Made by a program: the position numbers and the translations under genes. This document shows positions 1-64,000 of a stretch of 64,000 nucleotides of DNA, piece by piece. Location: the NCBI RefSeq assembly GCF_011043545.1, contig NZ_JAAKGP010000003.1, positions 434,001 through 498,000 on the forward strand. Reading direction: 5' to 3'. The notes under the pieces are model-generated. The model was given only the letters and a program-made list of their open reading frames with translations. It searched no databases and had not been told where the DNA came from. The first letter of the stretch is position 1; each line of letters opens with the position of its first letter. This DNA is from Rhodobacter sp. SGA-6-6. GTDB taxonomy: Bacteria > Pseudomonadota > Alphaproteobacteria > Rhodobacterales > Rhodobacteraceae.

Positions 1-58
1 CTACGAAGGGGCCAGCGACGTGCAGCGCGTCGTCATCGCCCGCAGCATCCTGGGCTAG
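1..58 (+). CDS. acyl-CoA dehydrogenase, C-terminal end only
   Basis: Only the last 18 codons lie inside the window; the stop TAG is at 56-58. The peptide YEGASDVQRVVIARSILG is the usual ending of FAD-dependent acyl-CoA dehydrogenases: the Y-E-G-x-x-[DE]-[VI]-Q-R segment close to the active site, then a hydrophobic I-A-R-x-I-L tail. The rest of the enzyme is upstream. It is the first visible member of a co-oriented run that continues with a cupin, a thioesterase, a RidA-like protein and an aryl-CoA ligase, so it probably oxidises a CoA-thioester intermediate of that pathway. The substrate cannot be read from this fragment. Confidence 0.85.
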   Translation, partial: YEGASDVQRVVIARSILG

Positions 59-68
59 GGAGGGAACC

Positions 69-521
69 ATGGGCAGACCACTGGACGGCGGCATCACCCG
101 GCAGGGCGAGGGCATCGAGGGCGTGGAATGGAACATCCTCGGCCAGCGCTATTTCCCGAAGTCGAGCTGCGCCAGCAGCTTCTCCTTCGAGACCAATTCG
201 GAGCCGGGCCAGTTCGTCCCGGTCCACATCCACCCGCATCAGGACGAATTCATCCTGGTGCAGGAGGGCGAGTTGCATGTGAAGCTGGACGGCGTCTGGT
301 CGGTGGCCAGGGCCGGCGATCTGGTGCGGATGCCGCGCGGCATCCCGCACGGCTATTTCAACAAGTCCGACAAGCCGGCGCGGGCGCTGTTCTGGGTGTC
401 GCCCGCCGGGCGGCTGGAGGATCTGTTCCGCACCCTGCACGACATGACCGACATCCCCGCCGTCATCGAGGCCAGCGCCGCGCATGACGTGGAGTTCCTG
501 CCGCCCGAGGCCAACGACTGA
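69..521 (+). CDS. cupin domain protein
   Basis: A 150-residue single-domain cupin. Both metal-binding cupin motifs are intact: H53-x-H55-x4-E60 with a following glycine, and G83-D-x4-P89-x-G91-x2-H94-x3-N98. A bound metal such as Fe, Mn or Ni is therefore expected. The start at 69 follows a GGAGGGAA ribosome-binding site and lies 11 bp after the preceding stop. The stop overlaps the start of the thioesterase gene by one base. Cupins in aromatic-CoA clusters may be dioxygenases or isomerases. This one is shorter than typical 3-hydroxyanthranilate dioxygenases, so no reaction is assigned. The cupin fold is sure; the role is inferred only from its neighbours. Confidence 0.85.
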   Translation: MGRPLDGGITRQGEGIEGVEWNILGQRYFPKSSCASSFSFETNSEPGQFVPVHIHPHQDEFILVQEGELHVKLDGVWSVARAGDLVRMPRGIPHGYFNKSDKPARALFWVSPAGRLEDLFRTLHDMTDIPAVIEASAAHDVEFLPPEAND

Positions 522-937
522 TGCTCTACCGCCTGCCCATCCGCATCGAGTTCAACCATTGCGACCCGGCGGGGATCGTCTTCTATCCGCGCTATTTCGA
601 GATGACCAACTCGGTCTGCGAGAATTTCTTCCGCGAGGTGGCGGGCCTGTCCTATGCCGACATGATGACCCGCCGCGAGGGCTGTCCCACCGCGCGGATG
701 GAGGTGAACTTCCACGCCCCCAGCCGGCTGGAGGAGGTGCTGGACTGGCGGCTGCGGGTCACCCGGCTCGGCACCACCTCCATCGCCCACCGGATCGAGG
801 CGCATGGCGGCGGCATCCACCGGCTGACCGCCGATCTGACCCAGGTCTACATCACCGCCGAAGGCCGGCCGCAGCCCTGGCCGCAGGCTGTGCGCGACCG
901 CATCACCGCCCATATGGAGGCCCCCGATGAGCCTTGA
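521..937 (+). CDS. acyl-CoA thioesterase, 4-hydroxybenzoyl-CoA thioesterase family
   Basis: A 138-residue hot-dog fold protein. Near the N-terminus it carries the 4HBT signature C14-D15-P16-A17-G18 followed by V-F-Y-P-R-Y-F, in which D15 corresponds to the catalytic aspartate of Pseudomonas 4-hydroxybenzoyl-CoA thioesterase. It probably hydrolyses an aromatic or ring-cleaved CoA thioester in the cytoplasm. Its ATG overlaps the cupin stop (ATGA arrangement), and its 3' end overlaps the RidA-like gene by 11 bp, so all three are probably translationally coupled. The exact substrate is unknown; within this cluster a hydroxylated benzoyl-CoA or a CoA-salvage role is plausible. Confidence 0.85.
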   Translation: MLYRLPIRIEFNHCDPAGIVFYPRYFEMTNSVCENFFREVAGLSYADMMTRREGCPTARMEVNFHAPSRLEEVLDWRLRVTRLGTTSIAHRIEAHGGGIHRLTADLTQVYITAEGRPQPWPQAVRDRITAHMEAPDEP

Positions 938-1325
938 ATTCCTTCACCCCAGCAACTGGAAGCCGGCCATCGGCTATTCCAACGGCGTCGCCGCCAAGGG
1001 CCGCATGATCTTCACCGGCGGCCTGATCGGCTGGAACGCCGATGCCGAGTTCGAGACCGACGATTTCGCCGGCCAGGTGGCGCAGGTGCTGCGCAACATC
1101 GTCGCCGTGCTGGCCGAGGGCGGGGCGAAGCCCGAGCATATCGTCCGCATGACCTGGTATGTCACCAGCAAGGCGGAATACCTTGGCTCGCTCAAGGACC
1201 TGGGCCGCGCCTACAAGGAGATCATCGGCCGCCATTACCCGGCGATGGCGCTGGTGCAGGTGGTGGCGCTGGTCGAGGACCGCGCCAAGGTGGAGATCGA
1301 GGCAACCGCAGTGATCCCCGACTGA
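927..1325 (+). CDS. RidA/YjgF-family protein lacking the catalytic arginine
   Basis: A 132-residue protein of the RidA (YjgF/YER057c/UK114) fold, ending in the conserved V-E-I-E-A block (residues 122-126). True RidA enamine/imine deaminases have an arginine in a Y-P-A-R-x motif that binds the substrate carboxylate. Here the motif reads Y104-P105-A106-M107, so the arginine is replaced by methionine. That places it with the Rid subfamilies that are not expected to have the standard deaminase activity. The start overlaps the end of the thioesterase gene. Because the operon appears to process aromatic or amino-aromatic CoA thioesters, it may act on a pathway-specific enamine or cyclic intermediate; this is inference. 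Confidence 0.85.
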   Translation: MSLEFLHPSNWKPAIGYSNGVAAKGRMIFTGGLIGWNADAEFETDDFAGQVAQVLRNIVAVLAEGGAKPEHIVRMTWYVTSKAEYLGSLKDLGRAYKEIIGRHYPAMALVQVVALVEDRAKVEIEATAVIPD

Positions 1326-1385
1326 GGGGGCGCCGCCCGCGCCCCCCGGGAGAGGGGGCCTCGGCGGCTTGATGGGAGGAATGCA

Positions 1386-3026
1386 ATGAAGGGCAACGCG
1401 CCTTTGGGCCCGACGGGCCATCTCGATACGTTCACCCGGGACAACCTGCCCCCGGCGGAGCTTTGGCCCGAGATCGACCTCGGCCCGTTCAGCTATCCCG
1501 AATGGCTGAACGCCGGGGTGGAGCTGACCGACCGCATGGTCGAGAAGGGCTTCGGCGACCATACCGCGCTGATCGGCAACGGCCGCATCCGCACCTACAA
1601 GGAGTTGTCGGACTGGACCAACCGCATCGCCCATGCGCTGGTCGAGGACTACAAGGTGAAGCCCGGAAACCGGGTGATGATCCGGTCCGCCAACAACCCG
1701 GCGATGGTGGCCTGCTGGCTGGCGGCGACCAAGGCCGGCGCGGTGGTGGTCAACACCATGCCGATGCTGCGGGCGGGAGAACTGTCGAAGATCGTCGACA
1801 AGGCCGAGATCACCCATGCGCTGTGCGACACGCGGCTGATGGAGGAACTGGTCACGGTATCCAAGGGCAGCCGCTTCCTGAAGACGGTGGTGGGCTTCGA
1901 CGGCACCGCCAACCACGATGCGGAACTGGACCGGGTGGCGCTGTCGAAATCGGTGCGGTTCGAGGCGGTGAAGACGGGCCGCGACGATGTGGCCCTGCTG
2001 GGCTTCACCTCGGGCACCACCGGCGAACCCAAGGCCACGATGCATTTCCACCGCGACATCCTGATCATCGCGGATGCCTATGCCAGGGAAGTGCTGGACG
2101 TGCAGCCGACGGATGTGTTCATCGGCTCGCCGCCGCTGGCCTTCACTTTCGGCCTGGGCGGGCTGGCGGTCTTTCCGCTGCGCTTCGGCGCTGCGGCGGC
2201 GCTCTTGGAGACCGCCTCGCCGCAGAACATGATCGAGATCATCCAGAAGCACCGCGCCACCGTCTGCTTCACCGCGCCGACCGCCTATCGCGTCATGCTG
2301 CGGGCGATGGAGGAGGGGGCGGACCTGTCCTCGCTGCGCGCCGCCGTCAGCGCGGGGGAAACCCTTCCCGCCCCGGTCTATGACGAATGGGCGCAGAAGA
2401 CCGGCAAGCCGATGCTGGACGGCATCGGCTCGACCGAGATGCTGCACATCTTCCTGACCAACCGCTTCTCCGACCACCACCCGGGCTGCACCGGGCGGCC
2501 GGTGACGGGCTATCAGGCCCGCATCATCGGGCCGGACGGGCAGGAGATGCCGCGCGGGCAGACCGGGCGGCTGGCGGTGAAGGGGCCGCTCGGTTGCCGT
2601 TACCTCTCGGCGCCCGACAAGCAGCGCGACTATGTCAAGGACGGCTGGAACCTGACCGGCGACAGCTTCTGGCAGGACGAGGAGGGCCGCTTCCACTTCG
2701 CCGCAAGGACCGACGGCATCATCCTCTCGGCCGGCTACAACATCGCCGGACCTGAGGTGGAGGCGGCGCTGCTGGCGCATCCCGACGTGGCCGAATGCGC
2801 CGTGGTCGGCGCCCCGGACAACGAGCGCGGCCAGATCGTCGAGGCGCATGTGGTGCTGGCCCCGGGCGTCCAGCCCTGCGAGGCCGAGGTCAAGCTGTTG
2901 CAGGACCATGTGAAATCGGTGATTGCGCCCTACAAGTATCCGCGCCGGGTGATCTTCACTCCCGCCCTGCCCAAGACCGAAAGCGGCAAGATCCAGCGCT
3001 TCAAGCTGCTTGAAGGCCGGGGCTGA
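1386..3026 (+). CDS. aryl-CoA ligase (benzoate/2-aminobenzoate-CoA ligase type)
   Basis: A 546-residue ANL-superfamily acid-CoA ligase that makes an acyl-AMP and then the CoA thioester in the cytoplasm. Visible core motifs are the phosphate loop S-G-T-T-G-E-P-K (about residue 208), G-S-T-E-M (about 351), T-G-D (about 424), the hinge R-T-D-G-I-I-L-S-A-G-Y-N and the adenylation lysine K535 in P-K-T-E-S-G-K. Overall it resembles benzoate and 2-aminobenzoate ligases more than fatty-acid ligases. The start follows GGGAGGA with good spacing, 60 bp after the RidA-like gene. With the thioesterase, cupin and acyl-CoA dehydrogenase it would supply the activation step of an aromatic-acid pathway. Substrate assignment to anthranilate is inferred from neighbours. 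Confidence 0.85.
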   Translation: MKGNAPLGPTGHLDTFTRDNLPPAELWPEIDLGPFSYPEWLNAGVELTDRMVEKGFGDHTALIGNGRIRTYKELSDWTNRIAHALVEDYKVKPGNRVMIRSANNPAMVACWLAATKAGAVVVNTMPMLRAGELSKIVDKAEITHALCDTRLMEELVTVSKGSRFLKTVVGFDGTANHDAELDRVALSKSVRFEAVKTGRDDVALLGFTSGTTGEPKATMHFHRDILIIADAYAREVLDVQPTDVFIGSPPLAFTFGLGGLAVFPLRFGAAAALLETASPQNMIEIIQKHRATVCFTAPTAYRVMLRAMEEGADLSSLRAAVSAGETLPAPVYDEWAQKTGKPMLDGIGSTEMLHIFLTNRFSDHHPGCTGRPVTGYQARIIGPDGQEMPRGQTGRLAVKGPLGCRYLSAPDKQRDYVKDGWNLTGDSFWQDEEGRFHFAARTDGIILSAGYNIAGPEVEAALLAHPDVAECAVVGAPDNERGQIVEAHVVLAPGVQPCEAEVKLLQDHVKSVIAPYKYPRRVIFTPALPKTESGKIQRFKLLEGRG

Positions 3027-3075
3027 GCCGGTCAGACTTGCGAAAAACGAACGACCAACAGGAAAGGAAATGCAG

Positions 3076-4224
3076 ATGAGATTGAAAACCCTCCTCCTTT
3101 CGGCCGCGGCGGCGCTGTCGCTGGCCGCGGCCCCGGCGATTGCCGATGGCGTGAAGGTCGGGCTGATCACCACGCTTTCGGGCGGCGGCGCCGGCATCGG
3201 CGCCGATGTGCGCGACGGCTTCATGCTGGCGCTGAAGAACGCGGGCGACGCCGGCAAGCAGGTCGAGGTTGTGCTGGAAGACGACCAGCAGAAGCCCGAC
3301 GTGGCGGTGCAGATCGCCGACAAGATGATCCAGTCCGACAATGTCGACGTGCTGACCGGCATCATCTGGTCGAACCTGGCCATGGCGGTGGTGCCGGCCG
3401 CCACCGGGCAGGGCAAGTTCTACCTGTCCTCGAACGCCGCGCCCTCGGCGCTGGCGGGCTCGGGCTGCAATCCGCTGTATTTCTCGGTCTCCTACCAGAA
3501 CGACAACCTGCACGAGGCTGCGGGCGCCTATGCCTCGGAGAAGGGCGTCAAGAAGATGTTCATCATGGCGCCGAACTACCCGGCCGGGCAGGACAGCCTG
3601 GCGGGCTTCAAGCGCTTCTACACCGGCGAGGTGGTGGCCGAGGTCTATACCCAGGTCGGCCAGACCGATTTCGCCGCCGAGATCGCGCAGATCCGCGCCT
3701 CCGGCGCCGAGGAGGTGTTCTTCTTCCAGCCCGGCGGCATGGGCATCGCCTTCCTGAAGCAATATGCCGAATCCGGCGTGGACATCCCGCTGATCGGCCC
3801 GGGTTTCTCGCTGTCGGAAGACATCCTGCCGGCGGTGGGCGATGCCGCGATCGGGATCAAGAACACCTCGCACTGGTCGACCGACCTCGACAACCCGGCC
3901 AACAAGGCCTTCGTCGAGGGCTTCCGCGCCGATTTCGGCCGCTTCCCCTCGCTCTACGCGGCGCAGGCCTATGACACCGCCAACCTGCTGTTGTCGGCGA
4001 TGGCCAAGGCCAGCCCCTCGGACCCCGAGGCCTTCCGCGCCGCGCTGGCGGCGGCCGAGTTCGACTCGGTCCGCGGCAAGTTCGGCTTCGGTCCGAACCA
4101 GCACCCGATCCAGGACATCTATGTGCTGGAGGTGGAAAAGCGCGACGGCGAGCTGACCAACAAGATCATCGGCACCGCCATGACCGACCGCGGCGACGCC
4201 TACGCCGAGCAGTGCCAGATGTGA
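3076..4224 (+). CDS. ABC transporter substrate-binding protein, Leu/Ile/Val-aromatic type
   Basis: A 382-residue periplasmic binding protein of the Peripla_BP_6 (LivJ/HAAT) family. An N-terminal Sec signal peptide with a hydrophobic L/A-rich core runs to about residue 23, with cleavage expected after A-I-A. Two in-frame ATGs occur at 3070 and 3076. The purine-rich AAAGGAA at 3063-3069 leaves no spacing to the first and 6 nt to the second, so 3076 is chosen. It lies directly after the aryl-CoA ligase and before two permeases and two ATPases. The ligand is probably the aromatic acid used by the ligase rather than branched-chain amino acids, but the sequence alone does not show this. Confidence 0.88.
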   Translation: MRLKTLLLSAAAALSLAAAPAIADGVKVGLITTLSGGGAGIGADVRDGFMLALKNAGDAGKQVEVVLEDDQQKPDVAVQIADKMIQSDNVDVLTGIIWSNLAMAVVPAATGQGKFYLSSNAAPSALAGSGCNPLYFSVSYQNDNLHEAAGAYASEKGVKKMFIMAPNYPAGQDSLAGFKRFYTGEVVAEVYTQVGQTDFAAEIAQIRASGAEEVFFFQPGGMGIAFLKQYAESGVDIPLIGPGFSLSEDILPAVGDAAIGIKNTSHWSTDLDNPANKAFVEGFRADFGRFPSLYAAQAYDTANLLLSAMAKASPSDPEAFRAALAAAEFDSVRGKFGFGPNQHPIQDIYVLEVEKRDGELTNKIIGTAMTDRGDAYAEQCQM

Positions 4225-4246
4225 TCCCTCCGGCGGGCCGGGTATC

Positions 4247-4266
4247 CGATTTTCGACGAAAAATCG
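4247..4266. terminator. intra-operon stem-loop of the TTCGACGAA palindrome family
   Basis: An inverted repeat CGATTTTCG / CGAAAAATCG lies 22 bp after the binding-protein stop and about 50 bp before livH. The same palindrome core recurs at gene ends at 9794, 27043, 39522, 48788 and 48831. Here it sits inside an operon. A 3' stem-loop after the binding-protein gene is a known way to give more binding protein than permease, by partial termination or mRNA protection. Confidence 0.5.
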
Positions 4267-4315
4267 TTCCCGGCCCGCCCCCTGAGGCGCCCCTGAAAAC
4301 GCGGAGGAGAAGGCC

Positions 4316-5230
4316 GTGATGCTGCTGGCCGAGCAGGTCCTGAACGGACTGCAATACGGAATGATGCTTTTCCTCATGGCCGCCGGGCTGACGCTGGTCT
4401 TCGGGGTGATGGGGCTGATCAACCTGGCGCATGGCTCGCTCTACATGATCGGGGCCTTCGCCTGCGCCACCGTCGCCGCCTGGACCGGATCGTTCTGGCT
4501 GGGGCTGGCGGCCAGCCTCGCCGCCGCCGCGGCGGCCGGGGCGCTGGTCGAGATGGCGGTGATCCGCCGCCTCTATCCCCGCGACCACCTCGACCAGGTG
4601 CTGGCGACCTTCGCGCTGATCCTGGTGTTCTCGGAAGGCACCCGCTGGATCTTCGGCGACTTCCCGCTCTACCTGAAGCTGCCGCCCGCCTTGTCCGGCG
4701 CCGTCACCCTGCCGGGCGGCCTGCAATATCCCCTCTTCCGGCTGGTGATCATCGCCGTCGGCGCCGCGGTGGCGCTCGGCCTCTGGCTGCTGATCACCCG
4801 CACCCGGCTCGGCATCCGCATCCGCGCCGGCGAGGCCGACCGCGAGATGATCGGTGCCCTCGGCGTCGACATCGCCCGGCTCTACACCATCGTCTTCGCC
4901 CTCGGCGCGGCGCTGGCGGGGCTGGCCGGTGCGCTGGTCGGCTCGATCCAGTCGGTGCAGGTGGGGATGGGCGAACCCGTCCTGATCCTTGCCTTCGTCG
5001 TCATCGTCATCGGCGGCATCGGCTCGATCAAGGGCGCGCTGGTGGGGGCGCTGCTGGTCGGCATGACCGACACCCTGGGCAAGGCCGTCATCCCCGGCCT
5101 CTTCGCCCGCTTCATGGAGGCCTCCGATGCCAATACCTCCGGCTCCGCCGTCGCCTCGATGCTGATCTACATCCTGATGGCCGCGGTGCTCTTGGTGCGC
5201 CCGCAGGGCCTGTTCGGCGCGAGGGCCTGA
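4316..5230 (+). CDS. livH: ABC transporter permease, LivH type
   Basis: A 304-residue inner-membrane permease with about eight hydrophobic segments and the N-terminal G-L-x-x-G-x-x-L-x-L-x-A-A-G-L pattern of the LivH family. GTG at 4316 and ATG at 4319 are both usable; GGAGGA at 4303-4308 is 7 nt from the GTG and 10 nt from the ATG. It ends 3 bp before the LivM gene. It is expected to pair with the next product as the heterodimeric membrane pore for the solute delivered by the upstream binding protein. The symbol reflects family only; the solute may be an aromatic acid. Confidence 0.88.
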   Translation: MMLLAEQVLNGLQYGMMLFLMAAGLTLVFGVMGLINLAHGSLYMIGAFACATVAAWTGSFWLGLAASLAAAAAAGALVEMAVIRRLYPRDHLDQVLATFALILVFSEGTRWIFGDFPLYLKLPPALSGAVTLPGGLQYPLFRLVIIAVGAAVALGLWLLITRTRLGIRIRAGEADREMIGALGVDIARLYTIVFALGAALAGLAGALVGSIQSVQVGMGEPVLILAFVVIVIGGIGSIKGALVGALLVGMTDTLGKAVIPGLFARFMEASDANTSGSAVASMLIYILMAAVLLVRPQGLFGARA

Positions 5231-5233
5231 GCG

Positions 5234-6223
5234 ATGAACCGCGACCTGATCGTCAACCTCGTCATCTTCGCCCTGCTGGTGGCCGTCGCCCTGGGCGCCC
5301 ATGTCGCCGGGCAGGGCTTCACCGTCACCCTGGCCACCAAGGCCGCCATCCTGGGCCTGGCCGGCGTGGGGCTGAACCTCGCGCTCGGCTACGGCGGGCT
5401 GGTCTCCTTCGGCCATGCCGCCTTCTTCGGCATCGGCGGCTATGTCACCGGCATCTTCGCCAGCCATGCCGCCAACGGCGACCCGATCCTGACGCTGCCC
5501 TTCACGCTGATGGGCTCGAACGAGATGCTGGGGATCTGGCCGATGGCGATGCTGGCCGCCGCCCTGGCCGCGCTGCTGATCGGCGCGCTCAGCTTGCGGA
5601 CCTCGGGCGTCTATTTCATCATGGTGACGCTGGCCTTCGCGCAGATGATCTACTACTTCGCCATCTCCTGGCCCCGCTACGGCGGCGAGGACGGGCTGAG
5701 CTTCTACGTCCGCAACAGCTTTCCCGGGCTGAACACCTTCGACCCAATCCAGTATTTCGCCATCTGCGCCGGGCTGCTGGCGCTGGCGCTGCTGTTCACT
5801 GCGGTCGTCACCCAGTCCCGCTTCGGCCTTGCCCTGCAGGCCACGCGGCAGAACGAGCAGCGCAGCACCGCCGTCGGCATCCGCGCCACGCCCGTTCGGC
5901 TGACCGCCTTCGTGCTGTCGGCGATGATCACCGCGCTGGCCGGCGCGCTTTACGCCGACCTCAACCGCTTCGTCAGCCCCTCGATGTTCAGCTGGCACAT
6001 GTCGGGCGAGATCATGGTCTTCGTCATCCTCGGCGGCGTCGGCCGGCTCTGCGGCCCGGTGGCGGGCGCGGCGGTGTTCATCCTGCTGGAGCACCTGCTC
6101 GGCCCGGTCTCCGACCACTGGCAGGCGCTTCTGGGGCTGATGCTGCTGGCCATCGTCCTCTTCGCCCCCGGCGGGCTGATCGGGCTGACCCTCAAGGCGC
6201 TGCGGAGGACCGAGCATGGCTGA
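5234..6223 (+). CDS. livM: ABC transporter permease, LivM type
   Basis: A 329-residue permease of the LivM family with about eight to ten hydrophobic segments. The family landmark G-Y-G-G-L-V-S-F-G-H-A-A-F-F-G-I-G-G-Y lies near residues 54-73. Its ATG follows the livH stop after 3 bp, and its 3' end overlaps livG by 8 bp, so the importer genes are translationally coupled. Length and topology are normal for the family. Confidence 0.88.
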   Translation: MNRDLIVNLVIFALLVAVALGAHVAGQGFTVTLATKAAILGLAGVGLNLALGYGGLVSFGHAAFFGIGGYVTGIFASHAANGDPILTLPFTLMGSNEMLGIWPMAMLAAALAALLIGALSLRTSGVYFIMVTLAFAQMIYYFAISWPRYGGEDGLSFYVRNSFPGLNTFDPIQYFAICAGLLALALLFTAVVTQSRFGLALQATRQNEQRSTAVGIRATPVRLTAFVLSAMITALAGALYADLNRFVSPSMFSWHMSGEIMVFVILGGVGRLCGPVAGAAVFILLEHLLGPVSDHWQALLGLMLLAIVLFAPGGLIGLTLKALRRTEHG

Positions 6224-6961
6224 CCCGATCCTGTCCATCCGGGGCTTGAAGAAAAGCTTCGGCGCGCTGACCGCCACCGACGACGTGTCGCTGGACCTGT
6301 TCCCCGGCGAGATCCACGCCCTGATCGGGCCCAACGGCGCCGGGAAATCCACCCTGATCAAGCAGATCGTCGGCGAGATCAGGCCGAACGAGGGCACGAT
6401 CCGCTTCGAAGGCCAGGTGATCGACCGCCTCGACGCCGCCGCCCGCGCCCGCCTCGGGCTGGCGCGCAGCTTCCAGGTGTCGTCGGTGATCCCGGATTTC
6501 ACCGTCTTGCAGAACGTCATGCTGGCGGTGGCCGGGGCAGACGGCCATGTCTTCCGCTTCCACCGCCCGGCGCTGTCGGACAGGACCCTGACCGAGCCCG
6601 CCCGCTTCCACATCGCCCATGCCGGGCTGTCGGGGCGCGAGGGCACCAGGGCCTCGGTCCTGTCGCACGGCGAGCGCCGCAAGCTGGAGATCGCCATGGC
6701 GCTGGCGCTGCGGCCGCGGGCCTTCCTGCTGGACGAGCCGATGGCCGGGATGGGGCTGGAAGGGGCGAAGCAGCTGACCGCGATCCTGTCCGACCTGCGC
6801 AGCGAGGCGCCGATCCTGCTGGTGGAGCATGACATGGACGCGGTCTTCGCGCTGGCCGACCGCATCTCGGTGCTGGTCTACGGCCGCATCATCGCCACCG
6901 GCAGCGTGGCCGAAATCCGCGCCAACCCCGAGGTGCGCCGGTCCTATCTGGGGGAAGAGGC

Positions 6962-6965
<4 letters not shown>
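6216..6965 (+). CDS. livG: ABC transporter ATP-binding protein, LivG type
   Basis: A 249-residue ATPase. Walker A is G38-P-N-G-A-G-K-S; the signature motif is the LivG variant L-S-H-G-E; Walker B is A-F-L-L-D-E-P; the switch histidine follows in L-L-V-E-H-D. It powers uptake together with the next ATPase. The start ATG lies inside the 3' end of livM (8-bp overlap), and its stop overlaps the livF start (ATGA). No motif is missing. Confidence 0.9.
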
Positions 6966-7651
<686 letters not shown>

Positions 7652-7683
7652 GGGAGAGGCGGTCTCTCTCTGTCCACCCTGAC

Positions 7684-7900
7684 TTGGCGAAGGCGCGTGC
7701 CTTCGCCAAAGCGCAACGGTTAAATCTTCCCGGCCGGGCCTCAATGGCCCGGCCAGCGCCCGCCCGCCCCTTGGCGGGCGCTTCACGCCCGCCCGGTCGG
7801 GCGCTGGCCTCACAGGGTCTCGTGCTGCCAACGTTTCCGGGTGCAACCGCCACGCACGGGCGGGGGCGAGGCAATGCCTCGCCTTCTCCCGCCCGGTCCC
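7684..7900 (+). repeat. five-copy multi-hairpin repeat, copy A
   Basis: About 217 bp containing four ordered inverted repeats. They are TTGGCGAAGGC/GCCTTCGCCAA (11-bp stem, loop GCGT, 7684-7709); GGCCGGGCC/GGCCCGGCC (7732-7754); GGCCAGCGCCCG/CGGGCGCTGGCC with an inner GGCGGGCG stem (7751-7809); and a GCGAGGC/GCCTCGC stem inside a GGGCGGG/CCCGCCC frame near 7857-7896. The same order and nearly the same sequence occur at 18349, 29013, 60479 and, inverted, at 43528. It fills most of the gene-free stretch between livF and the tRNA gene, both of which end here. Confidence 0.85.
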
Positions 7901-7937
7901 AAAGGGGGTGCTCAAACGGCTGTCTGCAGGAAAGGGG

Positions 7938-8013
7938 TGGTAGGCGCGGAGGGACTCGAACCCCCAACCAAGGCGTTATGAGCGCCCTGCTCTGACCATT
8001 GAGCTACACGCCC
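7938..8013 (-). tRNA. tRNA with anticodon CAT, probably tRNA-Ile2 (lysidine-modified) rather than Met
   Basis: A full cloverleaf can be drawn on the minus strand. The acceptor is GGGCGTG/CGCGCCT with a G1-T72 wobble; the D stem is GCTC/GAGC; the anticodon stem is GGGCG/CGCCT with loop CTCATAA (anticodon at 7978-7980); the T arm is GGGGG-TTCGAGT-CCCTC; A73 is followed by an encoded CCA. The short D loop (AATGGTCA) and the CTTGGT stretch after the anticodon stem resemble E. coli ileX, and C4-G69 fits TilS recognition, so Ile-CAT is preferred over elongator Met. The tRNA call is firm; the amino-acid identity is less so. Confidence 0.9.
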
Positions 8014-8154
8014 CCTGCCGCGACCTTGGGTAGCAGATGCGGGCGGGGGGTCAAGCATTCGTGACGGATGCGCCCGCGTTGCGCCCCCCTGGCCTTTGGT
8101 CTATGCGGGCGGCACCAGAGTCCGCGCCAGATTCCGCACCCGGGGGGAAGCCAG

Positions 8155-9201
8155 ATGACCAAAGGCCAGAACGGATTGACCTATGCCGCGGCGGGGGTCG
8201 ACATCGACGCCGGCAATGCGCTGGTCGAGCGGATCAAGCCCGCCGCCAGGGCCACCGACCGGCCCGGCACCATGGGCGGCCTCGGCGGCTTCGGCGCGCT
8301 GTTCGACCTGAAGGCGGCGGGGTATTCCGACCCGGTTCTGGTCGCCGCCACCGATGGCGTCGGCACCAAGCTGAAGATCGCCATCGACACCGGCAATGTC
8401 GACACCATCGGCATCGACCTGGTGGCAATGTGCGTCAACGATCTGGTCTGCCAGGGGGCGGAGCCCTTGTTCTTCCTGGACTATTTCGCCACCGGCAAGC
8501 TGGAGGTCGACCGCGCCGCCCGCATCGTCGAAGGCATCGCCCGCGGCTGCGTCGACTCGGGCTGCGCCCTGATCGGCGGCGAAACCGCCGAGATGCCGGG
8601 CATGTATCACGGCGGCGACTTCGATCTGGCCGGCTTCGCCGTCGGCGCGATGGAACGCGGCACCCACCTGCCGCAGGGCGTGGCCGAGGGCGACGTGCTG
8701 CTCGGCCTCGCCTCCAACGGCGTCCATTCCAACGGCTATTCCTTCGTCCGCAAGGTGGTGGAACTGTCGGGCCTGTCGTGGTCCTCGCCGTCGCCCTTCG
8801 GCGAGGGCAGCCTGGGGCAGGCGCTGCTGGCGCCGACCCGGCTCTACGTCAAGCCCGCGCTGGCGGCGATAAGGGCGGGCGGCGTCCACGGCCTCGCCCA
8901 TGTCACCGGCGGCGGGCTGACCGAGAACCCGCCGCGGGCGCTGCCCGACGGCCTCGCCTGCGAGATCGACCTGTCCTCCTGGCAGTTGCCGCCGGTGTTC
9001 CGCTGGCTGGCCGCCACCGCCGGGATGGCCGAGGCGGAACTGCTGAAGACCTTCAACTGCGGCATCGGCATGGTGCTGATCACCGCCGCCGACCGCGCCG
9101 ACGACCTGACCGCGCTGCTGGAAGGGCAGGGCGAGACCGTCGCCCGGCTCGGCCGGGTGGTGCAGGGGGAGGGCGTGGCCTACCGGGGCCGGCTGCTGTG
9201 A
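8155..9201 (+). CDS. purM: phosphoribosylformylglycinamidine cyclo-ligase (AIR synthetase)
   Basis: A 348-residue PurM that converts FGAM to AIR with ATP in purine synthesis. Recognisable blocks include [11 protein letters not shown] at the N-terminus, the ATP/substrate loops G-G-L-G-G-F-G and A-T-D-G-V-G-T-K, and G-E-T-A-E-M-P-G. Upstream in-frame codons exist, but the ATG at 8155 follows a GGGGGGAAG ribosome-binding site and gives the standard N-terminus. The stop TGA overlaps the GTG start of purN, so the two are coupled. Confidence 0.95.
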
Positions 9202-9788
9202 AGCGCGTCGCCGTCCTGATCTCCGGCGGCGGCTCCAACATGCTGCGCCTGCTGGAGAGCATGGAGGGCGACCATCCGGCCCGTGCGGTGCTTGTGGCCT
9301 CGAACGACCCGGCCGCCGCCGGGCTGGCGAAGGCGGCGGCGAAGGGCATTCCCACCGCGGCGGTGGACCACCGCCCCTTCGGCCGCGACCGCGAGGGCTT
9401 CGAGGCAGCGTTGCTGCGGCCGATCCTCGCGGCGGAGCCCGATATAATCTGCCTCGCCGGTTTCATGCGGGTGCTGACCCCCGGCTTCGTGCGCCGCTTC
9501 GAGGGGCGGATGCTGAACATCCACCCGTCGCTCCTGCCGAAATACCCCGGCCTCCACACCCATGCCCGGGCGCTGGCGGCGGGCGACAGCGAGGCCGGCT
9601 GCAGCGTGCACGAGGTGACGGCAGACCTGGACGCCGGCCCGATCCTGGGCCAGGCGCGGGTGCCGGTGCTGGAAGGGGACAGCGAGGAAACCCTCGCCGC
9701 AAGGGTGCTGGCGATGGAACACCGGCTCTACCCGGCGGTGCTGCGCCGCTACGCGCAGGGCGACCGGACGCCGCTCATGCTGCCGTAA
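9198..9788 (+). CDS. purN: phosphoribosylglycinamide formyltransferase (GAR transformylase)
   Basis: A 196-residue PurN that transfers a formyl group from 10-formyl-THF to GAR. It starts with GTG overlapping the purM stop (GTGA). Visible motifs are I-S-G-G-G-S-N near the N-terminus, the catalytic [10 protein letters not shown] segment and D-A-G-P-I-L-G-Q carrying the catalytic aspartate. Length is close to the bacterial norm of about 200-210. The gene ends just before the 9794 palindrome, which also faces the opposing YbaN-like gene. Confidence 0.95.
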
Positions 9789-9793
9789 GGCCA

Positions 9794-9814
9794 CGGATTT
9801 TCGACGAAAATCCG
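9794..9814. terminator. perfect 21-nt palindrome between convergent genes
   Basis: CGGATTTTCG-A-CGAAAATCCG has 10-bp perfect arms around a central A. It lies between the purN stop and the opposing YbaN-like stop. It is a member of the TTCGACGAA palindrome family and a likely bidirectional terminator or protein-binding element. Confidence 0.55.
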
Positions 9815-9815
9815 G

Positions 9816-10193
9816 CTACCCCTTCGGCCCCGACGGCCGGGTCAGCACGAAGGCCGCCCCCGCCCCCATCAGCACCCCCTGTCCCAGCAGCGCCTGCCAG
9901 GGCAGGCCGAGCGCCACCGCCAGCACGAAGCTCGCCGCCATCATCCCCACCGCCAGCCGCTTCGCCCAGGGGGCGATGGCGCCGTGTTCCTCCCAGTTGC
10001 GGATCGGCGGGCCGAAGACCGGATGCTCCAGCAGCCAGCGGTGCAGCCGCGGCGAGGAGCGGGCGAAGGCCGCGGCCGAGACCAGCAGGAAGGGCGTCGT
10101 CGGCACCACCGGCAAGAGCACGCCGACCAGCCCGAGGGCCAGGAACAGAAGACCAAGGCTTTGCCACAGCCAGCGCAAGGGCGCCTCCGCCAT
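9816..10193 (-). CDS. YbaN-family (DUF454) small membrane protein
   Basis: A 125-residue inner-membrane protein of the YbaN/DUF454 family. A hydrophobic helix at about residues 11-30 ends in the family signature L-P-V-V-P-T-T-P-F-L-L-V-S-A, and two more hydrophobic segments fill residues 80-117. The central loop carries R-x-x-x-W-L-L-E-H-P-V-F-G-P, also typical. The family function is unknown. It is convergent with purN and divergent from rnd; no operon partner is visible. Confidence 0.8.
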   Translation of the reverse strand: MAEAPLRWLWQSLGLLFLALGLVGVLLPVVPTTPFLLVSAAAFARSSPRLHRWLLEHPVFGPPIRNWEEHGAIAPWAKRLAVGMMAASFVLAVALGLPWQALLGQGVLMGAGAAFVLTRPSGPKG

Positions 10194-10327
10194 CGGGTTC
10201 GGGCCGCATGGAAGCCACAGCCGGCGGCCCGGCGCAAGGCGGCATCGGCGCTTTCCTTTTTTCCCCCGCGCGCTTATAGCGAAAAACAGCTTGCGGGACG
10301 ACCCCGCGCCCAGCCACAGGACGGCCC

Positions 10328-11485
10328 ATGCGCACGATCACCACGACCGAGGACCTCGCCACCTTCTGCGAGGCCGCCCGGGCCGCGCCCTACGTCACCA
10401 TCGACACCGAATTCCTGCGCGAACGGACCTACTGGTCGAAGCTCTGCCTGATCCAGATGGCGCTGCCCGGCAAGGACGGCGAGGCGGTGCTGATCGACCC
10501 GATCGAGGGCGAGGGCATGAGCCTGCAGCCGCTCTACGACCTCTTCGGCCACGAGGCGACGGTGAAGGTCTTCCATGCCGCCCGGCAGGACCTGGAGATC
10601 TTCTTCGTCGAAGGCGGCGTCTTCCCGAAGCCGCTGTTCGACACCCAGGTCGCCGCCATGGTCTGCGGCTTCGGCGAGCAGGTGGGCTACGAGACGCTGG
10701 TGAAGCGGATCGCCAAGGCGTCGCTGGACAAGACCAGCCGCTTCACCGACTGGTCGCGCCGGCCGCTCAGCGAGGCGCAGAAGGACTATGCCCTGGCCGA
10801 CGTGACGCACCTGCGGGTGATCTACGAATGGCTGGCCGCGCAGCTGAAGAAGAACGGCCGCGGCCCCTGGGTCGAGGAGGAGCTGGCGATCCTGACCGAC
10901 CCGGCCACCTATACCACCCACCCCGACGAGGCCTGGCTCAGGATCAAGACCCGCACCTCCTCGGGCCGCTTCCTGGCGGTGGTGAAGGAACTGGCGCGGT
11001 TCCGCGAAGCCTATGCGCAGGCGCAGAACGTGCCGCGCTCGCGGGTGATGAAGGACGATGCGCTGCTGGAACTGGCCTCCACCCGGCCCGCCTCGATGGA
11101 GGAACTGGGGCGGTCGCGGCTGCTCTTGCGCGAGGGCCGCAAGCCCGAGATCGCCGAGGGCATCCTGGCGGCGGTCAAGGCCGGGCTGGAGATGCGGCCC
11201 GAGGACATGCCCAAGGTCGACCCGGCCAAGGACCAGCCGCAGGTGAACGGCGCGCTGGCCGACCTGCTGCGGGTGCTGCTGAAAGCGAAGTCCGAATCCC
11301 TCGGCGTCGCGCCCCGGCTGATCGCCTCCTCCGCCGACCTGGACGCCATCGCCTCGGGCAGCCGCGAGGTCGAGGCGCTGCGCGGCTGGCGGCGCGAGGC
11401 CTTCGGCGAGGATGCGCTGCGGCTGTGCAAGGGCGAGGTGGCGCTGTCGGCCAAGGGTTCCGAGGTCCGCGTCGTCCGTCTCTGA
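10328..11485 (+). CDS. rnd: ribonuclease D
   Basis: A 385-residue 3'-5' exoribonuclease for tRNA and stable-RNA 3' maturation. DEDD-family motifs are in order: T-I-D-T-E-F near residue 22, H-A-A-R-Q-D-L near 82, and Y-A-L-A-D-V-T near 155, which carries the last Asp with the Tyr of the DEDDy type. Residues about 205-290 form an HRDC-like helical domain with a second one after it, as in E. coli RNase D. The start ATG follows CACAGGACGGCCC. Downstream is a 245-bp structured repeat. Confidence 0.93.
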   Translation: MRTITTTEDLATFCEAARAAPYVTIDTEFLRERTYWSKLCLIQMALPGKDGEAVLIDPIEGEGMSLQPLYDLFGHEATVKVFHAARQDLEIFFVEGGVFPKPLFDTQVAAMVCGFGEQVGYETLVKRIAKASLDKTSRFTDWSRRPLSEAQKDYALADVTHLRVIYEWLAAQLKKNGRGPWVEEELAILTDPATYTTHPDEAWLRIKTRTSSGRFLAVVKELARFREAYAQAQNVPRSRVMKDDALLELASTRPASMEELGRSRLLLREGRKPEIAEGILAAVKAGLEMRPEDMPKVDPAKDQPQVNGALADLLRVLLKAKSESLGVAPRLIASSADLDAIASGSREVEALRGWRREAFGEDALRLCKGEVALSAKGSEVRVVRL

Positions 11486-11501
11486 CCGCCGTCGCGGTAT
11501 T

Positions 11502-11745
11502 GCGCGGCTTCGCCGCAAGCCTTTTGTCTCGCCTCTGCGCCTTTCAGGCGCAACCGGCTCGGGTCTGCCTCCGGCGGGGATATTTAGGGGCAGGTGAAAG
11601 AAAGAAGCGCTCTTCTTCCAAATTCACCTGCCACAAATATCCTCAGGGGGTTTGGGGGCAGAATGCCCCCATCAGCCGACAGCAGCCGCAAGAGCCTCCG
11701 CCAGCCATCACGAAAAGGAATGCGGCGGCAGCCGCGCCTTTGGAT
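11502..11745. repeat. 245-bp structured repeat at convergent gene ends, copy I
   Basis: This fills the gap between the rnd stop (11485) and the opposing lipoprotein stop (11752). Order of modules: GCGCGGCTTCGCCGC; a TTTTGTCTCG block; a GCGCCTTTCAGGCGC stem; CTCCGGCGGGGATATTT; and a long hairpin at 11578-11642 whose outer arms are GGATATTT/AAATATCC and GGCAGGTGAA/TTCACCTGCC. Then come GGGGGTTTGGGGGCA and a GAATGCGGCGGCAGCCGCG stem. A near-identical copy lies at 56265-56508, also between convergent genes, with changes in the hairpin that keep it paired. Confidence 0.8.
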
Positions 11746-11751
11746 ACAGGA

Positions 11752-12213
11752 TCAGCGGCGGGCGGCGCGGGCGTTCATCTCGCCCTGCACCACGATCTCG
11801 CGGATCGAGTCCAGCTTGTAGTTCGAGAGGTAAAGCGCCACCACCACCTCGCGCGAGGGCGGCGTGCCCGCCCGCATCGCCTCGATGGGCGGGAAGACGC
11901 GGAAGTCCAGCACCAGCCGGCCGCTTTCGTCCAGCGGCTGCGGCACCAGCTCGGCGTCCCAGTAGCCTTGGGTCGGCGGCAGGCCGGTGGCGCGGACGAT
12001 GGCGCCGCCCGGCACTTCCTCGACATGCAATGTCACCACCTGCTGTACCAGCGCCCGGCGGTCCTGCGGGGCGGCGGGCAGGGCGACCTTCTCCACCTCC
12101 TGCGAGCGGCCGAACCAGTTGAACGGGTTCATCTTGCTGTCCCGGAAGCCGCCGCAGCCCGCAAGGACCAGGCAGAGGCAGATGAGGGCAGGGCGCAGCG
12201 TCGGGCGGATCAT
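11752..12213 (-). CDS. conserved lipoprotein of unknown function
   Basis: A 153-residue protein. Its N-terminus is a lipoprotein signal: a hydrophobic stretch at residues 9-17 then L17-A-G-C20, with C20 the predicted lipidated cysteine. The mature part has a short N-P-F-N-W-F-G stretch near residue 30 and an otherwise soluble alpha/beta composition. No known domain is recognised. It is convergent with rnd and divergent from sufE by about 120 bp. Outer-membrane or periplasmic location is inferred from the lipobox. Confidence 0.75.
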   Translation of the reverse strand: MIRPTLRPALICLCLVLAGCGGFRDSKMNPFNWFGRSQEVEKVALPAAPQDRRALVQQVVTLHVEEVPGGAIVRATGLPPTQGYWDAELVPQPLDESGRLVLDFRVFPPIEAMRAGTPPSREVVVALYLSNYKLDSIREIVVQGEMNARAARR

Positions 12214-12334
12214 GCGGGGTCTCCAGCTTCTGACCCTTGGCTAGCGCATGGCGCGGCTTTTGAAAAGCCGCGATCCCCCACCCACTGGACACGGCCGCCC
12301 GCAGGGCCTACCTCGGGGCGGCAGGAGAAAGACC

Positions 12335-12742
12335 ATGGCCACCGCCGCCTTCGAGGACATCGCCGAGACCTTCGACTTCCTGGACGACTGGGAGGACCGC
12401 TACCGCCATGTGATCGAACTGGGCCGCGCCATGGTGCCCTTGGACGACAGCTTCAAGGTCCCGGCCTACAAGGTGGAGGGCTGCGCCAGCCAGGTCTGGC
12501 TGCGGCCGATGATCGAGGGCGGCCGCTTCGACTTCCAGGGCGACAGCGATGCCATGATCGTCCGAGGGTTGATCGCGGTGCTGCACGCGCTGTATTCCGG
12601 CCTGCCGCTGGCGGGCGTAGCCGAGGTGGACGCCGCCGCCGAACTGGCCCGGCTGGGGCTGAACGAACACCTCTCCTCGCAGCGCTCCAACGGTCTGCGC
12701 GCCATGGTGGAGCGCATCCGCAAGGTTGCGGCGGAGGGATGA
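12335..12742 (+). CDS. sufE: SufE-family sulfur acceptor
   Basis: A 135-residue SufE-like protein that accepts persulfide sulfur from a cysteine desulfurase (SufS) and hands it to the Fe-S scaffold. The key cysteine is present in K-V-E-G-C-x-S-Q-V-W-L (about residue 50), with F-D-F-x-G-D-S-D-A following. The ATG at 12335 follows GGCAGGAGAAAG. The stop overlaps the start of the next gene (ATGA), which is unusual company for sufE. No other suf gene is in the window. Confidence 0.92.
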   Translation: MATAAFEDIAETFDFLDDWEDRYRHVIELGRAMVPLDDSFKVPAYKVEGCASQVWLRPMIEGGRFDFQGDSDAMIVRGLIAVLHALYSGLPLAGVAEVDAAAELARLGLNEHLSSQRSNGLRAMVERIRKVAAEG

Positions 12743-13374
12743 GGCGGAGGACGGCCCTGCTTCCCGTTCTCCTCCTGCTTGCAGGTCCGGCGATTTCGGG
12801 CATGGCAAGGCCCGCCCTCGCGCAACAGGAGTTCCCCGATCTGGAACCCGGTGCGATAAGGTCGGCCTATGAGGCTGCCAGGGCTGGCTGGACGACCGTT
12901 CCCGAGTCCGTGAAACATGCCTTTCTGGTCGCGGAAGACAAGACCTTTCGCCGGCGCGCCCCGTCCCGATCCACGATCACCGCAAGCATCGCATCGTGGT
13001 ATCCCGAACCGGGCGGGCGGCAGTCGTTTCCCGTCGCCATTGCCATCGCCCGGGCGCTTGCGCCGGACGAGATTCTGGATTGGTTCGTCCATGGCAGCTT
13101 CCTCGGGCAAGGATGCTTCGGTGCAGGACGGGCCTCGCAGGCCTATTTCGGCAAGGAAGCCGCACGGCTCGACCTTCATGAGGCGGCGCTTCTTGCCGCC
13201 CTTGTGGCCGATCCAGCCGCCTTGGGCAGGGATCCGGCCCGGGTCCGCGACAGAAGGAACTACATTCTGTCGGTCATGGCGGAGGAGGGCTTCGTCCCGC
13301 GGGAGGATGCCGAGGCGGCCGCATTGCGATCCCTGTCGCTGCGCGATCCGTTGGGGGAGTGCCTGCCGGAGTGA
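12739..13374 (+). CDS. degenerate stand-alone GT51 transglycosylase-like protein
   Basis: 211 residues with a signal peptide (about 1-28, ending A-L-A-Q), then a single domain resembling the peptidoglycan glycosyltransferase (GT51) of class A PBPs. Kept motifs are A-E66-D67-K-T-F (first catalytic Glu), D-E111-I-L (second Glu), F-L-G-Q-G-C-F-G-A-G-R-A-S-Q-A-Y-F-G-K (121-139) and L-H-E-A-A-L-L-A-A-L (146-155). Altered: the H-x-G-[VI]-D that normally follows motif 1 is absent, and the G-G-S-T-I-T-Q-Q motif reads G92-G-R-Q-S-F. There is no transpeptidase domain and no lasting membrane anchor. It is translationally coupled to sufE (ATGA). It may be a catalytically weak or regulatory cell-wall protein. 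Confidence 0.75.
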   Translation: MRRRTALLPVLLLLAGPAISGMARPALAQQEFPDLEPGAIRSAYEAARAGWTTVPESVKHAFLVAEDKTFRRRAPSRSTITASIASWYPEPGGRQSFPVAIAIARALAPDEILDWFVHGSFLGQGCFGAGRASQAYFGKEAARLDLHEAALLAALVADPAALGRDPARVRDRRNYILSVMAEEGFVPREDAEAAALRSLSLRDPLGECLPE

Positions 13375-13429
13375 TCGTCCCCTCCGGGATGGCCTGCGCA
13401 GGGCAGATTTCCCGCAAGGGTTCTACCCT

Positions 13430-15223
13430 TCACATCGCCGCGCAGGCCGCCCGGCACCACTCCAGCGCCTCTGCCGACAGCCTTGGCCTCAGCTTTTCCA
13501 GCACCTCGGCGTGGTAGCCGTTCAGCCAGGCGCGTTCGGCCGGGGACAGGGCCTCGGCGCGGATCAGGCGGCGGTCGAAGGGGACGAAGGTCAGGGTCTC
13601 GAAGCAGAGCTGCCGGCGGTTGTCGCCGAGCGGCGGCGCCTCCTGCACCACGATCAGGTTCTCGATGCGGATGCCGAAGGCGCCCTCGCGGTAATAGCCG
13701 GGCTCGTTCGACAGGATCATCCCCTGTTCCAGCGGCACCTCGGAGATGCGGGACAGCCGCTGCGGCCCTTCGTGCACCGAAAGAAACGCGCCGACGCCAT
13801 GGCCGGTGCCGTGGTCGAAGTCCTGCCCCTCCACCCAGAGCGGAAAGCGCGCCAGCGGGTCGAGGTCGCGCCCCGCCAGCCCGACCGGCCAGCGCACGCG
13901 GGAGATGGCGATCAGGCCCTGCAACACGCGAGTATAGCAGGTCCGCGCCTCCTCGCCAGGGCTCCCGATGGCCATGGTGCGGGTGATGTCGGTGGTGCCA
14001 TCGAGGTATTGCGCGCCGGAATCGACCAACAGCAGTTCGTTGCGTCCGACCGCGCGGTTGGTCTCCTCGGTCACCCGGTAGTGCATCATCGCCCCGTGGG
14101 GGCCCGAGCCGCAGATGGTGTCGAAGCTGATCTCGTGCAGGGCGTTGGTGGCGCGGCGGAAGCCCTCCAGCGCGCGGACCACCGAGATTTCGGTCAGCGA
14201 GCCTTCCGGCTGCGCGTCCAGCCAGCACAGGAATTCGACCATCGCCGCGCCGTCGCGCAGATGCGCCTCGCGCATCCCCTGCACCTCGGCCTCGGTCTTG
14301 CGGGCCTTGGGCAGGCGGCAGGGGTCGTCGCCCCAGGCCACCGCGATTCCGGCTTCCTCCAGTTCCTGCGACACCGCCAGCGGCGCGGTGCCGCGGTCCA
14401 CCCGCACCGGCCCCGGCAAGGTGTGCAGGGCGGGCACGAAGGCCGAGGGCGGGCGGATCGTCACCTGCGGGCCGAGGTGGGCGCGCACCGCATCGTCGAT
14501 CTTGGCGGACTCGGCGAAGAGCGTCACCTTCGCGTCGTCGTGCAGGACGGCAAAGCCGTGCAGGATCGGGTTGCGCGGCACGTCCGCCCCGCGGATGTTC
14601 AAAAGCCAGCAGAGCGAATCCGGCAGGGTGATCACCGCCGCCCGCTGCCCGGCCTTGCGCAGGTCCTCGGCCAGCCGGGCGCGCTTGGCCGCGCTCGATT
14701 CCCCGGCCAGCGCCTCGGGATGGACGAACGCCAGGCCCACCGGCGCCGGGGGCTGGTCGGGCCAGATGGCGTCGACGAAGTTCCGCGTCGGCCGCAGGGT
14801 GACGCCGCTGCCCTCCAGCGCGGCGCGGATGCGGGCGATCTCGTCCGCCGTGTGCAGCCAGGGGTCGAAGCCGACCTCGCCTTCCGCCAGATGCTCGCGC
14901 AGCCAGTCGCCCGGCTTCACCTCGGGCCAGGGGACGGGCGTGAAATCCGACAGCGCCACCTGCGCCTTGACCTGGGTCCGGTAGCGGCCGTCGATGAAGA
15001 TCCCGGCCACATCCGGCAGCACGATGCAGAACCCGGCCGAGCCGGTGAAGCCGGTCAGCCATTGCAGCCTTTCGTCCCGCCTGGCGACATATTCGCCCTG
15101 ATGCACATCCGCCCGCGGCACGATGAAACCCGCCAGCCCCTCGGCCGCCAGCGCGCGGCGCAAGGCGGCCAGACGCGGCGGACCCTGTTCGGGCGAGGCA
15201 TGGCTGTCGAAGGTCTGGAACAC
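13430..15223 (-). CDS. Xaa-Pro aminopeptidase (M24B family)
   Basis: A 597-residue metallopeptidase that removes N-terminal residues preceding proline. It has the long three-part layout of eukaryotic-type aminopeptidase P: two creatinase-like N-terminal domains (about 1-300) and a C-terminal pita-bread catalytic domain. Metal ligands are visible in D-S-G-A-Q-Y-x-D-G-T-T-D-I-T-R-T, G-H-G-V-G and N-E-P-G-Y-Y, with a last Glu in I-R-I-E-N-L. A cytoplasmic role in peptide turnover is expected. It is downstream of cobT on the same strand but separated by a probable terminator. Confidence 0.92.
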   Translation of the reverse strand: MFQTFDSHASPEQGPPRLAALRRALAAEGLAGFIVPRADVHQGEYVARRDERLQWLTGFTGSAGFCIVLPDVAGIFIDGRYRTQVKAQVALSDFTPVPWPEVKPGDWLREHLAEGEVGFDPWLHTADEIARIRAALEGSGVTLRPTRNFVDAIWPDQPPAPVGLAFVHPEALAGESSAAKRARLAEDLRKAGQRAAVITLPDSLCWLLNIRGADVPRNPILHGFAVLHDDAKVTLFAESAKIDDAVRAHLGPQVTIRPPSAFVPALHTLPGPVRVDRGTAPLAVSQELEEAGIAVAWGDDPCRLPKARKTEAEVQGMREAHLRDGAAMVEFLCWLDAQPEGSLTEISVVRALEGFRRATNALHEISFDTICGSGPHGAMMHYRVTEETNRAVGRNELLLVDSGAQYLDGTTDITRTMAIGSPGEEARTCYTRVLQGLIAISRVRWPVGLAGRDLDPLARFPLWVEGQDFDHGTGHGVGAFLSVHEGPQRLSRISEVPLEQGMILSNEPGYYREGAFGIRIENLIVVQEAPPLGDNRRQLCFETLTFVPFDRRLIRAEALSPAERAWLNGYHAEVLEKLRPRLSAEALEWCRAACAAM

Positions 15224-15232
15224 GTCAAAGCC

Positions 15233-15255
15233 TCATTTTCTGTCTGCAAGTATCC
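15233..15255 (-). repeat. ATATTT/GACAGA-type short repeat upstream of the aminopeptidase
   Basis: On the minus strand it reads GGATACTTGCAGACAGAAAA followed by TGA, and is preceded by ACCCCCG. It is nearly identical to the element at 40479-40501 and related to those at 49689 and 52213. It lies 10 bp upstream of the aminopeptidase start codon and so would be in its mRNA leader. Confidence 0.55.
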
Positions 15256-15267
15256 CGGGGGTAGTCT

Positions 15268-15319
15268 ATCGGTTTCGCCATCGGTTCGAGAAACCGATGG
15301 ACTGGGGGGCTGGCCCCCC
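15268..15319 (-). terminator. probable terminator hairpins downstream of cobT
   Basis: Two inverted repeats lie between the cobT stop (15337) and the next gene: GGGGGGC/GCCCCCC at 15304-15319, and ATCGGTTTC/GAAACCGAT spanning 15268-15298. They probably end the cobS-cobT transcript. Confidence 0.5.
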
Positions 15320-15336
15320 GGGCCACCGGCCACAGG

Positions 15337-17205
15337 CTACCCCGTCCGCCGCATCGTGCTGCGCCGCTGCGCCCGCGGGTCGCTGTCGAACAGGCTCGCC
15401 AGCTGCTCGGTCATCGCGCCGGCCAGCTGCTCGACATCGGTGATGGTGACCGCGCGGTTGTAGTAGCGGGTCACGTCATGGCCGATGCCGATGGCGATCA
15501 GCTCCACCCGTCGCAGCCGCTCGACCATCGCGATCACGTCGCGCAGGTGCTTTTCCAGATAGTTCGCCGGGTTGACCGAGAGGGTGGAATCGTCCACCGG
15601 CGCGCCGTCGGAGATCACCATCAGGATCTTCCGCGCCTCCGGCCGGCCGGCCAGCCGGCGGTGCGCCCATTCCAGCGCCTCGCCGTCGATGTTCTCCTTC
15701 AGCAACCCTTCCTTCATCATCAGCCCGAGGTTCGGCCTGACCCGCCGCCAGGGCGCGTCGGCCGACTTGTAGATGATGTGGCGCAGGTCGTTCAGCCGGC
15801 CCGGCTGCTGCGGGCGGCCCTGGGCCAGCCAGCGCTCGCGGCTCTGTCCGCCCTTCCAGGCCCGGGTGGTGAAGCCGAGGATTTCCACCTTCACGCTGCA
15901 CCGCTCCAGCGTCCGCGCCAGCACGTCGGCGCAGATCGCGGCGATGGAGATCGGGCGGCCGCGCATGGAGCCGGAGTTGTCCAGCAGCAGCGTCACCACG
16001 GTGTCGCGGAACTCGGTGTCCTTCTCCCATTTGAACGACAGCGGCGTGGTCGGGTTCGCCACCACCCGGGCCAGCCGCCCGGCGTCGAGGATGCCTTCCT
16101 CCAGGTCGAACAGCCAGCTGCGGTTCTGCTGCGCCTGCAGCCGCCGTTGCAGCTTGTTCGCCAGCCGGCCGACCGCGCCCTTCAGCGGCTCCAGCTGCTG
16201 GTCGAGATAGGCGCGCAGACGTTCCAGCTCGGCCGGTTCCGCCAGTTCCTCGGCCTTGATCTCCTCGTCGAAATCGGTGGTGTAGACGGTGTAGTTCGGG
16301 TCGGCGTCGGAATGCGGGGCAGGGGGCGGCGGGTCCAGCGGCGCCTCGCCCTCGGGCAGCTCCGCCTCGTCGCCCTGTTCCATGTCGGCGCTGTCCTCCA
16401 TGGTGACCTGCGCCTGCGACTGGTCCTGCTGCTCCTCCTGGTTCTGCTCGGGGCTGGCGTCCGACTCCTCGGAGTCCTGCTCCTCCTCGCCGGCGGAATC
16501 GGGGCTGTCCTGGTCCTCCTCGGCCTCGTCGCCGGCCTCGTCTTCTTCCGGCCGGTCCGGGTCGTCGCCCAGCTGGTCGCCGTAGCCGAGGTCGGCGATC
16601 ACCTTGCGCGCCAGCCGGGCGAAGGCGGCCTGGTCGTCCAGCACATGATCGAGGGTCTCCAGCGTCCCCCCCGCCTGTTCCTCGATGAAGCCGCGCCAGA
16701 GGTTCATCACGTTCTGCGCGCCGCGCGGCAGGTCGCGGCCCGTCGCCAAGTTGCGCACCAGATAGCCCGCGGCCACCGGCAGCGGCGCGTCCTGGGGGTT
16801 GGTGATCTGGGCATAGGCCTTGCGGTCGGCCTCGTGGCCGATCTTGGCATCGATGTTGCCGGCGGTGCCCGGCATGTCGCGGGCCCCCATTGCCTCGCAG
16901 CGCGCGGTCTCCATCGCGTCGTAAATGTCGCGCGCCAATTGACCGACCGGGGCATAGCGGGTGCCGACGCCATCGTCGTGATACTTGCGGCGCAGGGCGA
17001 AGGCATCCGCCGTGCCGCGGGCCAGCAGCACCTCGTCCCGCGTCATCCGGCGCGAGACCTGCGGCAGGCGCACGCCTTCCTTGTTCATCCCCGGCGGATC
17101 GACCGAATAGGAGACGGTCATCTCCGGGTCGTCCGCCATGGTGCGGGTCGCCTCGGCGAGGGCCTTCTTGAACGGGTCGGCGGGGTTGTCGGAGGGTTTG
17201 CTCAT
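15337..17205 (-). CDS. cobT: cobaltochelatase subunit CobT
   Basis: A 622-residue subunit of the aerobic, ATP-dependent cobaltochelatase CobNST, which inserts cobalt into hydrogenobyrinic acid a,c-diamide in cobalamin synthesis. Three parts are visible: an N-terminal domain to about residue 210; a very acidic Glu/Asp-rich linker (about 215-310); and a C-terminal von Willebrand A domain with the MIDAS motif D-N-S-G-S-M-R-G. It lies 46 bp downstream of cobS on the same strand, as expected for the CobS-CobT AAA+ partner pair. The large CobN subunit is not in the window. Confidence 0.95.
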
Positions 17206-17251
17206 ATCTCACCCGCGGCGGGCAGGGTGGGGGCCTGCCCCACCGCCCGGC

Positions 17252-18226
17252 TCATTTCATCGCCATGCTGGCCGCCGATTCCGGCAGTTCCTCGTTGAAG
17301 CAGCGCTGGTAGAACTCGGCCACGGTCTGCCGCTCCAACTCGTCGCACTTGTTCAGGAAGGTCAGCCGGAAGGCATAGCCGACGTTGCGGAAGATCTCGG
17401 CGTTCTGCGCCCAGTTCAGCACCGTCCGCGGCGACATCACCGTGGAGAGGTCGCCGTTCATGAAGGCGGTGCGGGTCAGGTCGGCCACCGTCACCATCTG
17501 GCTGATGGTCTTGCGGCCCTTCTCGTTGTTGTAATGCGGGTTCTTGGCCAGGACGATGGCGGTCTCGGCATCGTGGCTCAGGTAGTTCAGCGTCGCCACC
17601 AGCGACCAACGGTCCATCTGCGCCTGGTTGATCTGCTGGACCCCGTGGTAAAGGCCGGTGGTATCGCCAAGGCCCACCGTATTCGCGGTGGCGAAGAGGC
17701 GGAAGCTGGGGTGGGGCGTGATGATCTCGTTCTGGTCCAGCAGCGTCAGCTTGCCGTCATGCTCCAGCACCCGCTGGATGACGAACATCACGTCGGCGCG
17801 GCCGGCGTCGTATTCGTCGAAGACGATGGCGACCGGGTTGCGCAGCGCCCAGGGCAGGATGCCCTCGTGGAACTTGGTGACCTGCTTGCCGTCTTCCAGC
17901 TTGATCGCGTCCTTGCCGATCAGGTCGATGCGGGAGATGTGGCTGTCGAGGTTCACCCGCACGCAGGGCCAGTTCAGCCGCGCCGCCACCTGCTCGATAT
18001 GGGTGGATTTGCCGGTGCCGTGATAGCCCTGGATCATCACCCGGCGGTTGTAGGCGAAGCCCGCCAGGATCGCCAGCGTGGTGTCGGGGTCGAACTTGTA
18101 GGTCGGGTCGATCTCGGGCACCCGCTCGGTCTTGTCGGCAAAGCCCTTGACCCGCATCTCGGTGTCGATACCGAAGGTCTCGCGGACGGAGATTTCCTCG
18201 GTGGGTTTCGCAATGGTATCGAGCAT
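17252..18226 (-). CDS. cobS: cobaltochelatase subunit CobS
   Basis: A 324-residue AAA+ ATPase partner of CobT. Walker [10 protein letters not shown] and Walker B A-I-V-F-D-E-Y-D are intact, and length matches the family (about 325-332). The reading frame is open upstream through the repeat at 18349. The ATG at 18226 is chosen because M-L-D-T-I starts the family-conserved N-terminus and a GGACGTTCCC tract precedes it. It would drive metal insertion by remodelling the CobN complex in the cytoplasm. Confidence 0.95.
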
Positions 18227-18348
18227 GGGAACGTCCTGACTTCTCGCGCCCGCGAGCGCGAGCCAATCGGTCCGAGTAGTGGAGGATTCGCCGCGCAGCC
18301 GCAAGGGGAAGCGGCAGAAATGTGCCTGCTCGCGGAGCCCGGTATCCC

Positions 18349-18560
18349 TGGCGAAGGCGCGTGCCTTCGCCACTGTGCACCGTTTCAGCCGGGACCGGCC
18401 GGGCCCCCAAGGCCCGGCCAGCGCCCGCCCCGCCCTCGGCGGGCGCTTCTCGCCCGCCGGGTCGGGCGCTGGCCTCTCGGGGTCTCGTGACTGCCGTCTC
18501 GGGGTGCTGCCGCCGCGCACGGGCGGGGGCGAGGCAGTGCCTCGCCTCATCCCGCCCGGA
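18349..18560 (+). repeat. five-copy multi-hairpin repeat, copy B
   Basis: The same four-stem order as at 7684: GGCGAAGGC/GCCTTCGCC first, then GGCCGGGCC/GGCCCGGCC, the GGCCAGCGCCCG/CGGGCGCTGGCC frame with an inner GGCGGGCG stem, and finally GCGAGGC/GCCTCGC within GGGCGGG/CCCGCCC. It occupies most of the 357-bp gap between cobS and the J-domain gene (both minus strand). Its right end is 24 bp from the J-domain stop, so that gene reads into the element from its last hairpin. Confidence 0.85.
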
Positions 18561-18583
18561 CAGAGCGGGAGTGATCCCGGCCC

Positions 18584-19219
18584 TCAATCCCGGAAGTAGC
18601 GGCTGTCCTTGATCTGGTCCCAGGCCCAGACCACTTCCTGCAGTTGCTCCTCGTGGCCGCGGTCGCCGCCGTTCATGTCGGGGTGCAGCACCTTGATCAG
18701 GCCCTTGTAGACCTTGCGGATCTCCGTCTTCGACATGGTGTCGCGGGCGTCGAGGATCTCGATCGCCTTGCGCTCGGTCGGCGGCAGCTTGCGGGTCGCG
18801 CCCGAGGCCGGGAGGGCGCCGGGGTTGCGGGTGGCCTTCTCGCCCAGGATCTGCATCGGGTCGTTGACGCCCATCCGCGCCCAGGCATTGCCGTCGCCCT
18901 GGCGCGAGAAGGGCTTGGTCTCGCGGCCCCAGACGCGGTCCTGGTCGACGATCTTCTGGAATTCCTCGTCGGTGGTGCCGTGGAAGTAGTTCCACTTCAG
19001 GTTGTATTCGCGGATGTGGTCCTTGCAGAACCAGAAGAACTCGTCCAGCAGGTCGGGCGACTTCGGCGCGCGATAGGCGCCGGGCCGGTCGCAGCCGGGA
19101 TGGTCGCAGGCGCGGCCGGTCGCCTCGGCCGCGGCGGGGCCGCCGCGGCGGCTGGCCTGCTTGCGCTTCTTGTCGGCGCTGACGCGCAGGTCGAAGTCAA
19201 AGGGGGGCTTGGTCGCCAT
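18584..19219 (-). CDS. J-domain co-chaperone with a Cys-rich N-terminal region
   Basis: A 211-residue protein. The C-terminal 60 residues form a J domain: helix E-I-R-K-V-Y-K-G-L-I-K-V-L, the H-P-D motif (about residues 181-183), then a helix before D-S-R-Y-F-R-D at the C-terminus. This should stimulate a DnaK-type ATPase. The N-terminal half has a small cysteine motif, C-D-H-P-G-C with a later F-C-K-D-H, that could bind zinc. The start ATG at 19219 is used instead of a longer frame that runs into the bolA region. It is divergent from bolA (84 bp) and upstream of cobS on the same strand. Confidence 0.88.
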   Translation of the reverse strand: MATKPPFDFDLRVSADKKRKQASRRGGPAAAEATGRACDHPGCDRPGAYRAPKSPDLLDEFFWFCKDHIREYNLKWNYFHGTTDEEFQKIVDQDRVWGRETKPFSRQGDGNAWARMGVNDPMQILGEKATRNPGALPASGATRKLPPTERKAIEILDARDTMSKTEIRKVYKGLIKVLHPDMNGGDRGHEEQLQEVVWAWDQIKDSRYFRD

Positions 19220-19303
19220 ATTCCGGATGCCTGCTGCTGCCTTTCCGACTCGGGGGGAGGAGTTTAAGGCCTTTGCCGGCGGATTGAAGGGGGAGGAAGA
19301 AAA

Positions 19304-19555
19304 ATGAGCGTGAAGGACGAGATCGAGGCCCGGCTGACCGAGGCCTTCGCACCGATCGAGCTGGTGGTGGAGAACGAGAGCCACCGCCATGCCGGGCACG
19401 CCGGCGACGACGGCTCGGGCGAGAGCCATTTCCGGGTGACGATCCGCGCCGCCGCCTTCGCGCCGATGGGCCGGGTGGAACGGCACCGGGCGGTGCATCG
19501 CGCGCTCGGCGACCTGACGGCGCGAATCCACGCGCTGGCGCTGGACATCGGCTGA
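19304..19555 (+). CDS. bolA: BolA-family protein
   Basis: An 83-residue BolA-like protein. It has the alpha/beta BolA layout: an N-terminal helix (E-I-E-A-R-L-T-E-A-F), the segment N-E-S-H-R-H-A-G-H, then S-H-F-R-V-T-I with the conserved His/Arg residues, and the R-H-R-A-V-H-R-A-L helix. BolA proteins bind monothiol glutaredoxins with a shared [2Fe-2S] cluster or act as regulators. It is short but complete. GGGGGAGGAAGAAAA before the ATG gives a strong ribosome-binding site. It is convergent with glcB. Confidence 0.9.
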   Translation: MSVKDEIEARLTEAFAPIELVVENESHRHAGHAGDDGSGESHFRVTIRAAAFAPMGRVERHRAVHRALGDLTARIHALALDIG

Positions 19556-19562
19556 GGCAATC

Positions 19563-19720
19563 GCGCGGCTGCCGCCGCAAGCCTCTTGTCTCGTCGTCGG
19601 CCTTCGCCTCCTCCTCGGCGTTGGGGGCATTCTGCCCCCAAACCCCCTGAGAGTATTTGAGCCAAGATGAAGGGCATGCAGCTTCATCTTGGCTCAAATA
19701 CTCCCGCCGGAGGCTCCGCC
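19563..19720. repeat. rearranged relative of the 245-bp repeat, with a 22-bp perfect hairpin
   Basis: Between the bolA and glcB stops, this stretch starts with GCGCGGCTGCCGCCGCAAGC and a CTCTTGTCTCG block, as in the repeats at 11502 and 56265. It then has the GGGGGCATTCTGCCCCC module in inverted order. It ends in a perfect hairpin with 22-bp arms, 19651-19672 and 19682-19703, reading GAGTATTTGAGCC then AAGATGAAG on the left, with a 9-nt loop. It is a likely bidirectional terminator and a mosaic member of the repeat family. Confidence 0.75.
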
Positions 19721-19739
19721 GCCCGGGCCAGGCGCTCCG

Positions 19740-21887
19740 TCAGCCTGCCGCCTTGGCCTTCAGCCGGTAGGCGTGCAAGAGCGGCTCGGTATAGCCCGAG
19801 GGCTGTTCGCGCCCCTTGAACACCAGATCGCAGGCCGCCTGGAAGGCGATGCCCTGAAAGCCCGGCGCCATCGGGCGATAGAGCGGATCGCCCGCGTTCT
19901 GCCGGTCCACCACGGCGGCCATCTTCTTCATCGCCTCCATCACCTCGTCGCGGCCGACCACGCCCTGGTGCAGCCAGTTGGCGATGTGCTGGGCCGAGAT
20001 GCGGCAGGTCGCGCGGTCTTCCATCAGCCCGACGTCGTTGATGTCGGGCACCTTGGAGCAGCCGACGCCCTGGTCGATCCAGCGCACGACATAGCCGAGG
20101 ATGCCCTGCGCGTTGTTCTCGACCTCCCGGCGCACCTGGTCGGCCGACCAGCGGCGGAAGCTGGCCAGCGGGATCTCCAGGATGCCGTCGACATGGGCGC
20201 GCCGCCCGCCCTTGGCCAGCTTCGCCTGCACCGCCAGCACGTCGACCTTGTGGTAGTGCAGCGCGTGCAGCGTGGCCGCGGTGGGCGAGGGCACCCAGGC
20301 GCAGTTCGCGCCTGCCCGCGGATGGGCGATCTTCTCGTCCAGCATCGCCGCCATCAGGTCCGGCATCGCCCACATGCCCTTGCCGATCTGCGCCTTGCCC
20401 GACAGCCCGCATTCCAGCCCGATGTCGACGTTCAGGTTCTCGTAGGCGGTGATCCAGCCCTTGCGCTTGATGAAGTCCTTGCGGCTGAACGGCCCGGCCT
20501 CCATCGAGGTGTGGATCTCGTCGCCGGTGCGGTCGAGGAAGCCGGTGTTGATGAAGGCCACCCGCGATTTCGCCGCCCTTATGCATTCCTTCAGGTTGAC
20601 CGAGGTCCGCCGCTCCTCGTCCATGATGCCCAGCTTCACGGTGTTGCGGGGCAGGCCGAGCACGTCCTCCACCCGGGTGAAGATCTCGTCGGCGAAGGCC
20701 ACTTCCTCGGGCCCGTGCATCTTCGGCTTGACCACATAGACCGAGCCGTGGAGCGAGTTGCGCGCGCCTTCCGCCTTCTTCAGGTCGTGGATGGCGATGG
20801 CGGTGGTGACCATGGCGTCCATGATCCCCTCGGGGACCTCGGAGCCGTCCGGCAGCAGGATCGCCGGGTTGGTCATCAGATGGCCGACATTGCGCACCCA
20901 CATCAGGGCGCGGCCCTTCAGCACCAGCGGGCTGCCGTCCGGCGCGGTATAGCTGCGGTCGGCGGCCAGGCGGCGGGTCAGCTGCTTGCCGCCCTTCTCG
21001 AAGTTGTCGGCAAGGTCGCCCTTCATCAGCCCCAGCCAGTTGCCATAGGCCAGCACCTTGTCCTCGGCATCGACGCAGGCGACCGAATCCTCGCAATCCA
21101 TGATCGCCGACATCGCGCTTTCCAGCTGCACATCGGCCAGGCAGGCCTGGTCGCGCGCGCCGATGAAATGCGCCCGGTCGAAGACCAGCTCGACATGCAG
21201 CCCGTTGTTCCGCAGCAGGATGGCGTCGGGGGCCTTCGGGTTGCCCTTGTAGCCGACGAATTTCGACGGCGTGACCAGCGGCATCTCGTCCACCAGCAGC
21301 GCGCCGTCGCGGACATGATAGCGCCGCACATCGGCGTGGGAGGCGCCGTCGATCGGGAAGGCCTCGTCCAGGAACACCCTTGCGCGGGCCACCACCCGGG
21401 CGCCGCGGCCCTTGTCGTAGCCGCCCTTCGGCGGGGCCGAGCCCAAGGCATCGGTGCCGTAGAGGCAGTCGTAAAGGCTGCCCCAACGGGCATTGGCGGC
21501 GTTCAAGGCATAGCGGGCATTGGTGATCGGCACCACCAGCTGCGGGCCGGGGACGCGGGCGATCTCGGGGTCCACGTTCTCGGTCTCGATGCGGAAGGCC
21601 GGGCCTTCGGGCAAGAGATAGCCGATCTCGGCCAGATAGGCCTTGTAGGCGGCATGGTCATGCGGCTGGCCCCTGCGGGCCCGATGCCAGGCGTCGATCT
21701 TGTCCTGCAGGTCCTGCCGTTTCGCCAAGAGCGCCCGGTTCTTCGGCGCGAGGTCGGTGAGGATTGCGGCAAACCCGCTCCAGAACGCCTCCGGCGCGAC
21801 CCCGGTGCCGGACAGCGCCCGGTCCTCGATGAAGCGGGCCAGCTGCCCGTCGACCTGAAGCCCGGATTTCGTCACCCGTCCTGCCAT
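19740..21887 (-). CDS. glcB: malate synthase G
   Basis: A 715-residue malate synthase, the length of the monomeric G isoform. It condenses glyoxylate with acetyl-CoA to malate in the glyoxylate/glycolate pathway. Characteristic blocks include [12 protein letters not shown] and [10 protein letters not shown], and a C-terminal region with [14 protein letters not shown]. An ATG lies 27 bp further upstream, but GGAGG followed by 6 nt points to 21887 as the start. It is the first gene of its transcript and divergent from the ArsR gene. Confidence 0.95.
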
Positions 21888-21955
21888 CGCGGCCTCCTTC
21901 GCATACCATGGCACACATTACGCCCCGGTCCGGGGCAGGGGCAAGGTGCGAGGCC

Positions 21956-21970
21956 GGCGGATTATCCGCC
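21956..21970. promoter_or_regulatory. 15-nt palindrome in the glcB/arsR-type divergent promoter region
   Basis: GGCGGAT-T-ATCCGCC is a perfect inverted repeat with a single central base, lying in the 180-bp gap between the divergent starts of glcB and the ArsR-type regulator. A dimeric regulator could bind it. Neither promoter boxes nor the regulator can be named from the sequence. Confidence 0.35.
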
Positions 21971-22068
21971 ATCGCCGACAAGCACCTTTCGGGATGCGTT
22001 GAAAGCGAAACTTAGCCGACCGGCGAAGTTTTTCTTGCCGCGGGGCCGGGCGGATGATAGTTAGAGAT

Positions 22069-22410
22069 ATGGCTAAGCATGATGCCGACCTCTCGCTTCT
22101 CTTCCACGCGCTCTCCGATCCCACCCGGCGGGCGATCCTGACCCGGCTGGCCGAAGGGCCGGCGCCGGTGACCGCGCTTGCCGCCCCGACCGGGCTGCGG
22201 CTGCCGACGGTGATGCGGCACCTCTCGGTGCTGGAGGAGGCGGGGCTGATCGCCACGGCGAAGGATGGCCGCGTGCGGTCCTGCGCCATCGTGCCGGAGG
22301 CGCTGGCCCCGGTGCGGAGCTGGCTCGACGAGCAGCGGGCGATCTGGGAGGCCCGGCTCGACCGGCTGGACGACTATGTGACCAAACTGATGAAGGAACG
22401 CGCGAAATGA
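22069..22410 (+). CDS. ArsR-family HTH transcriptional regulator
   Basis: A 113-residue winged-helix protein of the ArsR type that commonly pairs with AHSA1/SRPBCC genes. F-H-A-L-S-D-P-T-R-R-A-I-L near the N-terminus is the family hallmark, followed by the recognition helix region L-P-T-V-M-R-H-L-S-V-L-E-E-A-G-L-I. No metal-binding Cys pair (C-V-C) is present, so it is not a metal sensor of the classic kind. An alternative ATG is at 22054; neither has a clear ribosome-binding site. Its stop overlaps the next gene (ATGA), so it is co-translated with the SRPBCC protein and probably autoregulates this operon. Confidence 0.85.
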   Translation: MAKHDADLSLLFHALSDPTRRAILTRLAEGPAPVTALAAPTGLRLPTVMRHLSVLEEAGLIATAKDGRVRSCAIVPEALAPVRSWLDEQRAIWEARLDRLDDYVTKLMKERAK

Positions 22411-22892
22411 CTGTCAAAGCCCCCGAACTGGACCCGAAGACCGACCTCAGCTTCACCCGCACCCTGGCGGTGCCGCGGCAACTGGTCTGGGACTGCTGGA
22501 CCAAGCCCGAACACATCCCGCATTTCTTCATTCCGAAGCCGCACAGGGTGACGGCGGTGGACATCGACCTGCGGGTCGGCGGGCGGTTCAACACCACCTT
22601 CGACGTCGAAGGCAATGTGATGGACAACCAGGGCGTCTATCTGGAGGTGGTGCCGCAGGAGAAGCTGGTCTTCACCGACGCCTATACCGAAGGCTGGAAG
22701 CCGGCACCCGAGCCGTTCATGACCGCGATCCTGCTCCTGGCGGACGCGCCCGGCGGCGGCACCAGCTATACCGCCATCGCCCGCCACCGCAGCCCGGAAA
22801 CCCGCGAAAGCCACGAGCAGATGGGCTTCTTCGACGGCTGGGGCACGGTGGTCACCCAGCTTGAGGATTATGCCAGGGGCCTGCTGAAATGA
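22407..22892 (+). CDS. SRPBCC (AHSA1-like) protein
   Basis: A 161-residue single START/SRPBCC domain of the Aha1-homology type. It shows the usual F-x-R-T-L-A-V-P-R-x-L-V-W-x-x-W-T-x-P-E-H start, the D-L-R-V-G-G-R-F strand and the C-terminal G-F-F-D-G-W-G-T-V-V-T-Q-L-E helix. Such proteins bind a hydrophobic ligand in a deep cavity; the ligand is unknown. It overlaps the regulator upstream and the two-domain paralogue downstream by 4 bp each, making a tight three-gene operon. Confidence 0.88.
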   Translation: MTVKAPELDPKTDLSFTRTLAVPRQLVWDCWTKPEHIPHFFIPKPHRVTAVDIDLRVGGRFNTTFDVEGNVMDNQGVYLEVVPQEKLVFTDAYTEGWKPAPEPFMTAILLLADAPGGGTSYTAIARHRSPETRESHEQMGFFDGWGTVVTQLEDYARGLLK

Positions 22893-23758
22893 CCCGCTTC
22901 GCCACCCTGAGCTTCGACCGCAGGGTCGAGGCGCCGGTCTCCACCCTCTGGCAGGCTTGGACCGCCCCCGCCGCGCGGGCGGTTTGGTCGGCGCCCTCGC
23001 CCGAGGTGACGGTGGAAATCCTGCAATCCGATCCGCAGGTTGGCGGGCGCGAGGTCTCGATCTGCCGCGGGCCGCAGCCGCCGGAGATCCGCTGCGAAGG
23101 CGGCTGGCTGGAGATGCAGCCCGGCCGCTGCAGCGTGAACTACGAGGTGATCTCCGCCGAAGGGATCATCCAGTCGGCGGCGCTGGTGACGGCGGATTTC
23201 GCCGCCGAGGGCGAGGGCAGCCGGATCGCGGTGACGGTGCAACTGTCCTCGCTGGCCGAGGACATGGAAGAGGGCTACCGTCAGGGCTTCGCCGGCGGCC
23301 TCGACAACCTGCGCGGCGTGGCGGAACGGTGCATGGTGCTGGAGCGGGTGATCAAGGCGCCCCGCCCGGTGGTCTGGGGCGCCTGGCTGAACAACGACAG
23401 CCTGCCGCAATGGTGGGGGCCGGAGGGGTTCTCCTGCCGCACCAAGCGCATCGACCTGCGGGCGGGCGGCGAATGGGTCTTCGACATGATCGGCCCGGAC
23501 GGCACGGTCTTCCCCAACCACCACCGCTATGGCGAAATCCTGCCCGAGGACCGGCTGCACTACACCCTGCACTGGGGCGAGAACGGGCCGAAGCACGCCG
23601 ACGCCTGGGCCCGGTTCGAGGACCAGGACGGCGCGACCAAGGTCACGCTCGGCATGGTGTTCAACACGGCGGAGGAATTCCGCGACGCCAAGGGCTTCGG
23701 CGCCGTGGAACTGGGCCTGCAGACGCTGGGCAAGCTGGCGCGCTTCGTCGGGGCATGA
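22889..23758 (+). CDS. two-domain SRPBCC (AHSA1-like) protein
   Basis: 289 residues holding two tandem SRPBCC domains, about 1-145 and 146-289. Each begins with a similar strand and helix (R-R-V-E-A-P-V-S-T-L-W-Q-A-W-T in the first, R-V-I-K-A-P-R-P-V-V-W-G-A-W-L in the second), which shows internal duplication. The second ends with the usual T-L-G-K-L-A-R-F-V helix. It is coupled to the single-domain SRPBCC gene by ATGA. The operon would give three SRPBCC domains under one ArsR regulator. Ligand or function is unknown. Confidence 0.85.
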   Translation: MTRFATLSFDRRVEAPVSTLWQAWTAPAARAVWSAPSPEVTVEILQSDPQVGGREVSICRGPQPPEIRCEGGWLEMQPGRCSVNYEVISAEGIIQSAALVTADFAAEGEGSRIAVTVQLSSLAEDMEEGYRQGFAGGLDNLRGVAERCMVLERVIKAPRPVVWGAWLNNDSLPQWWGPEGFSCRTKRIDLRAGGEWVFDMIGPDGTVFPNHHRYGEILPEDRLHYTLHWGENGPKHADAWARFEDQDGATKVTLGMVFNTAEEFRDAKGFGAVELGLQTLGKLARFVGA

Positions 23759-23825
23759 CCGGGGCCTCCTCGTCGCATTTCATGCGCTCGTCGGCGAGGA
23801 GCGCCGAAGGCACGCGACGAGCGGG

Positions 23826-23846
23826 GGGCGGCCCTTGAAGCCGCCC
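23826..23846 (+). terminator. GC hairpin after the SRPBCC operon
   Basis: GGGCGGC-CCTTGAA-GCCGCCC lies 68 bp after the stop of the two-domain SRPBCC gene and 44 bp before pepN. It has no long T run. It may be a terminator or an element in the pepN leader. Confidence 0.35.
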
Positions 23847-23889
23847 GCCGCCGCCCCTAGGCTTCCGGCCGGAACAGCCGGAGAGAGCC

Positions 23890-26448
23890 ATGGAAGACGC
23901 CGCCCCGCAGACCATCTATCTTGCCGATTACCGCCCCTTCGGCTGGATCGTCGAGGAGGTGGCGCTGACCTTCCGCCTGTCGCCCGATGCCACCCGCGTC
24001 GCCAGCCGCATCCGCTTCGCCCCCAACCCCGAGGCCCCGCCGCAGGAGTTCTTCCTGCAGGGCGAGGACCTGCGGCTGGTCTCCGCCGCCATCGACGGCC
24101 GGCCCGTGCAGCCCGACGTCACCGCCAAGGGCCTGACCTGCGCCGTCCCCTCCGGCCCCTTCCTCTGGGAGGCCGAGGTGGAGATCGCCCCCGCCGCCAA
24201 CACCGCGCTGGAGGGGCTTTACATGTCGAAAGGCATGTATTGCACCCAATGCGAGGCCGAGGGCTTCCGCAAGATCACCTTCTACCCCGACCGCCCCGAC
24301 GTGATGGCCCCGTTCAAGGTGCGGATCGAAAGCGACCTGCCGGTGCTGCTGTCGAACGGCAACCCGGCAGGGCAGGGGGCGGGATGGGCGGAATGGCACG
24401 ACCCCTGGCCGAAGCCCGCCTATCTGTTCGCGCTGGTGGCGGGCGACCTGGTGGCGCATCGCGACAGCTTCACCACCCGCTCCGGCCGCAAGGTCGGGCT
24501 GGCGGTCTGGGTCCGGCCCGGCGACCAGGACCGTTGCGCCTATGCGATGGACAGCCTGATCCGGTCGATGAGATGGGACGAGGAAGTCTACGGCCGTGAA
24601 TACGACCTGGACATTTTCAACATCGTCGCCGTCGATGACTTCAACATGGGCGCGATGGAGAACAAGGGCTTGAACATTTTCAACTCCAAGCTCGTCCTCG
24701 CCTCTCCCGAGACCGCCACCGACGACGACTATGCCCGGATCGAGGCGGTGATCGCGCATGAGTATTTCCACAACTGGACCGGCAACCGCATCACCTGCCG
24801 TGACTGGTTCCAGCTGTGCCTGAAGGAGGGTCTGACCGTCTTCCGCGACCAGCAGTTCTCCGGTGACATGCGCAGCCATGCGGTGAAGCGGATCGAGGAT
24901 GTCGTCACCCTGCGCGCCCGCCAGTTCCGCGAGGATCAGGGGCCGCTGGCGCATCCGGTGCGGCCCGACTCCTTCGTGGAGATCAACAACTTCTACACCG
25001 CCACCGTCTACGAGAAGGGCGCCGAGGTCATCGGGATGCTGAAGCGGCTGGTCGGCGATGAGGGCTATGCCAGGGCGCTGGATCTCTACTTCGACCGCCA
25101 CGACGGCGATGCCGCCACCATCGAGGACTGGCTGAAGGTGTTCGAGGATGCCACCGGCCGCGACCTGAGCCAGTTCAAGCGCTGGTATTCCCAGGCCGGC
25201 ACCCCGCGGCTGAAGGTCTCGGACGACTGGAAGGACGGCAGCTATACCCTTCATTTCCGCCAGGAAAACCCGCCCACCCCCGGCCAGCCGCAGAAGGACC
25301 CGCGGGTGATCCCCATCGCCGTGGGCCTCTTGAACCCCAACGGCGACGAGGTGGTGCCGACCACGGTGCTGGAGATGACCGAAGCGGAGCAGAGCTTCCG
25401 CTTCGAGGGGCTGGCGACCCGGCCGATCCCCTCGATCCTGCGCGGCTTCTCGGCCCCGGTGGTGCTGGAGCGGCAGGTCCCGGCGCAGGAGCAGGCGTTC
25501 CTGCTGGCCCATGACACCGACCCGTTCAACCGCTGGGAGGCGGGGCGGGCACTGGCCCGGGGCGAGATCCTCGCCATGGTGACCGAAGGCGCCGCGCCCT
25601 CGCCGCAGTGGCTGGAGGCGCTGGCCGGACTGGCGCTGGACGAGAGCCTCGACCCGGCGTTCCGGGCGCTGGCCCTGCGGCTGCCGGGCGAGGACGAACT
25701 GGCGCAGACCCTGCACGACCGCGGGGTGACGCCGGACCCGGACGCCATCCACACCGCCCGCCGCGCCGCCGGCCGGGCGCTGGCGACGCGGCTGGCGCCG
25801 CAACTGCCGGGGCTGATCGCGGCGCTGACCGACCGCGGGCCGTTCTCGCCCGATGCCGCGGCGGCCGGGCGGCGGGCGCTGAAGGGCGCGGCGCTGATGC
25901 TGCTGACGCGGACCGACGGCGGCGCGGCGGCGGAAGCCGCCTTCGCCGCGGCGACCAACATGACCGACCGGATCGCGGCGCTGTCGGCGCTGCTCGACTC
26001 CGGCAAGGGGCAGGCGGAACTGGCCGCGTTCGAGGCGCAATGGCAGGACAACCCGCTGGTGATGGACAAGTGGTTCGCCCTGCAGATCGCCTTCGCCGCC
26101 CCGGCCGAGGCTGCCGAGACCACCGAGCGGCTGACCGCCCATCCCCGCTTCGACTGGAAGAACCCCAACCGTTTCCGGTCCGTCATCGGCGCGCTGTCGG
26201 GCAACCATGCCGGCTTCCACCGGGCCGATGGCGCGGGCTACCGGGTGGTGGCGGACTGGCTGCTGAAGCTGGACCCGCTGAACCCGCAGACCGCGGCGCG
26301 GATGTCCACCGCCTTCGAGACCTGGGCCCGCTACGACGCTACCCGGCAGGCGCGGGCCAAGGCGCAGCTGGACCGCATCCTCGCCGCCCCCGGCCTGAGC
26401 CGCGACCTTTCGGAGATGGCCTCGCGGCTGCGCGGGGCCGCCGGTTGA
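23890..26448 (+). CDS. pepN: aminopeptidase N (M1 family)
   Basis: An 852-residue zinc aminopeptidase. The exopeptidase motif G254-A-M-E-N258 and the zinc site H290-E291-x-x-H294 with E313 18 residues later are intact. The C-terminal 330 residues form the helical DUF3458 domains of the E. coli PepN type. It is cytoplasmic because no signal peptide is present. The ATG follows GGAGAGAGCC. Length fits the family (about 850-880). Confidence 0.96.
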   Translation: MEDAAPQTIYLADYRPFGWIVEEVALTFRLSPDATRVASRIRFAPNPEAPPQEFFLQGEDLRLVSAAIDGRPVQPDVTAKGLTCAVPSGPFLWEAEVEIAPAANTALEGLYMSKGMYCTQCEAEGFRKITFYPDRPDVMAPFKVRIESDLPVLLSNGNPAGQGAGWAEWHDPWPKPAYLFALVAGDLVAHRDSFTTRSGRKVGLAVWVRPGDQDRCAYAMDSLIRSMRWDEEVYGREYDLDIFNIVAVDDFNMGAMENKGLNIFNSKLVLASPETATDDDYARIEAVIAHEYFHNWTGNRITCRDWFQLCLKEGLTVFRDQQFSGDMRSHAVKRIEDVVTLRARQFREDQGPLAHPVRPDSFVEINNFYTATVYEKGAEVIGMLKRLVGDEGYARALDLYFDRHDGDAATIEDWLKVFEDATGRDLSQFKRWYSQAGTPRLKVSDDWKDGSYTLHFRQENPPTPGQPQKDPRVIPIAVGLLNPNGDEVVPTTVLEMTEAEQSFRFEGLATRPIPSILRGFSAPVVLERQVPAQEQAFLLAHDTDPFNRWEAGRALARGEILAMVTEGAAPSPQWLEALAGLALDESLDPAFRALALRLPGEDELAQTLHDRGVTPDPDAIHTARRAAGRALATRLAPQLPGLIAALTDRGPFSPDAAAAGRRALKGAALMLLTRTDGGAAAEAAFAAATNMTDRIAALSALLDSGKGQAELAAFEAQWQDNPLVMDKWFALQIAFAAPAEAAETTERLTAHPRFDWKNPNRFRSVIGALSGNHAGFHRADGAGYRVVADWLLKLDPLNPQTAARMSTAFETWARYDATRQARAKAQLDRILAAPGLSRDLSEMASRLRGAAG

Positions 26449-26503
26449 CGGCTGCCGCGGCGCAAGCCAAGGTCGGCAGGCGTGTTTTCAGGAGGTTGCC
26501 GTC

Positions 26504-27037
26504 ATGCCCTATGTCATCGCCCTGCTCGGACTGGTCGCGGCGGCGTATTTCTGGATCAGCCGGGCGCGCGCCGCCGGTCATGCGGCGCAGGACCTGGCGG
26601 GGATGGCGCAGGACGTGATGTCGGCCGCCCGCCGCTTCGGCTTCCGCCGCCGCTACGACGAGCATCCCGTGGACAGCCTGCGGGACCCGGACGTGGCGGT
26701 GGCCGGGGCGGGGCTGGCCTTCCTGGACCTCGCCGGCCTGCCGACGGCGGAACAGCAGGACGCGCTGCTGGTCAGCCTGCAGTCGCGGCTGGGGCATGAC
26801 CGCGCCAAGGCGGAAGAGGCGATGATCCTCGGCCGCTGGCTGGTCGCCGAATGCGGCGGGCCGGACGCGGCGCTGAAGCGCTTCTCGCGCCGGCTGGTGA
26901 AGATGAAGGGGGCCGCGGCGCTGCAACCGCTGATGGAGGTGGTGAAGGACGTGGCGGCCTCGGGCCGCGACGGCGCGCTGACGCTGCGGCAGAAGGAGGC
27001 GCTGGAAGAGATTTCCCGCGCTTTCAGGCTGGGCTGA
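26504..27037 (+). CDS. uncharacterised protein with an N-terminal membrane helix
   Basis: 177 residues. Residues about 2-20 are one hydrophobic helix followed by R-A-R-A-A-G-H, so a membrane-anchored protein with a cytoplasmic helical domain is likely. The rest is rich in Ala, Leu, Arg and Glu and predicted helical, ending in a long helix (T-L-R-Q-K-E-A-L-E-E-I-S-R-A-F). A strong ribosome-binding site (AGGAGGT, 8 nt spacing) supports the start at 26504. I recognise no domain with certainty. The 27043 palindrome follows its stop by 5 bp. Confidence 0.7.
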   Translation: MPYVIALLGLVAAAYFWISRARAAGHAAQDLAGMAQDVMSAARRFGFRRRYDEHPVDSLRDPDVAVAGAGLAFLDLAGLPTAEQQDALLVSLQSRLGHDRAKAEEAMILGRWLVAECGGPDAALKRFSRRLVKMKGAAALQPLMEVVKDVAASGRDGALTLRQKEALEEISRAFRLG

Positions 27038-27042
27038 CCGAC

Positions 27043-27063
27043 CGATTTTTCGGCGAAAGATCG
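27043..27063. terminator. TTCGACGAA-family palindrome between convergent genes
   Basis: CGATTTTTCG-G-CGAAAGATCG, 10-bp arms with one G-T type mismatch around a central G. It sits between two opposing stop codons (27037 and 27072) and is a likely bidirectional terminator. Confidence 0.5.
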
Positions 27064-27071
27064 CTCCCGTT

Positions 27072-27713
27072 TCAGCCCTTGGCGCAATAGGGCTGGCTGG
27101 CGATCCATTCCGCCATCTCGCTGCGTTTCCCGGCCTTGCGCAGCGGCATCCATTGCCGCCCGACGCCGCGGTTGCCCTTGCCGGCGACCACCCCGTCGCG
27201 GGCCACGTCGCGCGAGAACACCTCGACCGCGCATTCCAGGTTCTCGCCGCCGTCCTTCAGCGCCCCGGCCGAGGTGGCGTCGCAGCCGTTCGCCTGCGCC
27301 GTCTTCGGCGAGATCTGCATCAGCCCGACATAGCGCCCGCCGCCGCCCGCCGCCGCCGGGTTGAAGCTGCTCTCGGACTTGGCGACCGCGCTCATCAGCC
27401 CGACCCAGAAGGCGCGGCGGTCGTTCAGCGGCGCCTCGGCATAGCCCGGGCACCAGGCGGCGATGTCGCCCGGCACCCGCCCGGCCAGCACCGCGTCCTT
27501 CTCGGCCACCGCGACGAAGGCGGCGGCGGTCCAGGTGTCGGCCTCGGGGTGGTGGTCCCAGCGGGTGGGCACGTCCGGCAGGCTGGAGGACAGGCCGGCG
27601 CCCATCTCCTCGGCCACGCAGCCGGAGAGGCCGATCATCAGGACTGCCGCAATTGCGCCCTGCCGCGCCCTCCGGCCTGCGCAACCATCACGCGAAATCC
27701 TTTGCCGCACCAT
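27072..27713 (-). CDS. lipoprotein lytic transglycosylase-like protein (SLT fold)
   Basis: 213 residues with a lipoprotein signal: a hydrophobic segment about 19-29, then L29-S-G-C32 as lipobox. The domain carries the SLT/lysozyme-like motif A-K-S-E114-S-S-F-N-P, with the catalytic glutamate, and the partner motif G-L-M-Q-I-S-P (130-136). It should cleave peptidoglycan glycosidic bonds from the outer-membrane inner face. Extra cysteines (C88, a C-D-A-T segment and a C-terminal Y-C-A-K) could form disulfides. Start at 27713 after GGCGGAAAG. It is divergent from the 401-residue gene. Confidence 0.82.
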   Translation of the reverse strand: MVRQRISRDGCAGRRARQGAIAAVLMIGLSGCVAEEMGAGLSSSLPDVPTRWDHHPEADTWTAAAFVAVAEKDAVLAGRVPGDIAAWCPGYAEAPLNDRRAFWVGLMSAVAKSESSFNPAAAGGGGRYVGLMQISPKTAQANGCDATSAGALKDGGENLECAVEVFSRDVARDGVVAGKGNRGVGRQWMPLRKAGKRSEMAEWIASQPYCAKG

Positions 27714-27773
27714 CTTTCCGCCCCTTTCGGCCGTCAGTCTTGCCCGAGGAAACGCTGTCTACGGGCGAACGGA

Positions 27774-28979
27774 ATGGTCACTACACCGCAGATCCCGGGC
27801 CTGGCCACCCGCCTTGCCGCGCCTGCGCGGCTTCTTGCCACGCGGCTGGGGCATCTGGCCCGCGCGCCGCGCCGCGGGCGGCCCGCGCCGCCGCCGGTGC
27901 CGGGGGCGATCCTCGGCGGCCGGCTGCACGCCCCGGTGCTGGCGGCCAGCCCCGAATCCGTCCTCTGGGCAGCGATGCGGGCGGAGCACGCGGCCCTTGC
28001 CGCCGAGGGCCGGTGGGCCGAGCTTTTCGCCGTCCTGCGCCGCGCCGACCATGCCCGCACCGCCGCGCCGGGCGGCCGCCGCCTCGCCGCGCTGGTCAGC
28101 GAGGGCGCCCGGATGCCTTTGGCGCAGGCGCTGGCCCGCCGCGACTGGCCCGCCGCGCTGGCCGGGATCGACCGTCTCGCCGATGTGCAGGCCGCGCATG
28201 AGGACGACCCGATGGCCGCGCATCTGCTGGCGCAGGCGCATCTCGACTATGGCTGGGCGCGCCGCAGCGCCGAGCCCGGGCCGGGCGTCCCGCGCGAGGT
28301 CTGGCAGGACTTCCTCCACCACACCGCGCTGGCCGAGGCCGCGCTCGGTTCCTTCGACCCGGTCGAGGAGGATTCGCCGCTGCTGGCCGGCACCCGCTAT
28401 CTGCTGGTGCGCGGCATCGAGGAGGGCGATGCCCATTGCCGCGACTGGTATGAGGACTGGTCCGACCTCGACCCCACCAACCCCGAGCCGCACCTGACCC
28501 ATGCCGTCCACCTGCTGCCGCAATGGTTCGGCACCCTGGCCGGGTTCGAGGACGAGGCCCGCGCCGCCCTGCGCCGCACCCGGGCCTGCACCGGCGCCTC
28601 GGCCTATGCGCTGTTCCATCTGGCGGCGGCGGAGATGCTGGGGGACCTGCCGCCCGGCGCGAATCTGGCGCTGTTCGTCGCCGGGCTGGTGGATCATTTC
28701 CACGCCACCGGCTGCCAGTATCGCGCCAATATCGTTGCCGCCGCCCTGACTGAATTGCATCACGGCCTGACCGAGGCCCCGCCGCAGCGCCGGGCGGTGG
28801 TGCAGGAGGCGCTGGACGACCACCTGCGCAACTCCGTCCGCGAGTTCCACCTTTCGGCCTGGGAGAACGGCGGGGCGGGCATCTCCTATGCGCTGGAGCA
28901 GGTGTTCGGCCGCGACCTGGCGAGGGGGGAGCATGTCTGTCTCGGCCCGGAGGGACTGGTGACGCGGCTGCCGGGGTGA
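27774..28979 (+). CDS. uncharacterised 401-residue protein
   Basis: A soluble, Ala/Leu/Arg-rich, mostly helical protein without a signal peptide or membrane segment. Residues 1-60 are basic and Pro/Arg-rich; from about 60 it reads like repeated helical pairs (A-A-M-R-A-E-H-A-A-L-A-A-E-G-R-W-A-E-L-F), suggestive of TPR-like solenoid architecture, but no repeat consensus is clear. A conserved-looking central part reads H-C-R-D-W-Y-E-D-W-S-D-L-D-P-T-N-P. The start ATG at 27774 has no strong ribosome-binding site. Function unknown. Repeat copy C starts 34 bp after its stop. Confidence 0.65.
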   Translation: MVTTPQIPGLATRLAAPARLLATRLGHLARAPRRGRPAPPPVPGAILGGRLHAPVLAASPESVLWAAMRAEHAALAAEGRWAELFAVLRRADHARTAAPGGRRLAALVSEGARMPLAQALARRDWPAALAGIDRLADVQAAHEDDPMAAHLLAQAHLDYGWARRSAEPGPGVPREVWQDFLHHTALAEAALGSFDPVEEDSPLLAGTRYLLVRGIEEGDAHCRDWYEDWSDLDPTNPEPHLTHAVHLLPQWFGTLAGFEDEARAALRRTRACTGASAYALFHLAAAEMLGDLPPGANLALFVAGLVDHFHATGCQYRANIVAAALTELHHGLTEAPPQRRAVVQEALDDHLRNSVREFHLSAWENGGAGISYALEQVFGRDLARGEHVCLGPEGLVTRLPG

Positions 28980-29012
28980 GGGAGGTCGCACGACTTTCTC
29001 ACTCCGGCCTCC

Positions 29013-29230
29013 TTGGCGAAGGCTATTGCCTTCGCCACATCGCAACGGTTCCCCTTTATCCCGGCCGGGCCTCAATGGCCCGGCCAGCGCCCGCCCCGCC
29101 CTCGGCGGGCGCTTCTCGCCCGCCGGGTCGGGCGCTGGCCTCCCGCGGGCTCGTGCTACCGTCGTCTCCGGTTGATATGCCGCGCACGGGCGGGGCGAGG
29201 CAGTGCCTCGCCTGTTTCCGCCCGGACAGG
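29013..29230 (+). repeat. five-copy multi-hairpin repeat, copy C
   Basis: Four stems in the same order and orientation as copy A. The first stem has a changed loop region (GGCGAAGGCTATTGCCTTCGCC), but pairing is kept. The central GGCCAGCGCCC...GGGCGCTGGCC frame is almost base-for-base identical to copies B and E. It lies between the 401-residue gene and gatB (both plus strand), beginning 34 bp after the stop, and takes up most of this 333-bp gap. No gene is seen in the remainder. Confidence 0.85.
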
Positions 29231-29312
29231 CGTAGACACTTCCGGGGTTGCCCCACCCCCCTTGCCCCGCCGGGCCTTGCGGCCTAAAGCCTAGGGCCGA
29301 ACGCCAGAGGGG

Positions 29313-30830
29313 ATGCCCATGCTCGACCTGACCTTCACCCCGCCGCAGCCCAAGGTGATCCAGGGCGCGAAACACGACTGGGAACTGGTGATCGGGATGG
29401 AGATCCATGCCCAGGTCGCCTCCAACGCCAAGCTGTTCTCCGGCGCCTCCACCACCTTCGGCGCCGAGCCGAACTCCAACGTCGCCTTCGTCGATTGCGC
29501 GATGCCGGGGATGCTGCCGGTGATCAACGAATTCTGCGTCGAACAGGCCGTCCGCACCGGCCTCGGGCTGAAGGCGCAGATCAACCTGACCTCGGCCTTC
29601 GACCGCAAGAACTATTTCTACCCCGACTTGCCGCAGGGCTACCAGATCAGCCAGCTCTACCACCCCATCGTCGGGGAAGGGGAAGTGCTGGTCGAACTCT
29701 CCCCCGGCATCGCCCGCCGGGTCAGGATCGAGCGCATCCACCTGGAGCAGGACGCCGGCAAGTCGATCCACGACATCGACCCGAACCTCAGCTTCGTGGA
29801 CTTCAACCGCACCGGCGTCGCGCTGATGGAGATCGTCTCCCGCCCCGACATCCGGGGACCGGAGGAGGCGGCGGCCTATGTCACCAAGCTGCGGCAGATC
29901 CTGCGCTACCTCGGCACCTGCGACGGCAACATGCAGAACGGCAACCTGCGGGCGGACGTGAACGTCTCGGTCTGCCGGCCCGGCCAATACGAGAAATGGC
30001 AGGCGACCGGCGATTTCTCGCACCTCGGCACCCGCTGCGAGATCAAGAACATGAACTCGATGCGCTTCATCATGGCGGCCATCGACTACGAGGCGCGGCG
30101 CCAGATCGCCATCCTGGAAGACGGCGGCACGGTCACGCAGGAGACCCGGCTCTACGACCCCGACCGCAACGAGACCCGCTCGATGCGGTCGAAGGAAGAG
30201 GCGCACGACTACCGCTACTTCCCCGACCCCGACCTGCTGCCGCTGGAGATCGAGCAGGAGTGGGTGGACGGCATCGCCGCCACGATGCCGGAACTGCCGG
30301 ACGCCAAGAAGGCCCGGTTCATGGCCGACTTCGGCCTGACCGACTACGACGCCTCGGTGCTGACGGCGGAACTGGATTCGGCGCGCTACTTCGACGAGGT
30401 GGCCAAGGGCCGCGACGGCAAGCTGGCGGCGAACTGGGTGATCAACGAGCTGTTCGGCCGGCTGAAGAAGGAAGGGCTGGAGATCGCCGGCAGCCCGGTC
30501 TCGGCCAAACAGTTGGGCGGGCTGGTGGACCTGATTTCCGACGGCACCATCTCGGGCAAGATCGCCAAGGAGTTGTTCGAGATCCTCTGGACCGAGGGCG
30601 GCGATCCGGCCGCCATCGTTGAAGCCCGCGGCATGAAACAGGTCACCGACACCGGCGCCATCGAGGCGGCGGTGGACGAGATCATCGCCGCGAATCCGGG
30701 GCAGGTCGAGAAAGCCCGCGTCAACGCCAAGCTGGTCGGCTGGTTCGTCGGACAGGTGATGAAGACCACCGGCGGCAAGGCCAATCCGGCGGCGGTGAAC
30801 GATCTGGTGGTGAAGAAGCTGGGGCTCTGA
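29313..30830 (+). CDS. gatB: aspartyl/glutamyl-tRNA amidotransferase subunit B
   Basis: A 505-residue GatB, the kinase/tRNA-binding subunit of GatCAB, which amidates Glu-tRNA(Gln) and/or Asp-tRNA(Asn). Family blocks include [33 protein letters not shown] and the C-terminal YqeY-like domain. Two ATGs at 29313 and 29319 follow AGAGGGG; the first is kept. gatA and gatC are not in the window, so the subunits are not in one operon here. Confidence 0.96.
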
Positions 30831-30843
30831 CCCCATCCGTTGG

Positions 30844-30862
30844 GGGCGGCGGCCAGCCGCCC
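30844..30862 (+). terminator. GC hairpin after gatB
   Basis: GGGCGGC-GGCCA-GCCGCCC starts 13 bp after the gatB stop. A compact 7-bp stem without a T run; a probable intrinsic terminator or 3' end stabiliser. Confidence 0.45.
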
Positions 30863-30981
30863 ACCAGATGCGGGGGATGTGGCGCGAAGGCGCTGGCGCC
30901 CCGGCGGAAAACCTTTTGCGGATTTGCCGTTGCGGTGCGAATCCCGCTAATATCCCGCGCAAAGGCGGGCAGGAGGCTTCG

Positions 30982-31380
30982 ATGCAGCGCTACGAATACA
31001 AGGTCGTCCCCGCCCCCCGGCGCGGCGAGAAGGCCCGCGGCGTGAAGACGACCGAGGAGCGGTTCGCGCTGGCGCTGACCGGGCTGATGAACCGGATGGG
31101 GGCCGAGGGCTGGGACTATGTCCGCGCCGATGCGCTGCCCTGCGACGAGCGGGTGGGTCTGACCGGATCGAAGACCACCTTCCAGAACATGCTGGTGTTC
31201 CGCCGCGCGCTGGAGGCCGGGACCTCGCTGACGCTGGCCGACGTGCCCGTCGCGGCCCCGCTTCTGGCCGCGCCGGAGGTGGAACCGCCGCTGCCGCCGC
31301 TGCGACTCGGCGCGGCCGAGGCGCCGGTGGGACCTGCGCCCTCGCTCGGCCCGGCCAAGCCCGACCTCGCGGCCGAGTGA
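30982..31380 (+). CDS. DUF4177-domain protein
   Basis: A 132-residue protein. The N-terminal 75 residues match the small DUF4177-type fold: M-Q-R-Y-E-Y-K-V-V-P-A-P, then L-N-R-M-G-A-E-G-W-D-Y-V, then L-V-F-R-R, the usual Y-E-Y-K ... G-W-E-L ... F-K-R pattern. The C-terminal 50 residues are Pro/Ala-rich and probably disordered. An AGGAGG site 5 nt before the ATG fixes the start at 30982, although the frame is open further upstream. Its TGA directly abuts the opposing aminotransferase stop, sharing a TGATCA. Function unknown. Confidence 0.8.
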   Translation: MQRYEYKVVPAPRRGEKARGVKTTEERFALALTGLMNRMGAEGWDYVRADALPCDERVGLTGSKTTFQNMLVFRRALEAGTSLTLADVPVAAPLLAAPEVEPPLPPLRLGAAEAPVGPAPSLGPAKPDLAAE

Positions 31381-32481
31381 TCAGCCGGCGGCCTTCAGCG
31401 CCAGCGGCAGCACCTCCTCCACCACGTCCAGCGCCGGGTCCGGGCCGATGCTGATGCGCAGGCAGCGGTCCAAGGGCGCGACGCCGGGCATCCTGATGAA
31501 CAGCCCGCGGGCCTGCGCCTCGGCCAGCACCTTGCGGGCATGGTCGCCGTCGCGGCCGAGGTCGATGGTGACGAAATTGGTGGCCGAGGGCAGCGGCTCC
31601 AGCCCGTTGGCGCGGGCGATCCGCCCCAGCCTGTCGCGCCCCGCGGCGATCTGCGTCTTCACCTGACGTAACCAGTCCTGATCCGCCAGCGCCGCCAGCG
31701 CGCCGATCTGGCTGGTCCGGCCCATGCCGAAATGGTCGCGCACCTTGTCGAAGGCCAGCGCCAGCCCGGGCTCGGCGATGGCATAGCCGACCCGCGCGCC
31801 GGCCATGCCGTAGCCCTTCGAGAAGGTGCGGAAGCGGATCACCTGCGGGTGGTCGGCCGGGATCGCCGGGATGGCATCCTCCGGCGCCAGGTCGGCATAG
31901 GCCTCGTCCAGAATCAGCAGCGTGTCCGCCGGCAGGTTCGCCACCAGATCCTCGATCACCGCCGCCGGGTGGTGGCTGCCCATCGGGTTGTCGGGGTTGG
32001 CAATGTAGAGCAGCCGCGCCCCCTCCGCCTTGGTGGCGGCCAGCAGCGCCTCGGCGTCCTCATGCGCGCCGCGGTAGGGGACGCGGGTCAGCGCGCCGCC
32101 GTAGCCGGCGACATGGAAGGCGAAGGTCGGATAGGCGCCGAGGCTGGTCACCACCGGGGTGCCGGGGGCCAGCGTCAGCCGGCAGATCAGGCCGAGAAGG
32201 CCGTCGATGCCGGGGCCGACCACCACATGCGCCGGCGTGCAGCCGTGGTGGCGGGCCAGCGCCTGTTTCAGGTCGTGGTTCTCGGGGTCGCCGTATTTCC
32301 ACACCTCCGCCGCCGCCCGCTCCATCGCGGCGATGGCCTCGGGCGAGGGGCCGAACAGGGATTCGTTGGCGCCGAGGCGGGCGCGGAAGGCGCTGCACTG
32401 CCGCCGCTCCAAGGTCTCCGGCCCGGTGAAGGGCACGGTGGAGGGCAGGGCGGCGGCATGGGGCGTCAGGAAGCGGCTCAT
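31381..32481 (-). CDS. histidinol-phosphate aminotransferase-like PLP enzyme
   Basis: A 366-residue fold-type I class II aminotransferase. Family landmarks are L-G-A-N-E-S-L-F-G-P-S-P near residue 33, N-P-D-N-P-M-G (about 164), D-E-A-Y-A-D-L near 188, and the PLP-lysine in T-F-S-K-G-Y-G-M-A-G with R-V-G-Y after it. This resembles HisC, but HisC-like proteins outside the his operon often use other substrates such as aromatic amino acids. No his gene is nearby, so the substrate is left open. The M-S-R-F-L start at 32481 is preferred over a 12-codon extension. Confidence 0.85.
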   Translation of the reverse strand: MSRFLTPHAAALPSTVPFTGPETLERRQCSAFRARLGANESLFGPSPEAIAAMERAAAEVWKYGDPENHDLKQALARHHGCTPAHVVVGPGIDGLLGLICRLTLAPGTPVVTSLGAYPTFAFHVAGYGGALTRVPYRGAHEDAEALLAATKAEGARLLYIANPDNPMGSHHPAAVIEDLVANLPADTLLILDEAYADLAPEDAIPAIPADHPQVIRFRTFSKGYGMAGARVGYAIAEPGLALAFDKVRDHFGMGRTSQIGALAALADQDWLRQVKTQIAAGRDRLGRIARANGLEPLPSATNFVTIDLGRDGDHARKVLAEAQARGLFIRMPGVAPLDRCLRISIGPDPALDVVEEVLPLALKAAG

Positions 32482-32523
32482 CCCCGCATCATTGGCGCGG
32501 CCCGCCCGCCGCCGCAAGATGGC

Positions 32524-32943
32524 TCAGGGGGCGGAAAGCGCGATGCTCGCGGTGTAATCCTGCAGCACCGGCAGGCGTGCGCGTCGGGCCAGTTCCGCCG
32601 TCGAAGGTTCCAGCCCCTCGAAACGCAGGATCATGCCCGGCAGATCGGCGGTGCGGCCGCCGTCGTCGCAGGCGTTGCAGAGGATGACGCTGCGGCTGTC
32701 ATCCGGGGCCAGCACCGCCTCGATCTCCAGCCGTATCATCCCCTCCCAGACGCAGGCGACGTCGGCCGGGCAGCGCTGGTCCGTCACAGCGGTTAGCCGG
32801 AAGGTGACGCCAGTTGTCGGGTCGGAGACCTCGCGGTCGCCGGGCAGGAGAAGGACGCGCCCGTCCTCCGTGGACCCCTCGGCGGCAAGCGGCAGCGGCA
32901 GGGCGGCGAGGGCGAGGGCAAGGGCGGCGGGCAGCAGGCGCAT
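32524..32943 (-). CDS. small secreted Cys-containing protein of unknown function
   Basis: 139 residues. A clear Sec signal peptide (M-R-L-L-P-A-A-L-A-L, Ala/Leu-rich to L-A-A-E at about residue 21) is followed by a beta-rich domain. Two cysteine pairs are visible, C-P-A-D-V-A-C-V-W-E-G and C-N-A-C-D-D, likely disulfides in the periplasm. The C-P-x-D-x-x-C-V-W-x-G pattern occurs in assorted small secreted lipoproteins and periplasmic proteins of unknown role. Start at 32943 chosen because it begins the signal peptide. It lies between the aminotransferase and valS on the same strand. Confidence 0.7.
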   Translation of the reverse strand: MRLLPAALALALAALPLPLAAEGSTEDGRVLLLPGDREVSDPTTGVTFRLTAVTDQRCPADVACVWEGMIRLEIEAVLAPDDSRSVILCNACDDGGRTADLPGMILRFEGLEPSTAELARRARLPVLQDYTASIALSAP

Positions 32944-33015
32944 GGTCTGTCCTTTCGCAGGGCGCGGCGCCGGGAGTCTGGTCCCGCCCGCCGCCCCGCG
33001 CAAGTCGGGTTTGCC

Positions 33016-36000
33016 TCAGCCCAGGTCGGCCAGCCGGGCGAGGGCGGCCCGCAGCTTGGCGGCCTCTTCCTCGCGGGCCTCCAGGTTGGACTTCGCCTCC
33101 TCGACCACATCCTCGGGGGCGGACTTGGCGAAGTTGGGATTGTCGAGCCGGCCTTTCAGCCCGCCGATCTCTTTCCCCAGCTTGTCCAGCGCCTTCTGCA
33201 GCCGCGACTTCTCTTCGGCGATGTCGATCAGCCCTTCCAGCGGCAGGGCGAAGGCCGCGCCTTCCGCCGCGATGGCGATCGAGCCTTTCGGGGCCGGGCC
33301 TTCGGAGAAGCCCTCGATCCGCGCCATCCGACGGATCAGCGCCTCGTTCCTGTCCCATGCCGCGCGGGCGGTCGGGGAAAGCTCGGTCGCCACCAGATCG
33401 GCCTTCAGCCCCACCGGCACATGCACCTGTGCCCGGGCCGAGCGGATGTCGTCGATCAGCCCGGTGACGAAGGACATCTCGGCCTCCGCGGCGCGGTCGA
33501 TCAGGCTGGCGGGCAGCTCGGGCCAGTCGGTGTGGACCAGCAGCTTCTCCCGCTTCCCGGTCGTGCCCCACAGTTCCTCGGTGATGAAGGGCATGAAGGG
33601 GTGCAGCAGGATCATCGACTGGTCCAGCACCCAGGCCATGGTGGCCCGGGTCTCGGCGGCATCCTCGCCGTCGAACAGCGGCTTGGCGAATTCGACATAC
33701 CAGTCGCAGACCTTGCCCCAGACGAACTTGTAAAGCGCATCTGCGGCCTGATCGAAGCGGAAGTCCTCAAGCGCTGCATTGACCTCGGCCAGCGCCTTGG
33801 TGGTCTCGCCGATGATCCACTTGTTCGCTGTGGCCCTGGGGGCGGGCGGCGCGCTTTGCGTCGCGTGGCCCTCCCAGACCCCGTTCATCTCGGCGAAGCG
33901 GCAGGCGTTCCACAGCTTGGTGCCGAAGTTGCGGTAGCCGGCGATCCGTTGCGTATCCAGCTTCAGCACGCCGCCGAGGCTGGCCATCGCGGCATTGGCG
34001 AAGCGCAGCGCATCGGCGCCGTATTCGCCGATGATCTCCAGCGGGTCGATGACGTTGCCCAGCGACTTCGACATCTTCTTGCCCCTGGCGTCGCGGACGA
34101 GGCCGTGCAGGTAGACGGTGCGGAACGGCACCTCGTTCACCACGGCAAGCTGCATCATCATCATCCGGGCGACCCAGAAGAACAGGATGTCCTGCCCGGT
34201 GACGAGGACCGAGGTGGGGAAATAGCGCTGCAGTTCCGGGGTATCCTCGGGCCAGCCGAGGGTGCCGATGGGCCAGAGGCCGGAGGAGAACCAGGTGTCG
34301 AGGACATCGGGATCGCGCCAGACCGGATAGACCAGCCGGGTCGGGTCCTGATTGACGGTGTAATCGGCCAGCGAGTCCGCCAGCAGGGCGGCCGCCGCGG
34401 CGCGGTCGGCGACCTCGACCACCCGGGCGTGGTTCAGCGGATGCGGCAGGGCGGCGAGGTCGTCGCGGAAGCGGTCGGCCACGGCGTCGAAGGCGGCGGC
34501 GCAATGGTGCCGGGTCTCGCCGTTCACATGGCCGGCGTCGGTGAGGATGCGCAGCATCTCCACCTCGTCCAGCGCCTCGTCGCCCTCGTCGTCGGTGAAG
34601 CCGGGGGCATCGAGGGCGAAACCATACCAGACCGGGATCTGGTGGCCCCACCAGAGTTGCCGGCTGATGCACCAGGGTTCGATGTTCTCCAGCCAGTGGT
34701 AATAGGTCTTCTCGCCGGAGGGCGGCATGATCTTCGTCGCGCCCGAGCGCACGGCCTCCAGCGCCGGTTCCACGATCTTCGCGGTGTCGACGAACCACTG
34801 GTCGGTCAGCATCGGCTCGATGACGACCTTGGAGCGGTCGCCGAAGGGCTGCATGATCGGCTTCGACTCGACGTAAGGCACCCGCTCCAGATGTTCGGCG
34901 CCGGTTTCCTTGTCGATGCTCTTCTTCAGCGTGGTGACGGCCAGCCCCTCGGCGTTGATCTGCTCGACCACCCGCTTGCGGGCCTCGTAGCGGTCCAGCC
35001 CGCGCAGGTCGTCCGGCACCAGGTTCAGCGCGTCCACCTCGGTTTCCGACAGCGCCAGCGGCTGCTCGGCGATGCCGGGCGTCGCATAGCCCTTCGCCAC
35101 CAGCCAGGCACGGGAGGCGGCCTGCGCCACTGCAGCGGCCTCGGCATAGGGCAGGCCGTCGTCCCGCATCTGCGCGCGGCTGTCCATCAGCCGGTAGCAG
35201 GGGATGCCGTTGCGCCGGGCCACCGCATAGTCGTTGAAGTCGTGCGCCCCGGTGATCTTCACCGCGCCGGAGCCGAAGGTCGGGTCCGGGTATTCGTCGG
35301 CGATGATCGGGATCAGCCGGCGGTGTTCCTTCGGGCCGACCGGGATTTCGCAGAGTTTCCCGATGATTGGCGCATAGCGTTCATCCGATGGATGAACTGC
35401 CACCGCCCCGTCGCCCAGCATGGTTTCCGGCCGCGTGGTGGCGATGGAGATATAGTCGCGCTCTTCCTCGAAGGTGACGTTCCCGTCGGCGTCCTTCTCG
35501 CGGTAGATGTAGCTCTCGCCCCCCGCCAGCGGGTATTTGAAGTGCCACATATGGCCGGGGGTGTCGATGTTCTCGACCTCAAGGTCCGAGATCGCGGTCT
35601 CGAAATGCGGGTCCCAGTTCACCAGCCGCTTGCCGCGGTAGATCAGGCCCTTGCGGTAGAGATCGACGAAGACCTTGATCACCGCGTCGTGGAAGTTGCC
35701 CTCCTCGCCCGCCGGCGCCCCCGGCGCGCCGGACATGGTGAAGGCCTCGCGGTCCCAGTCGCAACTGGCGCCGAGGCGCTGCAACTGGCCGATGATGGTG
35801 CCGCGCGAGCGCCGCTTCTGCTCCCAGACCTTCAGCGTGAAGGCCTCGCGCCCCATCTCGCGGCGGGTGGCGTTGCCTTCCTTGGCCATCTCGCGCTCGG
35901 TCACCATCTGGGTGGCGATGCCGGCATGGTCGGTCCCGGGCTGCCAGAGCGTGTCGTCGCCGCGCATCCGGTGCCAGCGGATCAGGATGTCCTGCAGGGT

Positions 36001-36180
36001 GTTGTTGAAGGCATGGCCCATGTGCAGGCTGCCGGTGACGTTCGGCGGCGGGATCATGATGGAGAAGGCCGGCGCGCCGGGTTTCGCATTGGCGCCGGCG
36101 GCAAAGGCCTTGCGGTCCAGCCAGAGCTGCGAGATGCGGGCCTCGGCTTCCGCGGCGTTGAAGGTCTTTTCCATCGGCAT
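33016..36180 (-). CDS. valS: valyl-tRNA synthetase
   Basis: A 1054-residue class I synthetase that charges tRNA-Val. The HIGH motif reads P-P-N-V-T-G-S-L-H53-M-G-H56, and the KMSKS motif reads [13 protein letters not shown]. An editing domain lies between them and a helical anticodon-binding domain follows. The last 65 residues form a coiled coil ([14 protein letters not shown]), typical of ValS. ATGs at 36180 and 36174; the AGGGGGAA tract favours the first. It is longer than E. coli ValS (951) but not unusual for this group. Confidence 0.96.
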
Positions 36181-36247
36181 CGGGCATTCCCCCTTGGGCT
36201 ATGGCCCGGGGTTTAGCCTTTGGCCGCGGGATCGGCAATTGCCCATG

Positions 36248-36883
36248 CTACGGCCCGGCGGCCTGCCAATGCGCCATGTGGTCGGCCAGCGCCTTGCCGA
36301 AGGCCGGCCGCGCCAGCGCCCGGTCGTGATAGGCGCGCAGGGCGGGCAGGTGCTCCAGCAGGCCATGCGCCGCAGGGATGCGCAGCACCTCGGCCAGCAG
36401 CAGGTCGGCCACGGTGAAGCGGTCCGCCACCATCCAGTCGCGCCCGTCCAGCGCGGTCTGAAGCTGCTCCAGCCGCTGCAGGGCCAGCTTCGCCGCCTGT
36501 TCGGCCTCCGCCTCGTCCTTGCGGAACAGCTTGGCGATCTGCCAGGGCAGCGTCCAGGTCTCGATCGAGTTCAGCGCCGCGATCACCCATTGCAGCACCC
36601 GCGCACCGTCGTCGCCTTCGGGCAGAAGCGGCGTCCCCTTCGCCAGATGCAGCAGGATCGCGCCGCTTTCGAACAGCACCAGGTCCCCCTCGCGGATGAA
36701 GGGGACCTGGCCGAAGGGCTGCTGGCGGAAATGCTCCGGCGTCTTGCCCCGCAGCGGCACCGTCTCCACCCGGTAGGGGCGGCCGATCTCTTCGCAGAGC
36801 CAGCGCACCCGCAGGTCGCGGACATTGCCGCGGGGCATCTCGGGCACCCAGTCGTAGGTGACCAACACCAGCGGGTCGGTCAT
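36248..36883 (-). CDS. glutathione S-transferase family protein
   Basis: A 211-residue protein. The N-terminal thioredoxin-like GST domain (to about residue 80) carries a G-Q-V-P-F-I-R-E-G-D-L-V-L-F-E-S-G-A-I segment, the cis-Pro and glutathione-binding E-S motif of GSTs. The C-terminal half is all-helical with the conserved N-capping V-A-D-R-F-T-V-A-D segment. Start at 36883 overlaps the stop of the VOC gene (ATGA), so the two are translated together. Its natural substrate is unknown. Confidence 0.87.
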   Translation of the reverse strand: MTDPLVLVTYDWVPEMPRGNVRDLRVRWLCEEIGRPYRVETVPLRGKTPEHFRQQPFGQVPFIREGDLVLFESGAILLHLAKGTPLLPEGDDGARVLQWVIAALNSIETWTLPWQIAKLFRKDEAEAEQAAKLALQRLEQLQTALDGRDWMVADRFTVADLLLAEVLRIPAAHGLLEHLPALRAYHDRALARPAFGKALADHMAHWQAAGP

Positions 36884-37635
36884 GCCGGGCCGACCACGGC
36901 GAAGGCGGCGCCGCGCGGGTCCTGCGCCATGACGATGAAGGCGCCGCCGGGCACCTCGACCGGGCCATGCAGGACCTTGCCGCCCGCCGCCTCGATGGCG
37001 GATTTCGCCGCCCCCGCGCCGGGCACGCCGAAATAGGGCAGCCAGTGCGGCGGCACCCCCGGCGGCCCCATCAGCCGCATCATCCCGCCGATGTCTGCGC
37101 CCTGGTGCGCGAACAGCTGGTAATTGCCCATCTCGCCCATCGGCATGGCGGTGGTGGGCTTCCAGCCCAGCAGATCGGCATAGAAGGCCAGCCCCGCCTC
37201 CGGATCGGTCGAGTGCAGCTCGTGCCAGTTGCCGTGGCCGGTCTTCTTCTGGTCGAAGGCCCCGCCCGCGCCGCCGGGCAGCGGTTGCAGCAGGCCGAAG
37301 ACCACGCCCTGCGGATCGGTGGCGATGGCGAAGCGGCCGGTGCCGGGAATGTCCTCCGGCCCGCGGTGGAGGCTGCCGCCGAGCGCCTTCGCCTTCTCCG
37401 CCGCCGCGTCGCAATCGTCCACGGCGAAATAGACCAGCCAGAACTCCGGCATCGGGCTGTCCGGCTCCATCAGCCCGGCCACCATGTCGCCGCCGGCGAC
37501 CGCCAGCGTATAGGAGAAGTCCGGCATCCCGGCATCCTGGAAGGACCAGCCGAGGATCGGGCCATAGAAGGCCTGCGAGGCCGCGCTGTCGGCGGTCGAC
37601 AGCTCATACCAGCAAGGCGCACCGTGGTGGGACAT
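36880..37635 (-). CDS. two-domain VOC (glyoxalase-like) protein
   Basis: 251 residues with two VOC/glyoxalase-type domains, about 1-118 and 128-251. Each begins with W-Y-E-L/W-H-E-L and contains the repeated Y-G-P-I-L-G-W / Y-A-D-L-L-G-W and F-W-L-V-Y/H-W-L-P-Y-F strands. Similar proteins are annotated as glyoxalase/bleomycin-resistance family or hydroxylases; activity is unknown. It begins 3 bp after the DUF1428 stop and overlaps the GST gene, forming a three-gene operon divergent from an HxlR regulator. Confidence 0.87.
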   Translation of the reverse strand: MSHHGAPCWYELSTADSAASQAFYGPILGWSFQDAGMPDFSYTLAVAGGDMVAGLMEPDSPMPEFWLVYFAVDDCDAAAEKAKALGGSLHRGPEDIPGTGRFAIATDPQGVVFGLLQPLPGGAGGAFDQKKTGHGNWHELHSTDPEAGLAFYADLLGWKPTTAMPMGEMGNYQLFAHQGADIGGMMRLMGPPGVPPHWLPYFGVPGAGAAKSAIEAAGGKVLHGPVEVPGGAFIVMAQDPRGAAFAVVGPA

Positions 37636-37638
37636 CGC

Positions 37639-38001
37639 TCAGCCTTCCGTGACGATGGGGGTGAAACCGCCGTAGATCATGCGCTTGCCGTCGAAGGGCA
37701 TCGCCTCGGGCTTCATCTCGGGGTCGGTCTCCGACTGCTCCATCATCTTCTTGTAGGCGGCGTCGCGGGTGGCCTTGTCGGGCCAGGTCATCCAGGCGAA
37801 GACCACCGTCTCGCCCTCCTTCAGGTCGACCGCGCGCAGGAAGTCGGTGTGCTTGCCCGCCGGCACGTCGTCGCCCCAGCCGACCCAGAGGCTCAGCGCG
37901 CCGGCGTCGCGGAAGCTGGGCCACCATTTCAGCTCGTGCTGGCGGTATGTCTCGCGGTCCTCGGTGCGGACGGGAATCAGGAAACCGTCGATATAGGACA
38001 T
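37639..38001 (-). CDS. DUF1428 family protein
   Basis: A 120-residue protein of the DUF1428 family: M-S-Y-I-D-G-F-L-I-P-V at the N-terminus, then W-W-P-S-F-R-D-A-G-A-L and F-A-W-M-T-W-P-D-K, ending M-P-F-D-G-K-R-M-I-Y-G-G-F-T-P-I, the family signature. It folds as a dimeric alpha/beta barrel-like domain and is often found beside stress or xenobiotic genes. It is the first gene of the DUF1428-VOC-GST operon, 76 bp from the divergent HxlR-type gene. Confidence 0.9.
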   Translation of the reverse strand: MSYIDGFLIPVRTEDRETYRQHELKWWPSFRDAGALSLWVGWGDDVPAGKHTDFLRAVDLKEGETVVFAWMTWPDKATRDAAYKKMMEQSETDPEMKPEAMPFDGKRMIYGGFTPIVTEG

Positions 38002-38044
38002 CTTGCCGCTCCTTCGTTGCTTGCCGGAAGAGGCTTGCGGCTTT

Positions 38045-38061
38045 AGTTGTAAAAAGCAACT
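38045..38061. promoter_or_regulatory. inverted repeat, candidate HxlR operator
   Basis: AGTTG-TAAAAAG-CAACT, 5-bp arms with an A-rich centre, lies in the 76-bp gap between the divergent DUF1428 operon and the HxlR-type regulator gene. HxlR-family dimers bind such short dyads in divergent promoters. The position fits control of both directions. Confidence 0.5.
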
Positions 38062-38077
38062 GAAAATCGGAGCAGCG

Positions 38078-38701
38078 ATGGAAACCCGCCGACGAAGCTA
38101 TGACGAGGGCTGCATCGCCGCCCATGCGCTGGACCTGATCGGCGACCGCTGGGCGCTTCTGGTCGCGCGCGAGCTGATGCTGGGCGGGCGGCGGTTCTCG
38201 GAGCTGCGGGCCGGGCTGCCGGGGATCGCGGCCAATGTGCTGACCCAGCGTCTGGAGGGGATGGAGGCTGCCGGGCTGGTCTTGCGCGAGGGCCGCGCCT
38301 ATGCGCTGACGCCGGCGGGCTTCGGGCTCTGGCCGGTGCTGAAGGCGCTGTGCCTCTGGGGCGCGGCGCAGCCGGGGCACGATCCGCGGCTGTTCATCAG
38401 CCCGACGGCGCTGATGCTGTCCATGCGGGCGACCTGCCGGCGCGAGGCGGCGGGGATGCACCGCGCCGGCTTCGTGCTGGCGGGCGAGCGCTTCACGGTG
38501 GAGACCGGCCCCGGCGCCTATCGCGTGGCGCGCGGCGGCGGGGGGGAGCCGATGCTCTTCGAGGGCGGCACCAATGCCATGGCCGCGGCGGTCTACGGGC
38601 CGCGGCCGCTGACCGAGACCGCTGAGGACAGCGTGGGCTTCACCGGCGACCTGGCGGAGGGGCAGGCTTTCCTGGACCTGTTCTCGCTGCGGCGGGGCTG
38701 A
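38078..38701 (+). CDS. HxlR-family HTH transcriptional regulator
   Basis: 207 residues. The N-terminal 90 form the HxlR winged helix: C-I-A-A-H-A-L-D-L-I-G-D-R-W-A-L-L, then R-F-S-E-L-R-A-G-L-P-G-I-A-A-N-V-L-T-Q-R-L, both signature segments. The first segment carries the single conserved N-terminal cysteine often used for redox sensing. Residues 100-207 are an extra C-terminal domain not present in short HxlR proteins. Start at 38078 after GGAGCAGCG. It is divergent from the DUF1428-VOC-GST operon, which it probably controls through the dyad at 38045. Confidence 0.88.
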   Translation: METRRRSYDEGCIAAHALDLIGDRWALLVARELMLGGRRFSELRAGLPGIAANVLTQRLEGMEAAGLVLREGRAYALTPAGFGLWPVLKALCLWGAAQPGHDPRLFISPTALMLSMRATCRREAAGMHRAGFVLAGERFTVETGPGAYRVARGGGGEPMLFEGGTNAMAAAVYGPRPLTETAEDSVGFTGDLAEGQAFLDLFSLRRG

Positions 38702-38799
38702 GGCGGCCTTTCGCGCCCGGTTCATTTCCCGCCTTGCACCCAGGCCCTGAACCGGCGCAGATCGGGCAGGACAGCGCAGGGCAGGGCGGGGAGGCGGCG

Positions 38800-39516
38800 G
38801 TGCGCGGCGACAGGCTGATCGGATTGGACATCGTGAAGACCGCCGCGCTGGTCTCGATGGTGGCCTATCACTTCGCCTACGACCTCGACCTCTTCGGCCT
38901 GATCCCCCGCGGCACCGCCGTCACCGGCTTCTTCTGGTGGCACGCAAGGGCCACCGCCGGCAGCTTCATCTTCCTCGCCGGCCTGTCGCTCTGGCTGGCG
39001 CATGGGGCGGGCATCCGCTGGCCGGCGTTCTGGCGGCGCCTTGCCAAGATCGCCGCCGCCGCGGCGCTGGTGACGGTCGCCACCCGTTTCGCCCTGCCCG
39101 GGCTGACGGTGTTCTACGGCATCCTGCATTCCATCGCGGTCTCCTCGATCCTGGCGCTGGCGGTGCTGCGCCTGCCTGCGGCGCTGACGCTGGCGCTGGC
39201 GGCAGGCGCCTTCGCCCTGCCGCTGCTGTTCCGCGACCCCCTGTTCAACGGCGCGCTGGTCTGGACCGGGCTCGGCACCGTGCCGCCCGTCACCGCGGAT
39301 TTCCTGCCGCTGTTCCCCTGGATCGCGCCGATGCTGGCCGGGGTGGCGGCGGGGCGGCTGATGACCCGCTTCGCCCTCTGGCCGCGGCTGGTGCTTGCGC
39401 CCACCCGGCCGGCCCGCGCGCTGGCCTGGCCGGGGCGGCATACGCTGGCGATCTACCTGATCCACCAGCCGTTGCTGATCGGGGCGTTCAACCTGTGGTT
39501 CTGGGCGATGCGCTAG
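38800..39516 (+). CDS. DUF1624 (heparan-alpha-glucosaminide N-acetyltransferase-like) membrane protein
   Basis: A 238-residue membrane protein with about seven hydrophobic segments. It shows the DUF1624/OpgC-like pattern: R-x-x-G-L-D-I-V-K-T-A-A-L at the N-terminus, A-Y-H-F-A-Y-D-L in the first loop and L-A-I-Y-L-I-H-Q-P near the C-terminus. GTG at 38800 after GGGGAGGCGGC is taken as the start; a TTG 66 bp upstream is the only longer choice. Such proteins are thought to move acyl groups across the inner membrane. Substrate unknown. Confidence 0.82.
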   Translation: MRGDRLIGLDIVKTAALVSMVAYHFAYDLDLFGLIPRGTAVTGFFWWHARATAGSFIFLAGLSLWLAHGAGIRWPAFWRRLAKIAAAAALVTVATRFALPGLTVFYGILHSIAVSSILALAVLRLPAALTLALAAGAFALPLLFRDPLFNGALVWTGLGTVPPVTADFLPLFPWIAPMLAGVAAGRLMTRFALWPRLVLAPTRPARALAWPGRHTLAIYLIHQPLLIGAFNLWFWAMR

Positions 39517-39521
39517 GCGCC

Positions 39522-39542
39522 CGATTTTTCGACGAAAAATCG
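39522..39542. terminator. perfect TTCGACGAA-family palindrome between convergent genes
   Basis: CGATTTTTCG-A-CGAAAAATCG, 10-bp perfect arms around a central A. It lies 5 bp after the DUF1624 stop and 2 bp before the opposing amidase stop, the tightest placement in the window. Likely a bidirectional terminator. Confidence 0.6.
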
Positions 39543-39544
39543 TT

Positions 39545-40420
<876 letters not shown>

Positions 40421-40448
40421 CGGCAGGCTCCGGGGCTTGGGGACAGCG

Positions 40449-40501
40449 CCGGGGGTTTTCCACCCCCGGACACCCGGAGGATATTTCCAGACAGAAAATG
40501 A
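40449..40501 (+). repeat. GC hairpin plus ATATTT/GACAGA short repeat
   Basis: A hairpin CCGGGGG-TTTTCCA-CCCCCGG (40449-40469) is followed by GGATATTTCCAGACAGAAAA and TGA (40479-40501). It sits between the aguB start and the DUF2235 stop on the minus strand. The same two-part layout occurs at 49661 and 52183. Confidence 0.55.
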
Positions 40502-40509
40502 CGTAAGCC

Positions 40510-41613
40510 CTATTCCGCCGGCTGTCCCAGCATCGGCCAGCGCGCCCTTTCCGCCTGCGGCACGCTTTCGTGCAGCCGCTCGCTGCGGTCGCGGCCCACC
40601 ACCCGGCGGCGGCGCAGGAGGAAGACCTTGCCCCAGCTGCGCCAGGTGCCGACCATCGGCGCCCGCGGGTCGCAGGGAAAGCGCGCTTGCCATCCGGGCG
40701 GCAGCTCCAGCCCGCAGGCCTCGGCCCGGCCCAGCATCCAGACCAGCGGGATGTTCGATAAGGGCCGCGCCGGGGTGAAGGCGCCCAGCTGGCCGCCGAC
40801 ATCGCCATGGGCGCCGCGGAACCAGACCTGCTCGACATTGCCCTCCCAGCCCGGGGGACAGTCCCACAAGAGCGGCTCGAACACCGCCCGGGTCTCGTCC
40901 AGCGCCAGCGCGTGGAAGCCGTGGCGGATCGAGGGGCCGAGCTGGTGGTTGTGGAAGGCGTGCTCGCCGTCGGTCAGCATCCACATCAGCGGCAGCCGCA
41001 GGCCGAGCGCCTTGACCGTGTCCCAGACCCCCAGCATCTCGATCGGTGCTTCCAGATGGCAGTTTGCCCGGGCGAAGGCCTGAGCGGCCGGGGTGCCGGG
41101 GCCGTTGCGGTAATGCCGCCAGGCCAGGGTCACGTTCCGCTCGGTCGCCGCGTCGTGGCGCAAAAGGCCCACCCGGTCGATCACGCCCGCCAGCGAGCGC
41201 ACGGCGAAGGCGCCGCGGGAATAGCCGAAGAGATAGATCCGGTCGCCCTCGCGGTAGTGGCTGGCGAGATGGCCGTAGGCGCGGCGGATCTGGCCTTCCA
41301 GCCCGACGCCGTTGATCACGTCCATCCCCCGCCGCCAGCCCTGCCACTGGATGCCCTCTTCGTAGTAGAGCGTCCGCCGCGCCCGCGGCCCGTCTTCGGC
41401 CAGAAGCTGGAAGGTCAGGCCGGCGTTCGACACTTCGCCGTCGCGCAGCGAGGAGAAGGTGCCGTCCAGCACGATCACATGATCCACCCGCCCCCGCGCC
41501 GCGCCCTTGCCGGGCGGCAGGGAGACATCGGTCTCCGACACCGGGACCGGGCGCAGCCAGCGCTTGATGCGGTCGATGAAGGACGTGGCGGCCTCCTTCG
41601 GGCGGGGAGTCAC
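40510..41613 (-). CDS. DUF2235-domain alpha/beta hydrolase-like protein
   Basis: A 367-residue protein. V-I-V-L-D-G-T-F-S-S at about residue 46 is the usual DUF2235 start strand. G-Y-S-R-G-A-F-A-V-R-S-L (about 129-140) is the nucleophile-elbow serine motif, and H-G-D-V-G-G-Q carries an Asp-Gly pair. DUF2235 is shared with Tle1-type phospholipase effectors of type VI secretion, but no T6SS gene is nearby and no signal peptide is visible, so a cytoplasmic hydrolase is equally possible. It is downstream of the decarboxylase gene but a hairpin lies between. Confidence 0.82.
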   Translation of the reverse strand: MTPRPKEAATSFIDRIKRWLRPVPVSETDVSLPPGKGAARGRVDHVIVLDGTFSSLRDGEVSNAGLTFQLLAEDGPRARRTLYYEEGIQWQGWRRGMDVINGVGLEGQIRRAYGHLASHYREGDRIYLFGYSRGAFAVRSLAGVIDRVGLLRHDAATERNVTLAWRHYRNGPGTPAAQAFARANCHLEAPIEMLGVWDTVKALGLRLPLMWMLTDGEHAFHNHQLGPSIRHGFHALALDETRAVFEPLLWDCPPGWEGNVEQVWFRGAHGDVGGQLGAFTPARPLSNIPLVWMLGRAEACGLELPPGWQARFPCDPRAPMVGTWRSWGKVFLLRRRRVVGRDRSERLHESVPQAERARWPMLGQPAE

Positions 41614-41664
41614 TGCGGCAGGATGCCCGTGTCGCGTGACGGAATGGTTAACACCGAAAGGCTA

Positions 41665-41696
41665 GCGGCCCGGCCGGGATTGTCCAGCCGGGCCGC
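41665..41696 (-). terminator. strong hairpin downstream of the PLP decarboxylase
   Basis: GCGGCCCGGC / GCCGGGCCGC with 10-bp perfect arms and a 12-nt loop. It starts 25 bp after the decarboxylase stop (minus strand) and before the DUF2235 gene, so it probably terminates the decarboxylase transcript. Confidence 0.5.
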
Positions 41697-41720
41697 GCGA
41701 TGTCGGGGGGGTGTGAAGGC

Positions 41721-42866
41721 TCAGACCTTCAGGTTCAGCACCGTCGCCATGGTCAGGTCGCCGAAGCCGTTGAAGCGGCTGTTCGTCACCACCGAATAGG
41801 AGCCGAGGCCGTGCCAGATGATGTAGTCGCCTTCCTCCATGTCGCCCGGCAGCGGGATCTCGCCCGGCAGCCGGTCCACCGAATCGCAGGTGGGGCCGAA
41901 GACGATGCGGTCCACCGGCTTGGCGCTGCGGATCGCCCCTTCGGGGCTGATCACCTGCATCCGGTCGATGATGCCGATCAGCGGCAGCTCGGTCAGGGTG
42001 CCGTAGACGCCGTCGTTCAGGAAGACATGGGCGTCGTCGCGGATCGCCTTGACCTTGGCGGCCAGCGTGAAGGCGTCGCCGCACATCGACCGGCCCGGCT
42101 CGCAGACCAAGAGCGGACGGTCGGCGCCGAAAGCCTCGGTCGCCACGCGGTCGATCAGCTGGAAGGTCGCCTCCAGCTGCGGCACCACGGCTTCCAGCCG
42201 GTGGCTGGGGAAGCCGCCGCCGACGTTCAGCCGGGCGATGGTGACGCCGGCGTTGCGCGCGATCACCGCGGCCTCGCGGATATAGGCCTCCCAGGCGTGG
42301 GGATCGGTGCATTGGGTGCCGGGGTGGAAGGTGATCGAGGGCACGAAGCCCGCCGCCGCCACCGTCTTCAACAGTTCCACCGCCAGATCGGAGGTCGCGC
42401 CGAACTTGGCGCCGAAGTTGTAGGCGGCGCCGGCCACCGGCAGCTTGAAGCGGACCGAGATCTCGGTGCCCTCGGCCGGGACCATCTCGATCAGCTTGGC
42501 GAGTTCCGATTTCGAATCGACGGAATAGGACTTCACGCCCTTCGCCACCGCATGGGCGATCTCGGCCCGGGCGCGCACCGGGTTGTTGTAGTGGATCGCC
42601 GCATCGGGGGCGAGCCGGCGGATCAGGTCGATCTCGAAGGGGGAGGCGCAGTCGTAGCCGCGCACGCCGGCGGCGGCGAGGTTCTCGATCATCTCCTCGC
42701 CCGGGTTGGACTTCACCGCATAGGTGACCATGCCGGGGAAGCCGTCGATGAAGCGGCGCGCCATCGCCTGCACCACCGAGGGCGCGAAGAACAGCACCGG
42801 ATTCTCCGGCGCGACGTTGCGGATCATTTCGGTGGGGTTCGTCCAGATCGTCTTCGACAGTCCCAT
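41721..42866 (-). CDS. type III PLP-dependent ornithine/diaminopimelate-type decarboxylase
   Basis: A 381-residue alanine-racemase-fold decarboxylase. The PLP lysine is K52 in T-Y-A-V-K-S-N-P. C-E-P-G-R-S-M-C-G-D binds the phosphate, and F-G-P-T-C-D-S-V-D holds the second-subunit cysteine and aspartate of eukaryotic-type ornithine decarboxylases. Length is that of short bacterial ODC/DAPDC forms. Start at 42866 after GAGAGGAAGCG; a frame 28 codons longer has no better start. With the nearby N-carbamoylputrescine amidase it suggests putrescine formation. The divergent Lrp-type gene may regulate it. Confidence 0.87.
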   Translation of the reverse strand: MGLSKTIWTNPTEMIRNVAPENPVLFFAPSVVQAMARRFIDGFPGMVTYAVKSNPGEEMIENLAAAGVRGYDCASPFEIDLIRRLAPDAAIHYNNPVRARAEIAHAVAKGVKSYSVDSKSELAKLIEMVPAEGTEISVRFKLPVAGAAYNFGAKFGATSDLAVELLKTVAAAGFVPSITFHPGTQCTDPHAWEAYIREAAVIARNAGVTIARLNVGGGFPSHRLEAVVPQLEATFQLIDRVATEAFGADRPLLVCEPGRSMCGDAFTLAAKVKAIRDDAHVFLNDGVYGTLTELPLIGIIDRMQVISPEGAIRSAKPVDRIVFGPTCDSVDRLPGEIPLPGDMEEGDYIIWHGLGSYSVVTNSRFNGFGDLTMATVLNLKV

Positions 42867-43004
42867 CGGCGCTTCCTCTCTGCCAACAAGACGCATCGCC
42901 CTTGACCCCGTGCAGCGCGGGGGGCCGGGCACCAGCGTGGTTTTCATCAACCAGGCCAGGTGCGTATGAGCCGCCCTTTTCCTGCACTCAGGATGCGCGA
43001 TATG

Positions 43005-43019
43005 GGTGACATCTTCACC
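43005..43019. promoter_or_regulatory. 15-bp dyad, candidate Lrp/AsnC operator
   Basis: GGTGA-CATCT-TCACC lies in the 215-bp gap between the divergent decarboxylase and Lrp-type genes. Lrp/AsnC proteins often bind about 15-bp dyads in such divergent regions. The surrounding 80 bp is AT-rich compared with the rest of the window, as expected for a promoter. Confidence 0.4.
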
Positions 43020-43052
43020 GATGAAAACTATATATCTGCCGCGAAATCTCGT

Positions 43053-43058
43053 TATAAT
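43053..43058 (+). promoter_or_regulatory. TATAAT, possible -10 box of the Lrp-type gene
   Basis: An exact TATAAT hexamer lies 24 bp upstream of the start codon at 43082 in an AT-rich stretch. No good -35 box is seen at the expected distance, so the assignment is tentative. Confidence 0.35.
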
Positions 43059-43081
43059 GACGAAAATACCGGACAGATTGC

Positions 43082-43513
43082 ATGGACGAACTGGATCGCA
43101 ACATCATCGGGCTGCTGGGGGCGGATGCCCGCATGTCGGTGGCCACGCTGTCGCGCCGGCTGAAGGTGGCACGTTCCACCATCCAGGCCCGGCTGGAGCG
43201 GCTGGAGACCGGCGGAGTGATCGCCGGCTACACGCTGAAGCTGGGCGAAGGCGCGCGGGAAGGGCGGCTGCGCGCCTCGGTGCTGCTGACGGTGGAGCCG
43301 CGGTCGCAGGCGGCGATCCTGACCCGGCTGAAGGCGGTCAGCGAGGTGGAGCGGGTCTTCACCACCTCCGGCCGCTTCGACCTGCTGCTTCAGGTGGCCT
43401 GTCCGAACACCCAGGTGCTGGACCAGGTGCTGGACCAGATCGGCGCGATGACCGGGGTGAAGTCCAGCGAGAGCCTGATCCATCTGTCGACGAAGATCGA
43501 CCGGGCGGTGTAG
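43082..43513 (+). CDS. Lrp/AsnC-family transcriptional regulator
   Basis: A 143-residue regulator. The N-terminal HTH begins M-D-E-L-D-R-N-I-I-G-L-L with the A-D-A-R-M-S-V segment, then the recognition helix V-A-R-S-T-I-Q-A-R-L-E-R-L-E-T-G-G-V-I-A-G-Y. A C-terminal ligand-binding (RAM) domain with the G-x-x-D-L-L-L-Q-V strand follows. Lrp-family proteins sense amino acids; the divergent decarboxylase gene is the obvious target. Repeat copy D begins 15 bp after its stop. Confidence 0.92.
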   Translation: MDELDRNIIGLLGADARMSVATLSRRLKVARSTIQARLERLETGGVIAGYTLKLGEGAREGRLRASVLLTVEPRSQAAILTRLKAVSEVERVFTTSGRFDLLLQVACPNTQVLDQVLDQIGAMTGVKSSESLIHLSTKIDRAV

Positions 43514-43527
43514 GCGGGGCCATTTGG

Positions 43528-43737
43528 CCGGGCGGGAACAGGCGAGGCACTGCCTCGCCCCCGCCCGTGCGGGACCTGTCAACCGGAGACGTTGCGGCAC
43601 ATATCCCCGAGAGGCCAGCGCCCGACCGGGCGGGCGAGAAGCGCCCGTCGAGGGGCGGGCGGGCGCTGGCCGGGCCATTGAGGCCCGGCCGGTCCGGCTG
43701 AAATGGTGCGCTGTGGCGAAGGCGATGGCCTTCGCCA
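43528..43737 (-). repeat. five-copy multi-hairpin repeat, copy D (inverted orientation)
   Basis: The only copy on the minus strand. Read on the plus strand it begins with the GCGAGGC/GCCTCGC stem, then the GGCCAGCGCCCG/CGGGCGCTGGCC frame, GGCCGGGCC/GGCCCGGCC, and ends with GGCGAAGGC-GATG-GCCTTCGCC. It sits between the opposing ends of the Lrp-type gene (15 bp away) and gltA (68 bp away). The inner half of the third stem differs most from the other copies. The 291-bp gap holds nothing else recognisable. Confidence 0.83.
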
Positions 43738-43804
43738 TGTCAATGACGAACACCGGCCGGGACCTTGCGGTCCCGGCCGGGCAAGCGAAGCGGCGCGCGC
43801 CGTC

Positions 43805-45094
43805 TCAGCGGTTGCGCAGGTCGACGTAGTCGCGGCGGTCGGGGCCGATATAGAGTTGCCGCGGACGGCCGATCTTCTGGTTCTTCTCGGCGATCATTTC
43901 CTTCCACTGGCTGATCCAGCCGACGGTGCGGGAAATCGCGAAGATCGGGGTGAACATCGAGGTGGGGAACCCCATCGCCTCCAGGATGATGCCCGAGTAG
44001 AAATCGACGTTGGGATAGAGCTTCTTCGAGATGAAATACTCGTCCTCCAGCGCGATCCGCTCCAGCTCCTTCGCCACCTGCAGCGTCGGGTTGTTGTGGA
44101 TGCCCAGCAGGTCCAGCACCTCGTCGGCCGATTCCTTCATCACCTTCGCCCGCGGGTCGAAGTTCTTGTAGACCCGGTGGCCGAAGCCCATCAGCCGGAA
44201 GCCGGAATTCTTGTCCTTGGCCTTGGCGATGTATTCCGGGATGCGGTCGACGGTGCCGATCTGCTTCAGCATCTCCAGGCAGGCCTGGTTCGCGCCGCCA
44301 TGGGCCGGGCCCCAGAGGCAGGCGATGCCGGCGGCGATGCAGGCGAAGGGGTTGGCGCCCGAGGACCCGGCCAGCCGCACCGTCGAGGTGGAGGCGTTCT
44401 GCTCGTGGTCCGCATGAAGCATCATGATGCGGTCCATCGCCTTTTCCAGGATCGGCGAGACCACGTATTCCTCGGCCGGGACGGCAAAGCACATGTTCAG
44501 GAAGTTGCCGGCATAGGAGAGCGAGTTCTTCGGATAGACGAAGGGCTGGCCCATCGAATACTTGTAGGCCATCGCGGCGATGGTCGGCAGCTTGGCGACC
44601 ATGCGGATCGCCGCGACCTCGCGCTGCCAGGGGTCGTTGATGTCGAGGCTGTCGTGGTAGAAGGACGACATCGCGCCCACCACGCCGACCATCGTCGCCA
44701 TCGGGTGGCTGTCGCGGCGGAAGCCGCGGAAGAAGTAGTGCATCTGCTCGTGCACCATGGTGTGGCGGGTCACCCGTGCGGTGAAATCGGCCAGCTGGTC
44801 GGCGGTGGGCAGGTTGCCGTAAAGCAGCAGGTAGCAGACTTCCAGATGGGTGGACTTCTCGGCCAGCTGCTCGATCGGGTAGCCGCGGTAGAGCAGTTCG
44901 CCCTTGTCGCCGTCGATATAGGTGATTGCGCTTTCGCAGGCGGCGGTGGAGGTGAAGCCGGGGTCGAAGGTGAAGACATCGGCCTCGCCGTAGAGCTTGC
45001 GGATGTCCACCACGTCCGGCCCGATGGTCGGGCGGAGGACCGGCAGGTCGTATTCCTTGTCGTCCAGCCTCAGCGTGGCTTTGCGGTTCGTCAT
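43805..45094 (-). CDS. gltA: citrate synthase
   Basis: A 429-residue type II (hexameric) citrate synthase that condenses oxaloacetate and acetyl-CoA in the TCA cycle. Active-site stretches include M-G-F-G-H-R-V-Y-K with the catalytic His, G-P-A-H-G-G-A-N with the second His, and P-N-V-D-F-Y-S-G with the catalytic Asp. The M-T-N-R-K start at 45094 after GGGGGACATTGAG is preferred over a longer open frame. It is downstream of gltX on the same strand, about 100 bp apart with a hairpin between. Confidence 0.97.
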
Positions 45095-45153
45095 TCTCAA
45101 TGTCCCCCTACGGGCCGGCCGCGGGCAGGGGCGGCGGGCCATTGGCCAGTTCC

Positions 45154-45169
45154 GGCCCCGGTCGGGGCC
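45154..45169 (-). terminator. short GC hairpin between gltX and gltA
   Basis: GGCCCC-GGTC-GGGGCC with 6-bp arms and a 4-nt loop, 26 bp after the gltX stop. A weak terminator or processing element; gltA then has its own leader. Confidence 0.35.
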
Positions 45170-45194
45170 CATGAAAGACCGGCGGGGGGCCGCG

Positions 45195-46616
45195 TCAGGC
45201 GGCTGCGTCCGTCAGCCTTGCAATCGTCTCGTCCCGACCGATGACCAGCATCATGTCGAAGACCGAAGGTGTCGCGCTTCTGCCTGCCAGGGCCGCCCGC
45301 AGGGGCGCCGCCAGCTTGCCGAATCCGATGCCGTTCTCGGCGGCGATCTGGTTCAGGATGGGCTCCAGCGTTTCTTTCGTCCAGCTAGCATTTTGCAGCC
45401 GCGGCGTCAACGATTTCAGTATACCACGGGATACCGTATCCAGCGCCCCGGCGGCCTTCTCGTCCGGCTCGACGGGGCGGGAGGCCAGTGCAAACTCCCC
45501 TTTTTCAATAAGTTCCGGGAAGGTCTTCGCGCGTTCCTTCAACACCGGCATCGCCTTCAGCAGCCGCTCGCGCTGCAGCGCGGTCAGCGCCGGCCGTGCC
45601 GCGGCTGCAAGATAACCCTCCAGTTCATGCAGCAGCGCGGCATCCTCGCTCATGGCGATGTGATGGCCGCAGGTGCTTTCCAGCTTCTTGAAGTCCAGCC
45701 GCGCCGGCGCCCGGCCGATGCCCTCCAGCGAGAAGACCTTCATCGCCTCCGCGCTGGTGAAGATCTCCATGTCGCCATGCGCCCAGCCGAGCCGGGTCAG
45801 GTAGTTGCGCATCCCCGCCGCCGGGTAGCCCATGGCCTGGTATTCCTCGATTCCCGTCGCGCCGTGGCGCTTGGACAGCTTCTTGCCGTCGGGACCGTGA
45901 ATAAGCGGTATATGCGCCCAGACCGGCACCGCCCATCCCATGGCGTCGTAGACCATCTGCTGGCGGGCGGCGTTGTTCAGGTGGTCGTCGCCGCGGATGA
46001 CATGGGTCACGCCCATGTCGTGGTCGTCCACCACCACCGCCAGCATGTAGGTCGGCGTGCCGTCGGAGCGCAGCACGATCATGTCGTCCAGCGTCTCGTT
46101 GCGGATGACCACGCGGCCCTGCACCTTGTCCTCGATCACCGTCTCGCCGGTCCGCGGGGCCTTCATGCGGATGACGTAAGGCGCGCCGTCGGGATGGGCC
46201 GCCGGATCGGCGTCGCGCCAGGGCGACAGGAACACCGGATAGGAGACGCCCCGCGCCTTCTCGGCCTCGCGGAAGGCCTCGATCTCGGCGGCGGTCGAGA
46301 AGCATTTGTAGGCGGTGCCGCGGGCCAGCATCTCATGCGCCACCTCGGCATGGCGGTCCTTGCGCGCGAACTGGCTGACGACATCGCCGTCCCAGTCGAG
46401 GCCGAGCCAGGTCAGCCCCTTCAGGATCGCCGCCGTCGCCTCGGGGGTGGAGCGTTCGCGGTCGGTGTCCTCGATCCGCAGCAGGAATTTCCCGCCGCGG
46501 CCGCGGGCGAAGAGCCAGTTGAACAGCGCCGTCCGGCCGCCGCCGATGTGCAGGTAGCCGGTGGGCGAGGGCGCGAAACGGGTGACGACCGGCTGGGACG
46601 CGGAAGCGGCGGACAT
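45195..46616 (-). CDS. gltX: glutamyl-tRNA synthetase
   Basis: A 473-residue class Ib synthetase. The HIGH motif reads P-S-P-T-G-Y-L-H23-I-G-G-G, and the KMSKS-type motif reads [10 protein letters not shown]. The C-terminal helical anticodon-binding domain is present and the length is normal. Alphaproteobacteria often have two GltX forms; with GatB also in this window, misacylated Glu-tRNA(Gln) would be corrected by GatCAB. It is divergent from comEC with an 88-bp gap. Confidence 0.96.
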
Positions 46617-46625
46617 GGGCGGGAA

Positions 46626-46641
46626 TTAACCTTTCGCTAAC
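46626..46641. promoter_or_regulatory. CtrA-like site TTAA-N7-CTAA(C) upstream of comEC
   Basis: TTAACCTTTCGCTAAC matches the CtrA consensus TTAA-N7-TTAA in seven of eight specified bases. It lies 64 bp upstream of the comEC start and 10 bp from the gltX start. TTAA is rare in this GC-rich window. In Rhodobacter capsulatus the com genes needed to receive gene transfer agent DNA are known to be under CtrA control, which supports the call. Confidence 0.5.
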
Positions 46642-46704
46642 CGGCCTCGGGCAGGCTGGCCGGGGAACGGGCCGGGTTTAGACGGGAAAGGGGGCGCGGG
46701 CAAG

Positions 46705-48783
46705 GTGGCGGGATTGCGGGCCATTGCGATGCGCCCCCTGCTGGCGCTGGAGGAGGCGCGCGGGCATCTGCTGCCCTTCGCCGCCATGGCGATGGGGATC
46801 GGCATCGGCCTGTGGTTCGTGTGGCCGCGGGAGCCGGGCGCGGCGGACTACCTGTCGGCGGGCGGCGTCGGGCTGGCTCTGGCGGCGCTGTGGCTCTGGG
46901 GGCCCTGGCCGCTGCGCCCCCTTGCGGGTTTCGCGGCGATGCTGGCTGCCGGCTTCCTTGCGGCGGGGCTGCGGGCGCAAGGAGTGGCCGCGCCGATGCT
47001 GGAGTTCCGCTACTACGGCCCGGTCGAGGGGCGGGTGGTGGAGATCGACCGTTCCACCTCCGACGCGCTGCGGGTGACGCTGGACCGGGTGGTGCTGCGC
47101 GAAATGACCCCCGCCCGCACCCCGCGACGGGTGCGGGTCTCGCTGCATGGCGACCTGCTGCACGACCCGCAGCCGGGCGAGGTGCTGGCGATGACCGCGC
47201 ATCTGGCGGCGCCGGAGGGGCCGGTGGAGCCTGGGGGCTTCGACTTCCGCCGCATGGCCTGGTTCGACGGCCTTGGCGCCGTGGGCTATACCCGCAGCCC
47301 GGCGCTGCTGCTGGAGCCGCCGGCGGCGGGCGAGGAGGTGATCGCAAGGATGCGCGCCTGGCTCTCGGCGGCGATGCGGGCGCGGATCCCGGGCGATGCC
47401 GGCGCCTTCGCCGCCGGGGCGATGACCGGCGACCGCTCCGGCATCACGCAGGAGACGGTGCGGGCGCTGCGCGACAGCTCGCTGGCGCATCTGCTGGCGA
47501 TCTCCGGCATGAACCTGGCCTTCCTGACCGGCTTCGTGTTCTGGCTGGTGCGGACCGGCATCGCGCTGGTGCCGCCGCTGGCGCTGCGGGTGAACGCCAA
47601 GAAGGTCTCGGCGGCGCTGTCGCTGGCGGTGGCGCTGTATTACCTGCTGCTCTCCGGTTCCAACGTGGCGACGGAGCGGGCCTTCGTCATGGCGGCGGTG
47701 GTGCTGGGGGCGGTGATGCTGGACCGCCGGGCGATCACCCTGCGCAGCGCCGCCATCGCGGCGATGATCCTCCTGGCGCTGCGGCCGGAAAGCCTGATGG
47801 AACCGGGGTTCCAGATGTCCTTCGCCGCCACCGTGGCGCTGGTCGCCGGTTTCCGGGTGCTGGACCGAAAGGTGCTGCTGGAGCGCTGGCCGCGCTGGAC
47901 GGTGCCGGTCTTCACCCTGGTCGCCAGTTCGGCCATCGGCGGCTTCGCCACCGCGCCCTTCGCCGCCGCCACCTTCAACCGCTTCGCCGATTTCGGCCTG
48001 TTGGCCAACCTGCTGACCGTGCCGGTGATGGGCGCGGTGGTGATGCCGGCCGGCGCGATGGCTGTGGTGCTGGCGCCCTTCGGCCTGGCCTGGGTGGCGC
48101 TGCGGGCGATGGAATGGGGCGTGCGCTGGATCCTCGGCGTCGCGCATTGGGTGGCCGGGCTGGAGGGATCGGTGACGATGATCCCGGAACCCCACGCGGC
48201 GGCGCTGCCGCTGATCGCCCTCGGCGGGCTCTGGCTGGCGGCCTGGCCGGGGCGGGCGCGGCTGGCCGGGGCGGCACTGGTGGCGGCGGGGTTGCTGGCC
48301 TGGCCGATGGCGGGGCGGCCGGAGCTGCTGATCTCCGCCGACGGGCGGCTTCTCGGGCTGCTGGGGCCGGAGGGCCGGGCGCTCTCCACTGCCCGCGGCG
48401 GCGGCTTCGCGGCGGAGAACTGGCTGGAGAACGACGGCGACCTCGCCACCCAGGAGGAGGCCGCGGCCCGCCCGGGCTTCACCGGCCCGAAGGAGGCGCG
48501 GGAATTCATCCTCGCCGGGCTGAAGGGCGTGGCCCTGCAGGGAAGCGGCGCGCTGGCTGCGCTGCCGGCGGCCTGCGCCGCGCATGACCTGGTGGTGATC
48601 GCGGCGACGGTGGAGGCTGTGCCCGAGGGCTGCGAGGTGATCGACCAGACCCGCCTGCGCCGGACCGGGGCCTTGGCGCTCCGGGTGGTCGGCGGCGATG
48701 TGGAGGTCACGGCCACCCGCGCCCGTGCGCGGGTCTGGGTTGGCAGGCCGATGGAGCCGGAGGCGCTGCCGGTGTTCCGGTGA
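46705..48783 (+). CDS. comEC: ComEC/Rec2-family DNA uptake channel
   Basis: A 692-residue polytopic inner-membrane protein for single-strand DNA entry in natural transformation. An N-terminal DUF4131/OB region (about 30-190) and the Competence domain (about 215-490) are clear. The latter has L-A-H-L-L-A-I-S-G-M-N-L-A-F and the L-L-S-G-S-N-V-A-T-E-R-A-F-V-M segment. The C-terminal about 150 residues take the place of the beta-lactamase-like nuclease domain but contain no H-x-H-x-D-H metal motif. Start is GTG at 46705 after GGAAAGGGGGC. It is convergent with lexA and preceded by a CtrA-like site. Confidence 0.9.
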   Translation: MAGLRAIAMRPLLALEEARGHLLPFAAMAMGIGIGLWFVWPREPGAADYLSAGGVGLALAALWLWGPWPLRPLAGFAAMLAAGFLAAGLRAQGVAAPMLEFRYYGPVEGRVVEIDRSTSDALRVTLDRVVLREMTPARTPRRVRVSLHGDLLHDPQPGEVLAMTAHLAAPEGPVEPGGFDFRRMAWFDGLGAVGYTRSPALLLEPPAAGEEVIARMRAWLSAAMRARIPGDAGAFAAGAMTGDRSGITQETVRALRDSSLAHLLAISGMNLAFLTGFVFWLVRTGIALVPPLALRVNAKKVSAALSLAVALYYLLLSGSNVATERAFVMAAVVLGAVMLDRRAITLRSAAIAAMILLALRPESLMEPGFQMSFAATVALVAGFRVLDRKVLLERWPRWTVPVFTLVASSAIGGFATAPFAAATFNRFADFGLLANLLTVPVMGAVVMPAGAMAVVLAPFGLAWVALRAMEWGVRWILGVAHWVAGLEGSVTMIPEPHAAALPLIALGGLWLAAWPGRARLAGAALVAAGLLAWPMAGRPELLISADGRLLGLLGPEGRALSTARGGGFAAENWLENDGDLATQEEAAARPGFTGPKEAREFILAGLKGVALQGSGALAALPAACAAHDLVVIAATVEAVPEGCEVIDQTRLRRTGALALRVVGGDVEVTATRARARVWVGRPMEPEALPVFR

Positions 48784-48787
48784 GCGG

Positions 48788-48808
48788 CGATCCTTCGACG
48801 AAGGATCG
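48788..48808. terminator. TTCGACGAA-family palindrome, comEC end
   Basis: CGATCCTTCG-A-CGAAGGATCG, 10-bp perfect arms, beginning 5 bp after the comEC stop. The stem has changed TTT/AAA to CCT/AGG compared with other copies while keeping full pairing. Confidence 0.55.
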
Positions 48809-48830
48809 TGGTTCCCGCCCGGGCCGGATG

Positions 48831-48851
48831 CGATTTTTCGACGAAAAATCG
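48831..48851. terminator. TTCGACGAA-family palindrome, lexA end
   Basis: CGATTTTTCG-A-CGAAAAATCG, identical to the copy at 39522, 13 bp after the lexA stop on the minus strand. Together with the copy at 48788, each convergent gene has its own palindrome. Confidence 0.6.
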
Positions 48852-48863
48852 GGGCTTTGCGGA

Positions 48864-49562
48864 TCAGTAGCTGCGGATCAGGCCGACCAGGCGGCCCTGC
48901 ACCTTGACCAGATGGTCGGGGAAGACCCGGGTCTCGTAGGCCGGGTTGGCGGCTTCCAGCGCGATCATGTTGCCCTTGCGGCGGAAGCGTTTCAGCGTCG
49001 CCTCGTGATCCTCGACCAGCGCCACCACGATGTCGCCGTTCTCGGCGGTGGTCTGTTCGCGGATCACCACGATGTCGCCGTCGTTGATCCCGGCCTCGAT
49101 CATCGAATCGCCCTTGACCTCCAGCGCATAGTGGTTGCCGCGGCCCGAGAGCATCGAGCCCGGCACCGCGACATGCTGCGAGACTTCGGAGATCGCCTCG
49201 ATCGGCACGCCGGCGGCGATGCGGCCCATCACCGGCAGCTCCAGCGCATGGACGGCTTCGACCGGGATCGCCCCGCGCGGCGGGTCGCTGCGGTCGCCCT
49301 GGATCACCTTCGGCGCGAAGGCAGGCTTGAAGCCGGGCTTCTCCATCGCCTCGGGCAGCTTGATGATCTCCAGCGCGCGGGCGCGGTGGGCGAGGCGGCG
49401 GATGAAGCCGCGTTCCTCCAGCGCGGTGATCAGCCGGTGGATGCCGGATTTGGAGCGCAGGTCCAGCGCCTCCTTCATCTCGTCGAAGGAGGGGGGGACC
49501 CCGTCGGCCTCGGTCCGCTGCTTGATGAAGGACAAGAGTTCCAGTTGCTTGCGCGTCAGCAT
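48864..49562 (-). CDS. lexA: LexA repressor
   Basis: A 232-residue SOS repressor. The N-terminal winged helix begins [13 protein letters not shown]. The self-cleavage bond is A117-G118 in R-I-A-A-G-V-P. The peptidase dyad is S153 in G-D-S-M and K191 in E-A-T-L-K-R. M-L-T-R-K at 49562 after CGGAGATCG is the start; a 10-codon extension is less likely. A GTTC-N7-GTTC box 34 bp upstream shows autoregulation. It is convergent with comEC and downstream of moeA on the same strand. Confidence 0.96.
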
Positions 49563-49595
49563 CGGCGATCTCCGGGCGGCTGTCGTTGACACAAT

Positions 49596-49610
49596 GTTCT
49601 GCCCGTGTTC
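49596..49610. promoter_or_regulatory. LexA (SOS) box
   Basis: GTTC-TGCCCGT-GTTC is an exact match to the alphaproteobacterial LexA direct repeat GTTC-N7-GTTC. It is located 34 bp upstream of the lexA start codon, where self-repression would act. Confidence 0.85.
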
Positions 49611-49660
49611 CCGGTTTGTGTCAAGCGCTTTGGCGGGGTGCTTGTGGCCGGCGTCGCGGC

Positions 49661-49710
49661 GGGGGCGCTTCGCCCCCGCACCCCCAGAGGATATTTGTGG
49701 ACAGATGAAA
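49661..49710 (+). repeat. GC hairpin plus ATATTT/GACAGA short repeat after moeA
   Basis: GGGGGCG-CTT-CGCCCCC (49661-49677) is followed by GGATATTTGTGGACAGATGA (49689-49708), ending next to the moeA stop at 49711. In the direction of moeA transcription it reads as a TTTCATCTGTCC block, AAATATCC and then the GC hairpin, probably a terminator unit separating moeA from lexA. Confidence 0.6.
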
Positions 49711-50874
49711 TCAGAGCGGCAGGTAGGGGACCGTCTCGCCCGCCTGCCGCGGGCCGTCGCCGGCCGGGCGGATCAGCAGCGCGTCGGCCTCGGTCAGGAT
49801 GGTGAGGAGCGAGCTGTCCTGGCGGTCGAAGGGGGCGATGGTCTCGCCGTCGAGGCGGGCGCGCATGTAATGGGTGCGCGGCCCGGTGGCGGGCAGGTCC
49901 AGCGCCAGCCGGGCGGTGCGGGTCTGCGGCAGCGGCGCCGGGTCGCCCTGCATCGCCCGGATCAGCGGCAGGAGGAACAGGTGGCCGGTGACGATGGCCG
50001 AGACCGGGTTGCCGGGCAGGCCCAGCATCGCCGCCCCGCCCATCCGGCCCGCCATCAGCGGCTTGCCCGGGCGCATGGCGATCTTCCAGAACGCCGGCTC
50101 CATCCCGAGGTCGCGGGCGACCTTGCCGACCAGGTCGTGGTCGCCGACCGAGGCGCCGCCGATGGTGACCAGGATGTCCGCCCCTTCGGCCAGTGCGAAG
50201 GCCTGGCGCAGCGCCGCCTCGCTGTCGCGGGCGATGGGCAAGAGCCGGGCCTCGGCGCCCTCGGCCTCGGCCATCGCCTTCAGGGCGAAGCCGTTGGAGG
50301 CGATGATCTGGTCGGGGCGCGGGTCTTCCCCGGGCATCACCAGCTCGTCCCCGGTCATCAGCAGGGCGACCACCGGGCGGCGGGCGCAGGGGACGCTGGC
50401 GACATTCATCGCCGCCAAGAGCGACAGGTCGGCCGGGCGCAGGCGGCGGGGGGAGAGGGTGGCGCCGGCGGGGAAATCGGTCCCGCGCGGGCGGATGTTG
50501 TCGTTGCGGTCGGCAGCGGTCAGGGTGATGCGGTCGCCGTCGCGGCTGACATTCTCCTGGATCACCACCCGGGTGGCGCCGGCGGGGACCGGGGCGCCGG
50601 TGAAGATGCGGACGGCCTGGCCGGGTCCGACAGCGCCGGCGAAGCCGTGGCCGGCGCCGGATTCGCCGATGACGGCGAAGCTGTCGCCGGGGGCGGGGTC
50701 GCCCTGCAGGGCGTAGCCGTCCATCGCCGAGGCGTCGAAGGGCGGCTGGTCGGCGCGGGCGGCGACCGGGCGTGCCAGCCAGCGGCCCACGGCCCGGGTC
50801 AGGGCCAGGTCCTCGGTCCCGAGCGGCCTTGCCATGGCCAGCACACGGGCCTGGGCTTCTTCGACCGGAATCAT
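49711..50874 (-). CDS. moeA: molybdopterin molybdotransferase
   Basis: A 387-residue MoeA that inserts molybdate into adenylylated molybdopterin. Family segments include [13 protein letters not shown] near the N-terminus, R-I-F-T-G-A-P-V-P, the [12 protein letters not shown] loop and [10 protein letters not shown]. The start overlaps the moaC stop by 4 bp. It is the last gene of the trpC-moaC-moeA set. Confidence 0.95.
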
Positions 50875-51350
50875 CGCTTCGCCTCGTATCGGCCTGATTT
50901 CCCGCCGTCTTTCGACAGAAGCCGGATGCCCTCGATCCGCATTCCCTTCTCTACCGCCTTCACCATGTCGTAGACGGTCAGGCAGGCGATGGAGACCGCG
51001 GTCAGCGCCTCCATCTCCACCCCGGTCTGGCCGGAGGTCTTCACCGTGGCCTCGATGCGGATGGCGCTGCGGGCGGGATCGGGGGTCAGGTCGACCGCCA
51101 CCTTGGTGATCGGCAGCGGGTGGCAAAGGGGGATCAATGCCGAGGTCTGCTTGGCCGCCATGATCCCCGCCAGCCGGGCCACCGAGAGCACGTCGCCCTT
51201 CTCGGCCCGGCCCTCGGTGATCAGCGCCAGAGTGGCGGGCTCCATCGCCACGAAGCCCTCGGCCACCGCGGTCCGCGCCGTCACCGGCTTGCCGGAGACA
51301 TCGACCATATGGGCCGCGCCCTTGTCGTCGAAATGGCTGAGGCCGCTCAT
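50871..51350 (-). CDS. moaC: cyclic pyranopterin monophosphate synthase
   Basis: A 159-residue MoaC for molybdenum cofactor synthesis. It has the family segments [12 protein letters not shown] near the N-terminus, [11 protein letters not shown] and [16 protein letters not shown], with the conserved Lys in [12 protein letters not shown]. It overlaps trpC (ATGA) upstream and moeA downstream by 4 bp each. Mixing molybdopterin and tryptophan genes is a common layout in this group. Confidence 0.96.
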
Positions 51351-52159
51351 AGCCGGCCCGGGGCAGTCAGCGGTTTCGCCAGGATGGCGCGGGTTGCCTC
51401 GGCCACGTCCTCCTGCCGCATCAGGCTTTCGCCGATGAGGAAGCAGCGGGCGCCGTAGCGGGCGAGGTCGGCGAGGTCGTCGGGGGTGAAGAGCCCGGAT
51501 TCGGCGACGATCAGCCGGTCCTCCGGCACCCGGCGGGCCAGCGTGCGGGTGGTGTCCAGCGTCACCTCGAAGGTATGCAGGTTGCGGTTGTTGATGCCGA
51601 TCAGCGGCGATTTCAGCCGGGCGGCGCGGTCGAGTTCGTCCTGATCGTGCACCTCGATCAGCACGTCCATGCCGTAGGAGAAGGCCGCCGCCTCCAGCTC
51701 CGCCGCCTGGGCGTCGGAAAGCGAGGCCATGATGAGGAGGATGCAATCGGCCTGCAGGGCGCGGGATTCGGCGACCTGCCAGGGATCGTAGAGGAAATCC
51801 TTGCGCAGGCAGGGCAGGCGGGTGGCCTCGCGCGCCTGCGCCAGATAGACCTCGTCGCCCTGGAAGGAGGGGCCGTCGGTCAGCACCGACAGGCAGGTGG
51901 CGCCGCCGGCCTCATAGGCGCGGGCCAGCGCGGGCGGGTCGAAATCGGCGCGGATCAGGCCCTTGGACGGGCTGGCCTTCTTGATCTCGGCGATCAGGCC
52001 GTAGCCGGTGACGGCGGCCTCCTGCAGCGCGCGGGCGAAGCCGCGGGGGGCGGGGGCGGCGCGGGCGGCCTCTTCCACCTCGGTCAGCGGACGGGCGGCC
52101 TTGCGGGCGGCGACCTCCTCCAGCTTGTAGGCCTTGATGCGGTCGAGGATGGTGGTCAT
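51347..52159 (-). CDS. trpC: indole-3-glycerol phosphate synthase
   Basis: A 270-residue TIM-barrel enzyme of tryptophan synthesis, not fused to TrpF. Recognisable blocks: [12 protein letters not shown] with the catalytic lysine, C-L-S-V-L-T-D, P-C-L-R-K-D-F with the second lysine, G-I-N-N-R-N-L and V-A-E-S-G-L. M-T-T-I-L at 52159 is the start after GGAGAAGCC. It overlaps moaC by 4 bp and is separated from ung by about 125 bp holding a hairpin-plus-ATATTT repeat. Confidence 0.96.
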
Positions 52160-52182
52160 GGCTTCTCCTTCGGCCCCGCCCC

Positions 52183-52233
52183 CCGGGGGTTTCACACCCC
52201 CGGACCCCCGTGGGATATTTATGGACAGATGAA
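52183..52233 (+). repeat. GC hairpin plus ATATTT/GACAGA short repeat between trpC and ung
   Basis: CCGGGGGT-TTCAC-ACCCCCGG (52183-52203) is followed by GGATATTTATGGACAGATGA (52213-52232). It lies in the gap between the ung stop and the trpC start, both minus strand. It is nearly identical to the element at 49661-49710, including the terminal hairpin. Confidence 0.6.
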
Positions 52234-52283
52234 GGGGCCGGACTTTGTTGCGGTCCTAGCGTGGCGGCCCGGGCGGGGAAAGT

Positions 52284-52937
52284 CTAGAGCGACCAGTCGA
52301 TTTCCTTCTCGCCCCGGGCGGCAAGCCATTGGTTCACCTTGCCGAAAGGGCGGGAGCCGAAGAAACCGCGGTGGGCGGAGAGCGGCGAGGGATGCGCGCT
52401 TTCGAGGAAGAGATGGCCGTCGCGCGGCAGCCGGGCGCAGAGCCTTTGCGCCGGCCCGCCCCAGAGCAGGAAGGCGCGCGGGCCGTCGGCGGCGGTGGCG
52501 GCCAGCACCTCGGTGGTCAGTCCCTGCCAGCCGAGCGCCTTGTGGCCGTGGGACTGGCCGGTAGGAACGGTCAGGACCGGGTTCAGCAGCAGCACCCCCT
52601 GGGTGGCCCAGCCGGTCAGGTCGCCGTCCTGCTTCACCTGGCCGGTGTCGCTGGTGACCTCGGCCAGGATGTTCTTCAGGCTGTCGCGCGGCTTCTGGCC
52701 GGGCGGGAAGGAGAAGGCGAGCCCGGTGGCGCGGCCCGGCGTGGGATAGGGGTCCTGGCCGAGGATGATGACGCGGACCTGCGGCCGCGGGGTCAAAGCA
52801 AGGGCGCGGAAGATCGCCTCCGGTGCGGGCTGCCAGTCGGGCATGGTCTCCAGCTTGCGCCAGAGCGCGTCCCAGCGGCCATCGGTGAAGAAGGGCAGCG
52901 AGGCCCAGCTGGCCGGCGGCTCGGGCCGGTCAGCCAT
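52284..52937 (-). CDS. ung: uracil-DNA glycosylase
   Basis: A 217-residue family 1 UDG that removes uracil from DNA. The water-activating motif reads G-Q61-D62-P63-Y64-P, and the leucine loop reads [13 protein letters not shown] with the catalytic His. Its ATG lies inside the last codons of trpD (8-bp overlap), so it is co-transcribed with trpG-trpD although its function is unrelated. Length is normal. Confidence 0.95.
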
Positions 52938-53943
52938 GGGTCAGGCGGGCCAGCGTCGCCACCTTGGCCTTGGCCGCGCCGCTGTCGAGCGAGGTGCGGG
53001 CGATCTCCACCCCTTCCTTCAGGCTGGCGGCCCGGTCGGCCACCATCAGCGCGGCGGCAGCGTTCAGCAGCACCGCGTCGCGGTAGGCGCCCTGCGCGCC
53101 GTCCAGCAGCGCCCGGAAGGCCTGCGCATTTTCGGCCGGGGTGCCGCCGAGGACATGCTCGAACGGGTGGACGGGCAGGCCGGCATCCTCGGGCCCGATC
53201 TCGAAATCGCGCACCGCGCCGCCTTCCAGCGCCGAGACCTTCGTCGGCAGGGCGATGGAGATCTCGTCGGTGCCGTCGCCGCCATGCACCAGCCAGGCCT
53301 TCTCGGAGCCGAGCGCCAGCAGGGTCTCCGCCATCGGCCGGATCAGGTCGGCCGAGAAGGCCCCGGTCAGCTGGCGCTTCACCCCGGCCGGGTTGGTCAG
53401 CGGCCCGAGGATGTTGAAGATCGTCCGCGTCCCCAGCTCCGCCCGCACCGGGCCGACATGGCGGGTGGCGGGGTGGTGCATCGGCGCCATCATGAAGCCG
53501 ATCCCGGCCTCGGCGAGGCAGCGCTCCACCACCTCGGCCCCGACCATGACGTTCAGCCCGAGTTCGGTCAAAGCATCCGCCGCGCCGGATTTCGACGAGA
53601 GGTTGCGGTTGCCGTGCTTGGCCACCGGCACTCCGGCGCCCGCCACCACGAAGGCGGTGGCGGTGGAGATGTTCAGTGTGCCCTTGCCGTCGCCGCCGGT
53701 GCCGACGATGTCGATGGCCCCTTCCGGCGCCCGCACGGCGTTGCATTTCGACCGCATCACCGAGGCGGCGGCGGCATATTCGTCCACCGTCTCGCCCCGC
53801 GTGCGCAGCGCCATCAGGAAGCCGCCCATCTGGGCGGGGGTGGCCTCGCCCTCGAACAGCGCGGTGAAGGCGGTCTCGGCCTCGGCCCGGGTCAGCGGGC
53901 GGCTGGCGGCGGTGCCGATCAGATTGCGCAGCGCGTCGCTCAT
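52930..53943 (-). CDS. trpD: anthranilate phosphoribosyltransferase
   Basis: A 337-residue TrpD that joins anthranilate to PRPP. Key blocks are D-I-V-G-T-G-G-D-G with the PRPP loop, N-I-S-T-A, K-H-G-N-R, and G-P-L-T-N-P-A. Start at 53943 overlaps the trpG stop by 4 bp; the 3' end overlaps ung by 8 bp. trpE is not in the window. If the first operon handles anthranilate catabolically, this enzyme would draw on the same pool. Confidence 0.96.
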
Positions 53944-54527
53944 GCCGGGACCTTCACCTTCGCGGAGTCGAGGAAGTTGCGCAGCAACTGGTGGCCGTGT
54001 TCGGAGGCGATGCTCTCGGGGTGGAACTGCACGCCCTCGATCGGCTTTTCCTTGTGGCGCAGGCCCATGATGGTGCCGTCCTCCAGCCAGGCGGTGACCT
54101 CCAGGCAGTCGGGCAGCGTCTCCCGCTCCACCACCAGCGAATGGTAGCGGGTGGCTTGGAAGGGCGAGGGCAGGCCGGCGAAGACGCCCTTCCCGCCGTG
54201 GTGCATGGTGCCCATCTTGCCGTGGACGATCTCGTGGCAGCGGATGACGCGGCCGCCGAAGGCCTCGCCGATGGTCTGGTGGCCGAGGCAGACGCCAAGG
54301 AGCGGCACCCCCGCCTCCGATGCCGCCCGGGTCAGCGGCAGGCAGATGCCGGCCTGCGCCGGGTCGCAGGGGCCGGGGGACAGCACGATGGCCTCCGGTG
54401 TCATCGCCAGCGCGTCCTGCACCTGCAGCGCATCGTTCCGCACGACCTTCACCTCGGCCCCCAGCTCGCCCAGGTAATGGACGAGATTCCAGGTGAAGCT
54501 GTCGTAGTTGTCGATCAGAAGCAGCAT
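53940..54527 (-). CDS. trpG: anthranilate synthase component II (glutamine amidotransferase)
   Basis: A 195-residue class I glutamine amidotransferase. It has N-Y-D-S-F-T-W-N at the N-terminus, the nucleophile C80 in G-V-C-L-G-H-Q and the His-Glu pair in F-H-P-E-S. It supplies ammonia to TrpE. It is the first gene of the trpG-trpD-ung run and divergent from the YibQ-like gene (160-bp gap). It could also serve as PabA, as in many bacteria with a single copy. Confidence 0.95.
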
Positions 54528-54687
54528 ATTGCCGTGCCTCGCCGGAAAGGGGATGAAGCGCCACGCGGGTCGCGCTATACATGGTCAGGTCGCGGCGGCG
54601 AGGTCAAGATCAACTCCCCGCGGCCGCGGCGGGACAGGCGGGGGCAACCCGCGGCGCGAGGCAAGGCGGGCGAGGACGGAGGTTTCG

Positions 54688-56253
54688 GTGATCGGCAGGT
54701 TCCTGTTGGGTGCGGGGCTGGGGGCCCTTGTGGGCACGGGCCTTCTGGCCATCGTCTCGGTGATGGCGCCGGGACCGAAGCCTGCGCCGGCGGGGCCGGC
54801 GGAGCCTGCGGCGGCGGAAAACCCGGCGCCCGAGACGGCTCCGGCGGAACCGGAGGTGGCCGAAAGCCCGGTGCCGGAGGAGGCTCCGGCAGAGCCTGTG
54901 GCCGAGGCTCCCGCGGCAGAGGCCGCCGCCCCCGCGGTTGCCGATGCGCCCGAGGCTCCCCCGGTCGCCGCAGCCGAGGAGAGCGGTCCCGACACTCCCT
55001 CCGACGCGGCCGGGCCCGCGGTGGCCGAGGCCCCTTCCGCCCCGGCCGAACTGACGGACGATCCGGCCCCCGGCCCGGCGGAAACCCCGGCCGCCGCCCC
55101 GGGGGTGGAGGCCGCGGCGGCCCCCGAGGCCCCGGCCGCGCCCGAAGCCGGTGCCGCCGCCATTCCGGTGCCGGAGACCGTGACCGAAGCCGCGCCGCCC
55201 GCCGGAGGCCCGGCGAAGCCGGAGGCCCCGGTTGCCGAGGCCGCTCCGGCCCCGGCCGAGCCGCCGGGACTGCCGCCGCTGACGCCGGAGGAAGAGGAGA
55301 TGCTGGCCCGGATTGCCGCCGAAGGCCCGGGCTCCGCCCTGCCGCCCGGCGAGACGGCGCCCGAGCCCGCCGCCGAAGCCGCTCCCGAAGCCGCGCCGGA
55401 ACCGCCTCCGGTGCTGACCGAGCGCGAGGACGACCGGGTGCTGCGCCCGGAGGAGGAGGGCAGCACCCTGCCGCCGGCCCCCGCCCTGGCCGACGAGGGC
55501 GAGGGCGTCACCACCGGCCGCCTGCCGCGGATCGGCGATGCGGCGGAGGAGGCTCCGGCGGAAGCGGCCGCGACGGATACCCGCCCCATCGCGGCCCATG
55601 CCCGGCCCTTCGACAACCCCGAGGGCAAGCCCGCCTTCGCCATCGTGCTGATCGACGAAGGCGCGGCCGACACCGACCGCGCCGCGCTGGCCGCGCTGCC
55701 CTTTCCGGTGACCTTCGCGCTGGACCCGACCGATCCTCTGGTGGCCGAGCACGCCGCGATCTACCGCGGCGCCGGGCAGGAGGTGGCGATGCTGGCGACG
55801 GCGCTGCCCAAGGGCGCGCAGGCGGCCGACATCGAGGTGGCGCTTTCGGTCATGGCCGCGGCGCTGCCCGAGGCGGTGGCGGTGATGGACCTGCCCGCCC
55901 GCGCCTTCCAGGCCGACCGGCCGCTGGCGACGCTGGTGGTGCCGGCTGTGGGGGCGGGCGGCCGCGGCCTCCTGACCTGGGACCAGGGGCTGAACGCCGC
56001 CGACCAGGTGGCCCGGCGCGAGGACATCCCGGCGGCGGTGGCCTTCCGCGACCTCGACGGCGCCGGCGAATCCGCCCCGGTGATCCGCCGCTACCTCGAC
56101 CGTGCGGCCTTCAAGGCGGCGCAGGAGGGGCGGGTGACGGTGGTCGGCCGCACCCGGCCGGAAACCGTGGCGGCGCTGCTGGAATGGGCGGTGGAGGGCC
56201 GCGCCGCGACGGTGGCGCTGGCGCCGCTGACCGCGGTGCTGTCGGTCGACTGA
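54688..56253 (+). CDS. divergent polysaccharide deacetylase (YibQ/DUF610 family) with long Ala/Pro/Glu linker
   Basis: 521 residues. An N-terminal hydrophobic helix (about 5-27, V-I-G-R-F-L-L-G-A-G-L-G) anchors it in the membrane. Residues about 30-295 are an Ala/Pro/Glu-rich low-complexity linker. The C-terminal 215 residues are a YibQ-type domain: A-I-V-L-I-D-E-G, then F-P-V-T-F-A-L-D, G-Q-E-V-A-M-L-A-T-A-L-P and a late V-A-F-R-D-L-D. GTG at 54688 follows ACGGAGG. The linker could span the periplasm or cell wall. Catalytic activity is uncertain because the classic metal ligands are weak in this family. Confidence 0.8.
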   Translation: MIGRFLLGAGLGALVGTGLLAIVSVMAPGPKPAPAGPAEPAAAENPAPETAPAEPEVAESPVPEEAPAEPVAEAPAAEAAAPAVADAPEAPPVAAAEESGPDTPSDAAGPAVAEAPSAPAELTDDPAPGPAETPAAAPGVEAAAAPEAPAAPEAGAAAIPVPETVTEAAPPAGGPAKPEAPVAEAAPAPAEPPGLPPLTPEEEEMLARIAAEGPGSALPPGETAPEPAAEAAPEAAPEPPPVLTEREDDRVLRPEEEGSTLPPAPALADEGEGVTTGRLPRIGDAAEEAPAEAAATDTRPIAAHARPFDNPEGKPAFAIVLIDEGAADTDRAALAALPFPVTFALDPTDPLVAEHAAIYRGAGQEVAMLATALPKGAQAADIEVALSVMAAALPEAVAVMDLPARAFQADRPLATLVVPAVGAGGRGLLTWDQGLNAADQVARREDIPAAVAFRDLDGAGESAPVIRRYLDRAAFKAAQEGRVTVVGRTRPETVAALLEWAVEGRAATVALAPLTAVLSVD

Positions 56254-56264
56254 CGGCTTCAGAT

Positions 56265-56508
56265 CGCGCGGCTTCGCCGCAAGCCTTTTGTCTCGCCTCT
56301 GCGCGCAAGCGCGCAACCGGCTCGGGTTTGCCTCCGGCGGGGATATTTGGGGGCAGGTGAAAGGGAAGAAGCGCGCCTCTCCCTTTCACCTGTCTATAAA
56401 TATCCTCAGGGGGTTTGGGGGCAGAATGCCCCCATCCGCCGGCAGCAGCCGCAGGAGACTCCGCCGGCCACCACGAAAAGGAATGCGGCGGCAGCCGCGC
56501 CTTTGGAT
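56265..56508. repeat. 245-bp structured repeat at convergent gene ends, copy II
   Basis: Almost the same sequence and module order as 11502-11745, again filling the gap between converging stops (the YibQ-like gene and purD). Its main hairpin spans 56341-56405 with paired GGATATTT/AAATATCC and AGGTGAAAGGGA/TCCCTTTCACCT arms. Compared with copy I the upper stem is changed on both sides so that pairing is kept. It ends against the purD stop codon. Confidence 0.8.
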
Positions 56509-57770
56509 CAGAGCGCGCGCCAGCCGATGTCGCGGCGGCAGAAGCCTTCCGGCCAGTCGATGCGGTCGACCATGGCATAGGCTTCGCCGCGGGCCGCTGC
56601 CAGGGTTTCCGCCCGGGCGGTGACGTTCAGCACCCTTCCGCCGTTGGCGGTGACCTCGCCCCCCTCCAGCCTGGTGCCGGCATGGAAGACCATGTGCCGG
56701 CTGTCTCCGGCCAGCGCCTCCAGCCCGCGGATCGCGCTGCCCTTGGCATAGGCGCCGGGATAGCCGCGCGCCGCCATCACCACGGTCAGCGCGTGGTCCT
56801 CGGCCCAGTTGACCCGCGCGCCCTCCAGCCGCCCTTCGGCGCAGGCCAGCATCAGGTCCAGCGCCTGCGCGCCGAGGCGCATCATCAGCACCTGGCACTC
56901 CGGGTCGCCGAAGCGGCAGTTGTATTCGACCAGCCGGGCGCGGCCGTCCGCGATCATCAGGCCGGCGTAGAGGACGCCCCGGTAGGGGGTGCCGCGCCGC
57001 GCCATCTCGCGGATGGTCGGCAGCACGATCTCCTCCATCGCCTGGCGTTGCAGCGCCTCGGTCAGGACGGGGGCCGGGGAATAGGCGCCCATGCCGCCGG
57101 TGTTGGGGCCGGTGTCGCCGTCGCCCGCGCGCTTGTGGTCCTGCGCGGTGCCGATGGGCAGGGCGGTCTCGCCGTCCGAGAGGATGAAGAAGCTGGCTTC
57201 CTCGCCCGCCATGAACTCCTCGATCACCACCTCGGCCCCGGCTTGCCCGAATTCGCCGCCGAACATGTCGTCCACCGCGGCCAGCGCCTCCTCGACCGTC
57301 ATCGCCACGATCACGCCCTTGCCGGCGGCGAGGCCGTCGGCCTTGACCACGATGGGCGCGCCCTGCCTGCGGATGTAGTCGCGGGCCGGGGCGGCTTCGG
57401 TGAAGCGGGCCCAGGCGGCGGTCGGGGCGCCGTAGGCGTCGCAGATCTCCTTGGTGAAGGCCTTCGAGGCCTCCAGCCGCGCCGCCTCCGCGCTCGGCCC
57501 GAAGGTCAGCAGGCCCGCGGCGCGGGCTGCATCCGCCACCCCGGCCGCCAGCGGCGCCTCCGGCCCGACGATGACGAAATCGACGGCGTTCTCCTCGCAG
57601 AACGCCACCACCGCCGCGCCGTCCAGGATGTCCAGCGTGGCGCATTCGGCGATTGCGGCGATCCCGGCATTGCCCGGCGCCACGATCAGCCGGTCGCATT
57701 TCGGGTTCTGCTTCACCGCCCAGGCGAGGGCATGTTCGCGCCCGCCGGAGCCGAGGATCAGGATGTTCAT
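56508..57770 (-). CDS. purD: phosphoribosylamine-glycine ligase (GAR synthetase)
   Basis: A 420-residue ATP-grasp enzyme, third user of PRPP-derived phosphoribosylamine in purine synthesis. Blocks are M-N-I-L-I-L-G-S-G-G-R-E-H-A at the start, V-K-A-D-G-L-A-A-G-K-G-V (ATP-grasp), G-P-N-T-G-G-M-G-A-Y and Y-N-C-R-F-G-D-P-E. Start at 57770 gives the standard N-terminus. purM and purN are about 48 kb away in this window, so the purine genes are dispersed. Confidence 0.96.
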   Translation of the reverse strand: MNILILGSGGREHALAWAVKQNPKCDRLIVAPGNAGIAAIAECATLDILDGAAVVAFCEENAVDFVIVGPEAPLAAGVADAARAAGLLTFGPSAEAARLEASKAFTKEICDAYGAPTAAWARFTEAAPARDYIRRQGAPIVVKADGLAAGKGVIVAMTVEEALAAVDDMFGGEFGQAGAEVVIEEFMAGEEASFFILSDGETALPIGTAQDHKRAGDGDTGPNTGGMGAYSPAPVLTEALQRQAMEEIVLPTIREMARRGTPYRGVLYAGLMIADGRARLVEYNCRFGDPECQVLMMRLGAQALDLMLACAEGRLEGARVNWAEDHALTVVMAARGYPGAYAKGSAIRGLEALAGDSRHMVFHAGTRLEGGEVTANGGRVLNVTARAETLAAARGEAYAMVDRIDWPEGFCRRDIGWRAL

Positions 57771-57835
57771 GTGCCGCCCCCTGCTGCCTTCGCCCGCCTG
57801 ATAGGGGGAGGCCGGGATGCAGGCAAGCCGCCGCG

Positions 57836-57903
57836 CCGATTTCTTCTCAGAAATCGGGCCGGAGCCTGTGAAGGCTCCGGCGCGGAGTTTGCGAAAACTC
57901 CGC
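57836..57903. repeat. three abutting stem-loops between purD and xseA
   Basis: Three consecutive perfect hairpins without a spacer. They are CCGATTTCT-TCTC-AGAAATCGG (57836-57857), GCCGGAGCCT-GTGA-AGGCTCCGGC (57858-57881) and GCGGAGTTT-GCGA-AAACTCCGC (57882-57903). Stems are 9, 10 and 9 bp, each with a 4-nt loop. The array lies 66 bp from the purD start and 45 bp from the xseA start in a divergent intergenic region, so it is not a terminator of either gene. Confidence 0.75.
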
Positions 57904-57948
57904 CGGCCGGGGTTTTCCTCCGGCGGCGGGGTGCCTATTCTGCGCCGC

Positions 57949-59517
57949 ATGGACATCTTCGAGGACCTCGCCCCGCAGGGCAACCGCCCGGAATACACCG
58001 TCTCGGAACTGTCCGGGGCGGTGAAGCGGGTGATCGAGGGGGAATTCGGCCTCGTCCGGGTGCGGGGCGAGGTGGGGCGGGTGTCGCGGCCCTCGTCGGG
58101 GCACCTCTATTTCGACCTGAAGGACGACCGGGCCTGCCTGGCGGCGATCGCCTGGAAGGGACAGGCGGCGCGGATGCAGGTGCGGCCGGAGGAGGGGATG
58201 GAGATCGTCGCCACCGGGCGGATGACCACCTTCCCCGGCCAGTCGAAATACCAGCTGATCGTCGAGGACGTGGTCCCCGCCGGCGCCGGCGCGTTGATGG
58301 CGATGCTGGAGAGGCGCCGCGCCGCCCTGCAGGCCGAGGGATTGTTCGACCCCGCCCGCAAGAAGCCGATCCCCTATCTGCCGGGGGTGATCGGCGTCGT
58401 CACCTCGCCCTCCGGCGCGGTGATCCGCGACATCCTGCACCGGCTGCGCGACCGCTTCCCCCGCCGGGTGCTGATCTGGCCGGTGGCGGTGCAGGGGCAG
58501 GCCTGCGCGCCGGAGGTGGCCGCCGCCATCCGCGGCTTCAACGCCCTGCCCGGCGACGGTTCGGTGCCGCGGCCGGACGTGATCATCGTCGCCCGCGGCG
58601 GCGGGTCGCTGGAGGACCTCTGGGGTTTCAACGAGGAGATCGTGGTGCGGGCGGCGGCGGAGAGCCGGATCCCGCTGATCTCGGCGGTGGGGCACGAGAC
58701 CGACACCACGCTGATCGACCATGCGGCCGACCTGCGCGCGCCCACGCCCACGGCGGCGGCGGAGCTGGCGGTGCCGGTGCGGCTGGACCTGCTGGCGGCG
58801 GTGGCGGACCTCGCGGCGCGGCAGGGGCGGGCGGTGGCGGCCGGGGTGGAGCGCCGCGGCCAGCGGCTGCGCGACCTGTCGCGCGCCCTGCCGCGGCCCG
58901 AGGCGCTGACCGGCGCGGCGGCGCAACGGCTGGACCTCTGGGCCGGGCGGCTGTCCGGCGCGCTCGGCCTGATGGTGGCGAGGAAGCGCGGCGCCTTCGA
59001 CCGGGCGGGCGGCGGGATGCGGCCGGACCTGCTGCTGCGGCTCTTGTCGCGGCGGGCGGACGGGCTGGCTGCGGCCGGCGGGCGGCTGGCCGACCGGGCC
59101 GGGCGGGCGCTGGAGCGGCGGCACCTGGGCTTCGACAAATGGGCCTCGCGGCTGGCCCCCGCGCTGGCGCGGCTCTTGGCCGAGGCCGACCGGACCGGGC
59201 GCAAGGGCCGCGCCGATCTGGCCGTTCTGGCCGGGCGGCTGGAGGCGGCGCCGCGGCGGCGGCTGGCCGATCTGGCGCGGCGGCTGGAGCAGGTGGACCG
59301 CACCCGGCAGACGCTCGGCTACGCCGAGACCCTGAAGCGCGGCTTCGCGGTGATCCGCGGCGACGGCCATGTCGTCACCAGCCGGGAGGAGGCCGCCAGG
59401 GCCGCGGTGCTGGAGGCCGAGTTCCGCGACGGCCGGCTGCCGCTGGGGCAGGGCGCGGCGCCGGCGCCGAGGAAGCCGAAGCCGGGCGGCGACGGCGGGC
59501 AGGGATCGCTGTTCTGA
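57949..59517 (+). CDS. xseA: exodeoxyribonuclease VII large subunit
   Basis: A 522-residue XseA. The OB-fold N-terminus carries S-G-H-L-Y-F-D-L-K-D. The catalytic region includes V-V-T-S-P-S-G-A-V-I-R-D-I, V-I-I-V-A-R-G-G-G-S-L-E-D-L-W and S-A-V-G-H-E-T-D-T-T. The C-terminal half is Arg/Ala/Leu-rich helical, as in the family, ending with the conserved L-x-R-G-F-A-V-I-R-G. It works with the small subunit XseB, which is not in the window. Confidence 0.94.
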   Translation: MDIFEDLAPQGNRPEYTVSELSGAVKRVIEGEFGLVRVRGEVGRVSRPSSGHLYFDLKDDRACLAAIAWKGQAARMQVRPEEGMEIVATGRMTTFPGQSKYQLIVEDVVPAGAGALMAMLERRRAALQAEGLFDPARKKPIPYLPGVIGVVTSPSGAVIRDILHRLRDRFPRRVLIWPVAVQGQACAPEVAAAIRGFNALPGDGSVPRPDVIIVARGGGSLEDLWGFNEEIVVRAAAESRIPLISAVGHETDTTLIDHAADLRAPTPTAAAELAVPVRLDLLAAVADLAARQGRAVAAGVERRGQRLRDLSRALPRPEALTGAAAQRLDLWAGRLSGALGLMVARKRGAFDRAGGGMRPDLLLRLLSRRADGLAAAGGRLADRAGRALERRHLGFDKWASRLAPALARLLAEADRTGRKGRADLAVLAGRLEAAPRRRLADLARRLEQVDRTRQTLGYAETLKRGFAVIRGDGHVVTSREEAARAAVLEAEFRDGRLPLGQGAAPAPRKPKPGGDGGQGSLF

Positions 59518-59542
59518 CCGGGGCAAGGTTTCCGGCGCGAGG

Positions 59543-59947
59543 TCAGGCGCCGAGGTATTCGTTGCAGGTCATCGCGTGGTTCGAGGGCTTCAGGTAGATC
59601 GGCTCCACCGAGGGGTCGCCGTTGAACTGCGCCGAAAGCCCGCCGTCGCCGGTGTCGAAGTAGGTCCAGCAGTCGGGGGTGGAGGGATCGTCCTCGTAGG
59701 TGAAGCAGATCATCTCTCCCACCTGTTCCCAGGTGCCATACATGCAGCCGCGCTCGTCCTCCCAGATCGACCTGCCGCCGGGCAGGAACTTCTCCACCCC
59801 GTAGATCGAGCCGAAGGACCAGGTGTCCATCACCTTGCCGCGGGTCAGCGTGTCGAATTCCTCGGCGGTCAGCGGCTTGCCGCCCTCGGCCAGCGCGGGC
59901 AGGGGCAGGGCCAGCAGGGCGGCCAGAAGGGCCTTGCGCATCGTCAT
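59543..59947 (-). CDS. small secreted protein, paralogue 1 of a tandem pair
   Basis: 134 residues. Signal peptide with A-L-A-E near residue 20, then a domain shared with the next gene. Common landmarks are L-T-A-E-E-F-D, I-Y-G-x-E-x-F-L-P, a C-x-Y-G-x-W/Y segment, I-C-F-x-Y-E and a C-W pair, with four conserved cysteines overall. M at 59947 (M-T-M-R-K) after GGGGGT is the start. It ends 26 bp past the xseA stop in the opposite direction and starts 2 bp after the neighbour's stop. No known family recognised; periplasmic location is likely. Confidence 0.72.
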   Translation of the reverse strand: MTMRKALLAALLALPLPALAEGGKPLTAEEFDTLTRGKVMDTWSFGSIYGVEKFLPGGRSIWEDERGCMYGTWEQVGEMICFTYEDDPSTPDCWTYFDTGDGGLSAQFNGDPSVEPIYLKPSNHAMTCNEYLGA

Positions 59948-59949
59948 CG

Positions 59950-60345
59950 CTATACCCCCACGTCGGCGGGGCAGCTGAGGCCCCGGGTCGCATCCTTGAC
60001 CTCGGAAAGCTCGTCGCCCGGCAGGTCCTCGGTCGACAGTGCCCTCAGCCCGCCGTCCTCCTGCCAGAACGACCAGCAATGTTCGCCGTCGGAATATTCA
60101 TAGGCGAAGCAGATCAGCCCGCCCTTTTCATACCAGCGGCCGTATTGGCAGATGTCGCCGGTGACCTGCCAGCGGACGCGGCGGTTCGGCAGGTATTCCT
60201 CGGTGCCGTAGATCTCGCCGTATTGCGAATAGGTCAGGGTCTTGCCGGTGGCATAGGCGTCGAATTCCTCGGCCGTCATCGGGTCCTGGGCGAGGGCGGT
60301 CAGGGGGACGAGGGCGGCGATGGTGGCAAGGGCGAGGGCGCGCAT
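59950..60345 (-). CDS. small secreted protein, paralogue 2 of a tandem pair
   Basis: 131 residues. Signal peptide to about A-L-A-Q (residue 20). Shares with the downstream gene M-T-A-E-E-F-D, I-Y-G-T-E-E-Y-L-P, C-Q-Y-G-R-W-Y, L-I-C-F-A-Y-E, H-C-W and D-G-G-L, showing an old tandem duplication (roughly one third identical by eye). The four cysteines line up. ATG at 60345 is the only start giving the signal peptide; the longer open frame runs into repeat copy E. Function unknown. Confidence 0.72.
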   Translation of the reverse strand: MRALALATIAALVPLTALAQDPMTAEEFDAYATGKTLTYSQYGEIYGTEEYLPNRRVRWQVTGDICQYGRWYEKGGLICFAYEYSDGEHCWSFWQEDGGLRALSTEDLPGDELSEVKDATRGLSCPADVGV

Positions 60346-60478
60346 GGGCGGTCTCCGCTGGTCGGGTTTTCGGGCGGACCCTGCCAGAGCGCGGCGGGAA
60401 AGGCCAGTCAGCCTTGCGTGACCTGGGCGGGGGTCGGCCGGTGGGGCGTGCGGATTTTGCTTCGGCGATCCATCCATT

Positions 60479-60692
60479 TTGGCGAAGGCGCGTGCCTTCG
60501 CCATGGCGCACCATGTCAACCGGGACCGGCCGGGCCTCCAAGGCCCGGCCAGCGCCCGCCCCGCCCTCGGCGGGCGCTTCTCGCCCGCCGGGTCGAGCGC
60601 TGGCCTCTCGGGGTTCAGAGCTGACAGGTTTCCGGGTGCTGCCGCCGCACACGGGCGGGGGCGAGGCAGTGCCTCGCCTTTTCCCGCCCGAT
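60479..60692 (+). repeat. five-copy multi-hairpin repeat, copy E
   Basis: The same order as copies A-C, starting with TTGGCGAAGGC-GCGT-GCCTTCGCC, and almost identical in its central part to B and C; one arm base differs (GTCGAGCGC for GTCGGGCGC). It lies between the tandem-paralogue operon and the alkB-type gene, both minus strand, with its right end 21 bp from the alkB-type stop. It accounts for most of the 367-bp gap. Confidence 0.85.
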
Positions 60693-60712
60693 CAGAGCTT
60701 CCGTGGTCGTAG

Positions 60713-61777
60713 CTACCGCGCCCCCTGCCAGCGTCGCAGCGCCGGGCGGATGGCACGTTTCCACAGCGGCGGCACCAGCGCGAGGGTGCAGGCCAGCGGC
60801 AGCGGCCAGGGCAGGCGGGGGGCCTCGTCCGCCTCTCCCAGCCGCAGGACGGGATAGGGGCGGGTCGGGTGGCTGTGGTGGTCGGAATGCCGCGGCGCGT
60901 TCAGCATCAGCGCCGAGGAGAACCAGGGGCCGGAGTTCCAGCTGTGCGCCGGACCCACCGGCGCCGGCCTGCCGTCGGCCAGGGCGGCGCGGCGCAGGCC
61001 GTAGTGCTGGACGTAATCGGACAGCAGGATCTGCATCTGCGCCAGCGCCGCCAGCCCCCACCAGGCCGCCACCCCGCCGCCTCCGGCGATGACATAGGCG
61101 ACGACCAGCGCCAGCAGACTCCCCGCCAGATGCCAGAGATAGGGATGCAGCCCCCGCGGCCCCGATCCGCGCTTGCGCAGCGCGGTTTCGGCCCGCCGGC
61201 CGGCCCGGTAGCTGCCGATCCAGGCCCGCAGGGCGAAGCGGTAGAAGCCCTGCCCCTCGGGCGCGGAATTGGGGTCCTCGGGCGTGGCGACATGGCGGTG
61301 GTGCACCAGCCGGTGGGCGCTGGCGTGCTGGCCGAACAGGATGGCGGCGTAATAGCCGGTGCCGAGGCGGAACAGCCAGCGGTTGCCGCGGTGGATCAGC
61401 TCATGCGCCGCCGGATGGCCGACCTGGCCGAGCCAGAGCCCGGCGCCGAGGAAGATCAGCCCGCGGCCGAGCGGGGACAGGCCGGACGGCCCCGCCACCG
61501 CCCAGGTCGCCAGCGGCAGGAGCGCCAGCGCGGAAAGGCCGACCGCGACCAGAAGGGCGTCGGAGCCGGGAAACTCCTGCCCCTCGGTCGCGTCGGCGGC
61601 GACATGGGGGATCAGCCGGTCCAGCACGGCGGAAAGGCAGAACATGTAGAGGAAGCCGGCCCAGACGAAAGGACCGCCGCCCCAGAGGCCGAGCGCGAAC
61701 AGCGGCAGCGGCGCCAGCGCGGCCGCGGCGAAGGCGGCGACAGGCAGGGGATGGCGCAGGCGCTTGGTCTTGGGCAT
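60713..61777 (-). CDS. alkB: AlkB-type alkane/fatty-acid membrane monooxygenase
   Basis: A 354-residue membrane-bound di-iron hydroxylase. Several hydrophobic helices are interleaved with histidine boxes: H-E-L-I-H-R; H-R-L-V-H-H-R-H; a D-Y-V-Q-H-Y-G-L-R-R motif; and A-P-R-H-S-D-H-H-S-H-P, the last two being strong AlkB signatures. It would hydroxylate a terminal alkyl group, with electrons from a rubredoxin that is not encoded nearby. M-P-K-T-K at 61777 is chosen as start. Members of this clade may act on fatty acids or other lipids instead of alkanes, so the substrate is open. Confidence 0.87.
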   Translation of the reverse strand: MPKTKRLRHPLPVAAFAAAALAPLPLFALGLWGGGPFVWAGFLYMFCLSAVLDRLIPHVAADATEGQEFPGSDALLVAVGLSALALLPLATWAVAGPSGLSPLGRGLIFLGAGLWLGQVGHPAAHELIHRGNRWLFRLGTGYYAAILFGQHASAHRLVHHRHVATPEDPNSAPEGQGFYRFALRAWIGSYRAGRRAETALRKRGSGPRGLHPYLWHLAGSLLALVVAYVIAGGGGVAAWWGLAALAQMQILLSDYVQHYGLRRAALADGRPAPVGPAHSWNSGPWFSSALMLNAPRHSDHHSHPTRPYPVLRLGEADEAPRLPWPLPLACTLALVPPLWKRAIRPALRRWQGAR

Positions 61778-61840
61778 GGTCAGGAGGGAAGCACGAAACC
61801 GCCGGGCTGGAAAGGCCACGGCTTGCCGCAGGGGGCGGGG

Positions 61841-62527
61841 ATGGAGGCGACGGGCATCGGGCTGGCCGGGGCGGCGCTGCTGGCGGCGGCGGTCTATGGG
61901 CTGCGCTATTGCACCCGCGACGATCCGGGGCTTGCGGGCGCCGCGGTCAAGACGGCCTCTACCGGCCTGCTGGCGCTGCTGCTGTGGCGCTTCGCCGGGT
62001 TGCCGCTGTTCTGGACCATCGCCCTTGGCATGACGCTGGGAGCGGCGGGCGACTGGTTCCTGGCGCGCCGGGGCGAGGCGGCTTTCCTGGCCGGGATGGC
62101 GGCCTTCGGCGCCGGCCACCTGGCCTATGCCGGCGGAATGCTGGCGCGGTCGCTGGAGCTGGGGCTGGACGGGGTTTCCCTTGCCGAAGGGACGGCGCTG
62201 GCCGCGCTGCTGGCGCTGGTCGCCTCGACCGAGGTCTGGCTGGCCCCGCGCACCGGCGCCTTGCGCTGGCCGGTCAGGGCCTATGTGCTGCTGATCGGGC
62301 TGATGGGGGCTGCGGCGGTGCTGTTGCCTGCCCATCCGGGGCAGCCGGCCCTGCGGCTGGGGGCGGCGCTGTTCCTGGCCTCGGACCTGCTGCTGGCGCT
62401 GCGGCTGTTCGTGGTGGCCGATCCGGCGCGGCAAAGGGCGCTGTCGCGGGCGCTCTGGCCGGCCTATTGGGCCGGGCAGGCGCTGATCGGCTGGGGCGCG
62501 CTGCTGTTCTGGCTTCCCAAGGGCTGA
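61841..62527 (+). CDS. YhhN/TMEM86-type lysoplasmalogenase-like membrane protein
   Basis: A 228-residue polytopic protein with seven to eight hydrophobic helices. The YhhN family pattern is present: K-T-A-S-T-G-L-L-A-L in helix 2, L-G-M-T-L-G-A-A-G-D-W-F-L with the conserved Asp, then G-H-L-A-Y, and a later L-F-L-A-S-D-L-L-L. These are the two acid/His sites of the family. Eukaryotic TMEM86 hydrolyses lysoplasmalogens; bacterial roles are less clear. It is divergent from the alkB-type gene by 63 bp. Confidence 0.85.
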   Translation: MEATGIGLAGAALLAAAVYGLRYCTRDDPGLAGAAVKTASTGLLALLLWRFAGLPLFWTIALGMTLGAAGDWFLARRGEAAFLAGMAAFGAGHLAYAGGMLARSLELGLDGVSLAEGTALAALLALVASTEVWLAPRTGALRWPVRAYVLLIGLMGAAAVLLPAHPGQPALRLGAALFLASDLLLALRLFVVADPARQRALSRALWPAYWAGQALIGWGALLFWLPKG

Positions 62528-62588
62528 CGCCCTTTCCATCGCGGGCCTTAGGCATTAGGTGGGAAGGAACCGGCAAAGGGGGCCACCG

Positions 62589-63767
62589 ATGTCTTTCTTC
62601 TCGAAGCTCAAGGACCGGATGTTCCGGTCCTCGTCGAAGATCGGCGAGGGGCTGGATGCGCTGGTGGCCGAGGGGGCGGAGGAACAGGCTCCGGCCGCCG
62701 AAGCTGCGCACGAGGCCCCGGCTCCTGCCCCCGCCCCGAAGGTTCGGCCGGACCCCGAGGCGCGGGTCGCGCCGGAACCTGCGTTTGCGCCCCCCGCTCC
62801 CGCGCCGGAGACCCGGCCCGCGCCGACGCCTGCACCCGAATCCGCCGCCTCTCCCCGCTCCGCGCCGTCCGAGGACGCCCCCAAACCCGGCCTCTTCGGC
62901 CGCCTCTTCGGCCGCGCCGCTGCCGACGAACCGCGCCGGGTGCTGGACGATGCCATGCTGGAAAGCCTGGAGGAGGTGCTGATCCAGGCCGACCTCGGCC
63001 CCGAGACCGCGGTGCGGGTCACCGCCAACATCGCCGAAGGGCGCTTCGGCAAGAAGGTCTCCACCGGGGAATTGAAGGCCGCGCTGGCCGCCGAGGTGGC
63101 GCGGATCATGGCGCCGGTGGCGCGGCCGCTGCCGCTTTATCCGCAAAAGCCGCAGGTGGTGCTGGTGGTGGGCGTCAACGGCTCCGGCAAGACCACGACC
63201 ATCGGCAAGCTCGCCTCGCAGTTCAAGGCCGCCGGCAAAAAGGTGGTGATCGCGGCCGGAGACACCTTCCGCGCCGCGGCGGTGGATCAGCTGAAGGTCT
63301 GGGGCGAACGCGCCGGCGTGCCGGTGCTGACCGCGCCGGAAGGGTCGGACCCCGCGTCGCTGGCCTTCGACGCCTTGACCAAAGCGAGGGCCGAGGGTGC
63401 CGACCTGCTGATGATCGACACCGCCGGCCGGTTGCAGAACCGCGCTGACCTGATGGAGGAGCTGGCCAAGATCGTCCGCGTCATCCGCAAGGTCGACGCC
63501 AGCGCGCCGCACAACACGTTGCTGGTGCTGGATGCCACCACCGGCCAGAACGCCATCACCCAGGTCGAGATCTTCCGCAAGATCGCCGATGTCTCCGGCC
63601 TGGTGATGACCAAGCTGGACGGCACCGCCAAGGGCGGCGTGCTGGTGGCGCTGGCCGACCGCTTCGGCCTGCCGATCCATGCCATCGGCGTCGGCGAGCA
63701 GATCGACGATCTTTCCCCCTTCGACCCGGAGGATTTCGCCCGGGCGCTGGTGGGGCTGGACGGGTAG
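62589..63767 (+). CDS. ftsY: signal recognition particle receptor FtsY
   Basis: A 392-residue SRP GTPase that docks ribosome-SRP complexes at the membrane. Residues 1-40 are basic and probably membrane-binding. About 40-110 are an Ala/Pro/Glu-rich linker, shorter than in E. coli. The NG domain follows: G1 G195-V-N-G-S-G-K201-T-T-T, D-T-F-R-A-A-A, D-T-A-G-R and T-K-L-D-G-T-A-K-G-G. ATG at 62589 is preceded by GGGGGCC. ispZ starts 10 bp after its stop. Confidence 0.95.
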   Translation: MSFFSKLKDRMFRSSSKIGEGLDALVAEGAEEQAPAAEAAHEAPAPAPAPKVRPDPEARVAPEPAFAPPAPAPETRPAPTPAPESAASPRSAPSEDAPKPGLFGRLFGRAAADEPRRVLDDAMLESLEEVLIQADLGPETAVRVTANIAEGRFGKKVSTGELKAALAAEVARIMAPVARPLPLYPQKPQVVLVVGVNGSGKTTTIGKLASQFKAAGKKVVIAAGDTFRAAAVDQLKVWGERAGVPVLTAPEGSDPASLAFDALTKARAEGADLLMIDTAGRLQNRADLMEELAKIVRVIRKVDASAPHNTLLVLDATTGQNAITQVEIFRKIADVSGLVMTKLDGTAKGGVLVALADRFGLPIHAIGVGEQIDDLSPFDPEDFARALVGLDG

Positions 63768-63777
63768 GGGACAGGAC

Positions 63778-64000
63778 ATGGCGGGCAGGAAGATCAATCC
63801 GTTTCTGAAACTGGCGCTGGAACTGGGGCCGATCCTCCTGTTCTTCGTCCTGTTCGGCCGGCTGAAGGACCAGACCTTCCGCATCGCCGGCGGCGAATAT
63901 TCCGGCTTCATCGTCACCACCGCGGTCTTCGTGGTTCTGATCATCGCCACCACCGGCATCCTGTGGCGGCTGACCGGGCGGCTGTCGCGGATGCAGCTGA
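63778..64000 (+). CDS. ispZ: septation protein IspZ (YciB), N-terminal part
   Basis: The first 74 codons of an inner-membrane protein that continues beyond the window. L-K-L-A-L-E-L-G-P-I-L-L-F-F-V-L-F at the start and a second hydrophobic helix about residues 43-62 match the YciB/IspZ family (Intracellular septation protein A). It is in tandem with ftsY, 10 bp after its stop, with GGGGACAGG as ribosome-binding site. The C-terminal part cannot be checked. Confidence 0.85.
   Translation, partial: MAGRKINPFLKLALELGPILLFFVLFGRLKDQTFRIAGGEYSGFIVTTAVFVVLIIATTGILWRLTGRLSRMQL

Follow-up and report, generated by a model that had tools for sequence, protein, structure and literature searches.

An old family of four-hairpin intergenic repeats in Rhodobacteraceae, located near gene 3' ends and exchanged for inverted copies at kept sites

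Rhodobacteraceae genomes contain an old family of intergenic repeats, each built from four hairpins whose order and spacing are fixed. The repeats lie near the 3' ends of genes, and at sites kept between two strains of Rhodobacter capsulatus resident copies have been exchanged for inverted, unrelated ones. From this structure, placement and exchange, we infer a possible function and a route of spread. The family adds to Rhodobacteraceae a large, structure-conserved intergenic element missing from Rfam. Because the model phototroph R. capsulatus carries it, its function and turnover are directly testable. Inverted exchange at kept sites could also help separate repeats selected at their site from selfish ones, a long-standing question for bacterial intergenic repeats.

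The window contains five copies of a four-hairpin element

The window, a stretch of 64,000 nucleotides from the genome of Rhodobacter sp. SGA-6-6, holds five copies of the element of about 210 nt each, at positions within a few bases of those first proposed (Table 1). The copies measure 209-211 nt and have a mean column identity of 88% (n = 5). They have the common hairpin order, common loop sizes and long identical blocks given in the preliminary description. In the window copies, H1 is followed by a linker of 23-25 nt, H2, H3 directly adjoining H2, a second linker of 48-50 nt and H4. H1 is a 10 bp stem with a 4-nt loop and H2 a 9 bp stem with a 5-nt loop. H3 consists of an 8 bp outer stem, an internal loop and a 9 bp inner stem carrying the 5-nt loop CTTCT or CTTCA, while H4 combines an outer stem with an inner 8 bp stem. 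The two ends of the element in these copies, H1 and H4, differ in sequence and do not form an inverted repeat. An alternative pairing is possible between the right arm of H2 and the far end of H3, and the minimum-energy fold of copy 2 uses it. The region of copy 2 (18348-18563) folds with a z-score of -4.77 on each strand compared with dinucleotide shuffles, none of 200 shuffles being as low. Because this fold is equally strong on both strands, it does not tell the strand of the element. Outside the element, 76 copies from the window's genome show a weak flank consensus, CCGGYTTCC before H1 and GCCAGACCGG after H4, which may pair.

Table 1. Location, hairpin coordinates and gene context of the five element copies in the window.
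Copy	Position	Strand	H1	H2	H3	H4	Context
Copy 1	7685..7895	+	7685-7708	7732-7754	7755-7806	7857-7895	33 nt past the stop of a livF-like gene (6962-7651 +); then tRNA-Met on the opposite strand (7938-8013 -)
Copy 2	18349..18558	+	18349-18372	18397-18419	18420-18471	18520-18558	Direction opposite to both neighbors; 25 nt from the stop of 18584-19219 -; upstream of cobS (17252-18226 -)
Copy 3	29014..29224	+	29014-29037	29063-29085	29086-29137	29187-29224	About 33 nt past the stop of 27897-28979 +; upstream of gatB (29319-30830 +)
Copy 4 (inverted)	43529..43737	-	43714-43737	43668-43690	43616-43667	43529-43567	Convergent pair: Lrp/AsnC-type regulator (43082-43513 +) and citrate synthase (43805-45094 -)
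Copy 5	60480..60690	+	60480-60503	60528-60550	60551-60602	60652-60690	22 nt from the stop of a fatty-acid-desaturase-like gene (60713-61777 -)

The element matches no Rfam family, and neither of the two enzyme families tested is a consistent partner. At gathering scores, Rfam identifies only a tRNA in the window, and below threshold copy 2 gives chance-level matches only (best E 0.51). Among the open-licence PMC papers listed by our searches, no title or abstract beginning describes such an element in Rhodobacteraceae, an earlier description being possible. The word Rhodobacter is absent from the main text of PMC12306157 and PMC3733652, and passages of PMC8632094 concern other Rhodobacterales motifs. 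Y1_Tnp (PF01797) has no matches in the window's genome and is found in 5 of 14 control genomes. The early remark that no transposase is present thus holds for this one transposase family, whose gene may have been missed in an assembly gap or lost from the window's genome. One reverse-transcriptase gene is present there, and such genes occur in 4 of 12 genomes. Neither enzyme is consistently associated with the element, and both were rejected as partners. No target-site duplication was detected in 76 copies (mean best repeat 0.57 versus 0.70 in shuffled sequences). A phage or plasmid origin was also rejected: no phage matched, and the plasmid matches consist only of the H3 part on two Leisingera plasmids.

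Hairpin pairing is conserved across genera

The same order of four hairpins, built from other stem sequences, is found in Frigidibacter albus (G233), Pseudorhodobacter sp. PARRP1 (G275) and a congener of the window's strain (G011). Among the matches listed, it also occurs in R. capsulatus, R. viridis and several Rhodobacter MAGs. Element length is nearly constant, with 206-214 nt in 24 boundary-matched copies from three other genomes. In an alignment of 42 copies from four genomes (A4), double changes are observed in 11 pairs and 67 cells, compared with at most 4 and 5 for slid partners. A second alignment from more genomes (A5; 39 model matches, 38 distinct), which was itself fitted to the structure, yields 28 pairs and 145 double-changed cells, with slid controls reaching at most 15 and 22. 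Covariation therefore exceeds the slid controls in both alignments, and pairing is conserved across genera via double changes. The early remark that stem substitutions largely keep pairing is borne out across genomes; within this genome little covariation is seen, and the window stems hardly vary. Templated correction can also keep DNA hairpins matched, so conserved pairing is no proof of RNA. Regarding the options initially named, a non-autonomous repeat, a structured RNA or a nucleoid- or termination-related element, the data support a high-copy structured repeat without its own gene, and pairing cannot tell RNA from DNA.

The exact core hairpin is seen in 31 of 248 family genomes including the window's own (reversed control 0). 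A model search, in which nine candidates were scored per genome and E-values are rough, gives matches in 88 of 248 genomes at E up to 1e-4 and above 100 bits in 7 of 248. Other genomes, for example G259 and G249, show the H2-H3 part alone in the stretches read, with a GGCGGGCGCTTCTCGCCC arm. This two-hairpin Rhodobacteraceae relative has the H2-H3 part in common with the element, whereas H1 and H4 were not seen in the stretches read; it may be an ancestor or a reduced form of the element. A recurrent C/A mismatch in H3 (GGGCGGGCGCTTCTCGCCCACCC) is found in two-hairpin relatives from several genera (G259, G249, G021, G022, G016 and G017). Several copies of a further element, in which H3 is enlarged and a GTTAACAGCCGC..GCGGC hairpin is present, occur in the congener G011 (L046, L047, L049, L052 and L053). 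In Frigidibacter albus (L164, L165) and a Frigidibacter MAG (L221), the left arm of H3 is interrupted by two extra hairpins, with its pairing retained around them.

The element is abundant and diverse in the window's genome

In a 1.264 Mb sample of the window's genome, consisting partly of stretches picked for already known hits, a profile search identified 78 copies. Of these copies, 77 span at least 190 of the 213 model positions; six weaker separate profile hits were excluded from all later counts. The exact core is present 150 times in the genome, and at least 150 full-length covariance-model matches are found, the lowest among those listed scoring 162.7 bits. Further copies, proposed in the preliminary description as a check on the five, are thus plentiful, and given these numbers the similarity of the five window copies is not due to chance. 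Four gap-free contigs, already known from an earlier search to hold matches, contain 37 copies in 800 kb, or one per 21.6 kb, and the genome total estimated from this density is probably about 200. One copy per 13 kb, the density first proposed, would have given 330.

The best-matching pair among the 78 copies is 94% identical, so that nearly identical recent copies are absent. Mean divergence from the consensus is 22% for linkers, with a minimum of 11%, and 1.6% for stems. At distances of 9-15 nt, variable sites are already associated little more than in permuted data (r2 0.025 versus 0.017), and all four combinations occur in 98% of site pairs more than 60 nt apart, on which grounds tree-like subfamilies were rejected. 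The lost association represents either exchange between copies or an old star-like divergence. Multi-base alleles common to many copies, such as CATC or GCGT in the H1 loop, favor exchange and fall short of proof. A recent burst of young copies was first suggested by mild depletion of private alleles in stems (0.27 per site versus 0.42-0.45 in linkers). It was withdrawn because of the linker divergence, because alleles recur and because singletons undercount. In the congener G011, two syntenic gaps whose flanks both match close to the site lack a copy, as do two gaps with looser matches. At these four gaps, copies were gained here, or lost in G011, after the split of the two.

Copies are located near gene 3' ends

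None of the 78 copies lies inside a predicted gene, and 59 of 77 have the stop codon of a gene that reads toward them at a distance of at most 50 nt, compared with 17.2 expected (maximum 29 in 2000 draws). Expected counts refer to random intergenic placement in the window's genome. Neighbor counts are based on the 77 copies with both neighbors known, one edge copy being dropped. These copies occupy 25 convergent, 44 same-direction and 8 divergent gaps, with 12.6 convergent gaps expected. In R. capsulatus DSM 1710, 29 of 41 copies are found in convergent gaps, and for 20 of the 29 the spacing to either gene is 20 nt or less. Gene starts and short genes may be off in the gene calls, which for R. 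capsulatus come from a caller applied without retraining. Two of the five window copies were scanned for transcription signals (43480-43830 and 7640-7960), and neither a T-run terminator nor a sigma-70-like promoter was found. The position just past stop codons supports the termination-related role considered at the outset, while the absence of a T-run at the two scanned copies speaks against it.

Copies at kept sites in R. capsulatus are exchanged for inverted, unrelated ones

R. capsulatus DSM 1710 contains 42 copies and SP108 41, of which 41 and 40 were compared, leaving out one copy in each. Both strains are occupied at 36 sites, 34 with both flanks matched and 2 with one, while five copies in DSM 1710 and four in SP108 have no partner among those compared. 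Orientation is inverted at 20 of the shared sites and equal at 16. At all 16 equal-orientation sites, flank homology reaches the element on at least one side. Element identity at these sites is 0.83-0.97 with one exception (0.72), and linker identity is 0.77-0.97 except for L309/L350 (0.65) and L380/L372 (0.55). At all 20 inverted sites, flank homology ends 2-42 nt short of the element. Mean linker identity is 0.63 for inverted pairs (range 0.36-0.77), 0.645 for unrelated pairs and 0.84 for same-orientation pairs. Inversion of the same copy in place was rejected, as linkers of inverted pairs are no more alike than those of unrelated copies and homology in the genomic frame is also at the control level (12.7 versus 12.7). 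Resident copies have instead been exchanged for inverted, unrelated ones. Across 13 homologous pairs of equal orientation, differences affect 70 of 1766 hairpin positions and 101 of 855 linker positions (p = 2e-13); hairpins thus change more slowly than linkers in homologous copies.

Comparison with R. viridis, for which 20 of 29 copies were included, yields 13 three-way sites. All three genomes agree at 3 of them, and the odd one is DSM 1710 at 3, SP108 at 3 and R. viridis at 4. This 3:3:3:4 split would fit both a strict two-state model and single replacements. Where R. viridis has equal orientation, element identity is 0.79-0.89, partly close to background, and homology leans on the flanks too. 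Assembly error as the source of inverted sites is unlikely, since R. viridis, a third assembly, has homologous copies in either state. Neighboring direct copies are observed among the matches listed, three in L289 and two each in L213 and L280. Pseudorhodobacter contigs C24 and C20 likewise contain direct neighbors, and C20 has one inverted neighbor (G278:C20:44503-45315; two direct, one inverted).

Possible function, spread and exchange

We favor, tentatively and with somewhat less than even confidence, a reading in which the repeat is an orientation-independent 3'-end element that is spread by some route and exchanged in place. Strong hairpins on both strands would end incoming transcripts or protect their ends, and with hairpins on both strands orientation would hardly matter. 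One element between convergent genes would then serve both transcripts. As the convergent gaps of R. capsulatus hold little else, the transcript-ending signal is probably in the element or the genes. Because the two scanned copies lack a T-run, such a role would require Rho or end protection. Kept pairing, near-constant length, proximity to stop codons, the tight convergent gaps of R. capsulatus, slower change of hairpins and free orientation (20 inverted, 16 equal) all count in favor of this reading. Counting against a 3'-end role are the 8 of 77 copies between divergent genes, where no transcript runs in, and the missing T-run. Copies would also be enriched at gene ends if they were simply kept out of promoters and coding sequence.

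Spread may involve some machinery that moves copies, perhaps one acting on folded single strands at replication forks; such a mechanism would account as well for the leading-strand preference seen in this genome and described below. Counting against this are the lack of a consistent partner among the two enzyme families tested, the lack of a target-site duplication in 76 copies and the absence of the bias from four other genomes. Regarding exchange, a new copy arriving beside an old one in direct orientation would stay as a tandem pair, in keeping with the direct neighbors noted above. An inverted arrival would instead create an unstable long inverted repeat from which one copy would be lost, and completed replacements would consequently appear inverted. 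We infer this step from its outcomes, the one inverted neighbor in Pseudorhodobacter being the only intermediate seen. Less probable is a reading of the sites as two-state cassettes, in which a site is kept over species-level divergence and its resident is exchanged for an unrelated copy entering only inverted. If true, they would represent a new mode of repeat turnover, with fork-exposed folded single strands replacing each other in inverted register, and the genome would keep a working, orientation-independent 3'-end element at each place. To our knowledge, replacement by inverted copies has not been described for REPINs, REPs or MITEs.

It is rather unlikely that the family is a miniature repeat that is purely selfish and has no function where it resides, gathering past gene ends as other insertions are harmful, with only well-folded copies able to move. 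Such a repeat would be expected to show the high copy number, the sporadic distribution (exact core in 31 of 248 genomes), the absence from two clearly syntenic and two looser gaps in G011 and the depletion between divergent genes (8 of 77). However, resident homologous copies in the two R. capsulatus strains change less in hairpins than in linkers, most sites are common to both strains (36 versus 5 and 4 without partner) and the window's genome lacks nearly identical recent copies (best pair 94%).

Horizontal transfer of whole intergenic regions between strains, with no inverting process, is an unlikely source of the inverted sites. R. capsulatus makes gene transfer agents, the break in homology lies close to gene ends and, at the sites compared, the R. 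viridis copy resembles whichever strain has its orientation. Random exchange would nevertheless affect both orientations alike, whereas unrelated copies number 20 inverted and 0 equal when judged by flank continuity, and 19 inverted and 2 equal when judged by linker identity below 0.75. In addition, flanks are no more divergent at inverted (95.2% identity) than at equal sites (94.5%).

Most copies follow the leading strand in the window's genome

With elements masked, contig GC skew places 64 of the 78 copies from the window's genome in the direction of the leading strand (p = 9e-9, assuming independent copies); for genes the share is 57% by length. Between two lagging-strand genes, 13 of 20 copies still follow the leading strand, and between two leading-strand genes 23 of 24. 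When contigs with four or more listed copies are considered, 111 of 137 copies point the same way as the majority on their contig, compared with 82.5 under the null and no more than 100 in any of 20000 draws; contig C44 is split 8 to 8. These counts would fit a chromosome-architecture signal read in one direction relative to replication, similar to polar segregation or recombination motifs. We consider such a signal very improbable, as contig polarity is not seen in four other genomes when listed places on contigs with three or more are counted: R. capsulatus (16 of 22), R. viridis (9 of 10, p = 0.08), Pseudorhodobacter (29 of 48) and Frigidibacter (24 of 36). Local skew agrees with orientation for 7 of 15 copies in Pseudorhodobacter (G275) and 2 of 10 in Frigidibacter (G233), and orientation flips at kept sites. 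Absent from the four other genomes examined, the leading-strand bias is no general property of the element. Positions 1-139000 of contig C44 contain no copy and are followed by a part with mixed orientations; the copy-free 139 kb is perhaps near the replication terminus or an acquired region.

A family of small-RNA genes acting in trans, which the covarying structure and near-constant length would suit, is the least credible reading, given that no sigma-70-like promoter was found at the two copies scanned, no Rfam family matches, linkers vary freely and orientation flips with kept flanks.

Similarity to known repeats

With its high copy number, extragenic location and position near gene 3' ends, the element belongs to the dispersed intergenic palindromic repeats. 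REP/BIME sequences likewise are numerous palindromes dispersed between genes; passages of PMC3733652 and PMC2817692 place most of them beyond gene ends and in same-direction or convergent gaps, and one passage gives REP units as 20-40 bp (PMC3733652). The element, in contrast, has a single fixed unit of about 210 nt whose four hairpins all differ and keep one order. Units of 209-211 nt, spanned to at least 190 of 213 model positions by 77 of 78 copies, do not represent short REP/BIME units, in line with the early judgment that size and complexity go beyond simple REP sequences. The motif CGTC is present in the linker consensus (positions 150-153) and not as a conserved flank of one hairpin, as the GTAG/CGTC tag of REP/BIME would be.

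REPINs are paired REPs that are moved by RAYT and form sequence populations. The element resembles them, as far as they are portrayed in parts of PMC3116915 and PMC8049555, in being a non-coding repeat population that persists in genomes with exchange or star-like diversity. It is far larger than REPINs and possesses four hairpins, and in contrast to both REP/BIME and REPIN systems no Y1/RAYT-type transposase gene was found in the window's genome. Bidirectional intrinsic terminators between convergent genes also have strong GC hairpins close to both stop codons. The element differs from these terminators in having no T-run at the two copies scanned, in its four hairpins and length of about 210 nt, and in forming a dispersed, exchanging family. 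MITEs and the small repeats ERIC, RUP and BOX are short, non-coding, multi-copy and intergenic, as is the element. Unlike MITEs, it shows no target-site duplication (76 copies) and no terminal inverted repeats, H1 and H4 being different.

A second repeat family is also present in the window. It consists of a G/C hairpin followed by CCCC..GGATATTTnnnGACAGATGAA or a close variant (11578-11650, 49689-49715, 52213-52239 and 56341-56412). Six hits are found in the window, including two facing pairs that form a 111-nt unit and are 95% identical (11635 and 56398), and 35 hits are present in the 1.264 Mb of the window's genome.
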